Of a DNA stretch of 64,000 bases, positions 1 to 64,000 are shown one piece after another; positions within the stretch are counted from its first letter, which is position 1; each line of letters opens with the position of its first letter. A model generated the notes under the pieces. The model did not search any database, was not told the origin of the DNA, and saw nothing but the letters and a program-made list of their open reading frames with translations. The stretch is from Bradyrhizobium sp. PSBB068 (lineage in GTDB: Bacteria; Pseudomonadota; Alphaproteobacteria; Rhizobiales; Xanthobacteraceae), in the NCBI GenBank assembly GCA_016839165.1, contig CP069300.1, positions 2,852,001 through 2,916,000 of the forward strand, given 5' to 3'. The position numbers and the translations under genes are program-made.

Positions 1-708
1 GCGCAGGCAATACGATGGTCCGTTGTTCGATGCTGGTCATGGCCTCGCTGGCCGCATACAGGCCACAGCCATCCGCCAGCTTGCGATCATGCATGCTCCG
101 GGCAATGACGTGGAACTGGTGTTCTGCGGCGCAGGCGTAGAGCGCGAAGATGTCGCTCTCGCGGTCGCCCAGCATGGTCACCATCGCAGCCTTCGCCAAC
201 AGCGGCTTGGCTGCCAGAGCGGTCGCGATCCAGCGTTGCGATTCTTTGTCCTTCAGATCGCGATTGTCGTGCGAGACGGTGCGGCGGCCCTGGCGGGTCC
301 AGATCTCGCCGTGCAACAGGCCAAGGCAGCAGCCGCTTTCCGCGTCTGCGGCCAGCATCGGGTGCAGCAACACCCCGCGGGTGTTGCCATGACCGATCTC
401 GCCCAAGCCACGCCGGTTTTGTGCCTTGGTGGCAAAATTGATCTCGCTGGTATCCTGGATCGCCAGCACATGGCGGCCTTCGGCCGCCATTACCGTACCA
501 TCGCTCCAGCTTTCGATTATCCGCGTCGTCGTCACCTTGGCATTGCCGAGAAAGCGGTTGAAGCGCACCTCCCGGGCACGCATGCCTCCTGCCAGCCGTC
601 GCAGGCAGACATCCTTGCCCGCGACCATGCATTCGACGAGCGCCGCCCCCCTTTATCGAGGCGGAGATCCCCGAACCGACCTAATGACCAGTCAATTTGC
701 GCCAGCAT
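1..708 (-). pseudogene. IS4-family transposase, frameshifted and cut by the window edge
   Basis: The minus strand encodes an IS4-family DDE transposase. The frame from about 640 down to position 1 reads through the family blocks RFNRFLGNAKV, AIQDTSEINFATKAQ, RRGLGEIGHGNTRGVLLHPM and KDKESQRWI, and is still open at the window edge, so the C-terminus lies outside. The N-terminus (MLAQIDWSLGRFGDLRLDKG, start 708) is in another frame: the two are separated by a run of six G residues on the coding strand near 650, and a seventh G would restore one continuous frame. This could be a decayed copy, a homopolymer sequencing error, or slippage. No terminal inverted repeat was identified between 709 and 828. 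The family assignment is secure from the motifs; whether the copy is functional is unknown. Confidence 0.8.
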
Positions 709-828
709 GTCGACACCTCCGCCAAAGCCGAAGTGCCGCAATATGAATCACACGAAATACCGATTCGGGAATCCCCACCCAACTAGATGTGTGCATGCCC
801 TAGGGCGTTCGCCGGGACGACGGAGAGA

Positions 829-1743
829 TTACACCCCGCTGAACAGCGCGCGTTCGGCTTCCACCGTCTCGTAGATGTAGTCCGCCACCGCGCGGATGCG
901 GGCGAGGTCCTTGCTGTCGGCGTGCATCAGGAGCCAGAAGGTGCGGGAGATCCGCACCTCGTCGGGCAGCACCGGCTGCAGTTCGGGATGGGCTGATGCC
1001 ATGAAGTGCGGCAGCACGGCGATGCCGAAGCCGGCGATGGTGGCGTTGAGCTGCGCGATCAGGTTGGCACTGCGGAATTTCGCGGAGATCTTCGGCGAGA
1101 CCTGCGGCAGATAGTCCAGTTCCGGCGTGAACAGCAGCTCCTCGATGTAACCGACGAAGCGGTGCCGCGGCAGGTCGGCACGCGCGGCGATCACAGGCGC
1201 CTGCGCCAGATAGGCGGGTGCGGCATAAAGCCCGAGCGTGTAGTCCAGAAGCTTGCGGCCGACGATGCGGCCTTCCTTCGGCATGGTCAGGCTGATCGCG
1301 ATATCGGCCTCGCGCTTGGAGAGCGAGAACAGCCGCGCGGTGGCGACGAGTTGCAGGTCGAGATCGGGATACCGCTCGGTGAACTTGACCAGCCGCGAGG
1401 CCAGGAAGTGACTGCCGAAGCCGTCGGGCGCGCCGATCCGCACCGTGCCGGTGAGATGCGCGCGCGAGCCGCCGACCGCCTCCTGGTTGGCCACGATGGT
1501 GGATTCCATCGCCTCGGCGCTGTCGGCGACGCGCTGGCCCGCCTCGGTCAGCAGGTAGCCGGTTTTGCGCCGATCAAACAGTTTTGCGGAGAGGTGGCGC
1601 TCCAGCCGGTCGACACGCCGGATCACTGTGGCATGATCGACACCGAGCTGCTTGGCGGCAGCCGAAACCGACCCGCCGCGCACGATGGCAAGCACGAAAC
1701 GGAAGTCGTCCCAGTCGATTGTGTCGCTGCCTTGATCCTGCAT
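829..1743 (-). CDS. LysR-family transcriptional regulator, divergent from mmsA
   Basis: A 304-residue LysR-type regulator. The N-terminal winged helix spans about residues 10-70 (DDFRFVLAIVRGGSVSAAAK, then DHATVIRRVDRLE). The effector-binding domain follows, with the usual GTVRIGAPDGFGSHF strand at its start. The frame is open upstream to 1842, but the ATG at 1743 is chosen because it starts just before the HTH and gives the usual family length of about 300. It is divergent from the mmsA-led valine cluster across a 119-bp gap, the classical layout for a LysR activator of the adjacent operon. Control of mmsA is inference; the effector may be a valine-pathway intermediate. No clear T-N11-A site could be singled out. 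Confidence 0.88.
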   Translation of the reverse strand: MQDQGSDTIDWDDFRFVLAIVRGGSVSAAAKQLGVDHATVIRRVDRLERHLSAKLFDRRKTGYLLTEAGQRVADSAEAMESTIVANQEAVGGSRAHLTGTVRIGAPDGFGSHFLASRLVKFTERYPDLDLQLVATARLFSLSKREADIAISLTMPKEGRIVGRKLLDYTLGLYAAPAYLAQAPVIAARADLPRHRFVGYIEELLFTPELDYLPQVSPKISAKFRSANLIAQLNATIAGFGIAVLPHFMASAHPELQPVLPDEVRISRTFWLLMHADSKDLARIRAVADYIYETVEAERALFSGV

Positions 1744-1862
1744 TACCGCACATCTATGGTGCAATTTATCGGACTTGAATCCTATAAAATGCAGGGTCAT
1801 AGGGTTTGTAAAGCGATCTCGCCGCGCGGAGCGGCGATTCACGTCTCCAAGGGAGGATATTC

Positions 1863-3359
1863 ATGCGCTCGATCGGACATTTCATCGGTGGCAAGGAGGT
1901 CAAGGGCACCTCGGGCCGTACGGCCGACGTCTTCGAGCCGATGACCGGCGACGTCCAGGCCAAGGTGGCGCTGGCCTCCAAGGCCGAGGTCCGTGCCGCG
2001 GTCGAGAACGCCCGCGCCGCGCAGGGCGAATGGGCCGCCACCAACCCGCAGCGCCGCGCCCGCGTCATGATGAAGTTCGTCGAGCTGGTGCAGCGCGACT
2101 ACGACAAGCTCGCCGAGCTTTTGGCGCGCGAGCATGGCAAGACCGTTCCCGACGCCAAGGGCGACATCCAGCGCGGCCTCGAGGTCGCCGAGTTCGCCTG
2201 CGGCATCCCGCATCTGATGAAGGGCGAGTACACCGAGGGCGCTGGTCCCGGCATCGACATCTACTCGATGCGTCAACCCCTGGGAGTGGTCGCCGGCATC
2301 ACGCCGTTCAACTTCCCGGCGATGATCCCGATGTGGAAGTTCGCGCCTGCGATCGCCTGCGGCAATGCCTTCATCCTGAAGCCGTCCGAACGCGATCCCG
2401 GCGTGCCGATGGCGCTGGCCCAGTTGATGATCGAAGCGGGGCTGCCGGCCGGCATCCTCAACGTCGTCAACGGCGACAAGGAGGCGGTCGACGCCATCCT
2501 CGACGATCCCGACGTCAAGGCGATCGGCTTCGTCGGCTCGACGCCCATTGCCCAGTACATCTATGAGCGCGCCGCGCAGACCGGCAAGCGTTGCCAGTGC
2601 TTCGGCGGCGCCAAGAACCACGCCATCATCATGCCCGACGCCGACATGGACCAGGCGGTCGATGCGCTGATCGGTGCCGGCTACGGCTCGGCCGGCGAGC
2701 GCTGCATGGCGGTGTCGGTTGCGGTCCCCGTCGGCAAGACCACCGCCGACCGGCTGATGGAAAAGCTGATCCCGCGCGTCGAGTCGCTCAAGATCGGCAC
2801 CTCGGTCGATCCGTCGGCCGACTACGGTCCGCTGGTGACCCGCGAGGCGGTCGAGAAGGTCAAGAGCTACATCGACATCGGCGTCAAGGAAGGCGCCACG
2901 CTCGCGGTCGACGGCCGCGGCTTCAAGATGCAGGGCTACGAGAACGGCTTCTACCTCGGTGGTTCGCTGTTCGACAACGTCACCAAGGACATGCGGATCT
3001 ACAAGGAAGAGATCTTCGGCCCGGTGCTCTCGGTGGTGCGCGCCAAGGACTATCACGAGGCGCTGGCGCTGCCGTCCGACCACGACTACGGCAACGGCGT
3101 TGCGATCTTCACCCGCGACGGCGACGCCGCGCGCGACTTCGCGGCCAAGGTCAATGTCGGCATGGTCGGCGTCAACGTGCCGATCCCGGTGCCGATCGCC
3201 TACTATACGTTCGGCGGCTGGAAGAAGTCGGGCTTCGGCGATCTCAACCAGCACGGTCCAGACTCGGTCCGCTTCTACACCAAGACCAAGACGGTGACCT
3301 CGCGCTGGCCGTCCGGCGTCAAGGACGGTGCGGAGTTCTCGATCCCGACGATGAAGTGA
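1863..3359 (+). CDS. mmsA: CoA-acylating methylmalonate-semialdehyde dehydrogenase
   Basis: A 498-residue aldehyde dehydrogenase of the MmsA family, which oxidises methylmalonate or malonate semialdehyde with NAD and CoA to propionyl-CoA or acetyl-CoA in valine and inositol catabolism. The sequence shows the substrate-binding ITPFNFPAM block around residue 150, the ILKPSE cofactor block near 171, and the catalytic cysteine C281 in SAGERCMA. This cysteine context and the lack of the usual general-base glutamate block are typical of CoA-acylating members. Length matches the family. A purine-rich stretch, AAGGGAGG, lies about 6 bases before the ATG. It is the first gene of the valine cluster and is followed by a REP element, so the downstream acyl-CoA dehydrogenase may have its own promoter. 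Confidence 0.95.
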   Translation: MRSIGHFIGGKEVKGTSGRTADVFEPMTGDVQAKVALASKAEVRAAVENARAAQGEWAATNPQRRARVMMKFVELVQRDYDKLAELLAREHGKTVPDAKGDIQRGLEVAEFACGIPHLMKGEYTEGAGPGIDIYSMRQPLGVVAGITPFNFPAMIPMWKFAPAIACGNAFILKPSERDPGVPMALAQLMIEAGLPAGILNVVNGDKEAVDAILDDPDVKAIGFVGSTPIAQYIYERAAQTGKRCQCFGGAKNHAIIMPDADMDQAVDALIGAGYGSAGERCMAVSVAVPVGKTTADRLMEKLIPRVESLKIGTSVDPSADYGPLVTREAVEKVKSYIDIGVKEGATLAVDGRGFKMQGYENGFYLGGSLFDNVTKDMRIYKEEIFGPVLSVVRAKDYHEALALPSDHDYGNGVAIFTRDGDAARDFAAKVNVGMVGVNVPIPVPIAYYTFGGWKKSGFGDLNQHGPDSVRFYTKTKTVTSRWPSGVKDGAEFSIPTMK

Positions 3360-3396
3360 CGCGAGATTGGAGTGAGCTTCGGCAGCATCGGCAAAT

Positions 3397-3520
3397 CACC
3401 TCTCCCTGTGGGAGAGGTCGGCGCGAAGCGCCGGGTGAGGGGGCACGGTCTCTCGTTAGAGCAGCACACCCTCACCCGATTTGCTGCGCAAATCGACCTC
3501 TCCCCGGTGGGGAGCGGTGA
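3397..3520. repeat. REP-type palindromic element, CCTCTCCC family
   Basis: The gap between mmsA and the acyl-CoA dehydrogenase is filled by nested inverted repeats: CCTCTCCC/GGGAGAGG, GGCGCGAAGCGCC, GGGTGAGGG/CCCTCACCC, and GATTTGCTGCGCAAATC. A related copy lies at 9481-9632. I recognise the type as common between genes in Bradyrhizobium and relatives; a role in mRNA stability or transcription termination is possible but not shown. Confidence 0.75.
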
Positions 3521-3543
3521 CCTCAGCGTGCGGGGGCATTGAG

Positions 3544-4689
3544 ATGCAGTTCGCTCTCAACGAGGACCAGATCGCGGTTCGCGACATGGCGCGGGCGTTT
3601 GCGGCGGAAAAGATCGCGCCCCACGCGCTCGAATGGGACGAGACGAAGCACTTTCCCGTGGATGTGATGCGCGAGGCCGCAGGCCTCGGCATCGGCGGCA
3701 TCTATATCAAGGACGATGTCGGCGGCTCGGCGATGACGCGGTTCGACGCCGCGCTGATCTTCGAGGCGCTGGCGACCGGGTGCCCGACCACGTCGGCCTT
3801 CATCTCGATCCACAACATGGCGTCCTGGATGATCGATGCCTATGGCAACGACACCCAGCGCCACAAATGGCTGCCCAAGCTCTGCACTATGGAGCTGATC
3901 GCGAGCTACTGCCTGACCGAGCCGGGCGCCGGCTCGGACGCTGCGGCGCTGCGCACCCGCGCGGTGCGCGACGGCGATCACTACGTGCTCAACGGCCAGA
4001 AGCAGTTCATTTCGGGCGCCGGCAGCACCGACCTTCTGGTGGCGATGGTGCGCACCGGCGGCGACGGCCCCGGCGGCGTCTCGACGGTCGTGATCGACGG
4101 CAAGACGCCGGGCGTTTCGTTCGGCAATAACGAACGCAAGATGGGCCGGAACGCGCAGCCGACCCGCGCTGTCATTTTCGAGAATGCCCGCGTGCCGGTC
4201 GCAAACCGGCTCGGCGAGGAGGGCATCGGCTTCAAGATCGCGATGGCCGGCCTCGATGGCGGCCGGCTCAACATCGCGGCGTGCTCGCTCGGCGGCGCGC
4301 AGGCGGCGCTCGACAAGGCGCTGGCTTACATGAAGGACCGCAAGGCCTTTGGAAAACGGCTCGACGAATTCCAGGCGCTGCAGTTCAAGATCGCCGACAT
4401 GGCGACCGAGCTCGAAGCCGCACGCACCTTCCTGTGGCGCGCGGCGGCGGCGCTCGATCGCAAGGATCCGGACGCCTCGATGTTGTGCGCGATGGCGAAG
4501 CGCTTCGGCACCGATGTCGGTTTCGAGGTCGCCAACCAGGCGCTGCAGCTGCATGGCGGTTACGGTTACCTCAGCGAATACGGCGTCGAGAAGATCGTGC
4601 GCGATCTGCGCGTGCACCAGATCCTCGAAGGCACCAATGAAATCATGCGGCTGATCGTGTCGCGCAAGTTGATCGAGGGCGCGCGATGA
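3544..4689 (+). CDS. Acyl-CoA dehydrogenase, probably isobutyryl-CoA dehydrogenase
   Basis: A 381-residue FAD-dependent acyl-CoA dehydrogenase. It has the family signature YCLTEPGAGSDAAALRT near residue 120, a middle beta domain, and the C-terminal QILEGTNEIMR block whose first glutamate is the expected catalytic base of short-chain members. Its place between mmsA and the 3-hydroxyisobutyryl-CoA hydrolase argues for isobutyryl-CoA (valine-derived) as the substrate, in the manner of human ACAD8. Specificity is inferred from context. The ATG at 3544 is preferred over the upstream one at 3481, because the extra residues would be read from a REP element and the family starts at MQFALNEDQ. The stop overlaps the next start in an ATGA, so translation is likely coupled. 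Confidence 0.9.
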   Translation: MQFALNEDQIAVRDMARAFAAEKIAPHALEWDETKHFPVDVMREAAGLGIGGIYIKDDVGGSAMTRFDAALIFEALATGCPTTSAFISIHNMASWMIDAYGNDTQRHKWLPKLCTMELIASYCLTEPGAGSDAAALRTRAVRDGDHYVLNGQKQFISGAGSTDLLVAMVRTGGDGPGGVSTVVIDGKTPGVSFGNNERKMGRNAQPTRAVIFENARVPVANRLGEEGIGFKIAMAGLDGGRLNIAACSLGGAQAALDKALAYMKDRKAFGKRLDEFQALQFKIADMATELEAARTFLWRAAAALDRKDPDASMLCAMAKRFGTDVGFEVANQALQLHGGYGYLSEYGVEKIVRDLRVHQILEGTNEIMRLIVSRKLIEGAR

Positions 4690-5765
4690 ACGATGTGGCC
4701 GCGGAAGGCGATCTGATCGCACGCAAGGAAGGGGCGGCCGGCATCATCCGGCTCAACCGGCCGAAGGCGATCAATGCCGTGACGCTGGAGATGTTCCACG
4801 ACATCGACAGGGCGCTCGACGCGTTCGAAGCCGATCCCGAGGTCGCGGTCATCTTGCTGGAAGGCGCCGGCGAGCGCGGCCTGTGTGCCGGCGGCGACAT
4901 CCGGGCGCTCTGGGAAAGCTCGAAGGTCAAGGGTGATCTCGGCAAGATCCTGTGGCGCGACGAGTACATCCTCAACGCACGGATCAAGAAATTTCCAAAA
5001 CCCTATGTTGCGTTCATGGACGGCATCGTGATGGGCGGCGGCGTCGGGTTGTCGGCGCACGGCAGCCACCGCGTGGTGACCGAGCGGACGAAACTCGCGA
5101 TGCCCGAGGTTGGGCTCGGCTTCTTCCCCGATGTCGGCGGCACATATCTGCTGTCGCGCTCGCCCGGCGAGATCGGCACCTATTTTGGTCTCACCGGCAC
5201 CACGATGAATGGGCCCGATGCGATCTACGCGAAGTTTGCCGATGCCGTGGTGCCGAGCGCAAAGCTCCCAGCGCTGCGCGAGGCGCTGACCAAGGTCGCA
5301 CCACGCAGCAGTTCGGCTGAGATCGACCGGCTGATCGCGGGCTTTGCGACCGGCGAAAAATCCGGCCCCGTTGCTGCGATGCAGGCCAAAATCGACGGCT
5401 GGTTCGCGCGCGGCCGGATGGAGGACATCGTCGCCGCACTGACGGCCGACGGATCGGACCTGGCGCAGGCCACGCTGAAGACGCTCGGCGAAAAATCGCC
5501 GCGCGGCATGGTGGTGACGCTAAAACTACTGCGGCTGGCGCGGGCGACCGCGACGCTGGAAGAGTGCCTGGTGCGCGAATATCGCGCGGCGCTCGAAGTG
5601 TTCGCCAGCGACGATTTCCGCGAGGGCGTGCGCGCCGCGGTGATCGACAAGGACCGCAATCCGAAATGGTCGCCGCCTGAGATCGAGGACGTGACGGCGG
5701 AGATGCTAGCGCCTTACTTCGCCGAGATCGGCGCCGATGAACTGAAATTCCCTGACAGCAAATAG
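4686..5765 (+). CDS. 3-hydroxyisobutyryl-CoA hydrolase (enoyl-CoA hydratase/isomerase family)
   Basis: A 359-residue crotonase-fold protein of the HIBCH subgroup, which hydrolyses 3-hydroxyisobutyryl-CoA to free 3-hydroxyisobutyrate in valine catabolism. The oxyanion-hole segment GLCAGGDIRAL is near residue 60. The block MDGIVMGGGVGLSAHG and the PEVGLGFFPDVGG motif are diagnostic of hydrolases over ordinary hydratases, and the length of about 350 residues also fits HIBCH rather than the usual 260. It overlaps the upstream dehydrogenase by four bases and is followed 25 bases later by mmsB, which takes its product, giving a consistent pathway order. Confidence 0.92.
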   Translation: MNDVAAEGDLIARKEGAAGIIRLNRPKAINAVTLEMFHDIDRALDAFEADPEVAVILLEGAGERGLCAGGDIRALWESSKVKGDLGKILWRDEYILNARIKKFPKPYVAFMDGIVMGGGVGLSAHGSHRVVTERTKLAMPEVGLGFFPDVGGTYLLSRSPGEIGTYFGLTGTTMNGPDAIYAKFADAVVPSAKLPALREALTKVAPRSSSAEIDRLIAGFATGEKSGPVAAMQAKIDGWFARGRMEDIVAALTADGSDLAQATLKTLGEKSPRGMVVTLKLLRLARATATLEECLVREYRAALEVFASDDFREGVRAAVIDKDRNPKWSPPEIEDVTAEMLAPYFAEIGADELKFPDSK

Positions 5766-5790
5766 AAACGTCGCAAGCGGAGGACTTCCC

Positions 5791-6678
5791 ATGGCAAACG
5801 TCGCATTCATCGGGCTCGGCAATATGGGCGGGCCGATGGCGGCCAATCTGGTCAAGGCCGGCCACAAGGTGACCGCGTTCGATCTGGTCGCAGCGTCCCG
5901 CGATCAGGCCAAGAGCGATGGCGCCGCGATCGCCGAGAGCGGCGTTGGCGCGGTGAAGGGCGCCGACGTCGTGATCACCATGCTGCCTGCCGGCAAGCAT
6001 GTGCTCGGCGTCTGGAACGAAGTGCTTCCCGCCATGAGCAAGGGCGCGCTGATCATCGACTGCTCGACCATCGACGTCGAAAGCGCCAAGCAGGCGCACG
6101 CGCTCGCGGCCAAGCACGGCATGGCTTCGGTCGATGCGCCGGTCTCCGGCGGCACCGGCGGCGCCAAGGGCGCGACGCTGACCTTCATGTGCGGCGGCGA
6201 GGCGAAGGCGTTCGCGGCGGCCCAGCCGATGCTGGCCAACATGGGCAAGAAGATCGTGCATTGCGGCGCCGGCGGCGCAGGACAGGCGGCCAAGATCTGC
6301 AACAACATGATCCTCGGCATTTCCATGATCGCGGTCGGCGAGGCCTTTGTGCTGGCCGAAAAGCTCGGCCTCTCGCACCAGGCGCTGTTCGACGTCGCCT
6401 CGACCTCGTCGGGGCAGTGCTGGTCGCTGACCACCTATTGCCCGGTTCCCGGCCCGGTGCCGACCTCGCCGGCGAACAACGACTACAAGCCGGGCTTCGC
6501 CTCCAATTTGATGGTGAAGGATCTGACGCTGGCGCAGGACGCCGCCAATGCCGCCGGCGCGGTGACGCCGCTCGGCAAGCACGCGCAGGAGCTCTACAAG
6601 ACCTTCGACGCCTCGGGCCACGGCGGGGTCGACTTTTCCGGAATTATCCAGCACGTTCGCAGCCTCGCTGGAAAGTAA
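5791..6678 (+). CDS. mmsB: 3-hydroxyisobutyrate dehydrogenase
   Basis: A 295-residue NAD-dependent beta-hydroxyacid dehydrogenase that oxidises 3-hydroxyisobutyrate to methylmalonate semialdehyde, the substrate of MmsA. The N-terminal Rossmann motif GLGNMGGPMAANLVKAGH is at residues 7-24, the DAPVSGGTGGA substrate loop lies near 120, and the catalytic lysine is in GGAGQAAKICNNM. Length is typical. Together with the three upstream genes it makes a nearly complete lower valine pathway; only a dedicated methacrylyl-CoA hydratase is absent. Confidence 0.95.
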   Translation: MANVAFIGLGNMGGPMAANLVKAGHKVTAFDLVAASRDQAKSDGAAIAESGVGAVKGADVVITMLPAGKHVLGVWNEVLPAMSKGALIIDCSTIDVESAKQAHALAAKHGMASVDAPVSGGTGGAKGATLTFMCGGEAKAFAAAQPMLANMGKKIVHCGAGGAGQAAKICNNMILGISMIAVGEAFVLAEKLGLSHQALFDVASTSSGQCWSLTTYCPVPGPVPTSPANNDYKPGFASNLMVKDLTLAQDAANAAGAVTPLGKHAQELYKTFDASGHGGVDFSGIIQHVRSLAGK

Positions 6679-6687
6679 TTATATTGC

Positions 6688-6757
6688 GTCATCCTTCGAG
6701 ACGCCGCGCATAGCGCGGCTCCTCCAGCGACAACGCGAAGCGTTGCGCGGGATGACG
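6688..6757. repeat. REP-type palindrome, GTCATCC family
   Basis: Terminal arms GTCATCC and GGATGAC enclose two internal hairpins (CGCGCATAGCGCG and CAACGCGAAGCGTTG) just downstream of the mmsB stop. This is a typical dispersed intergenic palindrome of this group. It could act as a transcription terminator between mmsB and the acyl-CoA synthetase, but the lack of a U tract makes that uncertain. Confidence 0.7.
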
Positions 6758-6779
6758 ACAGCGGATGTGGAGAAGCCGG

Positions 6780-8504
6780 ATGACCACATTTCAGGACGCA
6801 CGTGCCTTTCTGCTCAAGCATCGCACCGACTACGACGCGGCGGTGAAGGGATTCCGCTGGCCGGATCCAGTGCCGTTCAACTGGGCGCTGGACTGGTTCG
6901 ACGCGGAGCTCGCGCACAATGCCGACAGCCGCGACCGGCCGGCGCTGTGGATCGTCGATGCCGCCAGCGGCAACGAGACGAAACGGTCCTTCGCCGAGCT
7001 GTCGCGCCGTTCCAATCAGGTTGCAAATTTCCTGCGTGCGCAGGGGCTGAAGCGCGGCGATCATCTGTTGCTGCTGCTCGGCAATGTCGTCCCGCTGTGG
7101 GAGACCATGCTGGCGGCAATGAAGCTCGGCGTCGTCGTGATTCCCGCGACCACGCTTTTGACTGCGGATGAGTTGCGCGACCGGCTGGATCGCGGCAAAG
7201 CCAAGGCGGTGGTTGCCACCCAGGATCAGGTCGCGAAGTTCGCAGGGCTCGGCGCCGGCAATCTCTCGCGCATCGTGGTCGGCGCGACGCAGACCCACGA
7301 GGGTTGGTTGCCGTTCGAGGATGCGGCGAAGCAGTCGGATGCCTTCACACCCGACGGCCCGACCAGGGCCGACGACCCGATGCTGCTCTATTTCACCTCG
7401 GGTACCACGGCAAAACCAAAGCTGGTGCGGCACAGCCAGCGCAGCTATCCGGTCGGCCATCTCTCGACCATGTATTGGATCGGGCTGCAGCCTGGCGACG
7501 TCCATCTCAACATTTCGTCGCCCGGCTGGGCCAAGCACGCCTGGAGCTGCTTCTTCGCGCCGTGGAATGCCGGCGCCACGATCTTCATCGCCAATCAGCC
7601 GCGCTTCGAGGCGAAAGGGTTGCTCTCGATCATCGGCCGCTGCGGGGTCACCACGCTGTGCGCGCCGCCGACGGTGTGGCGGATGTTCATCCAGGAAGAC
7701 CTTGCGAGCTTCAAGGTTTCGCTGCGCGAGGTCTGCGGCGCCGGCGAGCCGCTCAATCCCGAGATCATCGACCAGGTCAAATCGGCCTGGGGCCTGACCA
7801 TCCGCGACGGTTACGGCCAGACCGAGACCACGGCGCTGGCCGGCAACTCGCCGGGGCAGAAGGTCAAGATCGGCTCGATGGGCCGGCCGCTGCCCGGCTA
7901 TCGCGTGCAGGTCACCGACAGTGACGGCCACGCAGCCAAGGAAGGCGAGGTGACCTTGCTGCTCGGCACTGAGCGGCCGGCCGGTCTGATGCAGGGCTAT
8001 CAGGGCGACGACGGCAAGCTGATTGGTACGGACGGCGAGATCTATCGCAGCGGCGACGTCGTGTTCACCGATGACGAGGGCTATCTCACCTTCGTCGGCC
8101 GCACCGACGACGTGTTCAAGTCATCCGATTACCGCATCTCGCCGTTCGAGCTCGAGAGCGTGCTGCTGGAGCACGATGCGGTGGCGGAAGCTGCCGTGGT
8201 GCCGAGCCCGGACCCGATCCGGCTCGCGGTCCCCAAGGCCTATGTGCTGCTGGTCTCCGGTGTCGAGCGCAGCCCGGAGACGGCGCTGTCGATCTTCAAA
8301 CATTTGCACACGCGGCTCGCACCGTTTAAACGCATCCGCAAGATCGAGCTGGTCACCGAACTGCCCAAGACGATTTCGGGAAAAATCCGCCGGGTGCAGT
8401 TGCGCCGGCTCGAACATGACGATGCGAGAGACGATGCGTTGCGCGGAGCCGAGTTCCGCGAGGAAGAATTTCCGGAGCTGCAGAAAGTGCGGACCTCCGG
8501 TTAG
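6780..8504 (+). CDS. AMP-forming acyl-CoA synthetase
   Basis: A 574-residue member of the acyl-adenylate-forming (ANL) superfamily that activates a carboxylic acid to its CoA thioester through an acyl-AMP. The AMP-binding P-loop LLYFTSGTTAKPKLV, the acyl-pocket block GYGQTETT, the hinge region SGDVVFTDDEGYLTFVGRTDD, and the C-terminal catalytic lysine in PKTISGKIRR are all visible. The start is set at MTTFQDAR (6780), since the five extra residues of the longer frame fall in repeat-flanking sequence. It resembles medium-chain or acetyl-CoA-synthetase-like family members; the substrate cannot be read from sequence. The MaoC gene follows 11 bases downstream, so the two are probably cotranscribed. 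Confidence 0.88.
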   Translation: MTTFQDARAFLLKHRTDYDAAVKGFRWPDPVPFNWALDWFDAELAHNADSRDRPALWIVDAASGNETKRSFAELSRRSNQVANFLRAQGLKRGDHLLLLLGNVVPLWETMLAAMKLGVVVIPATTLLTADELRDRLDRGKAKAVVATQDQVAKFAGLGAGNLSRIVVGATQTHEGWLPFEDAAKQSDAFTPDGPTRADDPMLLYFTSGTTAKPKLVRHSQRSYPVGHLSTMYWIGLQPGDVHLNISSPGWAKHAWSCFFAPWNAGATIFIANQPRFEAKGLLSIIGRCGVTTLCAPPTVWRMFIQEDLASFKVSLREVCGAGEPLNPEIIDQVKSAWGLTIRDGYGQTETTALAGNSPGQKVKIGSMGRPLPGYRVQVTDSDGHAAKEGEVTLLLGTERPAGLMQGYQGDDGKLIGTDGEIYRSGDVVFTDDEGYLTFVGRTDDVFKSSDYRISPFELESVLLEHDAVAEAAVVPSPDPIRLAVPKAYVLLVSGVERSPETALSIFKHLHTRLAPFKRIRKIELVTELPKTISGKIRRVQLRRLEHDDARDDALRGAEFREEEFPELQKVRTSG

Positions 8505-8515
8505 GAGGTCAGCCA

Positions 8516-8995
8516 ATGAATGAAGTCTGGAAGAAGCCGCCGGTGTCGCTGGAAACCTACCAGGGCATGGTCGGCAAGGAGATCGGTGTCTCTTCGTGGC
8601 ACCTGCTCGATCAGGGGCGCATCAATACCTACGCCGACGTGATCGAGGATCACCAGTTCATCCATGTCGATCCCGAACGCGCCAAGACGGAGACCGCCTT
8701 CGGCACCACGATTGCGCACGGCTTCCTTACGATGTCGCTGCTGTCAATCATGTCCTACGAGGTGATGCCGGTGCTCGAAGGCACCGCGATGGGCGTCAAT
8801 TACGGTTTCGACAAGCTGCGCTTCATCTCGCCGGTCCGCTCGGGCAAGCGTGTTCGCGGCCGCTTCCTGCTCGCCGAAGCCACGCTGCGCAAGCCGAAGG
8901 AACTGCTGTCGCGCACTAACGTTACGGTCGAGATCGAGGGCGAGGAGAAGCCCGCGCTGGTCGCGGACTGGCTCGGCCTGATCTATTTCAGCTAG
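8516..8995 (+). CDS. MaoC-family (R)-specific enoyl-CoA hydratase
   Basis: A 159-residue hot-dog-fold protein of the MaoC dehydratase family. The hydratase-2 motif is seen as YADVIEDHQFIHVDPERA followed by GTTIAHGFLTMSLL, with the aspartate and histidine expected of the active site. Such proteins hydrate trans-2-enoyl-CoA to (R)-3-hydroxyacyl-CoA, feeding fatty-acid or polyhydroxyalkanoate metabolism. It follows the acyl-CoA synthetase closely, with an SD-like AGGAGG 10 bases before the ATG, which suggests one operon. Confidence 0.88.
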   Translation: MNEVWKKPPVSLETYQGMVGKEIGVSSWHLLDQGRINTYADVIEDHQFIHVDPERAKTETAFGTTIAHGFLTMSLLSIMSYEVMPVLEGTAMGVNYGFDKLRFISPVRSGKRVRGRFLLAEATLRKPKELLSRTNVTVEIEGEEKPALVADWLGLIYFS

Positions 8996-9048
8996 AGCGT
9001 TTTCCAGCGAAGTGGATACCGGTTCGCGCGAAGAAAACGCGTCCCAAC
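8995..9048. repeat. Dispersed Rhizobiales repeat, GAGCGTTTTC type, forward copy
   Basis: The block begins GAGCGTTTTCCAGCGAAGTG, continues GATACCGGTTCGCG, and ends with AAAACGCGTC; it starts right at the MaoC stop codon. The same block occurs in reverse orientation at 25603-25650. I recognise it as a frequent intergenic sequence in this group. Confidence 0.7.
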
Positions 9049-9056
9049 AAGAAGCG

Positions 9057-9144
9057 GGAGCCCCGTTCCGACTTAATCGGAACGGAAAGGGCTCCAGCAA
9101 AAGGTTGAGTAGCTCCACCTTTCCCGCAAGCGGGAGAGGTGGAG
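9057..9144. repeat. Two strong hairpins downstream of the MaoC gene
   Basis: The first stem-loop (9057-9095) pairs GGAGCCC with GGGCTCC and internally CGTTCCGA with TCGGAACG. The second (9113-9144) is a 15-base near-perfect stem with a two-base loop (CTCCACCTTTCCCGC and GCGGGAGAGGTGGAG). Neither is followed by a clear T run, so repeat or mRNA-stabilising roles are as likely as termination. Confidence 0.6.
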
Positions 9145-9239
9145 CGAGCCCGCCTGGCTAGAAGTAGCGCATTGACGGCTTTGATTCCCGGTGTCCATCA
9201 TGCTCCCGTTTGGGCGGTGCGGTCCCGGGAGTGGCAGCC

Positions 9240-9386
9240 ATGGTGCAGAACATCGTCGCCGGACTTGTCGTCGTCGCGTTGCTTGTGATCGGCTCGATCA
9301 GCTACGCGCAGGAACATCACGAGTGCTGGAGCGGGCATCTGCTCAAGAGCCTGAAGCCCTGCGGGTCGATGACCCCCGACGTCTAG
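9240..9386 (+). CDS. Small exported or membrane-anchored peptide, 48 residues
   Basis: A short frame not covered by usual length cut-offs. The ATG is followed by MVQNIVAGLVVVALLVIGSI, a hydrophobic helix, then SYAQEHHECW, which resembles a signal-peptidase I site (YAQ|E) but could also be a membrane anchor. The mature part would hold two cysteines about 18 residues apart. Codon use is GC-rich like its neighbours, and it ends GSMTPDV before a TAG. No family is recognised. It stands alone between two repeat blocks. Support is the signal-like N-terminus and codon use only. Confidence 0.5.
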   Translation: MVQNIVAGLVVVALLVIGSISYAQEHHECWSGHLLKSLKPCGSMTPDV

Positions 9387-9480
9387 CGCGTCAAGTGGTC
9401 GGCTCTGCTACCCCCGGCCGGGCTTGACCCGGCCATCCATCGCTGCTCAAAAGTCTCTAACCTTTTCATGCCGTTCGGGC

Positions 9481-9632
9481 GCACACCCTCTCCCCTTGTG
9501 GGAGAGAGTGGCGAAATCGAGCGGAGCGAGATGAAGCCGGGTGAGGGTCTCTCTCCGCGCGCTCATCCGTGGAGAGAACCCCTCATCCGGCGCGCTACGC
9601 GCGCCACCTTCTCCCACAAGGGGAGAAGGAAG
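9481..9632. repeat. REP-type palindromic element, CCTCTCCC family
   Basis: Contains CCCTCTCCCCTTGTGGGAGAG, GGGTGAGGG, CCCCTCATCCGGCGCGCTAC and TTCTCCCACAAGGGGAGAAGG, that is, the outer arms of a long imperfect inverted repeat with a GCGCGCTACGCGCGC internal hairpin. It is related to 3397-3520 and fills most of the gap before the SDR gene. Confidence 0.75.
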
Positions 9633-9643
9633 TCAGAGCAGGA

Positions 9644-10570
9644 ATGACAAGCATGGCAATCAGGTTTGACGGACGCGTCGCTATCGTCACCGGCGCGGGC
9701 AATGGTCTTGGGCGGGCGCATGCGCTGGGGCTCGCCAGCCGCGGCGCCAAGGTCGTGGTCAACGATTTCGGCGGCGCGCGCGACGGCACCGGCGGCTCAC
9801 TGTCGCCGGCCGAGACCGTGGTCGAGGAGATCCGGAAAGCGGGCGGCACCGCGATGGCCGACGGCGCCGACGTCTCGAACTTCGAGCAGGTCACCGCGAT
9901 GGTCGAGCGCGCCACCAAGGAGTGGGGCAGCGTCGATCTGCTCTGCGCCAATGCCGGCATCCTGCGCGACAAGTCGTTCACCAAGCTCGAGGTCGCCGAC
10001 TGGGACAAGGTGCTCGGCGTGCATCTCACCGGCACCTTCTACTGCTGCAAGGCGGTGTGGGCCGGCATGCGCGAGCGCAATTACGGCCGCATCGTGCTGA
10101 CGACCTCGTCGTCGGGCCTGTTCGGCAATTTCGGCCAGGCCAATTACGGCGCAGCGAAGGCCGGCATGGTCGGCCTGATGAACGTGCTCGCCGAAGAGGG
10201 CCGCAAGAACAACATCAAGGTCAACACCATCTCGCCGACCGCGGCGACCCGCATGACCGAGGAACTGCTGCCGCCGCAGGCGCTTCAGCTGATGAAGCCG
10301 GAGGCGATCACGCCGGCGGTGGAGTTCCTGCTTAGCGAAGATGCGCCGACCCGCACCATTATAGGCGCCGGCGCCGGCTCGTTCGCGGTGATCCGCGTGC
10401 TGGAGACCGAAGGCGTCAACCTGCCGCAGTCCGAATGGACGCCGGACGGTGTCGCCGCGCACTTCAAGGACATCAGCGACATGTCGACCGCGAAGGCGCT
10501 GCAGGGCGCGTTCGAGCAGACGCAGAAATACGTCGCCCAGGCCGCCGCGCGGGCCGGGATCAAGCTCTAA
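9644..10570 (+). CDS. SDR-family oxidoreductase, MFE2-like 3-hydroxyacyl-CoA dehydrogenase type
   Basis: A 308-residue short-chain dehydrogenase. The cofactor motif is TGAGNGLGRAHA near residue 17, the CANAGIL block near 100, the catalytic serine in TTSSSGLFGN, and the YxxxK pair in NYGAAKAGM. The extended loop between cofactor strands (NDFGGARDGTGGS) and the length of about 300 are like the dehydrogenase unit of peroxisomal multifunctional enzyme type 2, which acts on (R)-3-hydroxyacyl-CoA. The start at 9644 is used because the longer frame would be read from the REP element. Substrate is inferred from subfamily resemblance only. Confidence 0.85.
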   Translation: MTSMAIRFDGRVAIVTGAGNGLGRAHALGLASRGAKVVVNDFGGARDGTGGSLSPAETVVEEIRKAGGTAMADGADVSNFEQVTAMVERATKEWGSVDLLCANAGILRDKSFTKLEVADWDKVLGVHLTGTFYCCKAVWAGMRERNYGRIVLTTSSSGLFGNFGQANYGAAKAGMVGLMNVLAEEGRKNNIKVNTISPTAATRMTEELLPPQALQLMKPEAITPAVEFLLSEDAPTRTIIGAGAGSFAVIRVLETEGVNLPQSEWTPDGVAAHFKDISDMSTAKALQGAFEQTQKYVAQAAARAGIKL

Positions 10571-10572
10571 CC

Positions 10573-10668
10573 GTCATTCCGGGGCTCGCGAAGCGAGAGC
10601 CCGGAATCCGTACTCACGATCGTGGTTATGGATTCCGGGTCTGGTGCTTCGCACCATCCCGGAATGAC
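10573..10668. repeat. REP-type palindrome, GTCATTCCGGG family
   Basis: Outer arms GTCATTCCGGGGCTCGCGAA and GGTGCTTCGCACCATCCCGGAATGAC bracket GGAATCC...GGATTCC. Related copies are at 27598-27720 and 40721-40822. Confidence 0.8.
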
Positions 10669-10708
10669 CTCTTTTGTTGTGGCGCCGAGCCGGGTCTAAA
10701 CTCTCGCC

Positions 10709-11950
10709 ATGTCATCATCCTCCGCCCAACACGTCGCCATCATCGGAGCCGGCCCCGCCGGCCTGATGGCGGCGGAGGTGCTTGCGGCTGGCGGTGCAGA
10801 GGTCACCGTCTACGACGCGATGCCGTCGGCGGGGCGCAAGTTCCTGATGGCCGGGCGAGGCGGGCTCAATCTCACCCACTCCGAGCCGCTGCCGGATTTC
10901 CTTGCGCGCTATCGCGAGGCGATGCCGCACCTGAAGGCCGCGGTCGAGGCGTTTCCACCTGATAGCTTGCGCGCGTGGAGCGATGTTCTGGGGCAGCCGA
11001 CGTTCGTCGGCACCAGCGGCCGCGTCTTCCCGCAAGCATTCAAGGCTTCGCCCTTGCTGCGCGCCTGGCTGCGGCGGCTCGATGCCGCGGGCGTCGGATT
11101 CGCATTCCGGCATCGCTGGATCGGATGGGATGCGCAGGGCGCGCTGCTGTTCGAGACCCCCGACGGAGAGCGCGCGGTTAGGGCTGACGCGACCGTGCTG
11201 GCGCTCGGCGGCGCCAGCTGGCCGCGGCTCGGTTCGGATGGCGCCTGGGCTGATATCCTTGCGGCGAAGGGGATTGCCCTTGCCCCGATGCGACCGGCCA
11301 ATTCCGGCTTCACCGTCGCGTGGTCGAATATCTTCCGCGACCGGTTTGAGGGGCAGCCGCTCAAGGGCGTCGCCCTCACGATCGGTTCGCACACCGCGCG
11401 CGGCGAGGCAGTCGTCACCCGCACGGGCATCGAAGGCGGCGCTATCTACGCGCTGTCGGCGGACTTGCGCGAGGCGGTGCTGGGTATCGGGCAGGCAACG
11501 CTGACGATCGCGCTGCGACCGGACCTCGACGCCGCGGCGCTGACCACCCGCCTGTCCGGGACCCGCGGCAAGCAGTCGCTCGCGAATTTCCTGCGCAAGG
11601 CGGCGCAACTCTCTCCTGTCGGCATCGGGCTGATGCAGGAGGCGGCGATTGCATCCGGCCGGCCATTGCCATCGTTCTCGCCGGCAGAGCTCGCGCGGCT
11701 GATCAACGCGGTTCCGGTTCAGCTCACGGGCGTCGCGCCGATCGCGCGCGCGATCTCGAGCGCCGGCGGTATCAGGTTCGACGAGCTCGACGCGCATTTC
11801 ATGCTGCGCCAGCTGCCCGGCGTTTTTGCCGCCGGCGAGATGCTCGACTGGGAGGCACCGACCGGCGGTTATCTGTTGCAGGCGTCGTTCGCGACGGGGA
11901 TGGCGGCAGGGAAGGGCGCGTTGAATTGGTTGAACACGACGAAATCGTAG
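10709..11950 (+). CDS. FAD-dependent flavoprotein of the HI0933/BaiN type (TIGR03862-like)
   Basis: A 413-residue flavoprotein. The N-terminal dinucleotide-binding motif AIIGAGPAGLMAAEVLA is at residues 10-26. The family-specific GRKFLMAGRGGLNLTHSE block (near residue 49) places it in the HI0933-like/TIGR03862 group. The C-terminal block AGEMLDWEAPTGGYLLQASFATG closes the FAD site. The reaction catalysed in most bacteria is unknown. It is a stand-alone gene between two repeat elements. Confidence 0.85.
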   Translation: MSSSSAQHVAIIGAGPAGLMAAEVLAAGGAEVTVYDAMPSAGRKFLMAGRGGLNLTHSEPLPDFLARYREAMPHLKAAVEAFPPDSLRAWSDVLGQPTFVGTSGRVFPQAFKASPLLRAWLRRLDAAGVGFAFRHRWIGWDAQGALLFETPDGERAVRADATVLALGGASWPRLGSDGAWADILAAKGIALAPMRPANSGFTVAWSNIFRDRFEGQPLKGVALTIGSHTARGEAVVTRTGIEGGAIYALSADLREAVLGIGQATLTIALRPDLDAAALTTRLSGTRGKQSLANFLRKAAQLSPVGIGLMQEAAIASGRPLPSFSPAELARLINAVPVQLTGVAPIARAISSAGGIRFDELDAHFMLRQLPGVFAAGEMLDWEAPTGGYLLQASFATGMAAGKGALNWLNTTKS

Positions 11951-12029
11951 GATGGGTAGAGCGAAGCGAAACCCATCAACTTCTCTCCGAATGGAGGGAT
12001 GATGGGTTTCGCTGCGCTCTACCCATCCC
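11948..12029. repeat. REP-type palindrome, TAGGATGGGTAGAGCG family
   Basis: Near-perfect inverted repeat: GGATGGGTAGAGCGAAGCGA at the left and GATGGGTTTCGCTGCGCTCT...ACCCATCC at the right. It begins at the flavoprotein stop codon and ends next to the stop of the convergent MFS gene. A second copy lies at 15353-15436. Confidence 0.85.
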
Positions 12030-12037
12030 GCGCCTGC

Positions 12038-13255
12038 TCACTCCGAACCTGTCTTCGTCGCGATGTCGGTGATGAACCCGAGCATACCGAACGTTGCCGC
12101 GACCGCGCAGACCGCCGTCCATCCACCAAAACTCCATGCCGCAGATGCCGTTGCCGCGCCGACCGCACCGCCGATGAAGAACAGCGCCACGAACAGGCCG
12201 TTGATCCGGCCGCGCGCCTCGGGCTGCAGCAGATTGACGGCGCGGCGGCCGAGCGTCTGATCGGTGGTGATGCCGAAATCGAGCAGCACGGCGCCGACAC
12301 CAAGCAGGGAGAGGGCAGCGACCCGCGACTCGATCATGCCGGCCCAGGCGCAGAGCGCGAGTGCACCGGCGATGAGAAGGTGCGAGACAATCAGCAGCGG
12401 CCGCGCGAAGCCCCTGTCCCCCCAGCGCCCGGCGATCGGGGTCGCTGCCGCCCCCGCGACGCCGATCAGCGCGAACAGCGCTATTCCCCTGGCATCGAGC
12501 TTGAACGGCGCATCCGGCAGGCGCAGCGCCACCGCGGCCCAGAACGCGGTGAAGGATGCCATCACCAGCGCCGCGGTCCATGATCGGACGCGCAGCACCG
12601 GCTCGTCGCGCAGCAATTTGGGAAATGAGCGCAGGAGCGCTCCGTAGCTGACTTTTGCCGCCGGCTGCAAGGTCGGCAGATAGCGCGCCAACGCGCCGGC
12701 GAGCACCGTCATCAGCACGGCCGAGGTGACATAATAGCCGCGCCAGTTCCAACTGTCCGCGATCAGGCTCGCCGCCGGCCGTGACAGCAGGATGCCGATC
12801 ATCAAGCCGCTCATCACGTCGCCGATCGCTTGTCCGCGGCGCTCCGGCGGCACCATCGACGCCACCAGCGGCACCACCATCTGGATCGCTGCGCAGGACG
12901 CACCGAGGATGAAGGTGGCAGCGAGCAGGATCACCGGCGTCGGGGCCATCGCGGTGCCGATCGCGGCGACGATGGCGCAGGCCAGCGTGCGCAGGATCAG
13001 CCGTCTGTTCTCGACCAGGTCGACCAGCGGCACCAGCAGCAACAGCCCGAGCGCGTAGCCGAGCAGGGTCAACGTCGAGATCAGGCCCGCCTGCAGCTCG
13101 GTCATGCCGAGCGAGCGGCCGATCAGGCCGACCAGGATCTGCGGGGCAAACAAATTGGTGACGACGGTGCCGGTGGTGATGGCGCCGATCCAGATCAGGG
13201 GACGCACCGAGGTGGCGCGCGCCGTGGAGAGTTTGGTGGCTTCGGAAATGGTCAT
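12038..13255 (-). CDS. MFS transporter, DHA1-type drug or sugar exporter
   Basis: A 405-residue integral membrane protein with about 12 predicted hydrophobic segments. The start is placed at MTISEATKLS (13255); the longer frame upstream is antisense to the LysR gene and is not coding. Typical MFS loop signatures are present after the second helix (VPLVDLVENRRLILRT) and the motif PPERRGQAIGDVMSG near residue 125 in the 12-TM exporter style. It is divergent from a LysR regulator at 13349 across a 93-bp AT-rich gap, the usual arrangement for a regulator controlling an exporter. The substrate is unknown. It resembles the MFS protein at 32482-33732. Confidence 0.88.
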   Translation of the reverse strand: MTISEATKLSTARATSVRPLIWIGAITTGTVVTNLFAPQILVGLIGRSLGMTELQAGLISTLTLLGYALGLLLLVPLVDLVENRRLILRTLACAIVAAIGTAMAPTPVILLAATFILGASCAAIQMVVPLVASMVPPERRGQAIGDVMSGLMIGILLSRPAASLIADSWNWRGYYVTSAVLMTVLAGALARYLPTLQPAAKVSYGALLRSFPKLLRDEPVLRVRSWTAALVMASFTAFWAAVALRLPDAPFKLDARGIALFALIGVAGAAATPIAGRWGDRGFARPLLIVSHLLIAGALALCAWAGMIESRVAALSLLGVGAVLLDFGITTDQTLGRRAVNLLQPEARGRINGLFVALFFIGGAVGAATASAAWSFGGWTAVCAVAATFGMLGFITDIATKTGSE

Positions 13256-13348
13256 GGGACCTCGCGGGGAAGTGGCGAGGCCCCCTTTAGGGGATCGGGA
13301 TAATATGCTACAATTCAAATAAGATAATGAAGAATATGCGAGATTGTT

Positions 13349-14251
13349 ATGAACACCCATGACCTCGTGGCGTTCGTCGCCGTGGTGGAGACCGGATCGA
13401 TCGTCGCGGCGTCCGCGCGGCTGAACCTGACCCAACCCGGCGTGACACGGCGGATCCAGAATCTGGAGGAGATGCTGGGCGCGCAGCTGCTCGACCGGCT
13501 GTCGAAGCCGCTGAAGCCGACGGCTGCGGGCATCGAGGCCTATGAACAGGGTCGCCGTCTGCTGCGCATGCTCGACGACCTCAAATCGGGCGTCGCCAGT
13601 GACGGCGTGGTGCGCGGCGAGTTCAGGCTCGGCCTGACGCCGTATTTGTCGGAGGCGGGGTTGGCGGGTCCGCTCGATGCGGTGCGCGCGGAGTTTCCCG
13701 CCCTCGCAGTGCGCGTCGTTGCGGGCCTCTCGCCGCACCAGGTCGACGCGGTCTCACGCAACGAGCTGGACGCGGCGGCGATCTGCATTCCGGACGGTGC
13801 CGTGCCGCCGGCGGACCTGGCCGCCGACGATCTCGGCGCGCAGCCGGTCATCTTCGTCGTCGCACGCGACATCAAGCTGCCGAAATCCGCCGACCTCGAA
13901 TGGCTGTCGCGCATGGGATGGGTGATGAACCAGGACGGTTGCGGCTTCCGCCAAACGTTGAAGCGCCAGTTCGAAGCCGCGCATCTGCCGTTCAACGTCG
14001 CGGTCGAGGCGCTCGATAGTGAGCTGCGGCTGTCGCTGGTCGCGCGCGGGCTCGGCATCGGCGTCGTGACGCCGGTCGCGCTGAAGCGGAGCGCGCTCCG
14101 TAGCCGGCTTAAGGTGGTCAGGATCGAAGGGTTCGATGCCGCGGTGCGCGCCTGGATCGTGCACCGCCCGCCCGCCGGCCGCCTGACGCGGCCGATCGAG
14201 GTGTTTCGCGATGCGCTGGATCGGGAGTTGCAGGCGCTGATCCGCGCCTAG
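13349..14251 (+). CDS. LysR-family transcriptional regulator
   Basis: A 300-residue LysR regulator. The HTH lies at residues 3-62 (DLVAFVAVVETGSIVAASAR, then LTQPGVTRRIQNLEEMLGA). The effector domain follows with GEFRLGLTPYLSEAGL. Length is standard. It is divergent from the MFS exporter and likely controls it, binding in the AT-rich gap 13256-13348. Its TAG stop shares the palindrome CTAG with the stop codon of the convergent PLP enzyme. Confidence 0.9.
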   Translation: MNTHDLVAFVAVVETGSIVAASARLNLTQPGVTRRIQNLEEMLGAQLLDRLSKPLKPTAAGIEAYEQGRRLLRMLDDLKSGVASDGVVRGEFRLGLTPYLSEAGLAGPLDAVRAEFPALAVRVVAGLSPHQVDAVSRNELDAAAICIPDGAVPPADLAADDLGAQPVIFVVARDIKLPKSADLEWLSRMGWVMNQDGCGFRQTLKRQFEAAHLPFNVAVEALDSELRLSLVARGLGIGVVTPVALKRSALRSRLKVVRIEGFDAAVRAWIVHRPPAGRLTRPIEVFRDALDRELQALIRA

Positions 14252-15327
14252 CGCAGCTTGCCCCTTGCCGTCACCGGCAACGCGCCGATGATTTCGTCGC
14301 CGCGCACCATCACGACCTCGTCCATCATGTTGACGACGACGCAGACATGATTGGGCACGACCCGCACGACGTCGCCGACATTCGGCCGGGTGTTGCTGCG
14401 GGAGAGGTCGAGGAAGCCATGCTCCTCGGCGAAGCGCGCGATCTTGGCCTCGGGATGTTCGAGGATCAGGCCGTGGCCTTCGAGCCCACCGGTGTCCGAG
14501 GTCAGCGTCTTGGAGCCGGCATCGAGGATACCGCGCTCGGGGCCGGCGCGGCTGACCACGGTGGAATAGATATGCAGCGCGCAATCGTCCCAGGTCGCGA
14601 CGCCGGCCGCGACCTGCATGCGGTCGTTGTAGATGTAGGTGCCGAAGCGGTGCTCGGTGCCACCCTTCAGTTTGCCGAGATTGACGAGGTTCGGCGTGCC
14701 ACCGGTCGAGACGATGGCCGCATCGAGGCCGTGGGCGCGCACGCCGGCCAGCGCCTCGTCGTAGAATTTCTGCGCGTCGGCCCAGCCGGTCTCGGTCGGG
14801 TACAGCATGAAGCCCGCGAAGCTCAGGCCCGTGGAGGCCGCGATCTCGCGCGCCAGCGCGATCGCCTCGGCCGGGGTCTCGACGCCAGCGCGCTTGCGCC
14901 CGGTGTCGCATTCGACCACGACCGAGAGTGGGCGACCGGAGGCGGCGGCTGCCTTCGGCAGATCGCCGACCACGACGGAATTATCCGCGGCGACGGTGAC
15001 GTTGGCCTTGCCTTGCAGCGCACCGAGCCGCGCCATTTTCTCGTCGCCGAGCAGATTGTAGCTGATCAGGATGTCGTCGATGCCGCTATCGGCCATGATC
15101 TCGGCCTCGCCGAGCTTCTGGCAGGTGATGCCCTTGGCGCCAGCCTTGATCTGCAACTGCGCCAGCATCGGGTTCTTGTGCGTCTTGATGTGCGGCCGGT
15201 TGGCGATGCCGGCCTCGTCGCAGGCCTTCTGGATCCGCGCGATGTTGCGCTCGACCCGGTCCATGTCGATCACGGCGCAGGGCGTGCCGTATTCCCTGGC
15301 GATCTTGGCGGCGAGGGGCGTGGTCAT
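14248..15327 (-). CDS. D-threonine aldolase / D-TA family PLP enzyme
   Basis: A 359-residue fold-type III PLP enzyme with an alanine-racemase-like TIM barrel. The lysine expected to bind PLP is in RPHIKTHKN near residue 43, the barrel strands include VVECDTGRKRAG and STGGTPNL, and the C-terminal metal-site region includes NHVCVVVNMMDEV. Family members cleave D-threonine or D-3-hydroxyaspartate-like substrates; exact substrate unknown. ATG at 15327 is preferred over 15381, which would read repeat sequence. It is convergent with, and overlaps by four bases, the LysR gene. Confidence 0.85.
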   Translation of the reverse strand: MTTPLAAKIAREYGTPCAVIDMDRVERNIARIQKACDEAGIANRPHIKTHKNPMLAQLQIKAGAKGITCQKLGEAEIMADSGIDDILISYNLLGDEKMARLGALQGKANVTVAADNSVVVGDLPKAAAASGRPLSVVVECDTGRKRAGVETPAEAIALAREIAASTGLSFAGFMLYPTETGWADAQKFYDEALAGVRAHGLDAAIVSTGGTPNLVNLGKLKGGTEHRFGTYIYNDRMQVAAGVATWDDCALHIYSTVVSRAGPERGILDAGSKTLTSDTGGLEGHGLILEHPEAKIARFAEEHGFLDLSRSNTRPNVGDVVRVVPNHVCVVVNMMDEVVMVRGDEIIGALPVTARGKLR

Positions 15328-15352
15328 GGTCTGTCCTTTTTCTCCGGCCTCG

Positions 15353-15436
15353 TAGGATGGGTAGAGCGAAGCGAAACCCATCGTCTTTAATCCGCGCGGA
15401 AGCAGGATGGGTTTCGCTGCGCTCTACCCATCCTAC
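15353..15436. repeat. REP-type palindrome, TAGGATGGGTAGAGCG family
   Basis: A long inverted repeat: left arm TAGGATGGGTAGAGCGAAGC followed by GAAACCCATC, right arm GATGGGTTTCGCTGCGCTCT followed by ACCCATCCTA. It lies between two minus-strand genes and directly abuts the 3' end of the ABC-F gene. Confidence 0.88.
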
Positions 15437-15439
15437 ACT

Positions 15440-17257
<1,818 letters not shown>

Positions 17258-17261
17258 CGCG

Positions 17262-17762
17262 CTAACCCTGCTGGTTCGTCGTCGCCTGCTCGGCGCGGCG
17301 GCGCTGGATGCGGCGGATGGTCTGGTCGAGCGTCGACAGGAAGGTCGAGCGGTCGCGCGGGGAGTAGGATTTCGGCCCGCCGGTGATCTCGCCGGACGAG
17401 CGCAGATCGGTCATCAGATTGCGCACGGCGAGCGTCATGCCGATCGACTGTTCCGTAAACGGTTTTCCATTTGGCGCGATCACATCGGCGCCGGCCTTCA
17501 CGCAGCGGCTCGCCAGCGGAATGTCCGCGGTGATGACCACGTCGCCCTGATGCGCGCGTTCGGCGATCCAGTCGTCGGCCGCGTCCATGCCGGAACCGGC
17601 GGCGATGCGCTCGATCAGGGGATCCTGCGGCACGCGGATGAAATTGCCCGCGACCACGCTGACCGGCACGCCGAGCCGGATCGCGACGCGATAGATTTCG
17701 TCCTTCACCGGACAGGCGTCGGCGTCGACATAGATGCGGGTCAAGGCAGGGGTTTCAGTCAT
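17262..17762 (-). CDS. YaiI/YqxD family protein (DUF188), putative nuclease fold
   Basis: A 166-residue DUF188 protein. The N-terminal block IYVDADACPVKDEIYRVA, with its conserved aspartates and cysteine, and the central GDVVITADIPLASRCV segment are hallmarks. The fold is related to PIN/NYN nucleases, but the function is not established. ATG at 17762 gives family length; an in-frame ATG at 17801 would add 13 residues. It lies immediately upstream of the ABC-F gene. Confidence 0.85.
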   Translation of the reverse strand: MTETPALTRIYVDADACPVKDEIYRVAIRLGVPVSVVAGNFIRVPQDPLIERIAAGSGMDAADDWIAERAHQGDVVITADIPLASRCVKAGADVIAPNGKPFTEQSIGMTLAVRNLMTDLRSSGEITGGPKSYSPRDRSTFLSTLDQTIRRIQRRRAEQATTNQQG

Positions 17763-17896
17763 CGATTCCGGGTTCGCAGGCACGGCCTGCGTGTACTCCA
17801 TGATGCGGAAAATTGCGAGCAAAACGAGAGGCTTGTCACGCTGCCCGGTTCGACTACGATTGCCTCCGAAAAACAACCGAAATAAGGGGAAACCCG

Positions 17897-18700
17897 ATGT
17901 CTTCGACGACGCCTGTGCAGACCTACCGCGTCTCGGCCTACAACACCTCGAAACTGTCAGAGAACAAGATCCACGACGACGCGGTGGCGCGGAAATTCGG
18001 CTTTTCCGGTGGCCTGGTGCCCGGCGTCGATGTGATGGCCTACATGATGCATCTGCCGGTCGAGAAATGGGGCCGCGATTTCCTCGAACGCGGCCTGATC
18101 GAGGCGCGCTTCGTCAAACCGGTCTATGACGGCGAGATCGCCGAATTGACCGGCCGGGAGACCGGCAATGGGCTCACGATCGAGCTCTTCAGCCGCGGCG
18201 AGCTTTGCGCGACCGGCACCGCTTCGCTGCCGGCATCGGCGCCGTCATTTGTGCTCGACGACTATAAGCAGGTCGCAGCCGTTGCCGAGCGCAGGCCGGT
18301 CAGCGCGTCGTCCTACGAAGAGGGCAAATGGCTCGGCGTGATCCCGCGCGACTGGTCCGGCGATGCGGCGAAGGAGTATCTCGCCGACATCAGGGAGACC
18401 GACCCGATCTATCTGCGCGAAGGCCTCGGCCATCCCGGCCTGCTGCCACGGGTGATGAACAAGGTCTTGGTCGACAATGCGATCCTCGGACCTTGGATCC
18501 ATGTCGGCACCCGCATGCAGCTGTTGTCGGCGGGCAAGATCGGCGACGAGCTGACGGCGCGCGCCAAGGTCATCGGCAATTACGACAAGAAGGGCCACCG
18601 CTTCGTCGAGCTCGATGCCCTGGTGCTGGGCAGCGGCATCCCGCTCGCGCATTGCTGGCACATCGCGATCACCCAGCCGCGCGAACAGGCGGCGGCGTAG
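17897..18700 (+). CDS. MaoC-like hot-dog fold protein of unknown substrate
   Basis: A 267-residue protein whose N-terminal half shows the MaoC-type signature NKIHDDAVARKFGFSGGLVPG with the expected Asp/His pair, near residues 22-42. The C-terminal half is less typical and may be a second hot-dog unit. It is probably an acyl-CoA hydratase or thioesterase, but the reaction is not known. Start 17897 is supported by an AAGGGGAA sequence 6 bases upstream; the longer frame overlaps the divergent YaiI gene's leader. It is followed without a gap by the DsbA-like gene (TAGATG), so they are cotranscribed. Confidence 0.75.
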   Translation: MSSTTPVQTYRVSAYNTSKLSENKIHDDAVARKFGFSGGLVPGVDVMAYMMHLPVEKWGRDFLERGLIEARFVKPVYDGEIAELTGRETGNGLTIELFSRGELCATGTASLPASAPSFVLDDYKQVAAVAERRPVSASSYEEGKWLGVIPRDWSGDAAKEYLADIRETDPIYLREGLGHPGLLPRVMNKVLVDNAILGPWIHVGTRMQLLSAGKIGDELTARAKVIGNYDKKGHRFVELDALVLGSGIPLAHCWHIAITQPREQAAA

Positions 18701-19309
18701 ATGTCGGTCATCATCGACTATTATCTGTCGCTCAACTCGCCCTGGACATTCATGGGCAGCGCACCGTTTGCCGAGATCGCGCGGCGCCATAGCGCGACCG
18801 TCAACGCCAAGCCCTGCAAGTTCGGTCCGATCTTCGAGCAGACCGGTGGCTTGCCGCTGCCAAAGCGCTCACCGCAGCGGCAGGCCTACCGCCTGGTGGA
18901 GCTGAGGCGCTGGCGCGAGTTGCGGGGCATTCCGCTCAACATCGAGCCCAAGCATTTCCCGAGCGACGACCTTGCGGCGGCGCGTCTTGTGATTGCTGCC
19001 GCCCTGCAGGGCAAGGATGCCCACCGCCTCTCGCTGGAATTCGGCCGCGCCATCTGGGAGCGCGAGGAGGCGCTCTCCGACGCGGATGTCATGTCGGCCG
19101 CCGCGCAACGTGCCGGGCTGGACGCCGCGGCCCTGCGCGCAGGCGCTCCGCCGGATGCCGAGCTTGACCGGCTCTACGAGCAGAACACGCAGGATGCGCT
19201 GAAAGCCGGCGTCTTCGGCGCGCCGAGCTACGTGCTGCCGTCCGGCGAGATTTTCTGGGGGCAGGACCGGCTGGAGTTCCTGGAACGCGCACTGAAGGCG
19301 TTGGCTTGA
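18701..19309 (+). CDS. DsbA-like protein, 2-hydroxychromene-2-carboxylate isomerase family
   Basis: A 202-residue thioredoxin/GST-kappa-fold protein. The start MSVIIDYYLSLNSPWTFMG matches the HCCA-isomerase N-terminus, where a serine replaces the usual CxxC cysteines and helps bind glutathione. The C-terminal GVFGAPSYVLPSGEIFWGQD is the cis-proline region plus the terminal block of the family. Classical members isomerise hydroxychromene carboxylate in naphthalene degradation; here there is no such pathway nearby, so the true substrate is unknown. Confidence 0.85.
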   Translation: MSVIIDYYLSLNSPWTFMGSAPFAEIARRHSATVNAKPCKFGPIFEQTGGLPLPKRSPQRQAYRLVELRRWRELRGIPLNIEPKHFPSDDLAAARLVIAAALQGKDAHRLSLEFGRAIWEREEALSDADVMSAAAQRAGLDAAALRAGAPPDAELDRLYEQNTQDALKAGVFGAPSYVLPSGEIFWGQDRLEFLERALKALA

Positions 19310-19367
19310 TCGGACCCGAGCGGGCGACGAGGTAGGGTAGGGGCGAACCCCATCCACAGGTACAATT

Positions 19368-19474
19368 GTCATACCCCGCGCATGCGGGGTATCCAGTACG
19401 CCGCGGCTTCTCGGTTCTATCGCTGACGTCTCTGGAATACTGGATCACCCGCTTTAGCTTTCGCGGGTGATGAC
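19368..19474. repeat. REP-type palindrome, GTCATACCCCGCG family
   Basis: Outer arms GTCATACCCCGCGCATGCGG and CTTTCGCGGGTGATGAC, with ATCCAGTA/TACTGGAT inside. It occupies most of the convergent gap between the DsbA-like gene and the molybdenum hydroxylase gene. Confidence 0.75.
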
Positions 19475-19500
19475 AATGGTGGGTGAGGCGAAACGCCGCC

Positions 19501-21873
19501 TTACGCCGCGTTCGCCTTGGCATCCTGGATCGCGCGCCAGACTTTTTCCGGCGTCAGCGGCATGTTGATGTGCTTGATGCCGTACTCCGACAGCGCGTCG
19601 ACCACCGCGTTGACGACGCAGACGAGGCTGCCGGCACAGCCGGCTTCGCCGCAGCCCTTGGTGCCGAGTGGGTTGGATTTCGCCGGCGAGGGATGATCGC
19701 CGACCTCCATGGGCGGCACATCGCCGGCGCGCGGCAACGCGTAATCCATGAACGAGCCGGTGATCGGCTGGCCGGAGGCGTCGTAGCTGACTTCCTCCAT
19801 CAGCGCCTGGCCGATGCCCTGCGCGACGCCGCCGTGCAGCTGGCCGGCGACGATCATCGGATTGACCACGACGCCGAAATCATTGACCGCGGAGTAGCGC
19901 ACGATCCGCGTCACGCCGGTGTCGGGATCGATCTCGACCTCGGCGACGTGGCAGCCGTTCGGGAAGGTCGAGGCGGTCTCCTTGGTGGCGTGATCGACGT
20001 CGAGCGTGTCAGGCGCGCCCTCGGGCATCTTGCCGGCGCGCATCCGCTCGGCGAGCTCCATGATGCCGATCGAGCGATCGGTGCCGGCGATGGTGAAGCG
20101 GCCCTGGCCGAACTCGATGTCGGCCTCGGAGGCCTCCAGCATGTGCGCGGCCGCCTTCTTGCCCTTCTCGACGACGAGCGCGGAGGCCTCGACGATCGCC
20201 TGGCCGGTTGCGGTGATCGAGCGCGAACCGCCGGTGCCGTTGCCGAACCGAACCAGATCGCTGTCGCCCTGTTCGAGCGTGATGTTCTCGAAGGGCACGC
20301 CGAGCTGGTCGGACAGCACCTGCGCGAACGGCGTGGCGTGGCCTTGGCCGTAATCAAGCGTGCCGGTGGTGAGCTTCACCGAGCCGTCCGGCTCGAAGGT
20401 GATCTTGCCGAGCTCGCCCGACGGCGGCGCGGTGACTTCGAGATAGGAGCCGACGGCGATGCCGCGCAGCTTGCCGTTCTTCCTGCTTTCCTTCTTGCGC
20501 TTGGCGAAGTTCTCGTAGTCGGAGATCTCCAGCGCCTTCTGGAACACGCCGGCGAAATCGCCGCTGTCATAGGTGACGCCTGATGCCGCCGGGAACGGCA
20601 GCTGCGACGGCTTGATGAAGTTGCGCTTGCGCAAGGTGACGCGGCTGATGCCCATCTCGTCGGCAGCGGCATCGATCAGCCGCTCCATGTAATAGTTCGC
20701 CTCGGGCCGGCCGGCGCCGCGATAGGCGCCCATCAACGTGGTGTTGGTCAAGACCGTCTTGATGTCGACGCCGAGCAGCGGCGTGCGATACACGCTGGCG
20801 AGGTTCTTGCCGGTGTTGAGCGACAGCGGGCCGGGCGCGACGCCTGTGATGTAGGCGCCGAGATTGCCGTAGCCGGACAGCCGCACCGCAAGGAACTTGC
20901 CCTCGGCATCGAGCGCGAGCTCGGCATGGATCAGCTGTGCGCGGCCCTGGCTGTCGGAGAGGAAGCTGGTCGAGCGTTCGTCGAGCCACTTCACCGGACG
21001 GCCGAGCTCGCGCGCCGCATGCGCGATGCAGGTGTATTCGGGATAGCTGAGGTTCTTCATCCCGAACGAGCCGCCGACATTGCCGGTGAGGATGCGGACC
21101 TTATCGGCAGGCACGTTGAGCAGACGCGCCATGATCGCCTTGTTGCCGGAGACGCCCTGGGTCGGCACTTGCAGCGTGAAGCGCTCGGTCTTTTTGTCGT
21201 AATGCGCCAGCGCGACGCGCGGCTCCATCGAGACCACGGCGACGCGGGTGTTGACGATGTCGAGTTTTGTCACATGCGCGGCGGCAGCGAACGCTGCCTC
21301 GATCTTGGCGGTGTCGCCATAGTGATAGTCGAGCGCGACGTTATTCGGGATGTTGTCGTAGAGTTGCGGCGCGCCGGGCTTCGACGCCTCGGCGGCGTCG
21401 GTCACCGCCGGCAGCGGCTCGATGTCGACCTCGACCGCCTCGGCCGCATCGCGCGCCTGCGCCGCGGTCTCCGCGACCACGAAGGCCACGGGATCGCCGA
21501 CGAAGCGCACCTTGTCGGTCGCGAGCGCCGGGCGGTTGGTCTGCAGCAGCGGGGAGCCGTCGCGGTTCTTCAGCGGCAGGCCGCAGGTGAAGGGCTTGTA
21601 GCCGGCGGCGGCAAGGTCGGCGCCGGTCCAGACGCCGAGCACGCCCGGCATCGCCTTGGCGGCTTCGGTGTCGATCCCCTTGATCAATCCGTGGGCATGG
21701 GAGGAGCGGACCATCCAGCAGATGGCCTGGCCGGGCAGGGAGAAATCGTCGGTGTATCTGCCCTTGCCCCGCACCAGGGTGTCGTCCTCCTTTCGTCGAA
21801 CGGGCTGTCCGACACCATATTTTTGCAGTGCGATAGCGTTGTCGAGAGAGGCGGGCGGCGTATGATCTTGCAT
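19501..21873 (-). CDS. Molybdenum hydroxylase large subunit (xanthine dehydrogenase / CoxL form II type)
   Basis: A 790-residue molybdopterin-binding subunit of the xanthine dehydrogenase family. The N-terminal [20 protein letters not shown] block starts the a/b hammerhead domain. The molybdenum-site segment reads [10 protein letters not shown] near residue 380, the form II pattern, not the AYxCSFR loop of true CO dehydrogenase. The catalytic glutamate is in [13 protein letters not shown] near residue 742. Start MQDHTPPAS (21873) is chosen as the family start; the upstream 52 residues of the open frame look non-coding. No FAD or 2Fe-2S subunit gene is adjacent in the window, which is odd for a three-subunit enzyme. 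Substrate unknown. Confidence 0.88.
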
Positions 21874-22083
21874 CGAAAATGACCTGAAATGCCCGGATTT
21901 GCTGGAGTTTGGGGGCGCAGACGAGATAACGCACGCCCCCCTTAACGACAACGCCCGATTGGGCATGGACCCAATGTGAACGGAGTTTGCGCAGGGCTCT
22001 GACGCTGCTAAAGTTTCCGTGAACGACAATTATTCGGCGGGCCCCAGGGATCGCCCCTGGGGCGCTGCGGAAAGACAGTTTTG

Positions 22084-23127
22084 ATGAACGACCATGTGCG
22101 GCTTTGCGACGGCCCTCCGGCCAGCGAAGCCCCGTCAGGGTTGGTTGCGGCAGCCGCGGAAAGTGGCGTCTACGCCGCGCTCGACCTTGGCACCAATAAT
22201 TGCCGGCTCTTGATTGCCTGTCCCACTGGCGACGGGTTCCGCGTGGTCGACTCCTTCTCGCGGATCATCCGGCTCGGCGAAGGCATCGCCGCGACCGGCT
22301 CGATCAGCGAGGCTGCGATCGAGCGCGCCATTGCTGCGCTCGCCATTTGCAGCGACAAGATCCGCTATCGCAAGGCGCGCCGGCTACGGCTGATCGCCAC
22401 CGAGGCCTGCCGCGCCGCCGGCAACGCCGAAAGCTTTCGCGCGCGCGTCGCGGCCGAGACCGGCATCGAGCTCGAGGTGATCGATCGCGAAACCGAGGCG
22501 ACGCTCGCCGTGATCGGCTGCTCGCCGCTGCTCGACCCGAAGGGCCGGGGCGCCATCCTGTTCGACATCGGCGGCGGCTCGACCGAGCTGGTGCGGATCG
22601 AGCGCGATCCCGCCGCGCCCGATGCGCCGCCGCGCATCAAGGCGTGGATGTCGATCCCGCTCGGCGTCGTGACGCTGGCCGAGCATTTCGGCGGCAAGAA
22701 TGTCACCAGGGATTTGTATGCGCAGATGATCGACGAGGTCGCGCGGCATGTCGCGCCGTTCGCGGCCGAGCATGGCCGGGATCTGCGCGACATGCACATG
22801 CTCGGCACCTCGGGCACCGTCACGACGCTCGCCGGCGTTTTCCTCAACCTGTCGCGCTACGACCGCCGCCGCATCGACGGCATCTGGATGAATGATTGCG
22901 ACGTCACTGCGACGATCCAGAAGCTGCTCGGCATGAGCTACGAGGCGCGCGTCAACAACAGCTGCATCAGTGTCGAGCGGGCCGACCTCGTGCTCGCCGG
23001 CTGCGCCATCCTCGACGCGATCCGCAACGCGTTCCCGATGCCGCGGCTCCGGGTCGCCGATCGCGGCCTGCGCGAGGGCATGCTGGTCGAGATGATGCGC
23101 GAGGACGGCGCGCTGCGGGCGTGCTAG
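22084..23127 (+). CDS. Ppx/GppA family phosphatase (exopolyphosphatase-like)
   Basis: A 347-residue member of the ASKHA phosphatase superfamily that hydrolyses polyphosphate or pppGpp. Phosphate-binding motifs are YAALDLGTNNCRLLI near residue 30 and ILFDIGGGSTELV near 160, and GTSGTVTTLAG near 240. It is shorter than E. coli Ppx (about 510), lacking the C-terminal HD-like domain, as is usual in alphaproteobacteria. ATG 22084 is preferred to the adjacent TTG. RlmE follows 33 bases downstream, a gene order I recognise from Bradyrhizobium-like genomes. Confidence 0.9.
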   Translation: MNDHVRLCDGPPASEAPSGLVAAAAESGVYAALDLGTNNCRLLIACPTGDGFRVVDSFSRIIRLGEGIAATGSISEAAIERAIAALAICSDKIRYRKARRLRLIATEACRAAGNAESFRARVAAETGIELEVIDRETEATLAVIGCSPLLDPKGRGAILFDIGGGSTELVRIERDPAAPDAPPRIKAWMSIPLGVVTLAEHFGGKNVTRDLYAQMIDEVARHVAPFAAEHGRDLRDMHMLGTSGTVTTLAGVFLNLSRYDRRRIDGIWMNDCDVTATIQKLLGMSYEARVNNSCISVERADLVLAGCAILDAIRNAFPMPRLRVADRGLREGMLVEMMREDGALRAC

Positions 23128-23160
23128 AACACGCCCAATCACACCAATCCAAGAAAGATC

Positions 23161-23862
23161 ATGGCGAAAGACACCACCGGGCGGCTGCACGTCACGGTCA
23201 AGAGCGGCGGCAAGCGAAAGCTGTCGTCAAAACTCTGGCTCGAGCGCCAGCTCAACGATCCCTATGTCGCCAAGGCCAAGGCGATGGGCTACCGCTCGCG
23301 CGCGGCGTTCAAGCTGCTCGAGATCGACGACAAATACCGCCTGCTCAAGCCGGGCATGACCGTCGTCGACCTCGGTGCCGCGCCCGGCGGCTGGAGCCAG
23401 ATCGCGGCCAAGCGAACCGGGGCCGCCGACGGCAAGGGCAAGGTGGTCGCGATCGACTTGCTGGAGATGGGCGAGATTCCCGGGGTGACGTTCGCGCAGC
23501 TCGACTTCCTCGACCACGACGCGCCGGAAAAGCTGATCGCGATGATGGGCGGCCGCGCCGATTTCGTGATGTCCGATATGGCCGCCAACACCACCGGCCA
23601 CCGCAAGACCGACCAGCTGCGCATCATCGGCCTGGTCGAGACCGCCGCGCATTTCGCCGGCGAGGTGCTCAATCCCGGCGGCACGTTCCTGGCAAAAGTG
23701 TTCCAGAGCGGCGCCGATGCCGAGCTGGTGGCGCAGCTGAAGCGCGACTTTGCAGCCGTGCGTCACGTCAAGCCGGCGGCGAGCCGCCAGGATTCGTCGG
23801 AGCGCTACGTGCTGGCGACGGGGTTTCGGGGACAGCAGCAGCCGTCATTGCGAGGAGCGTAG
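23161..23862 (+). CDS. rlmE: 23S rRNA (uridine-2'-O)-methyltransferase RlmE
   Basis: A 233-residue RrmJ/FtsJ-type methyltransferase that methylates U2552 of 23S rRNA late in 50S assembly. SAM motif [15 protein letters not shown] is near residue 62; the K-D-K-E catalytic set is visible in [24 protein letters not shown] and [11 protein letters not shown]. The N-terminus is basic. The last residues (PSLRGA) and the TAG stop are read from a dispersed palindrome that begins at 23844, so the C-terminal tail is repeat-derived. Confidence 0.95.
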
Positions 23863-23927
23863 CGGAGCGGCAATCCATCGTTCCGCAGACGTGGGGGCAT
23901 GGCTTGCTTCGCTCCGCTCGCAATGAC
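23844..23927. repeat. REP-type palindrome, GTCATTGCGAGGAGCG family, overlapping the rlmE 3' end
   Basis: Outer arms GTCATTGCGAGGAGCGTAGC and GCTTCGCTCCGCTCGCAATG+AC with GCAATCCATCG inside. It overlaps the last six codons of rlmE. Another copy is at 32386-32469 and a mosaic copy at 34311-34419. Confidence 0.85.
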
Positions 23928-23937
23928 GGGACTGAAA

Positions 23938-25425
23938 CTACCCCAGCCGCTGATCCCTCGCGTTCTGGGTGTTCTCGGTCGCCGTCTTGACGGCGTCGGC
24001 GGCGGCGCGCTTCTCGGCGCCCTTGCGGCTCGAGATGTCGATCGGCTTGCGGCCGGAGATTTCGCTGCCGGCGTCGGCCGGCATCTGCCAGAAGAACCAG
24101 GCCGATGCCGCCGAGATCAACGACACCACGATGAAGGCCGGCGCGAACACGTCGGCGGAGAGTTCGGTCTGGTGATGCAGCGCCAGCGTGGTTTCAACTG
24201 AGAACGCGCCGACCGCGACGCCCGCTGACACTGCGAGCTGCTGGTTGACGCTGACGAGGGTGGTGGCGCGGCTCATCTGCGGCGCCTCGACCTCGGCATA
24301 AGCGACCGTGTTGATCGCGGTGAATTGCAGCGAGCGGAAGAAGCCGCCGACCACCAGGATGGTGAAGATCAGCATCAGCGGCGTCGAGATCGTGAACAGC
24401 GCGCAGGCGGCGAGGAAGGCCGAACTGACCACGGCGTTGACCGTCATCATGTTGCGGAAGCCGAATGCCTTGATGATGCGGGCCGCCAGCGTCTTCATGC
24501 CCATGGCGCCGACCGCGGAGGCGAACGTCACGAGGCCGGACTGGAACGGCGACAGGCCGAAGCCGACCTGCATCAACAGCGGCAGCAGGAACGGCAGTGC
24601 GCCGATGCCGAGCCGGAACATGAAGCCGCCGACGATCGAGGCGCGCATCGTCGGCAGCCGCAGCAGGCCGAAATCGAGCACCGGCGAACCGGTGCGCCGC
24701 GCATGCAGGACATAGAGCGTCATCGAGATCGAGCCCACCCCGACCAAGGCGGCGACGATCGGCCAGGGCAGGAGATTGAGGCCTGCGACCGACAGCCCGA
24801 AGGCGATGCCGGCAAGGCCGATGCCGGCCAGCACCAGTCCCATCAGGTCGAAACGCTCGGGGTCTTCGCTCTTGATCGGGTCGATATATTTCAGCGCCAG
24901 GAAGATGCCGAGCAGCCCGATCGGGATGTTGATCAGGAAGATCCAGTGCCAGGAGAAATAGGTGGTGATGAAGCCGCCGAGCGGCGGCCCGATCACCGGC
25001 CCGATCAGCGCGGGGACCGTGACCCAGGCCATCGCATTGACCAGCGCGCTCTTGTCGACCGAGCGCAACAGCACCAATCGCCCAACCGGCGTCATCATCG
25101 CGCCGCCGAGGCCCTGCAGGATGCGGGCGAACACGAAATCGGTCACCGAGGACGACAGCGCGCAGCCGATCGAGCCCAGCATGAACACGGCGACCGCGCC
25201 GGCGAACACGATTCGGGCGCCGAAGCGGTCGGCGGTCCAGCCGCTCGCCGGGATGAACACCGCGAGCGACAGCAGATAGGACGTGATCGCGAGCTTGAGC
25301 GTCAGGGGGCTGGTGCCGATATCGGCGGCGATCGCCGGCAGCGAGGTCGCAATCACCGTGGAGTCCATGTTTTCCATGAACAGGGCAGTGGCCACGATGA
25401 GCGGGATCAGGCGTTGTTTGTTCAT
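23938..25425 (-). CDS. MFS transporter, DHA2 (EmrB/QacA) family exporter
   Basis: A 495-residue protein with about 14 hydrophobic segments, the drug:H+ antiporter 2 layout. Helix 1 holds the family motif FMENMDSTVIATSLPAIAAD with the conserved aspartate; the WTADRFGARIVF loop after helix 2 and the antiporter motif PVIGPPLGGFITTYFSWHW in helix 5 are also present. The start MNKQRLIPL (25425) is at the family position; the longer frame is spurious. No membrane-fusion partner gene is adjacent. The substrate is unknown. Confidence 0.9.
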   Translation of the reverse strand: MNKQRLIPLIVATALFMENMDSTVIATSLPAIAADIGTSPLTLKLAITSYLLSLAVFIPASGWTADRFGARIVFAGAVAVFMLGSIGCALSSSVTDFVFARILQGLGGAMMTPVGRLVLLRSVDKSALVNAMAWVTVPALIGPVIGPPLGGFITTYFSWHWIFLINIPIGLLGIFLALKYIDPIKSEDPERFDLMGLVLAGIGLAGIAFGLSVAGLNLLPWPIVAALVGVGSISMTLYVLHARRTGSPVLDFGLLRLPTMRASIVGGFMFRLGIGALPFLLPLLMQVGFGLSPFQSGLVTFASAVGAMGMKTLAARIIKAFGFRNMMTVNAVVSSAFLAACALFTISTPLMLIFTILVVGGFFRSLQFTAINTVAYAEVEAPQMSRATTLVSVNQQLAVSAGVAVGAFSVETTLALHHQTELSADVFAPAFIVVSLISAASAWFFWQMPADAGSEISGRKPIDISSRKGAEKRAAADAVKTATENTQNARDQRLG

Positions 25426-25602
25426 CAAAACAGGACAGCTGTGCTGAAAATGCGGGCGAGGGGGCCATATCATCCTGCCTCCGGCCACGCTATTGCGGAA
25501 CCCGGTAAACCACCTAAATCCTGCGTGACGCTGGTATGCATCCGCCAGCGCTCGAGCACCGTTCCGACAGGGTCTGAACGGTGCTCTGGATTCATATTTT
25601 GA

Positions 25603-25650
25603 CGCGTTTTCGTCACGCGAACCGGTAACCACTTCGCTCGAAAACGCTCT
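25603..25650. repeat. Dispersed Rhizobiales repeat, GAGCGTTTTC type, reverse copy
   Basis: Read on the minus strand it begins AGAGCGTTTTCGAGCGAAGT, continues through TTACCGGTTCGCGTGACG and ends AAAACGCG, matching 8995-9048 in inverted orientation with few differences. It lies directly upstream of the small membrane protein gene. Confidence 0.7.
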
Positions 25651-25662
25651 GGAAGGTTTGCC

Positions 25663-25914
25663 GTGATCTACGTCCTCGCCGCTCTGCTGCCGCCGATCGG
25701 GCTGCTCCTGAACGGACAGCCGTTTTCGGCCATCTTCAACCTGGTTCTGATCGTGTTTTGCGCGATTTTCGGACTGTTTTTCCACGTCTTGCTGCTGGTC
25801 CCGTCGGCCCATGCGGTGATCGCGGTCCACATGAAGCGGGAAGACCGGCGCCACCGCGAGATGGTCGAGGCGATCCGCCGCCACGGGCCGCCGCCGGGTT
25901 ACAGGGTCCCCTGA
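25663..25914 (+). CDS. Small membrane protein, Pmp3/YqaE-like
   Basis: An 83-residue protein with two hydrophobic helices: VLAALLPPIGLLLNGQPFS contains the LPP-G segment typical of Pmp3/UPF0057 proteins, and the second helix is LIVFCAIFGLFFHVLLLV. A basic C-terminal tail (MKREDRRHREMVEAIRRHG) would face the cytoplasm. Pmp3 proteins affect membrane potential and salt tolerance in other organisms. The GTG at 25663 is the only reasonable start; an AAGG lies 10 bases upstream. Family assignment is by resemblance. Confidence 0.7.
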   Translation: MIYVLAALLPPIGLLLNGQPFSAIFNLVLIVFCAIFGLFFHVLLLVPSAHAVIAVHMKREDRRHREMVEAIRRHGPPPGYRVP

Positions 25915-25957
25915 CCAGGTTCCTAAAAAGCCTGTGCATGGCTGGCAAACACTTTGA

Positions 25958-27586
<1,629 letters not shown>

Positions 27587-27597
27587 AAACCACCGTC

Positions 27598-27720
27598 GTC
27601 ATTCCGGGGCTCGCGAAGCGAGCGCCCGGAATCCATCGGGCGGCACCGTTGGTGGATGAATGGATTCCGGGCTCGTGCTTCGCACGCCCTCAGATGCGCA
27701 ATTGCGCATCGGGGAATGAC
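27598..27720. repeat. REP-type palindrome, GTCATTCCGGG family
   Basis: Outer arms GTCATTCCGGGGCTCGCGAA and GGGGAATGAC, with GGAATCCATCGGG and ATGGATTCCGGGCTCG inside, plus an added CAGATGCGCAATTGCGCATC hairpin near the right end. It fills the 293-bp gap after guaB; the remainder (27721-27879) shows no gene. Confidence 0.8.
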
Positions 27721-27879
27721 GACTTGAGAGTCGGCGCCACCGTTTTCGGCATGACGCCCGTCATTTCAAACAACATTTCAAACAGTTCGACGCGAAAGAA
27801 CAAAATCCGTCTCCCTTGCGGGGAGGCGGATTGCATGCCTACGTGTGCGCCACGAACCAATCACCTCAAGAGGAAAATC

Positions 27880-28902
27880 ATGTCCCAAGGAAAGCGCATC
27901 GTTCTGGCCTCGCGTCCGCATGGCGAGCCCACGCCGGCCAATTTCAGGCTCGAGGACTACACGCCGCCGACGCCGGGCGCGGGTGAGGTTCTGCTGCGCA
28001 CCATCTGGCTGTCGCTGGATCCCTATATGCGCGGCCGCATGGCCGACGGTCCGTCCTATGCCGCGCCGGTGCCGGTCGGCGGGGTGATGGAAGGCGGCAC
28101 TGTGAGCGAGGTGATCGCGTCCAACAATCCCGCCTTCGCCAAGGGCGATATCGTGCTGTCGCGCGCGGGCTGGCAGACCCATGTGCTGTCCGACGGCAAG
28201 GGGCTCGCCAAGATCGATTCGAAGATCGCGCCGATTTCGACCGCGGTCGGCGTGCTCGGCATGCCCGGCATGACCGCCTATACGGGCCTGCTCGAGATCG
28301 GCAAGCCGCAGCCGGGCGAGACGGTGGTGGTTGCTGGTGCCTCCGGTGCGGTCGGATCGGCGGTCGGCCAGATCGCGAAGATCAAAGGCGCGCGCGCGAT
28401 CGGCATCGCCGGCGGCAAGGACAAGTGCGCCTACGTCAAGAACGAGCTCGGCTTCGACGAGTGCCTCGACCATCGCGATCCCAATCTCGCCGCCAAGCTG
28501 AAGGAAGCCTGCCCGAAGGGCATCGACGTCTATTTCGAGAATGTCGGCGGTGCAGTGTTCGACGCGGTGTTTCCGCTGCTGAATGCGTTCGCGCGCATCC
28601 CGGTCTGCGGCCTGATCGCGCATTACAACGACACCGAGGCGCACGCGCCGAAATGGGCCGGCGCGATGATGCGCAACATCCTGACCAAGCGGCTGACCTT
28701 CCGCGGCTTCATCGTCAGCGACTTCGCCGCCATGCATGGCGACTTCCTACGCGACATGTCGCAATGGGTCCGCGAGGGCAAGGTCAAGTACAAGGAGTTC
28801 GTGACTGAGGGGCTGGACAGCGCGCCGGAGGCCTTCATCGGCCTGCTCAAGGGCGCCAATTTCGGCAAGCAGCTTGTGCGGGTCGGGCCCGATAAGGCCT
28901 GA
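27880..28902 (+). CDS. NADP-dependent MDR oxidoreductase (CurA / prostaglandin-reductase type)
   Basis: A 340-residue zinc-independent medium-chain reductase. The N-terminal SLDPYMRGRMADGPSYAAP block is diagnostic for the leukotriene-B4 dehydrogenase/CurA subgroup, and the cofactor motif is VVVAGASGAVGSAVGQIAK near residue 150. Zn-binding residues are missing, as expected. Members reduce the double bond of enones such as curcumin or 2-alkenals. An AAGAGG 6 bases upstream supports the ATG at 27880; the longer open frame continues from guaB antisense sequence and is not coding. Confidence 0.9.
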   Translation: MSQGKRIVLASRPHGEPTPANFRLEDYTPPTPGAGEVLLRTIWLSLDPYMRGRMADGPSYAAPVPVGGVMEGGTVSEVIASNNPAFAKGDIVLSRAGWQTHVLSDGKGLAKIDSKIAPISTAVGVLGMPGMTAYTGLLEIGKPQPGETVVVAGASGAVGSAVGQIAKIKGARAIGIAGGKDKCAYVKNELGFDECLDHRDPNLAAKLKEACPKGIDVYFENVGGAVFDAVFPLLNAFARIPVCGLIAHYNDTEAHAPKWAGAMMRNILTKRLTFRGFIVSDFAAMHGDFLRDMSQWVREGKVKYKEFVTEGLDSAPEAFIGLLKGANFGKQLVRVGPDKA

Positions 28903-28967
28903 GCAAGGGCCCCTCAGCTCTCATTCCGCGCAACAAAGTATCAAAAACGCCACATTGGCGAGCTTTT

Positions 28968-28985
28968 GGGGGCCTTTCGGCCCCC
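28968..28985 (+). terminator. Possible rho-independent terminator after the MDR reductase gene
   Basis: A 7-bp GC stem GGGGGCC/GGCCCCC with loop TTTC, followed by ATTTGCTT. The stem is strong; the T tract is short, so efficiency is uncertain. It lies 66 bases after the stop codon. Confidence 0.5.
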
Positions 28986-29044
28986 ATTTGCTTGACGGAG
29001 ACCCGGAGCAGTTGATTCAATATGGCTATATTTCAGGTGTAGCC

Positions 29045-29299
29045 ATGGTTTTTGAAGCGATTGTTTTCGGGGTCATCGTCCTCGCCGTCGGCTATTGGGC
29101 GACGATGTTCGTCATGGGCCGCCGCGACGACGTGTTGCATGGAAAATTCGTCGAGGAGGAGCCGGCCGCCGAGCCGGCGCGCCCCACGCCATACATGCGT
29201 CGCGCGCGGACCGCGCCGGCTGCGCCGCAGCCAAACAAGGAATCGCTTCAGGCGTTGCTCACCGTCATCAAGCGGGACCTGCACGACGCCGCGCGATAG
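29045..29299 (+). CDS. Small single-pass membrane protein, hypothetical
   Basis: An 84-residue protein with one N-terminal helix (VFEAIVFGVIVLAVGYWATM) followed by a charged, proline- and alanine-rich cytoplasmic tail (EEEPAAEPARPTPY) and a basic C-terminus (VIKRDLHDAAR). The ATG at 29045 is chosen because it begins directly before the helix; the open frame runs upstream through the terminator hairpin. No family recognised. It is convergent with the metallophosphoesterase gene, leaving 9 bases between the stops. Confidence 0.6.
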   Translation: MVFEAIVFGVIVLAVGYWATMFVMGRRDDVLHGKFVEEEPAAEPARPTPYMRRARTAPAAPQPNKESLQALLTVIKRDLHDAAR

Positions 29300-29308
29300 C
29301 CACGCAGC

Positions 29309-30148
29309 TCAGGCAGCCGGCTGCTTGCCGAACAGCGTATCCAGGTCGACATCGACCTGGCCCTTGGCCCTGACGTGGCGCACCTCGAAGCCATCGGGCT
29401 GGAAGCGGTACTCGACGAGACCGACTTCCTTGATGCCGATTACTTCCTGCCGCGCATCTGAAATGATGAAGCCGGCCGAGGGCGCCCAGACGTGCCTGAC
29501 ATGCTCGAACGTGTAGTCGCGGCGCTGGTGCACATGGCCGCTGCCGACCAGGCGCCAGTCGACCTTGCCGAACATCTCGATCAGGCGGCGGCGCGCCGGC
29601 TGCGGCACGAAGCGGATCGCGGTCTCGACGCGCTCGGCATCGTTGGGGACGTCGAGATACAGCGGCTTGTGCACGAACAGCGCGACCGGCCGGCCGACAG
29701 CCTTGTCGAGCGCGCCCGCGAGCCAGTCGAATTGCTCGGCCTCGCTGTCGAGCCCGGTGTTCATGATCAGCGAATTGAGGCCGATGAAGCACCAGCCGGC
29801 GGCGTCGAAATGCCAGCGGTCTTCGCCGAGCACCGAGTTGAAGGCGCGGCGCGTCTCCTCGGTCGGCAACTGCGCAGGCGTGGGGCCGACCGCGGTCGGA
29901 TTGTCGCCGATGTCGTGATTGCCGGGCAGATAGAGGCAATCGACCGGCAGCGCGTTGTGCAGCTCCCTGGCGAACGTCATGTCGTCGCGGCTGGTCGGCC
30001 CGTCGAACGAGACGTCGCCGGAGTTGAGCACGAGATCGGGCCGCGTCGCATCGATATGCTCGCTGACGCGATGAAAGTTGTCGACGAGCGGCTTGAAGCG
30101 GCTCGCGAGGTGGGTGTCGGAGATCTGGGTCAGGCGAAACTGGGACAT
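29309..30148 (-). CDS. Metallophosphoesterase, class III nucleotidyl-phosphodiesterase type
   Basis: A 279-residue calcineurin-like phosphoesterase. The five metal motifs appear in order: DTH (residues 11-13), LNSGDVS near 42, GNHD near 75, a histidine in ALFVHKPLY, and GSGHVHQ near 200. This set is that of cAMP phosphodiesterase/GpdQ-type enzymes acting on phosphodiesters. Length and start are standard. The natural substrate cannot be deduced. It stands alone. Confidence 0.88.
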   Translation of the reverse strand: MSQFRLTQISDTHLASRFKPLVDNFHRVSEHIDATRPDLVLNSGDVSFDGPTSRDDMTFARELHNALPVDCLYLPGNHDIGDNPTAVGPTPAQLPTEETRRAFNSVLGEDRWHFDAAGWCFIGLNSLIMNTGLDSEAEQFDWLAGALDKAVGRPVALFVHKPLYLDVPNDAERVETAIRFVPQPARRRLIEMFGKVDWRLVGSGHVHQRRDYTFEHVRHVWAPSAGFIISDARQEVIGIKEVGLVEYRFQPDGFEVRHVRAKGQVDVDLDTLFGKQPAA

Positions 30149-30286
30149 GCATCGCTCCTTTTGGCCGGAGCATAGGTCGGCGCGAAGTCGGAACGATGAC
30201 GATTTCGTCGTGTTATTCGCTGCTCTGTTTGATGTGTTGTTTGATGTCTTGTTTGAAGAGTCTGGTTTGAAGCGTTGGCGTTGCCG

Positions 30287-30502
30287 CTAGATCGCGAGCT
30301 GCATGATCGAGGGCGTTGGCAGGGCAGGCGGAACCATGCCGAGCCTGCCATCCGCCGAATCATCGAACCAGCCGATGCCGGGGTCGATCGCCTTCAGCGC
30401 CGAGGTGAGGAGATCGCCGAGCGTCGCCGCCGCCAGCGCCCTACCGTCCGGGATCGGGGGATGATGCGCATCGCGTCATCGCAGAGGAACTGAAACCGCC
30501 AT
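30287..30502 (-). pseudogene. Possible broken small gene with an in-frame TGA
   Basis: The minus strand between the metallophosphoesterase and MAPEG genes reads, after a TGA at 30476-30478, a 62-residue protein-like segment (PIPDGRALAAATLGDLLTSA, then GIGWFDDSADGRLGMVPPAL) with GC-rich codon use. No start codon lies after the TGA; an ATG eight codons upstream (30502) is in the same frame. This looks like a small gene disrupted near its start, or a chance frame. The rest of the 480-bp gap (30149-30628) shows nothing I can support. Confidence 0.3.
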
Positions 30503-30628
30503 TGGTCCCGGGAGTTGGCCATCCGGGCTCGGATCATGGTTCAACGGGTTACCGCGTACGCTTCATTGTCAGGGGCGCGCGCGGCGGCTAAGAGGGCGGC
30601 CGGGCGCCCGCGGCTGAGGGAGATTTTG

Positions 30629-31051
30629 GTGTCGGTTCAAATGGTTCTATTGCCGGTCTTCATCCAGATTGGGCTGACCTTCGCGCTGCTGTTCGGGATG
30701 GCGACGCTGCGCACGCGGACGCTGGCGAGCGGCGAGACCAAGATGCGGGACATCGCGCTGCGCGAGCCGAACTGGCCGGCCCGCGCCACCCAGTTTGCCA
30801 ACTGCTTTGCCAACCAGTTCGAGCTGCCGGTGCTGTTCTATGTCCTGATCGCCATTGCGTTGCCGCTGCGCCGTGCCGATCTGTTCATCGTGCTGATGTC
30901 CTGGGTGTTCGTGGTGACGCGGTTTGCCCATGCCGGCGTGTTCGTCACCTCCAACGACGTGCGGCCGCGCTCGCTCGCCTGGTTCGCCGGCGTGCTGGTG
31001 CTGGCGGCGATGTGGCTGTATTTCGCGCTCAAGCTCCTGCTGCTGATCTGA
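30629..31051 (+). CDS. MAPEG family membrane protein
   Basis: A 140-residue protein with four hydrophobic helices. The segment REPNWPARATQFANCFANQFELPVLF carries the FxNxxE-like MAPEG pattern (Asn, Gln, Glu-Leu-Pro) and FAHAGVFVTSNDVRPR a second conserved loop. MAPEG proteins are membrane-bound glutathione-dependent or eicosanoid-metabolising enzymes in animals; the bacterial role is mostly unknown. The GTG at 30629 is favoured by a GAGGGA 7 bases upstream; ATG at 30641 is the alternative. Confidence 0.8.
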   Translation: MSVQMVLLPVFIQIGLTFALLFGMATLRTRTLASGETKMRDIALREPNWPARATQFANCFANQFELPVLFYVLIAIALPLRRADLFIVLMSWVFVVTRFAHAGVFVTSNDVRPRSLAWFAGVLVLAAMWLYFALKLLLLI

Positions 31052-31073
31052 TGCGCCCAACCGAAAGAGAACG

Positions 31074-32372
31074 ATGACTCCCGCTGCCCGGCTTTCCGCC
31101 GCGATCGAATTGATCGCCACCATCGACGCACAGCGCATTCCCGCGGCGAAAGCGCTGAAGGAATGGGGCACCGCGCACCGTTATGCCGGCTCCGGCGATC
31201 GCGCCGCGATCTCCGGCCTGATCTGGGACGTGCTGCGCCGGCAAGCCTCCGCGGCCTGGCTGATGCAGGACGACAGCGCCCGCGCGCGCGTGCTCGGCAT
31301 GCTCAAGCTCGAACGCGGCATGGATGTCCCGACGATCTCGGCGCTGTGCGACGGCGGCCGCTTTGCGCCGGATCCGCTGACCCCGACTGAAGAGGCCGCA
31401 TTGGCCTCGCGTACCCTCAGCGACGCGCCGGCCCATGTCGCGGGCGATTATCCGGACTGGCTTGATCCGCATCTGGCAAAGGTGTTCGGCGACGACCGCG
31501 TAGCGGAGGCGACCGCGATGGCCAGCCGCGCGCCACTCGATCTGCGCGTCAACACCCTTAAGGGCAAGCGCGAGAAGGTGCTGCCGCGGCTGTCGCATCT
31601 CGGCGCCAGGGAAACGCCGTGGTCGCCGCTCGGCCTGCGCATCGAGCTCGGCGCCGATGCGCGCAATCCCGGCATCCATGCCGAGGAGGATTTCATCAAG
31701 GGCGCCATCGAGGTGCAGGACGAGGGCTCGCAGCTCGCCGCGCTGTTCGCGGCGGCCAAGCCCGGCGAGCAGGTGATCGATCTCTGCGCCGGCGCCGGCG
31801 GCAAGACGCTGGCGATCGCAGCTCAGATGCAGGGCAAGGGCCGGCTGATCGCGACCGACAGCGACAAGCGCCAGCTCGCGCCGATCCATGAGCGGCTGTC
31901 GCGCGCCGGCGTGCACAATTGCGACGTCCGCACGCCGCGCGGAGAGGAGGAGGTGCTGTCCGACATCAAGGCGTCCGCCGACCTCGTGTTGATCGACGCG
32001 CCGTGCACCGGCACCGGCACCTGGCGTCGCAATCCCGACGCCAAATGGCGGATGCGCCCCGGCGCTCTCGAGGTGCGGCTGAAGGACCAGGCCGAGGTGC
32101 TCGAGCGCGCGGTGCCGCTGGTGAAGGCCGGCGGCCGCATCGCCTACATCACCTGCTCGGTGCTGGCGGAGGAGAACGGCGAACAGGTCAAGGCGTTCAT
32201 CGCGCGGCATCCGGAGTTTTCGGTCCAGCCGCCGGAGCAGACCGCATCGGTGCTGTGGGACAAGGCCGAGGTATTCACCGAGGCCGCGTTGCTGTCGGCC
32301 GAAGGCCTGCTGATGACCCCGCGCCGCACCGGCACGGACGGGTTCTTCGTCGCGGTGCTGAAGAAGGCGTAA
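31074..32372 (+). CDS. RsmB/NOP-family RNA (cytosine-5)-methyltransferase
   Basis: A 432-residue SAM-dependent RNA m5C methyltransferase. The SAM site VIDLCAGAGGKTLAIAAQM is near residue 236, followed by the first catalytic cysteine motif DAPCTGTGTWRRNPD near 308 and the second YITCSVLAEENGEQ near 358. An N-terminal helical part of about 130 residues with the AHRYAGSGDRAAISGLIWD segment resembles the NusB-like domain of RsmB. The target, probably 16S rRNA, is inferred. It starts 22 bases after the MAPEG stop. Confidence 0.9.
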   Translation: MTPAARLSAAIELIATIDAQRIPAAKALKEWGTAHRYAGSGDRAAISGLIWDVLRRQASAAWLMQDDSARARVLGMLKLERGMDVPTISALCDGGRFAPDPLTPTEEAALASRTLSDAPAHVAGDYPDWLDPHLAKVFGDDRVAEATAMASRAPLDLRVNTLKGKREKVLPRLSHLGARETPWSPLGLRIELGADARNPGIHAEEDFIKGAIEVQDEGSQLAALFAAAKPGEQVIDLCAGAGGKTLAIAAQMQGKGRLIATDSDKRQLAPIHERLSRAGVHNCDVRTPRGEEEVLSDIKASADLVLIDAPCTGTGTWRRNPDAKWRMRPGALEVRLKDQAEVLERAVPLVKAGGRIAYITCSVLAEENGEQVKAFIARHPEFSVQPPEQTASVLWDKAEVFTEAALLSAEGLLMTPRRTGTDGFFVAVLKKA

Positions 32373-32385
32373 GGCTCTCTCCGCC

Positions 32386-32469
32386 GTCATTGCGAGGAGC
32401 GTAGCGAGGAAGCAATCCATGCCTCCGCACATGCGGTGCGATGGATTGCTTCGCCCCGCTCGCAATGAC
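32386..32469. repeat. REP-type palindrome, GTCATTGCGAGGAGCG family
   Basis: Outer arms GTCATTGCGAGGAGCGTAGC and GCCCCGCTCGCAATGAC with GCAATCCATGCCTCCGCA and ATGGATTGCTTC inside. It sits between two convergent genes and is close in sequence to 23844-23927. Confidence 0.85.
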
Positions 32470-32481
32470 GGATAACCCACC

Positions 32482-33732
32482 CTACGCTTCGGAGCACGCA
32501 CCCACAGGCGCCGGCGTCCTGCTCACCACGATCACCCAGTACAGCAGCGCAACCGCGCTGATCGCAGCACCCAGCACGCAGACGCCGAGCCAGCCCGCGG
32601 CCGCATAGACGATGGTGGAGGCGATCGCGCCGAGCCCGCTGCCGATCGAATAGAACATCATGTAGACGCCGATCAGGCGGCTCGACGCCTCAGGACGGGT
32701 AGCGACGATCAGGCTCTGGTTGGTGACATGGATCGCCTGCACCGCGAAGTCGATCATGACCACGCCGACCAGCACCAGCCATAGCGACGTGTTGAGGCAG
32801 GCGATCGGCGCCCAGCCGGCGAGCATCAGCAGCAGCGATAGTCCGGTGGTGCGCTGGCCCCAGCCGCGATCGGCGAGACGGCCGGAATTGCGCGCCGCCA
32901 GCGCGCCGGCGAGGCCGGCGATCCCTAGCATCCCGATCGTAGTGTGCGAGAGCGACAGCGGCGGTGCCGCCAGCGGCAGCACGATCGAGCTCCAGAACGC
33001 GCTGAAGCTCGCGAATGCCAGCAGCGCGAACACCGCGCGTTCGCGCAGCACCGGTTCCTCGGCGAACAGCGCGGCGGTCGAGCGCAACAGCTTGGTGTAA
33101 GACGAGCCGGCCAGCGGCTGCGGCGCATGCCGGGGCAGGGCACGCGCGAGCAGCGCCGCCATCACCAGCATCAGCGCCGCCGAGATCAGGTAGACCATGC
33201 GCCAGCCGCCGAGATCGGCCAGCGTGCCCGAGGCGAAGCGGGCGAGCAGGATCCCGGAGACGACGCCGCTCTGGATGGTGCCGATGGTCTGTCCGCGCTC
33301 GGCCGGCGCGGCCAGCGTCGCGGCGAACGCCACGATCACCTGGATGACGACGGCGAGCAGCCCGACCAGCGCCATCCCGCCGAACAGCACGACGGCGTTC
33401 GGCGCGGTGCCGACGACGACGAGCGCGACCGCCGACAGAGCGATCTGGCCGACGATCAGCTTGCGTCGGTCCCAGAGGTCGCCGAGCGGGACGATCAGCA
33501 TCAGTCCGAAGGCGAGGCCGATCTGGGTCAGCGTCACCACGATGCCGATCGCGGCCGGCGTGATGCCGAGATCCCGCGCCATGGTGTCGAGCAGCGGCTG
33601 CGCGGAATAGATGTTGGCTACGCTCAGACCGCAGGCGATGGCGAACAGCAGCACGATCGCGGGGGAAAGTCGGGTTTTGGCCATATCGCCGGACGTTCCC
33701 GGTCCGGCCGTCGTTGCATCCTGGGTGATCAT
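32482..33732 (-). CDS. MFS transporter, DHA1-type exporter
   Basis: A 416-residue membrane protein with about 12 hydrophobic segments. Markers include SVANIYSAQPLLDTMARDLG in helix 1, VPLGDLWDRRKLIVGQ in the 2-3 loop, and PAERGQTIGTIQSGVVSG in the middle; it is a clear relative of the MFS protein at 12038-13255. ATG at 33732 (MITQDATTAG) is used; a second ATG at 33684 just before helix 1 is possible. It is divergent from an HxlR regulator with two operator-like palindromes in between, so repression by that regulator is likely. Confidence 0.88.
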   Translation of the reverse strand: MITQDATTAGPGTSGDMAKTRLSPAIVLLFAIACGLSVANIYSAQPLLDTMARDLGITPAAIGIVVTLTQIGLAFGLMLIVPLGDLWDRRKLIVGQIALSAVALVVVGTAPNAVVLFGGMALVGLLAVVIQVIVAFAATLAAPAERGQTIGTIQSGVVSGILLARFASGTLADLGGWRMVYLISAALMLVMAALLARALPRHAPQPLAGSSYTKLLRSTAALFAEEPVLRERAVFALLAFASFSAFWSSIVLPLAAPPLSLSHTTIGMLGIAGLAGALAARNSGRLADRGWGQRTTGLSLLLMLAGWAPIACLNTSLWLVLVGVVMIDFAVQAIHVTNQSLIVATRPEASSRLIGVYMMFYSIGSGLGAIASTIVYAAAGWLGVCVLGAAISAVALLYWVIVVSRTPAPVGACSEA

Positions 33733-33756
33733 TGCACATCCGCTCCACATTCCAAT

Positions 33757-33777
33757 CTGGTCTCATAATGAGACCAG
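33757..33777. promoter_or_regulatory. Operator-like palindrome 1, MFS/HxlR divergent promoter
   Basis: Perfect 10-bp inverted repeat CTGGTCTCAT and ATGAGACCAG around one central base. It lies 25 bases upstream of the MFS start codon. Symmetry, position and the second copy 37 bp away suggest a binding site for the adjacent HxlR protein. Confidence 0.65.
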
Positions 33778-33793
33778 TTGCGTCGCGCGCTGT

Positions 33794-33814
33794 CTAGTCC
33801 TATTTTGAGACCAG
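33794..33814. promoter_or_regulatory. Operator-like palindrome 2, imperfect copy
   Basis: CTAGTCCTAT, one central base, TTGAGACCAG: the right half is nearly identical to that of the first site and the left half is degenerate. The 21-bp length is the same and the centre-to-centre distance is 37 bp. It ends 31 bases before the HxlR start. Confidence 0.55.
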
Positions 33815-33845
33815 TTCGGAATCGTGATCGAGGAGGAAGGACGCG

Positions 33846-34298
33846 ATGAAGCGGACCGGATTCGCCAAGGCGGACTGCCCGGTGGCGCGCGCACTGGACG
33901 CGATCGGCGACTGGTGGTCGCTGTTGATCGTGCGCGACGCGTTCGACGGCCTGCGCCGGTTCGGCGACTTCCAGAAGAATCTCGGCATCGCCAAGGGCAT
34001 GCTGACGACGCGGCTGCGCACGCTGGTCGAACTGGGCGTGCTCGAGCAGGTCGCAGCGTCCGACGGCAGCGCCTATCAGGAATACGCGCTGACGAAGCGG
34101 GGCCACGACCTGTTCCCGGTCGTGGTGGGTCTGCGGCAATGGGGCGAGGCGCATCTCTATGCGCGCGGTGAGCCGCATTCGGTGCTGCTGGACCAGGCCG
34201 GGCAGGCGGTCGGGCAACTGGTGCTGCCGTCGAAGAGCGGCAAACCGCTGGGCTGGGCGGATACGAAGGTGAGGAAGGTTGCAGGGCGCAGGCGGTGA
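33846..34298 (+). CDS. HxlR-family transcriptional regulator
   Basis: A 150-residue winged-helix regulator. The N-terminal cysteine is in KADCPVARALDAIGDWWSLL, the HxlR signature; the recognition region is RRFGDFQKNLGIAKGMLTTR and the wing is YQEYALTKRGHDLFP. HxlR proteins often sense aldehydes, quinones or oxidants through the N-terminal cysteine (here C11). An AGGAGGAAGG lies 6 bases before the ATG. It probably controls the divergent MFS exporter and itself. Confidence 0.9.
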   Translation: MKRTGFAKADCPVARALDAIGDWWSLLIVRDAFDGLRRFGDFQKNLGIAKGMLTTRLRTLVELGVLEQVAASDGSAYQEYALTKRGHDLFPVVVGLRQWGEAHLYARGEPHSVLLDQAGQAVGQLVLPSKSGKPLGWADTKVRKVAGRRR

Positions 34299-34310
34299 GT
34301 GCCGGCGCCG

Positions 34311-34419
34311 GAGCGCAGCGACGAAGCAATCCATCGCTCCGCATATGCGGATAGATGGATCGCTACGCGGAGCCTGTCATCCGGCGGCGCTGCGCGCCGA
34401 CCGGGTGGCTCGCAATGAC
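34311..34419. repeat. Mosaic REP element, degenerate GTCATTGCGAGG family
   Basis: The left arm GAGCGCAGCGACGAAGCAAT and the far right arm GGCTCGCAATGAC belong to the same family as 32386-32469, but the right half is interrupted by GTCATCCGGCGGCGCTGCGC+GCCGACCGGG, itself palindromic. It looks like one repeat type nested in another. Confidence 0.6.
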
Positions 34420-34434
34420 GGTGGTGAGACCGGC

Positions 34435-34806
34435 CTAATGCACCAGATGGTTCGCCGAACCCTGCCTGATCTTGCCCTGATCATCGAGCCGCAGATACTC
34501 GCAGATCTTGTTGCCGCGTTCGTTCTGGTAGAACACCACGACGCTGTCGGGCGAGACATAGAGATCGATCAGCTCGAAATGCAGCTCGGGCAGTTTCGCC
34601 AGCGCTGCGCTCCAATAGGCCCGCAGCTCCGCCTTGCCGCGCACGGTGCCTGAGGCGCCGAAGCCGAACGCCGGAATCCGGTCCGAAGTCATCTCGGTAT
34701 CATCGGAATACATCGCCAGCACGCGCTCGAGGTCCCGCGCGTTCCAGGCGGCGATCCAGTCGTGGCCGAGGGCCAAGAGGCGGGACGGGTCGTGAAAATC
34801 GGGCAT
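34435..34806 (-). CDS. NTF2/SnoaL-like domain protein
   Basis: A 123-residue cone-shaped alpha+beta protein of the NTF2-like superfamily. Hallmarks are LALGHDWIAAWNARDLERVL at the N-terminus, the YSDDTEMTS turn, GTVRGKAELRAYWSAAL in the middle and VVVFYQNERGNKI in the last strands. Members include steroid isomerases, dehydratases and many with no activity; the role here is unknown. It is divergent from guaA with a 21-bp inverted repeat in the gap. Confidence 0.85.
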   Translation of the reverse strand: MPDFHDPSRLLALGHDWIAAWNARDLERVLAMYSDDTEMTSDRIPAFGFGASGTVRGKAELRAYWSAALAKLPELHFELIDLYVSPDSVVVFYQNERGNKICEYLRLDDQGKIRQGSANHLVH

Positions 34807-34837
34807 CGGTTTCCTCCTTGATTGCTTATGGTCAAAT

Positions 34838-34858
34838 TAGGTCAATAATACTGACCTA
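34838..34858. promoter_or_regulatory. 21-bp inverted repeat between the NTF2-like gene and guaA
   Basis: TAGGTCA and TGACCTA separated by ATAATAC, 31 bases before the NTF2-like start codon. An AT-rich dyad of this type is usual for MarR/TetR/GntR-sized dimeric regulators. No regulator gene is adjacent; it may be controlled from elsewhere. Confidence 0.5.
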
Positions 34859-34944
34859 TATCGATTTGTCCATGCCCAAAGAAGAATGTGGGCGCAACGC
34901 TGGCCGCGGTTGCGGGGGCGGGCGCCGTCGCGTATCTGCTTGCC

Positions 34945-36543
34945 ATGACAGCCCAGCACACAGACCGTGAATCGTCGGCGCCCTCCGTGGCCTCGGCGCA
35001 TGACAAGATTCTGATTGTCGATTTCGGCAGTCAGGTGACGCAACTGATCGCCCGCCGCGTCCGCGAGATGGGCGTCTATTCCGAGATCGTGCCGTTCCAG
35101 AAGGCGGAGGCCGCCTTCAACGAGATGAAGCCGAAGGCGGTGATCCTCTCCGGCGGCCCCGAGTCCGTTCACGAGACCGGCTCGCCGCGCGCCCCGCAGT
35201 TGATCTTCGAATCCGGCGTTCCCGTGCTCGGCATCTGCTACGGCCAGATGACCTTGGCGGCCCAGCTCGGCGGCGAGGTCGAGGGCGGGCATCACCGCGA
35301 ATTCGGCCGCGCCGATGTCGAGGTGAAGACCGACAGCCAGCTGTTCGACGGCATCTGGAACCACGGCGAGAAGCACCAGGTGTGGATGAGCCATGGCGAC
35401 CGCATCACCAAAATGCCGCCCGGCTTTTCCGTCGCCGGCACCTCGCCGAACGCGCCGTTCGCGATCATCCAGGACGAGAAGCGGAAGTATTACGGCCTGA
35501 TGTTCCACCCCGAGGTGGTGCACACGCCCGACGGCGCAAAACTCCTGCGCAACTTCGTCCGCAAGGTCGCGGGGCTCTCCGGCGACTGGACCATGCGCGC
35601 CTTCCGCGAGGAAGCGATCGAGAAGATCCGCGCCCAGGTGGGCACCGGCAAGGTGATCTGCGGCCTGTCCGGCGGCGTCGATTCCGCGGTCGCGGCGGTC
35701 CTGATCCACGAGGCGATCGGTGATCAGCTCACCTGCGTGTTCGTCGATCACGGCCTGCTGCGTCTCGACGAGGCCAAGACCGTCGTCGACCTGTTCCGCA
35801 ACCACTACAACATCCCGCTGGTCCATGTGGACGCGTCGAAAGAGTTTCTCGGCGAGCTCGCAGGGGTCACCGACCCCGAGGTGAAGCGCAAGACCATCGG
35901 GCGCCTGTTCATCGACGTGTTCGAGGCGGAAGCCAAGAAGATTGGCGGTGCCGCGTTCCTGGCGCAGGGCACGCTCTATCCTGATGTGATCGAGAGCGTC
36001 TCCTTCACCGGTGGCCCCTCGGTGACCATCAAGTCGCACCACAATGTCGGCGGCCTTCCTGATCGCATGAACATGAAGCTGGTCGAGCCCTTGCGCGAAT
36101 TGTTCAAGGACGAGGTGCGCGTGCTCGGCCGCGAGCTCGGCCTGCCCGAAGTCTTCGTCGGCCGCCACCCGTTCCCCGGTCCTGGCCTCGCCATCCGCTG
36201 TCCCGGCGACATCACCAGAGAGAAGCTCGACATCCTGCGCAACGCCGACGCCGTCTATATCGACCAGATCCGCAAGCACGGCCTCTATGACGCGATCTGG
36301 CAGGCCTTCGCCGTGCTGCTGCCGGTCAAGACCGTCGGCGTCATGGGCGACGGCCGCACCTACGAATACGTCGTCGGCCTGCGCGCCGTCACCTCGACCG
36401 ACGGCATGACCGCCGACTTCTACCAGTTCGACATGAAGTTTCTGGCCGAGACCGCGACGCGCATCATCAACGAGGTGAAGGGCGTGAACCGGGTGGTGTA
36501 CGACGTGACGTCGAAGCCGCCGGGGACGATTGAGTGGGAGTGA
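34945..36543 (+). CDS. guaA: GMP synthase (glutamine-hydrolysing)
   Basis: A 532-residue bifunctional enzyme making GMP from XMP, glutamine and ATP. The class I amidotransferase domain carries the nucleophile in [12 protein letters not shown] and the His-Glu pair in [12 protein letters not shown]; the ATP-pyrophosphatase domain begins [13 protein letters not shown]; the C-terminal dimerisation domain ends in KPPGTIEWE, the universal family terminus. ATG at 34945 is chosen; the open frame upstream adds 19 non-family residues. Its 3' end is a known integration site for genomic islands in other bacteria, and a foreign-looking cassette begins 61 bases later. Confidence 0.96.
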
Positions 36544-36604
36544 AGTTACGAAGAACGAAAAGCCGAAAGATACCTTGAATTAGCTGTGGGCCGGTTGCTC
36601 TCGC

Positions 36605-38257
36605 ATGAGTGAAGTAAAGCTTGATCATTTTCGGCGGGCCGTCGCTGATATATCTGCGCATGGCGACAACGATACTCTTCCGTTCGATGTAGACAATTGG
36701 TTCATCGCCCAGTGTCCGGAAGATTTGGCCAACCTGGCGTTCGAGTGGAGCAACCGGGTAGCCAAAGTAGACAAGAAAACGGCCAAGCGCCTTATCGAAG
36801 AATTGCCGGTCTTCTCAGAACGGTTGCTGGTGCCGACTGGTTCGGCAGGCTTTCGGATTACTACTAAGATTCATCCCTTTTGGAACGTCTATTTTAATGG
36901 CCTGGGAATTGCCATTGCTGAGGCCTTGGAGCCCAAACGTAGCAGCCGCGTGCATTCCTATAGGTTCGTTCCCTCCGGCGACTCCTTGTTCAATCGCGAT
37001 TCATCGTGGCGTGCATTTCGACAAGCAACCATCGACGAATGCCCAGAAGCATCGAGTGGGGCCGTAGTCGTCCAAACCGACATATCGAGCTTCTATGAGC
37101 ATGTTTCGCATCATAGGCTTGAGAACTTGATCGATGACCTGTTCGGCCCGTCATCCAACCTGGCAGTTCAGATTGACAGGTTTCTGAGCAAGTTTGCAGC
37201 TGGCCGATCCTTTGGCTTACCTGTCGGCGGGCAATGCTCGCGAGTACTCGCTGAACTTCTGCTGACATCGATAGACAGTACCCTTACCGTCGAAGGAATA
37301 GCTTGGCGGCGATACGTTGACGATTTTGTGCTGATTACGGCCAATCAATCGGAGGCCTATCGTGCACTTTCTATCCTGTCGCACGCTCTTGCAGACTATG
37401 GCCTCACTCTCAATAGAACCAAAACCATTATTTTGACGGCGAAGCACTATGTCGATTACGTTGAGACGCAGCTCGGAACCTCCGACGATCAAGCGAACAG
37501 GCTGGCTGAGATTGATCTAAAGTTTGATCCTTACTCCGATACGCGAGATTCCGATTACGACGAACTGAGGGAGATCGTCGAGGGGTTGGATGTTCGGGCG
37601 CTGCTGGACAACGAGCTCCATAAAGCGCAGCCAGACACATTTCTGGTCACTCAAATCGGAAGAACTCTAACGTTACACGAGCCGAGTGCAGCGTTCCATC
37701 TCTGCAGGACACTGCTCTCTCCGGGTAATCTTCACTCATTTCGGGCCTCGTGGGCCACCATAATGAGAGGTGTCGCATCGATCTGCGCCGATTCTCGTTT
37801 TGTCGAGATTCATGGCGCGGTTGATCGCCTTCTGGACTCAGTTCCTACACACTCGCCACACTTGTTGAGTGCGGAAGTTAGTTGCCTTCATTATTTGCGG
37901 GCACTGCGCTTTCGACGGACGGACGAGCGTGCAGCGTTCGTCCTCAAGATGCACGACTCCACGAAGTCAGAGACGGTGAAGCGCGGGTGTCTCGATTGCT
38001 GGCGCCTTTGGAAGGAGAGAACGATCTTCACAAGGGAACGAAACCGGTGGAACTCGTTAAGTACCGAGGAGCAGCGGATGCTTTGGTTCGCTGCAGCCCA
38101 GTTTGGCGACGAGGGATCTAAATTCCGTAGCCAAGTGAAGAAAAGTGTCCTTAACGGTTGGAGGCTGGGATTCGAGCGCGGTAGTGACCGTGAGCAAACG
38201 TTTGCTGTGCTTTATAGCAATTGGGCGGAAGGCGATCACCATGCGCCTGCCAATTAG
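36605..38257 (+). CDS. Reverse transcriptase of the UG/Abi-like (defence-associated) type
   Basis: A 550-residue RNA-directed DNA polymerase. RT motifs occur in order: VVVQTDISSFYEHV with catalytic D159, FGLPVGGQCSRVLAELLLTSID (residues 203-224), RRYVDDFVLIT with D239 and D240, and LTLNRTKTIIL near 267-277. About 100 residues precede the fingers motifs and about 260 follow the polymerase core. The tail is helical-looking, with no recognised domain. The LPxGxxxSRxLAE pattern and long tail resemble the bacterial unknown-group and abortive-infection RTs rather than group II intron RTs (no maturase or HNH domain) or retrons. Many A/T-ended codons contrast with the GC-rich neighbours, pointing to transfer. 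It overlaps the nuclease-like gene. Known relatives protect against phage; function here is inferred. Confidence 0.9.
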   Translation: MSEVKLDHFRRAVADISAHGDNDTLPFDVDNWFIAQCPEDLANLAFEWSNRVAKVDKKTAKRLIEELPVFSERLLVPTGSAGFRITTKIHPFWNVYFNGLGIAIAEALEPKRSSRVHSYRFVPSGDSLFNRDSSWRAFRQATIDECPEASSGAVVVQTDISSFYEHVSHHRLENLIDDLFGPSSNLAVQIDRFLSKFAAGRSFGLPVGGQCSRVLAELLLTSIDSTLTVEGIAWRRYVDDFVLITANQSEAYRALSILSHALADYGLTLNRTKTIILTAKHYVDYVETQLGTSDDQANRLAEIDLKFDPYSDTRDSDYDELREIVEGLDVRALLDNELHKAQPDTFLVTQIGRTLTLHEPSAAFHLCRTLLSPGNLHSFRASWATIMRGVASICADSRFVEIHGAVDRLLDSVPTHSPHLLSAEVSCLHYLRALRFRRTDERAAFVLKMHDSTKSETVKRGCLDCWRLWKERTIFTRERNRWNSLSTEEQRMLWFAAAQFGDEGSKFRSQVKKSVLNGWRLGFERGSDREQTFAVLYSNWAEGDHHAPAN

Positions 38258-39011
38258 AGATCCCAGGACAATTGCTCGCGACATCTCGGGTGTTTTCGAC
38301 GCTCTGTTCCCGCAGCTCGCGCAAGGGGTAGTCGCCAGTTTCAATCGCGGGGCTATTCCTATCGACGGATGCGAACCCGTTTCTCAAGAGTTGGTAGAAG
38401 CCACAAGTGTCCAACGGGCTATGCTATTTGAAACAGCTGTCGCAGCTGCCGAGCAACTGATCGAAGGAGGGTCGGCGGTCGATTGGGATTTGTGCCTAGG
38501 TACAGCGGTGGCGCGCCAGAAAGCACATTTTGACGCCAAGCTTCCGCAATCGCTGACCAGTGTCGACAAGGAGGTGTCGCTCCATGTGGCGAGGAATTTG
38601 ATTGCGGCCTTTCGGCAACTTCGAGCTTCAAGTGGCACCGAGGCTCTTGTGCGTGGCCCGCGTATTCCGGGTTTTCAATGGGTGGCCTCTAGTGTGGGTG
38701 ACTTTTCCATTGGAAGAGCGCTAATTGAGGTGAAGTGCACGAACAAGCACTTCATATCTTCCGACTACCGCCAGATCCTAATGTACTGGCTTCTCAGCTA
38801 TTGTGCGGCGCTTGAGACTGGTGCCACGGAATGGGCGGACGGGGTCTTGGTGAATCCTCGTCTGAATCGAGTGGTTCGGTTCTCATTTAATGGTCTTATT
38901 CCAATCGTCGGAGCGGGAAAATCAAAAGTCGAACTAGTAGAATTGTTTTCGACCATGTTGGGAACCCGTGTCCCCCTTACGCCTCGCGGGCATGCTGACG
39001 GGCCAGGCTAA
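38241..39011 (+). CDS. Putative PD-(D/E)XK nuclease, RecB/Cas4-like, partner of the reverse transcriptase
   Basis: A 256-residue protein. From residue 141 it reads RIPGFQWVASSVGDFSIG, then ALIEVKCTNKH, then DYRQILMYWLLSY: D154, E163-V-K165 and Q178xxxY182 fit motifs II, III and the QxxxY motif of the RecB/Cas4 nuclease family. The first 130 residues are helical and unrecognised. The ATG at 38241 lies inside the last codons of the reverse transcriptase (17-base overlap), with GGAAGG 9 bases upstream, so translation is coupled. Codon use is AT-shifted like the partner gene. Assignment rests on motif spacing only; a structure comparison has not been done. Confidence 0.65.
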   Translation: MRLPIRDPRTIARDISGVFDALFPQLAQGVVASFNRGAIPIDGCEPVSQELVEATSVQRAMLFETAVAAAEQLIEGGSAVDWDLCLGTAVARQKAHFDAKLPQSLTSVDKEVSLHVARNLIAAFRQLRASSGTEALVRGPRIPGFQWVASSVGDFSIGRALIEVKCTNKHFISSDYRQILMYWLLSYCAALETGATEWADGVLVNPRLNRVVRFSFNGLIPIVGAGKSKVELVELFSTMLGTRVPLTPRGHADGPG

Positions 39012-39013
39012 CA

Positions 39014-39103
39014 AGCGTAGCCCGGATGAGCGTAGCGATATCCGGGGCTCTTTCACTCGCGTCGTGGTCTCCCGCATATCGCTGCGCTCATGCGAGCTAC
39101 ACG
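39014..39103. repeat. REP-type palindrome, GTAGCCCGGATGAGCG family
   Basis: Left arm GTAGCCCGGATGAGCGTAGC with GATATCCGGG, right arm CCCGCATATCGCTGCGCTCA with TGCGAGCTAC. It lies right after the cassette and before the TetR gene's stop, at the right cassette boundary. Confidence 0.7.
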
Positions 39104-39108
39104 GCTAG

Positions 39109-39672
39109 CTACGCCGGCAGCAGCCCGGCGGCGCGATAGTTGTCGATCAAGGAGTCGTAGAGCGAAATATCGGAGCGGCTTCTGGCCATCAGCTGCGCGC
39201 CGGCGACGGCAGCGAAGATGGCGCGGGCGCGCTGTTCGCTCTTTCTTGCACTGACGAGGCGCGCCGCCACCAGCAGCTTGCTCAGCCACGCCACGTTGAC
39301 GTCGGCAAAGGTCTGGACCTCCTGCTTCACCGCGTCCGGCAGGTCGTCGACCTCCGCGGACATGAAGCTGCACAAGCACATGCGATTGTCGTTCTCGAGC
39401 GCCTTGCGAAACACCTCGGGATATCGGCGCAGGCAGCGGACCGGATCCGCGGTTTCCGCCAGCATCGCCTCGAGTTGGGCGGCGGTGTCCTCCCAGTAGC
39501 GCCGCGCGACGGCTGCGCCGAGATCGGCCTTGCTCGGGAAATGGTGATAGATGCTGGCGGCCTTGATCCCGACCTCGGCGGCGAGATCGCGGAAATTCAA
39601 GCCGCCATAGCCGCGCGCCTGCGCAGTTCGCTTTGCTGCCGCCAAGATGGCCTCCCGAGCGCTTGAACCCAC
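39109..39672 (-). CDS. TetR-family transcriptional regulator
   Basis: A 187-residue TetR repressor. The HTH is AREAILAAAKRTAQARGYGG, LNFRDLAAEVGIKAASIYHH, FPSKADL (residues 5-50). The ligand domain holds a cysteine pair in MCLCSFM. Divergent from a glutathione S-transferase gene, with two copies of one operator-like motif between them; autoregulation and repression of the transferase are likely. The inducer is probably an electrophile, but this is inference. Confidence 0.9.
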   Translation of the reverse strand: MGSSAREAILAAAKRTAQARGYGGLNFRDLAAEVGIKAASIYHHFPSKADLGAAVARRYWEDTAAQLEAMLAETADPVRCLRRYPEVFRKALENDNRMCLCSFMSAEVDDLPDAVKQEVQTFADVNVAWLSKLLVAARLVSARKSEQRARAIFAAVAGAQLMARSRSDISLYDSLIDNYRAAGLLPA

Positions 39673-39696
39673 GTCGTCCTCTCACTGCTTCGTTAT

Positions 39697-39714
39697 CTAC
39701 CAAGTGACAGGTAG
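39697..39714. promoter_or_regulatory. TetR operator-like site 1
   Basis: CTACCAAGTGACAGGTAG, 5-bp inverted arms CTACC/GGTAG around 8 bases, 25 bases upstream of the TetR start. One base differs from site 2. Confidence 0.65.
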
Positions 39715-39751
39715 GGCTTGACCGGCCGGATGTGAAGTACTCATATCGAAC

Positions 39752-39769
39752 CTACCAAGTGGCAGGTAG
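39752..39769. promoter_or_regulatory. TetR operator-like site 2
   Basis: CTACCAAGTGGCAGGTAG, same orientation as site 1, 55 bp centre to centre, ending 14 bases before the glutathione S-transferase start, where a bound repressor would block the promoter or ribosome access. Confidence 0.65.
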
Positions 39770-39783
39770 ACAAACTGGAGTTT

Positions 39784-40443
39784 ATGATGAAGATCTACGA
39801 TTGGCCGACCGGCCCATATCCGGCCCGCGTTCGCATCGCCCTGGCCGAGAAGAACCTGCGGTCGCAGGTGCAGTTCGTCCTGGTCGATCTCTACAAGGGC
39901 GAGCACAAGAAGCCGGAATTCCTCGCCAAGAACTACTCGGGCACGCTGCCGGTGCTCGAACTCGACGACGGGACCTTCATCGGCGAATGCTCTGCCATTA
40001 CCGAGTACCTTGATGCGCTCGATGGCGCGCCGACGCTGACCGGCAGGACGCCGCGCGAAAAGGGCGTGATCCACATGATGAGCAAGCGCGCCGAACTGGA
40101 GCTGCTCGACCCCATCAGCGTCTATTTCCACCACGCCACGCCGGGCCTTGGGCCGCATGTCGAGATCTATCAGAACCCCGAATGGGGCTTCCGTCAGCGC
40201 GACAAGGCGCTCAGGGGGATGCGCTACTTCGACGGCATTCTGCAAAGCCAGCCGTTCGTCGCGGGCGAGGCGTTCACGATGGCCGATATCACCGTCATCG
40301 GCGGCCTGATCTTCGCCGGACTCCTGAAGGTGCCGGTGCCTGAGGAGTGCGAGGCTCTTTCGGCGTGGTACGCGATGATGCAGGAGCGTCCCAGCGTCGA
40401 GAACCGGATCACGATGTCCGAACCGGACATGGCATCTGGTTGA
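39784..40443 (+). CDS. Glutathione S-transferase
   Basis: A 219-residue soluble GST. The thioredoxin-like N-terminal domain begins MKIYDWPTGPYPARVRIALA, the glutathione-contact segment is NYSGTLPVLELDDGT and GECSAITEYLDAL, and the helical domain ends around FVAGEAFTMADITVIGG, the N-capping box of GSTs. Either of two adjacent ATG codons (39784 or 39787) may be the start. It is likely repressed by the divergent TetR protein; detoxification of electrophiles is the expected role. Confidence 0.92.
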   Translation: MMKIYDWPTGPYPARVRIALAEKNLRSQVQFVLVDLYKGEHKKPEFLAKNYSGTLPVLELDDGTFIGECSAITEYLDALDGAPTLTGRTPREKGVIHMMSKRAELELLDPISVYFHHATPGLGPHVEIYQNPEWGFRQRDKALRGMRYFDGILQSQPFVAGEAFTMADITVIGGLIFAGLLKVPVPEECEALSAWYAMMQERPSVENRITMSEPDMASG

Positions 40444-40491
40444 ATGGCATCTGGCTGAGCGGAGACTGCACACGTCCGCTCTTGCGAGGCC

Positions 40492-40620
40492 TGCGCGAGG
40501 GCGGATCGGCAAGCATCCCAAGCCTGGCCCGGATGAGCCAACGGGTCGCGCGAACGATCACATTCAAACGGCTCACCGGCTATACCCCGACCGATTGGCG
40601 TCGTCGCACGCGTTCACAGC
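40492..40620 (+). pseudogene. Remnant of an AraC-family regulator C-terminus
   Basis: A stretch downstream of the transferase reads SIPSLARMSQRVARTITFKR, LTGYTPTDWRRRTRSQ, resembling the second helix-turn-helix and tail of AraC regulators (ARxxxxSxRxxxRxFKxxTGxxPxxWRR). No upstream domain or start codon belongs to it. Short and partly decayed, so support is weak. Confidence 0.35.
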
Positions 40621-40720
40621 ACACGTGGGGTTCGACTAGCGGACGCAGCTCCGGAACGGCGCGGCGATGTCCGAGCATTCGCGTGTCATGTGCCTATTCG
40701 ACGCGCCTCTCTCTTCCCCC

Positions 40721-40822
40721 GTCATTCCGGGCTCGCCGAAGGCGAGAGCCCGGAATCCATCGGGCCGCATAACTCGTGGATCAATGGATTCCGGGCTCTC
40801 GCTTCGCGAGCCCCGGAATGAC
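40721..40822. repeat. REP-type palindrome, GTCATTCCGGG family
   Basis: Outer arms GTCATTCCGGGCTCGCCGAA and CGCTTCGCGAGCCCCGGAAT+GAC with CCCGGAATCCATCGGGCCGC and CAATGGATTCCGGGCTCT inside. Around it, 40621-41145 holds no gene that I can support. Confidence 0.85.
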
Positions 40823-41145
40823 GGCGGGGGACCAGCCCCTTCGGTCACAAAATCGTTGCTTCCGATTTTCGGAATTTAACTTGACGCCGCACCCAACTCA
40901 GCTGTTCAATATGCGCGTCTCACCCGACACGAGGGGCGGATCGCGATCGTCACGAACGCGGGTCGAGATGCGGTGGACGCTGAATGCGCGACTGACGAGT
41001 GCGCGTGAGGCGGACGGCGAAGTCGTGTGGTCCTGACGCCCTCATGGCAGGTGTCTCTTCACATTGCGCAGGTCGCGCGTGGCGAAGACGGTGACAAGCA
41101 AGCCAAGTCTCGCCGGGGAGAGCACGAAGTAAGCCGTAGCCCATC

Positions 41146-41254
41146 GCGCAGGGAAAGCCGGGTTGTTTCCGGTTACACCTGTGGTCCTACCCCCGTGCTT
41201 TCTACCTTTTGCACGGGGCCCATGGGTGCGATCGGCACCCGGCTTTCCCTGCGC
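41146..41254. repeat. Dispersed element with 18-bp perfect inverted ends
   Basis: Left end GCGCAGGGAAAGCCGGGT (41146-41163), right end ACCCGGCTTTCCCTGCGC (41237-41254): an exact 18-bp inverted repeat enclosing 73 bp with GGGGCCCATGGGTGCGATCG and a CCCCCGTGCTTTCTACCTTT block. I recall closely similar sequences scattered in Bradyrhizobium and Rhodopseudomonas genomes. It could be a non-autonomous mobile element (MITE-like) or give a structured RNA; not established. Confidence 0.65.
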
Positions 41255-41855
41255 CCTCTGTGAGAGGAGGGCGGAACGATGCACAAAGCTCGGACCGATC
41301 ATGTCGCGAGATCGCGAATGCTTGCGCTGTTTGAAATGTGAATGGCTGTGGCCGGTGCGGAGGGTGCAGTGGCGGGCTACGCTGGCGCCAACCCGCGCTA
41401 CGAAGCGCTCCGCCCGCCGCCGGACGAGCTAGCGCGGACGTGCTGATTTTGCGCCCCCACATGCAAAGGCTGGATGGCTCAAAGCCGAACTGCCGCGGTC
41501 GATGGGTTTCCTCGTCCTCGATTTCGTCCACTCCGACGGAATTGCCCGTCGGATCCTTGAACGCGATGAAAGCCTTGACCTTGCGGAGCGCGCATTCGTC
41601 GGGCCTGCCGGCATGGACGGCATGGCCGAGCGCATCTAGCGTTGCGCCGGCGACGTTGAGCTTGTCCGCATCTTCGACTTCGAAGGCGACGGCTTGGTCC
41701 TGCGGATCGCCCTCGAAATAGCAGAGCGTGTGCGCCCGATCGTCGGAACGCAGATAGAGCACTTGCTTGGCCTGCTCGCCGACCTGCAGGCCGAGGCTTC
41801 TGGTGGCAAAGCTTCGCGCGTCCTCGAGGGTGAGGTAGACATTGGGGCGAGGCAC
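41202..41855 (-). pseudogene. Truncated VOC-family (glyoxalase/extradiol dioxygenase-like) gene
   Basis: The first 115 residues resemble the N-terminal VOC module of extradiol dioxygenases and glyoxalase-like proteins: EDARSFATRSLGLQVGEQ, YLRSDDRAHTLCYFEGDP, GHAVHAGRPDECALRKVKAF and FKDPTGNSVGVDEIE. After that, from about 41500 to 41202, the frame is low-complexity and finally is read through the 18-bp inverted-repeat element, which suggests truncation by that insertion or by deletion. It begins with GTG and lacks a convincing ribosome-binding site. The second VOC module expected for a dioxygenase is missing. Confidence 0.6.
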
Positions 41856-41909
41856 GGAGTGCTCTGAAATGGTCGGCCGCGAATTCCGCGATGGCTCTCG
41901 TAATCTGGT

Positions 41910-43121
41910 CTAATCAGCAGAGAGAGGCTCGCCAGTCAGGTTCCAGCTTGCTCCGTCAAACGTCGCGATCCGCAGGGTCCTGAATGGCGTGTAGTCTTCC
42001 GACCTGGTGCTGATCGCGACGCCCGGGAGCATCATCGGCAAACGCTCGCCTTTCATCGAGGTGGCCTGCTTGATGAGGTTTTCGCGGGTCAGGTCGTCGC
42101 CGCATTTGCGCAACGCCATCTCGACGGCGTGAACATTCATGTAGGCAACGAGCACGGAGTAATCGTCCGGATTGGCCGAAGGTGCGTAGGTCTTCAGGAA
42201 ATCCTTGTAGGCCTTGACCTCGTCGTCATTGGCCCAGGCCGGGTCGCCCGGCTGCTTGAGGAATTGCGTGGTGACGAGGCCCTTCGACGCTTCGAGGCCG
42301 GCGGGCTTCAGGATGGTTTCGACCGATGCCGTCGAGCCGCCGATCACGTGCAAGGGCTTCCAGCCGAGCTCGTAGACCTTGCGGATCGATTGCGCGGCTG
42401 CCTTCGACGACGACTGCTCGATCAGCGTGTCGACGCCGGCGGCCTTGAGCTGAACGATCTGCGAGTCGATCGTCGGGTCGGCGAGTTCGTAGGAGGCCTG
42501 GGCGACGATCAGCTCGGCCTTTGGACCGAGGCCGGCGCGGAGGCCCCTGAGATAGTCCTTGCCGTAGTCGTCATTCTGATACAGCACGCCGATTCTGGCG
42601 TCGGGCTTTGCGGTCAGGATGTACTTGGCGACGACGCGGCCCTCGGTCTCGAAGTCCGGATAGAGCGGGATCGTCCACGGGAAGGTTTTGGGATCGTTGA
42701 AACGCCGTCCACCGGCCGTAATGAACAGCTGCGGCACCTGCTTGCCGTTGAGGTATTTCTGGATCGCGACGTTCGGCGCGGTGCCGATCGTGCCAACCTC
42801 GGCCAGGACGCCGACGTCCTCGATCAACTTGCGTGACTGCTCGACGGCCTTCGGCGCGCTGTAGGCATTGTCGAGCTGGGTGAAGTTGATCTTGCGGCCG
42901 TTGATGCCGCCCTTCGCGTTCAGCATCTCGAAATAGCCGACCACGGCGCGCCCGGCGCCGGCGCCGAAGGCGGAGGCCGGGCCGCTGAGCGGCGTCGACT
43001 GGCCGAGCTTGATCTCGGTATCGCTGGCGCCGGGACCATAGGCCTTCTGGGCGTAGGCAGGCGCCGCCAGCAGGGCCGACAGCGCAATAGCCGCAAACGC
43101 CCGGTCGATGAGGTGGTTCAA
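41910..43121 (-). CDS. Periplasmic binding protein of a Liv-type ABC transporter
   Basis: A 403-residue type I substrate-binding protein. The signal peptide is NHLIDRAFAAIALSALLAAP ending AYA|Q. The mature part starts with the family block SDTEIKLGQSTPLSGPASAFG and contains NAKGGINGRKINFTQLDNAY and the hinge GVLYQNDDYGKDYLRG. Such proteins bind branched-chain amino acids, aromatic acids, urea or amides. No permease or ATPase gene is adjacent. It is transcribed with, and downstream of, the acyl-CoA dehydrogenase gene, which hints that the ligand is the same catabolic substrate. Confidence 0.9.
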   Translation of the reverse strand: MNHLIDRAFAAIALSALLAAPAYAQKAYGPGASDTEIKLGQSTPLSGPASAFGAGAGRAVVGYFEMLNAKGGINGRKINFTQLDNAYSAPKAVEQSRKLIEDVGVLAEVGTIGTAPNVAIQKYLNGKQVPQLFITAGGRRFNDPKTFPWTIPLYPDFETEGRVVAKYILTAKPDARIGVLYQNDDYGKDYLRGLRAGLGPKAELIVAQASYELADPTIDSQIVQLKAAGVDTLIEQSSSKAAAQSIRKVYELGWKPLHVIGGSTASVETILKPAGLEASKGLVTTQFLKQPGDPAWANDDEVKAYKDFLKTYAPSANPDDYSVLVAYMNVHAVEMALRKCGDDLTRENLIKQATSMKGERLPMMLPGVAISTRSEDYTPFRTLRIATFDGASWNLTGEPLSAD

Positions 43122-43161
43122 GGTCGTTCTCCCCTTAATTCGTTTCTTATTGGAATCTGCG

Positions 43162-44301
43162 TCAGCGCAGCAACTCGCGGGCGATCACCACGCGCTGGAT
43201 CTGGTTGGTGCCCTCGAAAATCTGGGTCAGCTTGGCGTCGCGCATCATGCGCTCGACCGGATAGTCCATGGTGTAGCCGTAGCCGCCGAAGATCTGGACC
43301 GCGTCGGTCGTGACCTTCATTGCCATGTCGCTGCCGACGCATTTCGCCATGCTGGCAAGCACGTTGAGCCGCTTCCAGTCGCCGGCATCGCCGGCGCGGG
43401 CGCATTCGTAGACCAGCGCGCGCGCCGCCTCGATCTGCATTGCCATGTCGGCGAGCATGAACTGCACGCCCTGGAATTCGGCGATCGGCTGCTTGAACTG
43501 CTTGCGCTCCTTGGCGTAGGCGATGCAGGCATCGAGCGCACCCTGCGCGAGGCCGACCGACTGGGCGCCGATGGTCGGCCGGTTGAGGTCGAGCGCGCGC
43601 ATCGATGCGCGAAAACCCTTGCCTTCCTCGCCGACGAGATTTTCGGCCGGGACCCTGACATTGTCGAAGAAGATCGGGGTATTGGGGGCGCCGCGAAAGC
43701 CCATCTTGCGCTCGTGGCGACCGAACGTGATGCCAGGCATTGTCTTCGGCTCGACGATGAAGGCGCTGATGCCGTCGGCGCCGGCGCCGTCACTGGTCCG
43801 CGCCATCACCACGATGTAGTCGGCGACGACACCGTAGCTGCACCATTGCTTGCGGCCGTTGAGGATGTAGCTGTCGCCGTCCCTGCGGGCGCGGGTGTTG
43901 AGCGCGGCGACGTCGGAGCCGGCCTGCGGCTCGGAGATCGCGATCGCCGTGACCACGCCGCCCTTGGCGATGATCGGCAGGTATCTCCGGCGCTGCTCCT
44001 CCGAGCCGAAATGCAGCAGCGGCATGATGAACATGGTGTTGAGCGCCGCGATCGAGGCGCAGGCCGGCGAGACCTTCGAGATCTCCTCGCGCGCAATGCA
44101 GGCCATGGTCAGATTGCCGTTCGGGCCGTCGTAACGCTCCGGCACCCAGAGCTGCATCAATCCCATCTCGCCGAACAGCTTGACCAGCTCCAGCGGAAAG
44201 CGGTCGGTCTCGTCGATCTCGGCGGCGATCGGCGCTACGTGCCTGGCGACCATCCTGCGCACGTTGTCGCGGAACGCGACCTGCTCCTCGGAAAAACTCA
44301 T
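43162..44301 (-). CDS. Acyl-CoA dehydrogenase
   Basis: A 379-residue FAD-dependent acyl-CoA dehydrogenase. The signature [20 protein letters not shown] is near residue 123, and [20 protein letters not shown] followed by [18 protein letters not shown] gives the C-terminal active-site block with the glutamate base. Start [10 protein letters not shown] (44301) is the family start. The gap to the divergent GntR gene is 81 bp with a dyad. Substrate is unknown; the context is a CoA-ester catabolic cluster. Confidence 0.92.
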
Positions 44302-44353
44302 ACGGGCTCCCCGTCGTTTTCTTTGCCGGAAGCCAAGAAAGGGGCTTCCATTG

Positions 44354-44368
44354 AATGGGTGATCCATT
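44354..44368. promoter_or_regulatory. Dyad in the acyl-CoA dehydrogenase/GntR divergent promoter
   Basis: AATGG-GTGAT-CCATT, a 5-bp inverted repeat with TGG...CCA spacing, 53 bases upstream of the dehydrogenase start and 15 before the GntR start. Candidate FadR-type site by position and symmetry only. Confidence 0.4.
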
Positions 44369-44382
44369 TAATAATTCACCGC

Positions 44383-45249
44383 ATGAGCACCAAGTCAAGC
44401 CCTCGCGCGCCGCAGCGCTCCCGTGCCGCCTCGCCGAACCGGCGGGAGCGAACCTCCGATCTCCGTGCCGCCGGAGCGTCGGCCGCGCCGACTTTCAAGC
44501 CGATCCACACCAGGCGGACGTTCGAGGAGATCTGCGAGCGCATCCGCGAGCAGCTGGCGCTCGGCGTGCTGAAGCCCGGCGACAAGCTGCCGGCCGAGCG
44601 CGAGCTGGCGCAGCAGCTCGGCGTCAGCCGCAACGTCCTGCGCGAGGCGCTGCGCAGCCTCGAAATGGCCGGCGTTCTGAAGCTGCAGAAGGGCGTCAAG
44701 GGCGGCGCCTTCATCCAGCAGGGCGACACCCGCCGCATGAACGAGGTGATGCGGGACATGCTGAGCCTCGGGACGATTTCCGTGCGGGAATTGTCGGAGG
44801 CGCGGGTCCATGTGCTCGACCTCGTGGTGCAGCTCGCCTGCGCGAACGCGCGCCGGGCCGACCTCGATGCGCTGGAAGCCAATATCGAGCGGACCGAGCT
44901 CGCCACCAAAGAAGGCAGGCTGCTCGATCGGGTCGAGTGCTCGCGGGAATTCTACAAGCTGCTGGCGGCGTCGACCGGCAACAAGGTGATCGCGATGATC
45001 GTCGACTCGGTCACTGAGATCCACATGCGCTTCGTCTATGCCAAGGTCGCCTCCAGCGGTGTCGCGATGGCGCGACTGGCGGAGAAGCGGCGTCAGTTCC
45101 TGGCGGCGCTGAGCGAACGAAACGTGGCGCTGGCGAGCCGGCTGCTGCGGTCGCACCTGGAATCCGTGCAGCGGATGCTGGAGCAGGACCCGGGAGCGAT
45201 GTCGCTCCACGTCGCATTGGCGGACGTGCAGCCGGGGATGCTTCGATAG
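44383..45249 (+). CDS. GntR-family regulator, FadR/FCD subgroup
   Basis: A 288-residue regulator. After a 40-residue basic, disordered-looking leader, the HTH reads GDKLPAERELAQQLGVSRNV followed by LREALRSLEMAGVLKLQKGV. The C-terminal part is an all-helical FCD-type domain (LSEARVHVLDLVVQLACANA, then EFYKLLAASTGNKVIAMIVD). FCD regulators bind acyl-CoA or carboxylic acids, fitting the surrounding CoA genes. It is divergent from the acyl-CoA dehydrogenase and 55 bases upstream of the enoyl-CoA hydratase, so it may control both directions. Confidence 0.92.
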   Translation: MSTKSSPRAPQRSRAASPNRRERTSDLRAAGASAAPTFKPIHTRRTFEEICERIREQLALGVLKPGDKLPAERELAQQLGVSRNVLREALRSLEMAGVLKLQKGVKGGAFIQQGDTRRMNEVMRDMLSLGTISVRELSEARVHVLDLVVQLACANARRADLDALEANIERTELATKEGRLLDRVECSREFYKLLAASTGNKVIAMIVDSVTEIHMRFVYAKVASSGVAMARLAEKRRQFLAALSERNVALASRLLRSHLESVQRMLEQDPGAMSLHVALADVQPGMLR

Positions 45250-45304
45250 CCCGGGCGCCCAAAGATATCACAAAATCCAAGCAGCAATAACAATGGAGGT
45301 AAAC

Positions 45305-46114
45305 GTGTCCAACTACGCCAAGTATGAATGCCTGACGGTCGAGGTCGCCGACAAGGTGGCGACCGTGACCTTGAACCGGCCGCAGGCGCGCAATGCCATC
45401 AACCAGAAACTGATCCGCGAACTGCGCACGATCTGGGACGACCTCGCCGACGATCACGCCGTCAATGTCGTGGTGCTGACCGGCGCCGGTGACTTCTTCA
45501 GCGTCGGCGGCGACGTGAAGGCGATGTCGGAGCGGCCCGGCGGCGACGTGCTCGAAGAGGGCGAGGTCCATGATCCGATGATCAGCCGGCGCGGCGTCAC
45601 GCGCCAGCTCGAGCTCGACAAGCCGATCATCGCGGCGATCAACGGCGACGCCATCGGCCTGGCGGCCACGCATGCGCTGCTCTGCGACATCACCGTGATG
45701 GCCGAGGACGCGCGGATCGGCGACACCCACGTCTCCCGCGTCGGCCTGGTCGCAGGCGACGGCGGCACCGTGATCTGGCCGCTTCTGATCGGCATCAACA
45801 AGGCCAAGGAATTCCTGATCCGCGGCACGCTCCTGAAGGGCAACGAGGCGGAGCGGATCGGGCTGGTCAATCATGTCGCGCCGCGCGCGGAGGTGCTGGC
45901 CAAGGCCCGTGCGATCGCGATCGAGCTCGCCAACGGTCCGACCTGGGCCATTCGCTGGACCAAGCTGTCGATCAACCAGATCGTCAAGGAGCGCGTCAAC
46001 ATGCTGCTGGAAGCCTCGATGGCGCTGGAGCAGGTGACGTTCGAGACGGCCGACCACAAGGAAGCGACGATGTCGTTCAAGGAAAAGCGCAAGCCCAGGT
46101 TCGGCCAGGGCTAG
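45305..46114 (+). CDS. Enoyl-CoA hydratase/isomerase family protein
   Basis: A 269-residue crotonase-fold protein. The first oxyanion-hole loop is TGAGDFFSVGGDVKAM and the second is AAINGDAIGLAATHALLCDI. The segment ARIGDTHVSRVGLVAGDGGT carries aspartate and valine where classical hydratases have the two catalytic glutamates, so it may be an isomerase, hydrolase or decarboxylase rather than a normal hydratase. The GTG at 45305 follows GGAGGT by 4 bases; the in-frame ATG at 45293 lacks a Shine-Dalgarno. It is the first of three closely spaced catabolic genes. Confidence 0.88.
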   Translation: MSNYAKYECLTVEVADKVATVTLNRPQARNAINQKLIRELRTIWDDLADDHAVNVVVLTGAGDFFSVGGDVKAMSERPGGDVLEEGEVHDPMISRRGVTRQLELDKPIIAAINGDAIGLAATHALLCDITVMAEDARIGDTHVSRVGLVAGDGGTVIWPLLIGINKAKEFLIRGTLLKGNEAERIGLVNHVAPRAEVLAKARAIAIELANGPTWAIRWTKLSINQIVKERVNMLLEASMALEQVTFETADHKEATMSFKEKRKPRFGQG

Positions 46115-46123
46115 GCCGGCGTG

Positions 46124-48361
46124 ATGACGGCGACCGAACAGCCGGACGATGACGTCACGGCGATGCTGCGGGATTCCTTGCGTGGATTCCTCGATGAGCA
46201 TTGGCGTCCGCGTGGCGCGATGGCGTCGTCTTCGCCGGACGAGATATCGGCGATCTGGCGCAAGCTGGTCGGGCAGGGCGTAGCCGCCCTCGGGGCGCAG
46301 GGGGATGAAGGCGGCCTTGCCGAAATCCTCGTCGTCATGGCCGAGCTTGGCCGGGCCGGATGTCCGGCGCCGATGTGGTCGGCGGCGCTGGCCAACCTTG
46401 CGATTTCCGGATCGCAGAGCGACGTCGTGACCGATCTGCTGGCGCGGCTGCATTCCGGGAAGGCGATTGTTGCCTTCTCGTTCGGTGCGCTGGATCCCGA
46501 TCGCGGCACCGGCTCGATCGAGGTCGCGATCAACGCGGCAACGGGCGTGCTCCGCTGCGTCGAGGCGGCGGGAAGTGCCACGCACCTCCTGGTCGCGCTG
46601 GATCGGGCTCATCTTGCGCTGATCGAGCTCGGCCGTCCCGGTGTCGAATGCGTTGCGACCCGTGCGATGGGGGCGTGGGGGCTCTACGAGATCCGGCTGA
46701 ACGCGGCGCCGCTCACACGGATTGCCGGAGGCGGCGTCGACCTCGACGAGCTCCGCATCAAGGGCAAGGCGATGTTGACCGCGCGCGCTTACGGTGCTGC
46801 GCGGCGCGCGTTCGAGCTGGCCGTCGACTACGCCAGGGAGCGACACCAGTTCGGGCAGCCGATCGGCAAGTTCCAGGCGATCCAGCACAAGCTGGCAAAT
46901 TGCCTGATCGCGCTCGAAGGCGTCAGGCTGATCCTCGATCACACCGCCAGATTGCATGATGGCGGCGATGCCGACTGGCGATATTTTGCCGATTGCGCGT
47001 CGGCGTTCTCCGGCAGTGCGCTGCGGCAGGTCGCGCTCGAGACGCAGCACACGTTCGGGGCGATCGGCTATGCCGAGGAGCACGAAGCGCCAATCCATTT
47101 CAAGCGCGTGCACCTCGATACGATCGCACTTGGTGGTGCGTCCGATGCGAAGCGCAGGTTGGCCGCTCGCCTCCTGGATGCGGGCGGCGCTGGGCTGCCG
47201 CAATACGACCTCGGGACTGCCGGAAACGCGTATCGTGAGCAGGTCCGGCGCTGGCTCGCGGAGAACTGGTCGGGACAACGGAAGGATGCGTTTGATCAGA
47301 AGCCGTTCACCAAGCGCGAATTCGATGCCGGCTTCGCCCGCGATATCGGCGAGACCGGGTGGATCGGCCTCGGCTGGCCGGAACGGTTCGGCGGCCAGGC
47401 ACGCTCCCCCCTCGAGCAGATCGCGTTCATGGAGACGATGGAGCAGGCCGAGGCGCCGCGGATCGGCGCCGCGATCCAGGCCAATGCGCTGATGATGTTC
47501 GGCACGCCGGAACAACAGCAGCAGTACCTTCCGGCGATTTTGCGCGGCGAGGCCATGCACGGCATGGGTTACAGCGAGCCGCAGGCGGGGTCCGACCTTG
47601 CGGCGTTGCGCACCAGCGCTGTGAGGGATGGCGATCACTGGCTGATCAACGGCCAGAAGATCTGGACCACCACCTGGTGGGGGAAATACATGTTCCTCGC
47701 GGCGCGGACCGACAAGGACGCCAAGCCGCCGCACGCCGGCATCAGCATGTTCATCGTGCCGATGGATGCGCCGGGCATCACGATCCGGCCGTCTGCCACG
47801 ATGTACGACGGCACCTTCGCCAACATCTTCTACGACAATGTCCGCATTCCCGCCGAGAACCTGGTCGGCGAGGTCAATGACGGCTGGAAGGTGCTGACCG
47901 GCGCGCTCGCGTTCGAGCGCGGCTTGGTCGGTGGCGGCATCGTCCTGAAGGTTGCGCACGCCTTCGAGCAATTGCGCGCGCATGTAATGGCGGGGGAAGG
48001 CGATCAGTCGCTGGCCGGCGAACCGATCGTCCGCGACAGGATGGCGACGCTGGCCTCGGAGATCGAGATCGGCCGTCTCTTGATGATGCATTGCGCCGAG
48101 CTTGCCGCCGGTGGCGTGACTCCGCCGGAATATGGCGCGATCAGCAAGGTGTTCTCAGGCGAACTGATGGAACGCTTCGGCGAGGCTGCGCTCGATATCC
48201 TCGGCATGCGCGCCGCGCTGTCCGAGCAGATGCCGGGCGCGATCGACAACGGCCGCTTTGAGCAGAACCTGCGGCATTCGCTGATGTGGGTCATCAGCAT
48301 CGGGACCAACGAAATCCAGCGCAGCCTGATCGCGCAACGCGCGCTCGGGCTGCCGAGATAG
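46124..48361 (+). CDS. Fused tandem acyl-CoA dehydrogenase (two ACAD modules)
   Basis: A 745-residue protein made of two acyl-CoA dehydrogenase modules. Module 1 (about 1-360) is divergent, with RAYGAARRAFELAVDYARER and GAIGYAEEHEAPIHFKRVHL near its end. Module 2 (about 370-745) is fuller, with [35 protein letters not shown], and ISIGTNEIQRSLIAQRALGL. It resembles fusions in which one half binds FAD-contacting residues and the other contributes the base, as in the FadE34/ChsE type acting on bulky or steroid acyl-CoA. ATG at 46124, three bases after a GTG. The CaiB gene follows 10 bases later. Confidence 0.85.
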   Translation: MTATEQPDDDVTAMLRDSLRGFLDEHWRPRGAMASSSPDEISAIWRKLVGQGVAALGAQGDEGGLAEILVVMAELGRAGCPAPMWSAALANLAISGSQSDVVTDLLARLHSGKAIVAFSFGALDPDRGTGSIEVAINAATGVLRCVEAAGSATHLLVALDRAHLALIELGRPGVECVATRAMGAWGLYEIRLNAAPLTRIAGGGVDLDELRIKGKAMLTARAYGAARRAFELAVDYARERHQFGQPIGKFQAIQHKLANCLIALEGVRLILDHTARLHDGGDADWRYFADCASAFSGSALRQVALETQHTFGAIGYAEEHEAPIHFKRVHLDTIALGGASDAKRRLAARLLDAGGAGLPQYDLGTAGNAYREQVRRWLAENWSGQRKDAFDQKPFTKREFDAGFARDIGETGWIGLGWPERFGGQARSPLEQIAFMETMEQAEAPRIGAAIQANALMMFGTPEQQQQYLPAILRGEAMHGMGYSEPQAGSDLAALRTSAVRDGDHWLINGQKIWTTTWWGKYMFLAARTDKDAKPPHAGISMFIVPMDAPGITIRPSATMYDGTFANIFYDNVRIPAENLVGEVNDGWKVLTGALAFERGLVGGGIVLKVAHAFEQLRAHVMAGEGDQSLAGEPIVRDRMATLASEIEIGRLLMMHCAELAAGGVTPPEYGAISKVFSGELMERFGEAALDILGMRAALSEQMPGAIDNGRFEQNLRHSLMWVISIGTNEIQRSLIAQRALGLPR

Positions 48362-48371
48362 GAGAGATCGG

Positions 48372-49565
48372 ATGCAGAAGGATGGCGACCGGGCGCCGCT
48401 CGCCGGGGTGCGTGTGCTGGATTTTTCCATCATGGTGGCGGGGCCGTATTGCGCGCGGCTGCTGGCGGACGTCGGCGCGGAGGTCATCAAGATCGAGCCG
48501 CCGGAGGGCGACGACATGCGACTGCGGACGCCGCTGCGTGACGGCCACAGCACCTATTTTGGCCAGCTCAATGCCGGCAAGCGCAGCCTGGCGCTGGACC
48601 TGAAGAACGCCGACGCCATCAAGCTGGTGCATCGCATGGTCGCGGAGGCGGACATTCTCGTCGAGAATTTTCGTCCTGGTGTCATGGAGCGGCTCGGCCT
48701 TGGCTATGAGGCGTTACGCGAGATCAACCCGCGGCTGATCTATTGCTCGATCTCGGGCTATGGCCAGTCAGGTCCCGCTGCCGAGCGGGCGGCTTATGCG
48801 ATGATCGTGCATGCCGAGAGTGGATTCGATACCTCGCTGATGCGCTATGCCGGCGACCGCGAGCGGCCCGCGGCGGGAGCGATCTTCGTCGCCGATATCC
48901 TCGGCGGCATTTTCGGCTATTCCGCGATCCAGACTGCGATGGTCCAGCGTGTGCGCACCGGCGAAGGGCAGCGCGTCGATGTGGCCTTGATGGACTGCAT
49001 GCTGAACCTGCTTGTCTACGAGCTTCAGGAAGCGCAATTCCCGATCCGAGCGCCGCGTCCGACCTATGGGCCGGTCCGCACCCGCGATGGCGATATCCTG
49101 ATCGCCCCGGTGACGCCGCGCAATTTTGCCGCGCTCTGCGAGGTCACCGGGCAGGAAGAGCTGGCGAACGATCCGCGTTTTGCGAGCATTCCGGCGCGCG
49201 GAGCCAATTGGTCCGCCATGATGCAGGTGATCGAGAAGTGGACGGAGCGTCACACCGCCGCCGAATGCATCGCGGCGCTCGATCGCGCCGGTGTGCCTTG
49301 CGCCGAATATCGGGCGCCGGGTGCGGCGCTGACCGATCCCCATCTGCGTCAACGGGGCGTATTCGGGACGGTCACGGATGGTGCCGGCGACTTCGTCGGC
49401 GTCAGCGCGCCATGGCAGATGTCGGGCGCCGATACGCCGATCGGCAGTCACGTGCCTGGCATCGGCGCACAGCGCGATGACGTGCTGTCGCAGATTCTGG
49501 GACTGTCGCCCGATGCCATCGCGACACTTGCCGCTGCGGGGACGTTTGGGAAGCCTGCGGCCTAA
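48372..49565 (+). CDS. CaiB/BaiF family CoA-transferase
   Basis: A 397-residue class III CoA-transferase. The N-terminal LAGVRVLDFSIMVAGPYCARLLADVGAEV block, NAGKRSLALDLKN, and VENFRPGVMERLGLGYEAL are family hallmarks; the catalytic aspartate expected near residue 170 lies in the segment HAESGFDTSLMRYAGDRERP, which differs from the usual Q-x-x-S-G-x-M pattern, so the active form should be checked. It moves CoA between acids; the acceptor may be the compound brought in by the nearby binding proteins. It ends 6 bases before the convergent MarR gene. Confidence 0.88.
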   Translation: MQKDGDRAPLAGVRVLDFSIMVAGPYCARLLADVGAEVIKIEPPEGDDMRLRTPLRDGHSTYFGQLNAGKRSLALDLKNADAIKLVHRMVAEADILVENFRPGVMERLGLGYEALREINPRLIYCSISGYGQSGPAAERAAYAMIVHAESGFDTSLMRYAGDRERPAAGAIFVADILGGIFGYSAIQTAMVQRVRTGEGQRVDVALMDCMLNLLVYELQEAQFPIRAPRPTYGPVRTRDGDILIAPVTPRNFAALCEVTGQEELANDPRFASIPARGANWSAMMQVIEKWTERHTAAECIAALDRAGVPCAEYRAPGAALTDPHLRQRGVFGTVTDGAGDFVGVSAPWQMSGADTPIGSHVPGIGAQRDDVLSQILGLSPDAIATLAAAGTFGKPAA

Positions 49566-49571
49566 GCGGGC

Positions 49572-50066
49572 TCAACGATCGGACGGAGCGTCCGGCGGCG
49601 GAGCCTTCGCGATCGCGAGCAGGCATTTCATGAAATGCGCGCGGTCCTCCTTGCGCAAGGGAGCCAGCATGATCTCTTGCAGCTGGGCGGCGGCCGGGAT
49701 CACGGCCAGCAGCGCTTCCTCACCCTTGGCGGTGATCTGCACCTGGAGCGAGCGGCGGTCGTCGGGATTGTCCTTCTTCGCGACCAGCCGGCGCGCCACC
49801 ATCCGCTTCAGCATTTCGCTCAGCGTATTGCGGTCGCAACTGATCCGGTCCGCCAATACGGAGGGGGTGAGCGGACCCAACTGATACAGCGCCATCAGCA
49901 CGCCGAACTGCCGCGGCGTGATGTCGCTCTGCCGCGTCATGCTTTGATAGAGTCCGTCGTAGCGGGCCTCCAGCAGCCGCAGCAGAAATCCGACGCCGCC
50001 TTCGAGTTGCCAGTCGCGCGCAACGTCTGCGGCCGAGCTGGTCTTCTTTGCCCTGTCGGCTGCCAT
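49572..50066 (-). CDS. MarR-family transcriptional regulator
   Basis: A 164-residue MarR regulator with the core ITPRQFGVLMALYQLGPLTP, VLADRISCDRNTLSEMLKRM and the wing KKDNPDDRRSLQVQITAKGE. MarR proteins near Rieske/CoA-ligase genes usually respond to aromatic acids or their CoA esters. ATG at 50066 is used; a GTG at 50090 in the same frame is the alternative. It is divergent from the HicB-like and Rieske oxygenase genes; the 196-bp gap contains an AT-rich TACGTATACGTA palindrome near 50215 that may be its operator. Confidence 0.88.
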   Translation of the reverse strand: MAADRAKKTSSAADVARDWQLEGGVGFLLRLLEARYDGLYQSMTRQSDITPRQFGVLMALYQLGPLTPSVLADRISCDRNTLSEMLKRMVARRLVAKKDNPDDRRSLQVQITAKGEEALLAVIPAAAQLQEIMLAPLRKEDRAHFMKCLLAIAKAPPPDAPSDR

Positions 50067-50213
50067 GCCGTTGTTCGACCCCGATTTCACGAATTCGCGT
50101 TAGCCGTTAGCAGCTTGGCCTGACGTCCTCAACCCTGCGATCAATCGCACCCGGGCCTGTTCCCGGAGCGGCGCAATGGTTTTCGGCCCTTGTCAGCCAT
50201 CCGGCCATGTAGT

Positions 50214-50225
50214 ACGTATACGTAT
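50214..50225. promoter_or_regulatory. TACGTATACGTA palindrome upstream of the oxygenase operon
   Basis: A perfect 12-bp palindrome in an otherwise GC-rich gap between the MarR gene and the HicB-like/Rieske genes, about 38 bases before the first start codon. It fits a MarR-type operator by position; the link is inference. Confidence 0.45.
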
Positions 50226-50262
50226 CAAATAGACGCGAAGACGTCGTTCAGGGAGGTTGCCG

Positions 50263-50586
50263 TTGGAGCTGCGCGAGCTGCTGTCGATTCCCTATCTGCT
50301 CGAGGCCGAGGCGGGCGAGACCGAACCGGGACATTGGCGGATTCGTCTCGCCTATCCGGAGCTTCCGGGATGCACGGCCGAGGCGGCCGTCGTCGAGGAT
50401 GCCCTCAGGGCGCTCGAGCGGCGGCGCATCGAGCTGATCGTGGGCCTGGTGGAGGAGGGCAAGCAACCTCCCGTTCCACGCCAGCCGCTCGCCGCATCCG
50501 ATCCGCTTTGGACCGCACAGGATCTCGGGTTGTCCGACCGCGTCGCCGCACTTCTCGGCGCAACGGCCCCGACAGCACGCAATTGA
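50263..50586 (+). CDS. Small HicB-like protein preceding the Rieske oxygenase
   Basis: A 107-residue protein whose core YPELPGCTAEAAVVEDALRA, then RIELIVGLVEEGKQPPVP, matches the HicB fold (FPDLPGC...EEAL...ALE...LEEGEPIP). HicB proteins are usually antitoxins of HicA, but here there is no HicA gene; instead it is 12 bases from a Rieske oxygenase gene. The TTG at 50263 is supported by a GGGAGG 6 bases upstream. Function is unknown: possibly an accessory or regulatory protein. Confidence 0.6.
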   Translation: MELRELLSIPYLLEAEAGETEPGHWRIRLAYPELPGCTAEAAVVEDALRALERRRIELIVGLVEEGKQPPVPRQPLAASDPLWTAQDLGLSDRVAALLGATAPTARN

Positions 50587-50598
50587 AGGAGACAAACC

Positions 50599-51918
50599 AT
50601 GCTCTCGCGCGAAGACAATGAACGCCTGGTAAGGGTCGGCAAAGGCACGCCGCTCGGCGATCTGTTTCGGCTGTACTGGATTCCGTTCCTGCCGTCGGCG
50701 GATCTCGCCAAGGACGGACAGCCCAGGCGCATCCGTTTGCTCGGCGAGGATCTGGTCGCTTTCCGTGACACCGAAGGTCGCGTCGGGCTGGTCGACCAGG
50801 CCTGTCCGCATCGCGGCGCGCCGCTGATCTTCGCACGAAACGAGGATTGCGGGCTGCGCTGCGTCTATCACGGCTGGAAGTTCGACGTCACCGGCGCGGT
50901 GACGGACATGCCGGCGGAGCCGGTACGCAGCCGCCTCAAGGAGCGGGTGCGGATCAAGGCCTATCCCTGCAAGGAGCGCAACGGAATGATCTGGACCTAT
51001 ATGGGGCCCGACCAGGTCGAGCTTCCGCCCTTGCCGAACCTCGAATGGAATCTGGTGCCGGCCGAGCAGGTGCACATCTCGGTGCGCGTGCAGGAGTGCA
51101 ACTGGTTGCAGGCGGTCGAGGGCGAGATCGACTCCGCGCACGCGCCATTGCTGCACGGGCGGCTCGACGCGCAGGGCACCACCAACGCCTGGATCCAGAA
51201 GCGCGACCTGCGGCCGACCTTCGAATGCATCAAGCAGGACTTCGGCATGAGCATCGCCGCGCGGCGCAACTACGACGCCAACACGCTGTACTGGCGGGTC
51301 AACCAGTTCATGCTGCCGTTCTATACGCTGGTGCCTCCACTATCACCGTTCCCCGACCTGAGCGGGCATGCCTGGGTGCCGATCGACGATGAGAACACGC
51401 TCTGCATCATGTTCTCCTATCATCCGTCGGAACCGCTGCTGGAGAAAACCCGGCAAGTGTTCGCGGAGGGGCACAAGGGCCGCGAAAGCGGCCACGCCAG
51501 CCGGCATGCGCTGGTGCAGCATCCGGTGACGGTGCCGTATGCCGGCTACTGGACCAAATACAATCCGCAGAACGGTTTCCAGTTCGACTACGAGGCGCAG
51601 CGGACCACCTGGTTCTCGGGCCTGCCGGGGCTCTGGGTGCAGGACGGCGCCTGTCAGAGCGGCGTCTCGCCGATCTTCGACCGCACCAAGGAGACGCTCT
51701 GCTCCAGCGATACCGGCATCGCGATGACGCGGCGCTTCATTCTGGAGGCGCTCGGTGCCTATCGCGATCACGCGATCAAGCCAAAGGGAGTCTCGGACCC
51801 CGACGTGTTCATGGTGCGGGCGGTGTCGCTGCGGCTGCCGCCGGAGGATTCCTGGGTCGATGTCGGAGCGCCGTTCATGCGGGCGAAGCTCGGCGCCGAT
51901 TTCGGGTACGAGCTGTGA
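50599..51918 (+). CDS. Rieske non-haem iron oxygenase, phthalate-dioxygenase type large subunit
   Basis: A 439-residue ring-hydroxylating oxygenase subunit. The Rieske 2Fe-2S ligands are C69-x-H71 and C88-x2-H91 in ACPHRGAPL and CVYHGWKFD. The mononuclear iron site is D178-x2-H181-x4-H186 in EIDSAHAPLLH. The motif pattern and length match the one-component (alpha-only) phthalate 4,5-dioxygenase/vanillate O-demethylase group, which uses a separate PDR reductase. Such a reductase is encoded in the next gene, overlapping by four bases. The substrate is probably an aromatic or phenoxy acid, but this cannot be read from sequence. Confidence 0.92.
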   Translation: MLSREDNERLVRVGKGTPLGDLFRLYWIPFLPSADLAKDGQPRRIRLLGEDLVAFRDTEGRVGLVDQACPHRGAPLIFARNEDCGLRCVYHGWKFDVTGAVTDMPAEPVRSRLKERVRIKAYPCKERNGMIWTYMGPDQVELPPLPNLEWNLVPAEQVHISVRVQECNWLQAVEGEIDSAHAPLLHGRLDAQGTTNAWIQKRDLRPTFECIKQDFGMSIAARRNYDANTLYWRVNQFMLPFYTLVPPLSPFPDLSGHAWVPIDDENTLCIMFSYHPSEPLLEKTRQVFAEGHKGRESGHASRHALVQHPVTVPYAGYWTKYNPQNGFQFDYEAQRTTWFSGLPGLWVQDGACQSGVSPIFDRTKETLCSSDTGIAMTRRFILEALGAYRDHAIKPKGVSDPDVFMVRAVSLRLPPEDSWVDVGAPFMRAKLGADFGYEL

Positions 51919-52880
51919 GCGCATCCGGCCATACGGCCGACACGCAGCAGGTGCTGGTCAAGCGCATCGGCTACGAGGCCGAGCGGATCAATTCCTATGA
52001 ACTGATCGGACGGGCCGGCAGCGAGCTTGCCCCGTTCACGGCCGGCAGCCATATCGACCTGCATCTGCCGAACGGCATGATCCGCAGCTACTCGCTGATC
52101 AACGATCAGCGCGAGCGGCATCGCTATGTCATCGCGGTGCACAGGGATGCCGAGAGCCGTGGCGGCTCGAGCCTTGTTCACGACGCTATCAGGGTGGGGG
52201 ACGTCATGACGATCTCCATGCCGCGCAATAACTTCGCGCTTCATGAAGAGGCCGAGCACTCGGTCCTGATCGCTGGCGGGATCGGCATCACGCCGCTGCT
52301 GTCAATGATCCGGCGCCTGGAAGCGCTTGGGCGCCGCTGGGAGCTGTTCTACGCCGCGAGGACGCGTGCCGCGGCCGCATTTCTCGACGAGCTCGGCGCG
52401 TATCGATCGAGGGTACATCTCGATTTCGACGACGAGCGAGCGGGACGCGTGTTCGATCTCCCGGCAATCGTCGGGAGCGCACTGGCGCACACGCATCTCT
52501 ACTGCTGCGGACCGGTGCCGATGCTCGCGGCATTCGAGGCGGCGACGGCCGGTCGCCTGGCCGATCATGTGCATGTCGAATATTTCAAGGCGCGGGAAGC
52601 GCCGGCAACTGAAGGCGGCTTCGAGGTCAGGCTCGCGCGAAGCAATCGGACCGTTGCGGTCGAGGCCGGAAAGACCATACTCGACGCGTTGCTGGATGCC
52701 GGCATTGCCGCGAACTACGCCTGCACCGAAGGCGTCTGCGGCACCTGCGAGACGCGCGTGCTCGACGGCTTACCCGACCATCGCGATCAGTTTCTCAGCC
52801 AAGAGGAGCAGGCGGCAAACAAGAGCGTGATGATCTGCTGCTCGGGCGCGAAGTCCCGCACGCTGGTGCTCGATCTCTGA
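51915..52880 (+). CDS. PDR/VanB-type reductase (flavin, NAD and 2Fe-2S ferredoxin domains)
   Basis: A 321-residue electron-transfer protein passing electrons from NAD(P)H to the Rieske oxygenase. The flavin segment RSYSLINDQRER near residue 56, NAD motif LIAGGIGITPLLSMIRRL near 116, and C-terminal plant-type ferredoxin cysteines in ACTEGVCGTCETRVL and CCSGAKSRTL are in the PDR order (flavin, NAD, ferredoxin). Start is GTG at 51915 inside the oxygenase stop codon (GTGA), showing coupled translation. Confidence 0.92.
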   Translation: MSASGHTADTQQVLVKRIGYEAERINSYELIGRAGSELAPFTAGSHIDLHLPNGMIRSYSLINDQRERHRYVIAVHRDAESRGGSSLVHDAIRVGDVMTISMPRNNFALHEEAEHSVLIAGGIGITPLLSMIRRLEALGRRWELFYAARTRAAAAFLDELGAYRSRVHLDFDDERAGRVFDLPAIVGSALAHTHLYCCGPVPMLAAFEAATAGRLADHVHVEYFKAREAPATEGGFEVRLARSNRTVAVEAGKTILDALLDAGIAANYACTEGVCGTCETRVLDGLPDHRDQFLSQEEQAANKSVMICCSGAKSRTLVLDL

Positions 52881-52909
52881 AAACAACAACACAGGATGGG
52901 TGGAAACAA

Positions 52910-54133
52910 GTGAACTATCTCTCTCGCATTCTCGCGTTGTCGCTGCTGGCCGCCTGCGCGGCCTCTCCGGCATCGGCGGACGCCGCGCGCTCTCTGAAGA
53001 TCGGCGTACTCAACGACGCGTCCGGCCCTTATTCGGACAATGCCGGTGAGGGGTCTGTGACGGCGGCCAAGATGGCGGCCGAGGATTTCATGCGGCTGCA
53101 CCCGGACTTCAGGGTCGAGATCGTATCGGCCGACCACCAGAACAAGGCAGACGTCGGCGCCGCGATCGCGCGGCGCTGGATCGGTCAGGAGAAGGTCGAT
53201 GCGGTCGCCGACGTGCCGAACTCGGCCGTCGGGCTCGCCGTCAACGAGGTCGTGCGCGGCACCAAGGCGGCGCTGATCGCATCGAGCGCGGCTTCCTCCG
53301 ACCTGACCGGCAAATACTGCTCGCCGAACACGATCCAGTGGACCTTCGATACCTGGGCGGCCTCGCACACGATCGGCGCCTATCTGGTACGGCACGGCGG
53401 CACGAAATGGTATTTCATCGCCACCGACAATGCGCTCGGCAAATCGATGGTGCGCGACGGGACGGCGGTGATCGGCGCCGGCGGCGGCAGCGTTCTCGGA
53501 TCGGTCAATGTGCCGATCAACAACGCGGACTATGCGTCGTTCATCCTGCAGGCCGACGGTTCCGGCGCCGACGTGATCGCGTTCGCCACTGCGGGCGGCG
53601 ACACCGTCAGCCTGATCAAGCAATCCGCAGAGTTCGGGCTGAAGCAGAGCGGGCGGATCTTCGCGGCGCTGCTGACCACCACCAACGATGTCGAGTCCAG
53701 CGGGCTCGCGGTCGGGGAGGGGCTGATCATCACCCAGCCGTTCTATTGGGATCTCAACGATGCCAGCCGCGCCTGGTCGGCCAGGTTTAGCGAGCGGCAG
53801 CACGGGCAGTCGCCGACAGCATTTCATGCCGGCGTCTATTCCTCGGTGCTGGCCTATCTGAATGCGGCGCAGGCCGTCGGAACCAATGATGCGCAGGCGG
53901 TGATCCGCAAGCTGAAGGAGAACCCGATCGATGACGCCTTGTTCGGGCCGGTCGTGGTGCGCGCGGACGGCCGCGCCATCCACAACATGTACATCTTCAA
54001 GGCGAAGAGCCCGAATGCGTCGAAGAGCAAATGGGATCTGCTCGAGCAGGTCGGCGTGCTCGCGGGCCCGGAGGCGTTTCGGCCGCTCGACCAGGGCGGT
54101 TGCTCCCTCGTCGAGCCACCGAAGAGCAATTGA
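52910..54133 (+). CDS. Periplasmic binding protein of a Liv-type ABC transporter
   Basis: A 407-residue substrate-binding protein. The leader NYLSRILALSLLAACAASPA can end at ASA|D, or at the cysteine of LAAC if it is a lipoprotein. The mature core begins KIGVLNDASGPYSDNAGEGS and contains KADVGAAIARRWIGQEKVDA and VPVLV-type hinge strands. This group resembles binding proteins for aromatic acids or amides. Again there is no permease or ATPase gene nearby. Start is GTG 52910; it belongs to the oxygenase operon and likely captures its substrate. Confidence 0.88.
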   Translation: MNYLSRILALSLLAACAASPASADAARSLKIGVLNDASGPYSDNAGEGSVTAAKMAAEDFMRLHPDFRVEIVSADHQNKADVGAAIARRWIGQEKVDAVADVPNSAVGLAVNEVVRGTKAALIASSAASSDLTGKYCSPNTIQWTFDTWAASHTIGAYLVRHGGTKWYFIATDNALGKSMVRDGTAVIGAGGGSVLGSVNVPINNADYASFILQADGSGADVIAFATAGGDTVSLIKQSAEFGLKQSGRIFAALLTTTNDVESSGLAVGEGLIITQPFYWDLNDASRAWSARFSERQHGQSPTAFHAGVYSSVLAYLNAAQAVGTNDAQAVIRKLKENPIDDALFGPVVVRADGRAIHNMYIFKAKSPNASKSKWDLLEQVGVLAGPEAFRPLDQGGCSLVEPPKSN

Positions 54134-54178
54134 CGACGACGGCCGCGAACGCCGATCAACCTTTCTCAAGACGTACGG

Positions 54179-55483
54179 ATGTCTCACATGCTGGATCAGC
54201 TGGAAGCCGAATTTCCCGAGCACACGCCTCGTCCGGCCGGCGCGCCGAGGGCGCTTGAGGGAATCCGGGTGATCGATTTTTCGCACTTCATCGCGGGTCC
54301 GTTCGCAACCATGATCCTGGCCGACATGGGCGCTGAGGTGATCAAGGTCGAGGCGCCTGGCCGGGGCGACGATCTGCGCCGGTATCCTCCGCTGCATCCC
54401 GATCTCAGGCACGGTGCGCCGTTCCTCTGGACCAACCGTAACAAGCGCAGTGTTGCCCTCGATCTCAAGTCCCCGGAAGGTCTGGAGGTTGCCCGTGAGC
54501 TGATCGCGACGGCGGATGTCCTGGTCGAGAATTTTTCGGCGAGCGTGATGGCGCGGCTCGGGCTCGACTACGAGAGTTGCCGCCAGATCAAACCCGAGAT
54601 CATCTACTGCTCGGTGTCCGCCTATGGCCGTGACGGGGCGTTCTCCGACCGGCTCGGCTTCGATCCGATTGCGCAGGTCGAGAGCGGCTTCGTGTCAATG
54701 AACGGCTATGCCGACCGGGAGGGTGTGCGGGCCCTATCGCCGGTGATGGACATCAGCACCGCGATGATGGCCAGCAATGCGATCCTCGGCGCGTTGTTCG
54801 CGCGCGAGCGCAGCGGGCAGGGCCAAGCCATCGAGGTGTCGCTGTTCGAGAATGCCGTCCTGATGACCGGCTACGCGACGATGCAGTCGCTGTTCAATAA
54901 TGCGGATCCAAGGCGAAGCGGCAACACCAGCCCGGACACCTGTCCGTCTGGCGTGTTCCTGGCGAGCGATTGTTCGTTCTATATCAACTGCGGCAATGAC
55001 AAGATCTTTCATCGCCTGATGGCGCAGGTGCTCGAGCGTGAAGATCTTGCGGCGGCTGAGATCTACGCAACCGGCCCCGATCGAATCCGCCGGCGCGAGG
55101 AACTGTTCGCAATTCTCGGCGATGCCTTCGCCCGGCAGCCCTGGTCGCACTGGCAGGCGCGGATGCGGGCGGCTGGCGTGCCCTGCGGCCAGGTGCGGAG
55201 CGTCACCGAGGCGATCCGCTCGCCGGAGGCAAGGGAGCGCGGGATCGTCACAAGGATCCCGCACGAGACGGTGGGCTGGGTGCCGAATGTCAACCTGCCG
55301 ATCCGCTATTCGCGGACGCCGATCGTCGATCCCGTCGCGGCGCCGGCCGTCGGCCAGCATACCGAAGACGTGCTGCGTGAGCTGCTCGGCTATGACGACG
55401 CGCGCATTGCGCAGCTGGCGGCGGGCGGTGCTTTCGGCAGCCAGCCATCGCGAGAGGCGGTCAAGGAGGATACCAAACCGTGA
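54179..55483 (+). CDS. CaiB/BaiF family CoA-transferase
   Basis: A 434-residue class III CoA-transferase, separate from the one at 48372. Blocks IRVIDFSHFIAGPFATMILA, NRNKRSVALDLKSPEG and VENFSASVMARLGLDYESC match the family. It probably attaches CoA to the substrate or product of the Rieske oxygenase. It starts 45 bases after the binding-protein gene. The donor and acceptor are unknown. Confidence 0.88.
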   Translation: MSHMLDQLEAEFPEHTPRPAGAPRALEGIRVIDFSHFIAGPFATMILADMGAEVIKVEAPGRGDDLRRYPPLHPDLRHGAPFLWTNRNKRSVALDLKSPEGLEVARELIATADVLVENFSASVMARLGLDYESCRQIKPEIIYCSVSAYGRDGAFSDRLGFDPIAQVESGFVSMNGYADREGVRALSPVMDISTAMMASNAILGALFARERSGQGQAIEVSLFENAVLMTGYATMQSLFNNADPRRSGNTSPDTCPSGVFLASDCSFYINCGNDKIFHRLMAQVLEREDLAAAEIYATGPDRIRRREELFAILGDAFARQPWSHWQARMRAAGVPCGQVRSVTEAIRSPEARERGIVTRIPHETVGWVPNVNLPIRYSRTPIVDPVAAPAVGQHTEDVLRELLGYDDARIAQLAAGGAFGSQPSREAVKEDTKP

Positions 55484-55495
55484 CGGTGCGCGCGT

Positions 55496-56193
55496 GACGC
55501 GAGCGGACGCTGCGGGGCCGGGTCGCGGTCATCGGGATCGGCGAGACCGACTATTATCGCCATGGCGCGTCTCCCGATCCGGAGTTCAAGCTGGCGCTGA
55601 AAACCATTCTGGCGGCGTGCGCGGATGCCGGGCTCGATCCCCGCGAGATCGACGGGTTCTCCTCCTACAGCGACGATCGCAGCGAGGCGTCGCGGTTGGC
55701 CGCGGCGCTGGGCACGCGCCAATTGCGCACGGCGACGATGCAATGGGGTGGCGGCGGCGGTGGATGCTGCGCGGCGGTTGCCCACGCGGCGGCCTCGATC
55801 GTCGTGGGCCTGGCGGATTGTGTCGTGGTGTTCCGCTCGCTGGCGCAGGGCCAGTATGGGCGGTTCGGGCAGGCGGCTGGCATCCACACCGTTTCGGGCG
55901 AACGATCCTATTTGATGCCTTACGGTGTGCTGGCGCCGCCGCAGCGGTTTGCGATGCGGGTGCAGCGCTACATGCACGAGCATGGCGTTCGGCAGGAGGC
56001 ATTGCGTGCGATCGCGCTCGCCTCCTATCACCATGAGGTCGGCCAGTTCCGCAACGGATTGCGGCAAGTCGTGGTGTCGACTCCGGACTGTGCTTCAGGA
56101 GCGCTGCGCTTTCCGTATGTGGATGCGCCTGCGGTCGGTGAAGATTGTATTCGACCGCGCGATTCGCCGAAGGAAGTGACAATCGATCGATGA
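55496..56193 (+). pseudogene. Broken thiolase / SCP2-like acetyl-CoA acetyltransferase
   Basis: The frame from 55499 reads RVAVIGIGETDYYRHG, then GGGGGGCCAAVAHAAASIVV and VFRSLAQGQYGRFGQAAGIH, the N-terminal half of the lipid-transfer/thiolase-like proteins found beside CaiB and MaoC genes (usual length near 390). No ATG/GTG start belongs to this frame: a GTG in another frame (around 55494) suggests a one-base shift. The last 50 residues (from about 56050) are unlike the family, so the 3' half has been lost. The first catalytic-cysteine region is present, but the His/Cys half is missing. Confidence 0.65.
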
Positions 56194-56239
56194 GAAAGCG
56201 TGCGGCCGACGATCAATCTGGCATCGGCCCGTTGTCGGC

Positions 56240-59104
56240 CTAACCGTGCGCGCCGCTGCCACCCATTTCGTCGAGCAAGGCTTTGGCCCGTCGGTACGGC
56301 GTGGTACCAAATCCCTCGGCGAATTTCCCGAGGGCATCATCGAGCCTTGCCGAGGCTTCGCCGATCCTGCCTTGATGGCGAAGCATTTCGGCCAAACTCT
56401 CCGTCGCTTTGAGCTCGTGGCCGAGAGCTCCCTGATATTGCGAGATAGCGATCGCTTCGCGAAAGTGGCGTTCCGCCGCTTCTGATTTGATTCCCTCGAG
56501 CGAGAGCAAAGTCGTGCCGTGGATGCGAAGTGCATCAGGTAGCTGCCAGAGCGCTTCGGTCGCCCTTATTCTATCGAGCGATTCCGCCGACACCAGAACC
56601 GCTTCTTCTGGACGGTCGTCAGCCGCGAGAACTTCCGCCAGGCGCCCGAGGAACGGGACTGCAACATTTCCATAGCGTACGTCGCCCAACTTCGACACCG
56701 CCTCTCGCAATTGTCGCTCCGCCAAGCGGAATTCTCCCTTAAGAAACAGCAGCCTGCCCTCAAACCCAATGGCCGAAAGCAGGTAGCTTTGGATGTCGTT
56801 GTCCTGCGCGACCTGCTTCATTCTATGAATTGCGATCTCGGCAAGCTGTAGCTCCTCCAGTCTGAGGAAAAGGTTGCAGCCACACCAGCTGAGAGCCTGG
56901 CAGATCGATGCCGGATTTCCGGTTTCCTCCGCGTCTTCATGCGCGGCCACACAGGCACGTACAGTCTGATCAAACCGCCCCTCGCACCAATGGACGCCCG
57001 CTATCACGCATTGCGCGTAGACCGAGTGGTTCAAGCCCCAACGGGCGATCTGCGAAGCATCGGTATGGGTCTGGAAATAGACATGGGCTTCGCGTGCGAG
57101 CTTCATAGCGTCCGGATACTGAGCGCCAAAATAGAGCGATGCGCTCTTGACGCTCTTCATCATCGCGAGTGCCGTCGGCTCTTTGACGTCGGCGACGAGC
57201 CGCTCGATCCTCGTCATTCCTTCCAGAGCGCCTTTGAGGTCGCCACGCCGATGCATGAACAGGATGAGACCAAGGCGGCCCCTGAGCTCCCACGCCACGT
57301 CGCCCAGGCTTCTCGCGATGTCGATCGCGCGGTTCAGAGCATCACGCGATTGGCCTGTCATGCCTTCGGTGTACATCACGGCGAGACCGAAGGCAGCCTT
57401 TAACAACATCTCGTCCCGCTCGGCATCGACGCCCGGTTCGAGCGTGTCGATTGCGTTGGTCGTCCAGGCGACACACTCCGTAAGAAGCGAGTTTTCCAGC
57501 CACACCGGCACGGCTGCGGCAGCAAGCGCGACGCCCAATCGTCTATCGCCATTGGGCGAGAAAGCCCAGCTCAGAATGCCACGAACGTTGTCGAGTTCGT
57601 GCACCGCGTCCCGAGCGGTTTGCACCTGGTGTGGTCCCAAGGCGCACTTTCGAAGCATTTCCGTCACGCAGGACGCCAGCCGCGTTGCGAGCGTGCCTCG
57701 CTCCGATTGATCGATCAGTTTGGCGAGCGCGAACGCCTTCGTAATTTCCAACAATCGAAATCTGGCAATGGAAGAGCCGATGTCGACAGAGACAAGCGAT
57801 TTGCAGACCAGATCGGCCAGAATGGATGCCGTATCCGCATCGCTTGTTGCGGGAATGATGCTTACTGCGGCCTCAAGCGTGAAGCTGCCGGCGAAAATTC
57901 CCAGGCATCGGAAGATGTATCGCTCGCTTTCGCTGAGCAGTTGATAACTCCATTCGAGCGCCGTCGCGATGGTGCGGTGCCGCTCGGACGTTCCCCGATG
58001 CGTGTCACCGAGCAAATGCATGCGGTCGTCGATCCTCGCCGCCAGCCCCTGGACGCCGAATGCATCTACGCGCGCGGCGGCAACCTCGATCGCCAGCGGG
58101 TTTCCGTCCAGTTCGCGGCAGATCTGTGCCGCGAAGACTGCGTTGGTGTCCGTAAGTTCGAAATCATTGACGATGGCAGCTGCACGCTCGACGAACAATT
58201 GGATCGCCGGATAGCTGAGCGCCTCGTTCGGGCCGAGTGATCTGGTCGCAGGGGGCACATCCAGGGAAGGGAGCCGGTAGACTTGCTCGCCCTCGATACG
58301 CAGCGTTTCGCGGCTCGTCGTGAGGATCTTGATCCCGCTCGCGCTGCGGAGCAGTTCGCCGATCGCAGCCGCGACGCCGTCGATCAGATGCTCGCAATTG
58401 TCGAAAACCAGGAGCAGGTTCTTGTAGCGCACGGCCGCGGCAAGACCGGACAGAGTGTCGCTGGAGCGGATATCCACGGGAAGGGCGGAAGCAAGCGCGC
58501 TTGGAATCAACGAAGGGCTGGCGACGGAGCTCAGATCAACAAGCCAGACCCCGTGGCTGAACTCAGTCAGGAGCGTTTCGGCCAGCCGCAGTGCAACCGA
58601 AGTCTTGCCGATTCCGGGCGGGCCAACAATGCTCAGGAGGCGATTGCCTTCCAGCTTGCGCTGCATCGATTCCAGTGCATCCGCTCGTCCGACGAGGCGG
58701 ATCAGCTGCGCCGGGAGGTTGTGCGTCGGGCGATTGATCGGTGAGCTCGCGATGGGAGTGTCCGTCTCGACCAACTTGATAGGCGCCACGAAGCGATAGC
58801 CCTTTCCCGGGCTGTTCACGATGTACTGGTTCGCCGTGTCGTCTTCGCCCAGCGCGCGGCGCAGGGCGGCGACCTGCACCGTCAGATTCGCCTCGACTAC
58901 AAAAGTATCGGGCCAGGCGATGGCAATGAGATCGTTCTTGCTTACCAGCTCGCCCGCACGCTCGACGAGCGCGATCAGGATTTCGATCGCCTTGCCGCCC
59001 AATCGGACGACGCGCTCGCCCTCGTGGAGTACACGTGTGGAGGTCGACAGGCGGAAGGGCCCGAAGAGGAACGTACGTTCTGGGCGGTCTTTGGCAGCAG
59101 GCAT
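56240..59104 (-). CDS. Winged-helix / STAND-type ATPase / TPR transcriptional regulator
   Basis: A 954-residue multidomain regulator. Residues 1-108 form an OmpR-type winged helix (GGKAIEILIALVERAGELVS, NSPGKGYRFVAPI). The NTPase core has Walker A GPPGIGKTS (161-169), Walker B LLLVFDNCEH with D235, and TTSRETLRIEGE sensor-like block. The remainder is helical repeat (TPR-like) sequence to the C-terminus. This architecture (as in adenylate-cyclase-like or LuxR-MalT-type STAND regulators, but with an OmpR winged helix) is frequent in Bradyrhizobium. Signal unknown. It is on the minus strand, divergent from the hydrolase cluster across the small gene at 59182. Confidence 0.85.
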   Translation of the reverse strand: MPAAKDRPERTFLFGPFRLSTSTRVLHEGERVVRLGGKAIEILIALVERAGELVSKNDLIAIAWPDTFVVEANLTVQVAALRRALGEDDTANQYIVNSPGKGYRFVAPIKLVETDTPIASSPINRPTHNLPAQLIRLVGRADALESMQRKLEGNRLLSIVGPPGIGKTSVALRLAETLLTEFSHGVWLVDLSSVASPSLIPSALASALPVDIRSSDTLSGLAAAVRYKNLLLVFDNCEHLIDGVAAAIGELLRSASGIKILTTSRETLRIEGEQVYRLPSLDVPPATRSLGPNEALSYPAIQLFVERAAAIVNDFELTDTNAVFAAQICRELDGNPLAIEVAAARVDAFGVQGLAARIDDRMHLLGDTHRGTSERHRTIATALEWSYQLLSESERYIFRCLGIFAGSFTLEAAVSIIPATSDADTASILADLVCKSLVSVDIGSSIARFRLLEITKAFALAKLIDQSERGTLATRLASCVTEMLRKCALGPHQVQTARDAVHELDNVRGILSWAFSPNGDRRLGVALAAAAVPVWLENSLLTECVAWTTNAIDTLEPGVDAERDEMLLKAAFGLAVMYTEGMTGQSRDALNRAIDIARSLGDVAWELRGRLGLILFMHRRGDLKGALEGMTRIERLVADVKEPTALAMMKSVKSASLYFGAQYPDAMKLAREAHVYFQTHTDASQIARWGLNHSVYAQCVIAGVHWCEGRFDQTVRACVAAHEDAEETGNPASICQALSWCGCNLFLRLEELQLAEIAIHRMKQVAQDNDIQSYLLSAIGFEGRLLFLKGEFRLAERQLREAVSKLGDVRYGNVAVPFLGRLAEVLAADDRPEEAVLVSAESLDRIRATEALWQLPDALRIHGTTLLSLEGIKSEAAERHFREAIAISQYQGALGHELKATESLAEMLRHQGRIGEASARLDDALGKFAEGFGTTPYRRAKALLDEMGGSGAHG

Positions 59105-59181
59105 TCTTTAGGCCGTCGGTAGCATGGAGTACCCCCATACGCTGCAGAAGGGAGTCTGTCCAATGGTCCGGGATCGGCTCG

Positions 59182-59613
59182 TTATCGCCCCCCGTCGCCC
59201 TGGATCTGGACGGTTACGGCCTGCCGGCGCGCCAGGATCGCCGTCATGGCGATACGCTCGGCTTCGAGCGTCGAGAGGGTTGCCAATTCGACGGCCGTCG
59301 CCGCCAGTTGTTCGATTAGATCCGCCCGAGCGTGAAGCTGTGAGGTCTGTCGCTTGCTCACCCACCTCGACACCGTCTCGGATGAGAGCGCCATCTCTCG
59401 ATCGAGGCCGCCGGCGAGAGCTTCTCGAAGGATATTCGTTCGCTCCGCCGAATCCTTCGCCGTCGCGCGTAGCTCGTCTAGCCGGCCGGAAAATTCCACG
59501 TGGTGGGCGGCCTTACTTTCAGAGAAGAGCCGGTTGATGTTGTTGAGGCTTGCCTGCAAGCGAAGCAAGTGCAGGCGCAGATCCTCACCGAACTGAGCCA
59601 GATTGCCGTTCAT
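59182..59613 (-). CDS. Small helical protein of unknown function
   Basis: A 143-residue protein rich in Ala, Leu, Glu and Arg: NLAQFGEDLRLHLLRLQASL, RLDELRATAKDSAERTNILR, SRWVSKRQTSQLHARADLIE. It looks all-helical and may form coiled coils; no family recognised. Start ATG 59613 is chosen over the more upstream 59793 because the intervening residues are low-quality coding sequence. It lies 77 bases upstream of the large regulator on the same strand, so the pair may be cotranscribed. Confidence 0.5.
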   Translation of the reverse strand: MNGNLAQFGEDLRLHLLRLQASLNNINRLFSESKAAHHVEFSGRLDELRATAKDSAERTNILREALAGGLDREMALSSETVSRWVSKRQTSQLHARADLIEQLAATAVELATLSTLEAERIAMTAILARRQAVTVQIQGDGGR

Positions 59614-59813
59614 CGCTTCCGCACACGTTTGAGACGACCAAGTCTCCCGCGACGGATCATCGCGGCCAAATAAAAATTTCCAAAAACTAGACGAAAGGAT
59701 GATGTGGCTTCGGCCAAACGTCGCGAGGGGGTTTTTGGAACGATTTATTCGCCACGTGGGCGCGCCACGACTAACGATCGTCGAGACCGTCAAGGGCGGA
59801 TTGGGGACCGACG

Positions 59814-60638
59814 ATGCCGACCATCAAGACCAACGATCAGGTCGAAATCTTTTACAAGGACTGGGGTTCGGGGCAACCAATCGTATTCAGCCACGGCTGG
59901 CCGCTGTCGTCGGACGACTGGGACGCCCAGATGCTGTTCTTCCTCAGCCACGGCTATCGCGTCATCGCCCATGATCGCCGTGGTCACGGCCGGTCGACCC
60001 AGGTCGCTGACGGTCACGACATGGATCACTATGCGGATGATCTCGCTGCATTGACGTCGCATCTGGATCTGAAGAACGCCATCCATGTCGGGCACTCCAC
60101 CGGCGGTGGAGAGGTCGTGCGTTACCTGGCTCGTCATGGCGAGAGCAGGGCTGCCAAGGCGGTCATGATCGCGGCCGTCCCGCCGCTGATGGTGAAGACG
60201 CAGGAAAATCCGGGCGGCCTCCCGAAAGAGGTTTTCGACAACTTCCAGGCGCAGGTCGCCGCCAATCGCTCGCAGTTCTACCGCGACGTCGCGGCGGGAC
60301 CGTTCTACGGCTACAACCGGTCCGGCGCCAGGCCTTCAGAGGCCGTTATCCAGAACTGGTGGCGTCAAGGCATGATGGGAGGCGCGAAAGCTCACTACGA
60401 TGGCATCGTCGCGTTCTCGCAAACGGACTTCACCGAGGATCTCAAGAAGATCAACGTCCCTGTGCTCGTCATGCACGGCGACGACGACCAGATCGTGCCT
60501 TACGCGGGCTCGGGGCCGCTCTCGGCCAGGCTTCTCAAGAACGGAACGTTGAAGACATACGCGGGCTTCCCGCACGGCATGCCGACGACCGAGGCGGCGA
60601 CCATCAACGCCGACATGCTCGCATTCTTCAAAGCCTGA
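59814..60638 (+). CDS. Alpha/beta hydrolase, non-haem chloroperoxidase/esterase type
   Basis: A 274-residue alpha/beta hydrolase. The oxyanion block is [16 protein letters not shown], the nucleophile serine is in [13 protein letters not shown] near residue 96, the acid is in [13 protein letters not shown] and the histidine is in [11 protein letters not shown]. These are hallmarks of the cofactor-free haloperoxidase/arylesterase family, which can make peracids or hydrolyse aryl esters. It opens a co-directional run of five genes. Confidence 0.92.
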
Positions 60639-60660
60639 TCGAAAACCCGGGAGTTTCGAA

Positions 60661-61170
60661 GTGACCTGGGGCATTCCGACGTCTATCTTCCTCCAAATCC
60701 ACGTCGCGCTGAGCTTGATCGGCATTCTGACCGGCCTTGTGACGGTGCTTGGAATGATCGGTGGCCGCTATCTCGGGGGCTGGACCGCAATCTTCCTGGC
60801 GACGACCTTGTTGACGGGCGTGACCGGATTTCCGCTGGCGCCGTTCGGTCTGGATCCGCCACGGATCGTGGGGGCGATCTTGCTTTGCCTGCTCATTGCC
60901 GCGGGCGCTGGCCTCTATCTGTTTGCGCTCCGCGGCGCGTGGTGTTCGGTTTATGTGATTTGCGCCGTTGCCGCGCTCTATCTCAACGTCTTCGTGGCAA
61001 TCGCGCAGTCGTTCCAAAAGATCACGATCTTGCATGCTTTGGCACCAACGCAAAGCGAACCGCCTTTCGCGGTCGCGCAAGTCGCCGGGCTCGTCCTCTT
61101 CGGCGTTCTCGGCTTCCTCGCCTGGCGACGCTTCCCATCATCTGGCGCGACCATCGCCTCGCTGACCTGA
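60661..61170 (+). CDS. Four-helix membrane protein of unknown function
   Basis: A 169-residue protein with four predicted helices (FLQIHVALSLIGILTGLVTV, GGWTAIFLATTLLTGVTGF, GAILLCLLIAAGAGLYLFAL, and VYVICAVAALYLNVFVAIA) plus a possible C-terminal helix. GTG start 22 bases after the hydrolase stop. No family recognised. It is cotranscribed with the hydrolase and the YcaC-like gene by spacing. Confidence 0.7.
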   Translation: MTWGIPTSIFLQIHVALSLIGILTGLVTVLGMIGGRYLGGWTAIFLATTLLTGVTGFPLAPFGLDPPRIVGAILLCLLIAAGAGLYLFALRGAWCSVYVICAVAALYLNVFVAIAQSFQKITILHALAPTQSEPPFAVAQVAGLVLFGVLGFLAWRRFPSSGATIASLT

Positions 61171-61224
61171 GCGTCAGCGAGGCGGCGAGCCCCAACCAAA
61201 CCTTCCAAACGAAAAGGAGCCATC

Positions 61225-61881
61225 ATGTCGATCAATGCCAAAGCGACTCCCGGAAAAGGGCTGCTCAGTCCCAGCAATCACGCTCTGATCCTGATCGATT
61301 TTCAGTCTCAGATGTCGTTCGCAACCAAGTCGATCGACGCGGTCAATCTTCGCACCAATGCTGCGCTGATCTCGGAAGCCGCGGCCGGCTTCAAGGTGCC
61401 CGCCATTCTCACGACGGTTGCCGAAAAGAGCTTCTCCGGGCCGATGTTCGGCGAGATCGTTTCGGCCTTTGGCGGCCAGAAGATGATCGACCGCACCTCC
61501 ATGAATACCTGGGAAGACGAAAATGTCATCAAGGAGGTCAACCGGATCGGCAAGAACCGCCTGGTGTTTGCCGGCCTCTGGACTTCGGTTTGCATCGTTG
61601 GACCGACGCTGTCCGCGCTCGACCAGGGATTTGAGGTCTATGCCATCGCGGACGCCTGCGGTGATGTCTCAACGGAAGCCCATGAACGCGCCATGGAGCG
61701 CATGATTCAGGCGGGCGTCCGGCCGATGACGTCGTTGCAGTATCTGCTCGAACTGCAACGAGACTGGGCGCGAACCGAAACCTACGAGATGACCACAGGG
61801 ATCGCGAAGCGGCACGGCGGCGCCTACGGCCTCGGCATCATTTACGCCAAGTCCATGTTCGGTGCGTCGGAAGGACATTAA
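61225..61881 (+). CDS. Isochorismatase-like hydrolase, YcaC type
   Basis: A 218-residue cysteine-hydrolase-fold protein. Asp25 lies in ALILIDFQSQ, and the nucleophile Cys123 in GLWTSVCIVGPTLSALDQG. The segments RTSMNTWEDENVIKEV and MTSLQYLLELQRDWAR are very like YcaC, whose substrate is unknown. An AAGGAG precedes the ATG by 7 bases. Neighbour is a XapX-domain gene, a pairing seen with YcaC-type hydrolases. Confidence 0.88.
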   Translation: MSINAKATPGKGLLSPSNHALILIDFQSQMSFATKSIDAVNLRTNAALISEAAAGFKVPAILTTVAEKSFSGPMFGEIVSAFGGQKMIDRTSMNTWEDENVIKEVNRIGKNRLVFAGLWTSVCIVGPTLSALDQGFEVYAIADACGDVSTEAHERAMERMIQAGVRPMTSLQYLLELQRDWARTETYEMTTGIAKRHGGAYGLGIIYAKSMFGASEGH

Positions 61882-61908
61882 GGCGACGCACGCCGGGGAG
61901 CGAGCTAC

Positions 61909-62193
61909 ATGAGAATCTACCTGTTGTCGCTTGGTGCAGGCCTCCTGGTCGGCGTCATCTACAGTCTTCTCAACGTGCGCTCCCCGGCGCCACCCTTGGT
62001 GGCGCTGGTCGGATTGCTCGGCATTCTAGCCGGTGAGCAGATCGTGCCCGTCGCCAGGCAGATGATGACGGGCGAAGGCCTTGCGGCTGCATGGCGGCAA
62101 GCGAAGTGCGCGCCTCACATGTTCGGAATGCTGCCCGGGCGGCACGCCGGCGAGGGCAAGGCTACCACGGACACCGCGGAGAAGACCTCATGA
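61909..62193 (+). CDS. XapX-domain small membrane protein
   Basis: A 94-residue protein with two hydrophobic helices (YLLSLGAGLLVGVIYSLLNV and LVALVGLLGILAGEQIVPVA) that match the XapX domain, including the VRSPAPPLVALVGLLGILAGE core, followed by a hydrophilic tail. XapX proteins are of unknown function and occur next to YcaC-like and amidohydrolase genes. Its TGA overlaps the ATG of the amidohydrolase (ATGA). Confidence 0.85.
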   Translation: MRIYLLSLGAGLLVGVIYSLLNVRSPAPPLVALVGLLGILAGEQIVPVARQMMTGEGLAAAWRQAKCAPHMFGMLPGRHAGEGKATTDTAEKTS

Positions 62194-64000
62194 GCGCTCC
62201 TGACACGATTTTCCATAGCGGTCTCTTCACGACGCTTGATCGATCGAATCCGACTGCGAGCGCGGTTGCGATTAAGGACGGCCTGTTCACCGCCGTGGGG
62301 CGCGATCATGACGTCATGAAGCTTGCCGGTCCGGAAACAAGGATTATCGACCTCAAGGGGCGCCGTGTTCTGCCCGGGCTGATCGACAATCATCTCCATA
62401 TCATCCGGGGCGGCCTCAACTTCAACATGGAGCTGCGCTGGGACGGTGTTCGGTCGCTCGCCGACGCGATGTCCATGCTTAAGAGGCAGGTCGCGATCAC
62501 GCCACCGCCGCAATGGGTGCGGGTCGTCGGTGGGTTCACCGAGCACCAGTTCGCCGAGAAGCGCTTGCCGACCATTGACGAGCTCAATGCGGTAGCACCG
62601 GACACGCCGGTCTTCATCCTGCACCTTTACGACCGGGCGATGCTGAATGCGGCCGCGCTGCGCGCTGTCGGTTACACAAAGGAGACGCCGGAGCCGCCGG
62701 GGGGCGAAATCACGCGCGACGCCAGGGGCAACCCAACCGGGCTGCTATTGGCGAAGCCGAACGCCAACATCCTGTATGCGACGCTGGCAAAGGGGCCCAA
62801 GCTGCCGTTCGACTACCAGGTCAATTCGACCCGCCATTTCATGCGCGAGCTCAATCGGCTCGGTGTCACCGGCGCGATCGATGCGGGCGGCGGATTCCAG
62901 AACTATCCAGAGGATTACGCAGTCATCCAGCAACTGTCGGATCAGGGACAGCTCACGATCCGCCTTGCGTACAACCTGTTCACCCAGAAGCCAAAGGGCG
63001 AGAAGGACGACTTCCTGAACTGGACCCGGACCTCTAAGTACAAGCAGGGTACGGATTATTTCCGCCACAACGGCGCGGGCGAGATGCTGGTGTTCTCGGC
63101 GGCCGATTTCGAGGATTTTCGCGTCGCACGACCGGACATGCCACCCGAGATGGAAGGCGAATTGGAAGAGGTCGTCCGTGTGCTCGTCCAGAACAGATGG
63201 CCGTGGCGGCTGCATGCGACCTATGACGAGACGATTTCGCGTGCGCTCGATGTGTTCGAGAGGGTCAATCAGGACATGCCGCTTGACGGCCTGCACTGGT
63301 TCTTCGATCACGCCGAAACCATCTCCGACCAGTCTATCGACCGCATCGCGGCGCTCGGCGGTGGTATCGCCGTGCAGCATCGCATGGCCTATCAGGGCGA
63401 GTATTTTGTCGAGCGTTACGGGTTTGGTGCGGCAGAGGCCACGCCGCCGGTCAAAAAGATCATCGACAAGGGAGTCAAGGTGTCGGCCGGCACCGACGCG
63501 ACCCGTGTTGCTTCCTATAATCCCTGGGTCTCACTTGCGTGGCTTGTCACCGGCAAGACGGTCGGCGGGCTTCGCATCACGCCGCAACGCAACTGCCTGG
63601 ACCGCGAAACGGCACTCAGGATGTGGACCGAGAACGTCACCTGGTTTTCCAACGAGGAGGGCAGGAAAGGGCGCATCCAGGTGGGGCATTTCGCCGATCT
63701 GATCGTGCCCGACCGCGACTACTTCTCCTGCGCCGAGGCCGAAATCGCCGATATGGCGAGCGATCTCACCATCGTTGGCGGCAAGGTGGTCTATGGCGCC
63801 GGCGACTTCAAGTCGCTCGACGAAGCCGTCCCGCCGCCGGCAATGCCGGACTGGTCGCCGGTTCGCAGCTTTGGCGGTTACGCCGCCTGGGGAGCCTCGG
63901 ATCAGCAAGCGACGACCGCGTCACGGATGGCGTTCAGCGCCTGCAACTGTGCGAGCCAATGTTCGGTGCATGGCCATGATCACGCCCGGGCCTGGACGAG
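62190..64000 (+). CDS. Amidohydrolase, YtcJ-like, partial (runs off the window)
   Basis: A frame of over 600 codons, still open at the right edge. The N-terminus is a small beta domain (DTIFHSGLFTTLD, AVAIKDGLFTAVGRD) then the metal-site start LKGRRVLPGLIDNHLHIIRG with the HxH motif near residue 68. Further blocks are LHATYDETISRALDVFER, GLHWFFDHAETISD and GVKVSAGTDATRVASYNPW near 430, the aspartate metal ligand region. This is the Amidohydrolase_3/YtcJ family, acting on N-acyl or cyclic amides. It is overlapped with XapX by four bases and ends with a Cys/His-rich CNCASQCSVHGHDH stretch. The C-terminus is not in the window. Confidence 0.88.
   Translation, partial: MSAPDTIFHSGLFTTLDRSNPTASAVAIKDGLFTAVGRDHDVMKLAGPETRIIDLKGRRVLPGLIDNHLHIIRGGLNFNMELRWDGVRSLADAMSMLKRQVAITPPPQWVRVVGGFTEHQFAEKRLPTIDELNAVAPDTPVFILHLYDRAMLNAAALRAVGYTKETPEPPGGEITRDARGNPTGLLLAKPNANILYATLAKGPKLPFDYQVNSTRHFMRELNRLGVTGAIDAGGGFQNYPEDYAVIQQLSDQGQLTIRLAYNLFTQKPKGEKDDFLNWTRTSKYKQGTDYFRHNGAGEMLVFSAADFEDFRVARPDMPPEMEGELEEVVRVLVQNRWPWRLHATYDETISRALDVFERVNQDMPLDGLHWFFDHAETISDQSIDRIAALGGGIAVQHRMAYQGEYFVERYGFGAAEATPPVKKIIDKGVKVSAGTDATRVASYNPWVSLAWLVTGKTVGGLRITPQRNCLDRETALRMWTENVTWFSNEEGRKGRIQVGHFADLIVPDRDYFSCAEAEIADMASDLTIVGGKVVYGAGDFKSLDEAVPPPAMPDWSPVRSFGGYAAWGASDQQATTASRMAFSACNCASQCSVHGHDHARAWT

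Follow-up and report, generated by a model that had tools for sequence, protein, structure and literature searches.

Does a reverse transcriptase (RT) gene that overlaps a nuclease-like gene beside guaA in Bradyrhizobium sp. PSBB068 represent a defense system that has not been described before? The window analyzed here is the whole 64,000-nucleotide stretch, from a genome of 7.67 Mb, and the pair lies in it between guaA and a convergent TetR gene, with intergenic stretches of 61 bases upstream and 97 bases downstream. The first-pass annotation had proposed a two-gene cassette of an RT and a RecB-like nuclease as a candidate undescribed system. The parts of the locus, in window coordinates, are:

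34888..36543, + strand: guaA (GMP synthase), the host gene bordering the pair on the left; GMP_synt_C 148 bits and GATase 138 bits (both Pfam)
36544..36604, + strand: 61-base spacer from guaA to the RT gene; comparison with relatives showed no conservation of noncoding sequence
36605..38257, + strand: Drt8 (UG7) reverse transcriptase, 550 aa; PADLOC PDLC03783, RVT_1, AlphaFold2 model
37079..37081, + strand: codon of the catalytic Asp159 (QTDISSFY); invariant in 76 aligned RTs and in 16 diverse RTs
37313..37324, + strand: YVDD motif, residues 237-240; D239 and D240 invariant
38241..38257, + strand: 17-base overlap of the RT and nuclease genes
38241..39011, + strand: RTasPDDEXK nuclease partner, 256 aa, ATG start; PADLOC PDLC03797
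38700..38786, + strand: nuclease active-site stretch D154, E163-V-K165, R177-Q178-xxx-Y182; G153, D154, E163, K165, R177, Q178 and Y182 invariant in 16/16
39109..39672, - strand: TetR-family regulator, convergent, right edge; Pfam TetR_N 52.8 bits

The anatomy claimed by the annotation was confirmed throughout, namely an RT with D159 and YVDD, a partner product with D154, E163-V-K165 and Q178xxxY182, and a 17-base overlap of their genes. Mechanical calling starts the nuclease ORF at a GTG at 38145 (288 aa); since relatives align from about the ATG at 38241, this ATG was taken as the start. Judging by gene arrangement, the overlap suggests co-transcription and translational coupling of the RT and the nuclease. 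Codon use is also more A/T-ended than in the flanks, as had been claimed, GC3 being 0.575 for the RT gene and 0.543 for the nuclease gene, whereas the ten flanking genes measured range from 0.727 to 0.912. The pair is therefore foreign in composition to its surroundings. A promoter and terminator scan returned sites no more numerous than in shuffles.

The pair is very probably a copy of DRT type 8 (UG7), with the two-enzyme anatomy of a defense RT and a dedicated PD-(D/E)XK nuclease, placed beside guaA. The RT matched the PADLOC Drt8 model at 501 bits (E 1.3e-150, model positions 3-490 of 493), against 115 bits for the runner-up PADLOC model (UG22), 82 bits for Drt6 (PADLOC) and at most 73 bits for the Drt4 models. 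Its partner matched RTasPDDEXK, the PADLOC model for the RT-associated PD-(D/E)XK nuclease, at 227.8 bits (E 3.3e-68, model positions 2-222 of 226), followed by a weak second PADLOC match to PDC-S61 (17 bits). Because these two family matches extend over the full length of their models at such E values, the pair is far beyond chance. The features of the type are all present, that is, a UG7/Drt8-class RT, an adjoining RTasPDDEXK partner and the catalytic residues of both enzymes, and no difference of kind from DRT type 8 was found.

DRT8 is characterized by a PD-(D/E)XK domain in passages of a 2025 paper (PMC12596737), and gkac467 is cited as its first description. Antiphage activity is reported at the family level in section 4 of a 2026 review (PMC13213688), and passages of a 2026 survey (PMC13182921) describe Pseudomonas syringae as carrying DRT8, 14% prophage-encoded. 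In favor of an undescribed system of RT plus RecB-like nuclease, neither Pfam nor NCBIfam has a model that matches the nuclease, and with the RT no NCBIfam model exceeds its cut-off. Against it, existing PADLOC models fit both genes over their full length, and DRT8 is already described as bearing PD-(D/E)XK (PMC12596737, in the same passages). Therefore, the word undescribed does not hold, the claim of novelty is refuted and the RT falls inside a characterized DRT type with this same partner. The Drt8 and RTasPDDEXK matches do support the other half of the proposal, a defense-type cassette of two genes coding for an RT and a PD-(D/E)XK nuclease with a RecB/Cas4-like motif. The system is already known and this is an ordinary member of it, whose phage-defense role is assigned by family.

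Other model collections were less specific. For the RT, Pfam RVT_1 matched at 55.7 bits (cut-off 29.6) and Pfam COX4 at 12 bits, below cut-off. Among NCBIfam models, no Drt8 model matched the RT, and Drt4, Drt3a, group II and retron models fell far below their thresholds. A retron origin was rejected (best NCBIfam retron model 38.6 bits, cut-off 235), as was a group II intron maturase-type RT (NCBIfam TIGR04416, 66.2 bits, cut-off 300). The PDB search with the nuclease sequence returned no significant match (a single row, E 0.86). Eleven nuclease residues are invariant in 16/16 sequences (P140, G144, G153, D154, E163, K165, R177, Q178, Y182, N205 and R207), and they include the G-D, E-x-K and Q-xxx-Y motif of RecB/Cas4-type PD-(D/E)XK nucleases. 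The Q-xxx-Y element is presumably as in RecB/Cas4 nucleases, although no RecB or Cas4 family model of Pfam or NCBIfam matches the window nuclease.

The long C-terminal part of the RT was indeed present, but calling it unassigned, as the annotation did, no longer applies. In the AlphaFold2 model (pLDDT 86.6), the RT resembles, among the matches listed, DRT6, DRT4, AbiA, Abi-P2 and AbiK over 382-469 of its 550 residues, and this likeness over most of the length accounts for the C-terminal part. The predicted fold shared with DRT4 and DRT6 consists of an RT domain and a long helical C-terminal part. DRT4 (UG15), DRT6, AbiA, Abi-P2 and AbiK have this same predicted fold, but their sequence identity to the window RT is only 11-16%. 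Furthermore, section 4 of PMC13213688 lists DRT4 as a single RT protein without a nuclease, whereas the window RT has a nuclease partner.

Is the nuclease conserved beside related RTs, as the annotation had asked? At a search threshold of E<=1e-60, and in genome samples that overlap, Drt8 RTs were found in 11 of 265 genomes of the genus, 7 of 297 sampled from the order, 6 of 385 from the class and 4 of 349 from the phylum. Of the 24 distinct genomes, 13 have an adjacent nuclease gene and 11 gave none, by the PADLOC model (E<=1e-10) over whole genomes for genus and order, and by our own profile in fetched stretches of 13-14 kb (ORFs of at least 90 aa) for seven other genomes. Two of the 13 paired genomes (G316 and G455) have the RT gene in pieces, and G389, where the nuclease lies beside an RT stub, is left out of this count. 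In the tree, the window RT belongs to a 10-row clade (support 100/99) whose members are all nuclease-paired, and a second paired clade holds 6 rows (100/99). Six of the seven nuclease-less rows form one clade (100/99), and the seventh, L012, is placed close to it on a very long branch. Branching order deep in this tree, in which 5 of the 12 nuclease-less loci were left out, is weakly supported (80/74), and long branches are flagged. The RTs of the 11 genomes without the nuclease are more distant. The split between paired and nuclease-less RTs in profile score arises partly by construction, since the profile was built from paired RTs.

The RT and nuclease genes are shown by their sequences to have diverged in parallel: their distances correlate with r 0.973 over 16 pairs and r 0.935 within the window's clade of 10, and in neither case did any of 5000 permutations reach as high. 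When the window RT was aligned with 75 homologues (59-81% identical) out of 120 listed, D159, D239 and D240 were invariant throughout. On plasmids, 33 records carry an RT match; the nuclease is present on all three with RT coverage of 80% or more, and also on a further record with 54% coverage. A search of 50,697 phage records (E 1e-5) for phage-borne copies came back empty, and one relative on viral contigs came from a two-peptide-pattern scan, which reaches only RTs holding either pattern. On a viral-collection contig, a DRT8 pair (L103:4423-8398) is preceded by two genes that look AbiEi/AbiEii-like by eye. Copies at four loci, L048 (G316), L049 (G455), L047 (G389) and L005, look broken or shortened (an RT split over two ORFs or reduced to a stub, or a nuclease interrupted by a stop), which would fit frequent loss of the system.

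The 12 nuclease-less loci comprise those of the 11 genomes and the plasmid locus L104. At three of them (L036, L040 and L104), the gene immediately upstream of the RT encodes a DUF87/HerA ATPase, of one family in all three; at L039 the gene immediately downstream encodes a different, TraD/HerA-type ATPase:

L036:4181-8055: nuclease-less RT, called Drt8 by PADLOC, and ATPase
L040:5008-8861: nuclease-less RT, called Drt8 by PADLOC, and ATPase
L104:1-3581: nuclease-less RT, called Drt8 by PADLOC, and ATPase
L039:6398-9499: nuclease-less RT, called Drt8 by PADLOC, and ATPase

Our own profile found no DUF87/HerA gene at the other eight loci. Of these, L035 carries a HATPase-domain gene on its downstream side and L037 has a GmrSD-type gene in convergent orientation; neighbors at the rest were seen as ORFs only. 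DUF87 relatives also occur with no annotated RT beside them (L111, L113 and L114), and tblastn found none beside the closest DUF87 fragment, L112 (71% identical over 149 residues). The link between these RTs and HerA/DUF87 is loose. That the Drt8 model lumps two systems, the nuclease-less RTs being an unrecognized DRT type that sometimes has a HerA partner, we consider unlikely. At L104, a retron-type RT (RT-DUF3800 VII-A1) follows.

The annotation had suggested looking for a defense island; no defense gene was recognized among the ten neighboring genes tested in the window, and a match of guaA to QueC (23 bits) was taken as chance. No integrase was recognized by Pfam among the ten flanking genes tested. 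An integration scar was sought and rejected: allowing up to 3 mismatches, the window contains a single occurrence of guaA's final 25 coding bases, and the cassette therefore has no second guaA end to mark it. Among 113 genomes with a guaA match, 20 guaA flanks were fetched; none has guaA directly followed by TetR as an exact empty site, and thus the insertion boundaries are putative only. None of these flanks holds the window's pair either, and the 3' side of guaA varies between species. Five of the 20 same-genus flanks (L081, L084, L085, L089 and L097) contain partial copies of the guaA 3' end, of 25-191 bases (those of 25-36 bases being weak), at a distance of about 1-9 kb downstream. Together, the variable 3' side and the partial copies fit a site used by mobile elements that would integrate at guaA. 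In the literature, guaA is mentioned in connection with integration sites and genomic islands.

In two other Bradyrhizobium genomes, a broken DRT8 also lies next to guaA, directly in G455 and, in G316, separated from it by a gene that matches Mrr_cat (25.1 bits, cut-off 21). At other sites, relatives have as neighbors an annotated integrase (L100) or ABC-three-component genes (L101). Some further features of the window were recorded. A repeat-family origin of 39016-39046 was rejected, since its pattern has a single exact occurrence in the genome. At 39697-39714 and 39752-39769, between the TetR and GST genes, are two 18-base copies (CTACCAAGTGACAGGTAG / CTACCAAGTGGCAGGTAG) with 94% identity, perhaps the TetR operator. 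Downstream of the GST gene, 40742-40802 holds a perfect inverted repeat with 19-base arms and a 23-base spacer.

The annotation had proposed that DNA made by the RT would activate the nuclease or be processed by it, a scheme that the present results neither establish nor contradict. For the mechanism, we tentatively infer DNA synthesis free of noncoding RNA (ncRNA) by the RT, coupled to a nuclease effector, as a possible reading. The RT would make DNA without a co-encoded ncRNA, as reported for DRT4. The nuclease, in complex with the RT, would act as the effector, switched on by the RT's DNA product or by a phage trigger acting on it; DNA would then be cut, and the infected cell would cease phage production. 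It is rather unlikely that the nuclease instead works as a quencher, trimming the RT's DNA in uninfected cells until a phage protein blocks it or shields the DNA end and toxic DNA accumulates. Such a role agrees with the likeness of the window RT to DRT4 and DRT6 over most of its length and with the RecB/Cas4-like Q-xxx-Y motif, but it would predict that the RT alone is toxic.

Improbable, to our judgment, is an RT that copies a dedicated ncRNA, with the nuclease processing the cDNA, even though the RT retains its polymerase residues and DRT2, DRT3 and DRT9 need such RNAs according to passages of PMC12596737 and section 4 of PMC13213688. The neighboring genes leave just 61 bases upstream and 97 downstream, and, among the matches listed, the RT fold is nearest over most of its length to DRT6, DRT4 and the Abi enzymes, not to DRT2 or DRT9. 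Furthermore, three tests, each a weak one, gave no sign of such an RNA: no conserved flanking noncoding sequence was found in the relatives compared, no Rfam match reached gathering level in the window, and no synonymous constraint pointed to an RNA embedded in the genes (382 of 1000 RT shuffles and 745 of 1000 nuclease shuffles reached the top window). An RNA encoded elsewhere stays compatible with these results. Of the readings considered, we tentatively favor ncRNA-free synthesis coupled to a nuclease effector.

As a discovery, the locus matters little, since the system is named and its parts are already modeled. It is of some use, being a compact DRT8 pair that looks intact and is of a type whose mechanism is called not established or unresolved in passages of 2026 papers (PMC13213688, section 4; PMC13314766), and the likeness to DRT4 and DRT6 offers a testable first guess at that mechanism. 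The nuclease-less RTs are a natural comparison for the DRT8 pair; if they did form a type of their own, setting that type against the window's pair would show what the nuclease contributes.
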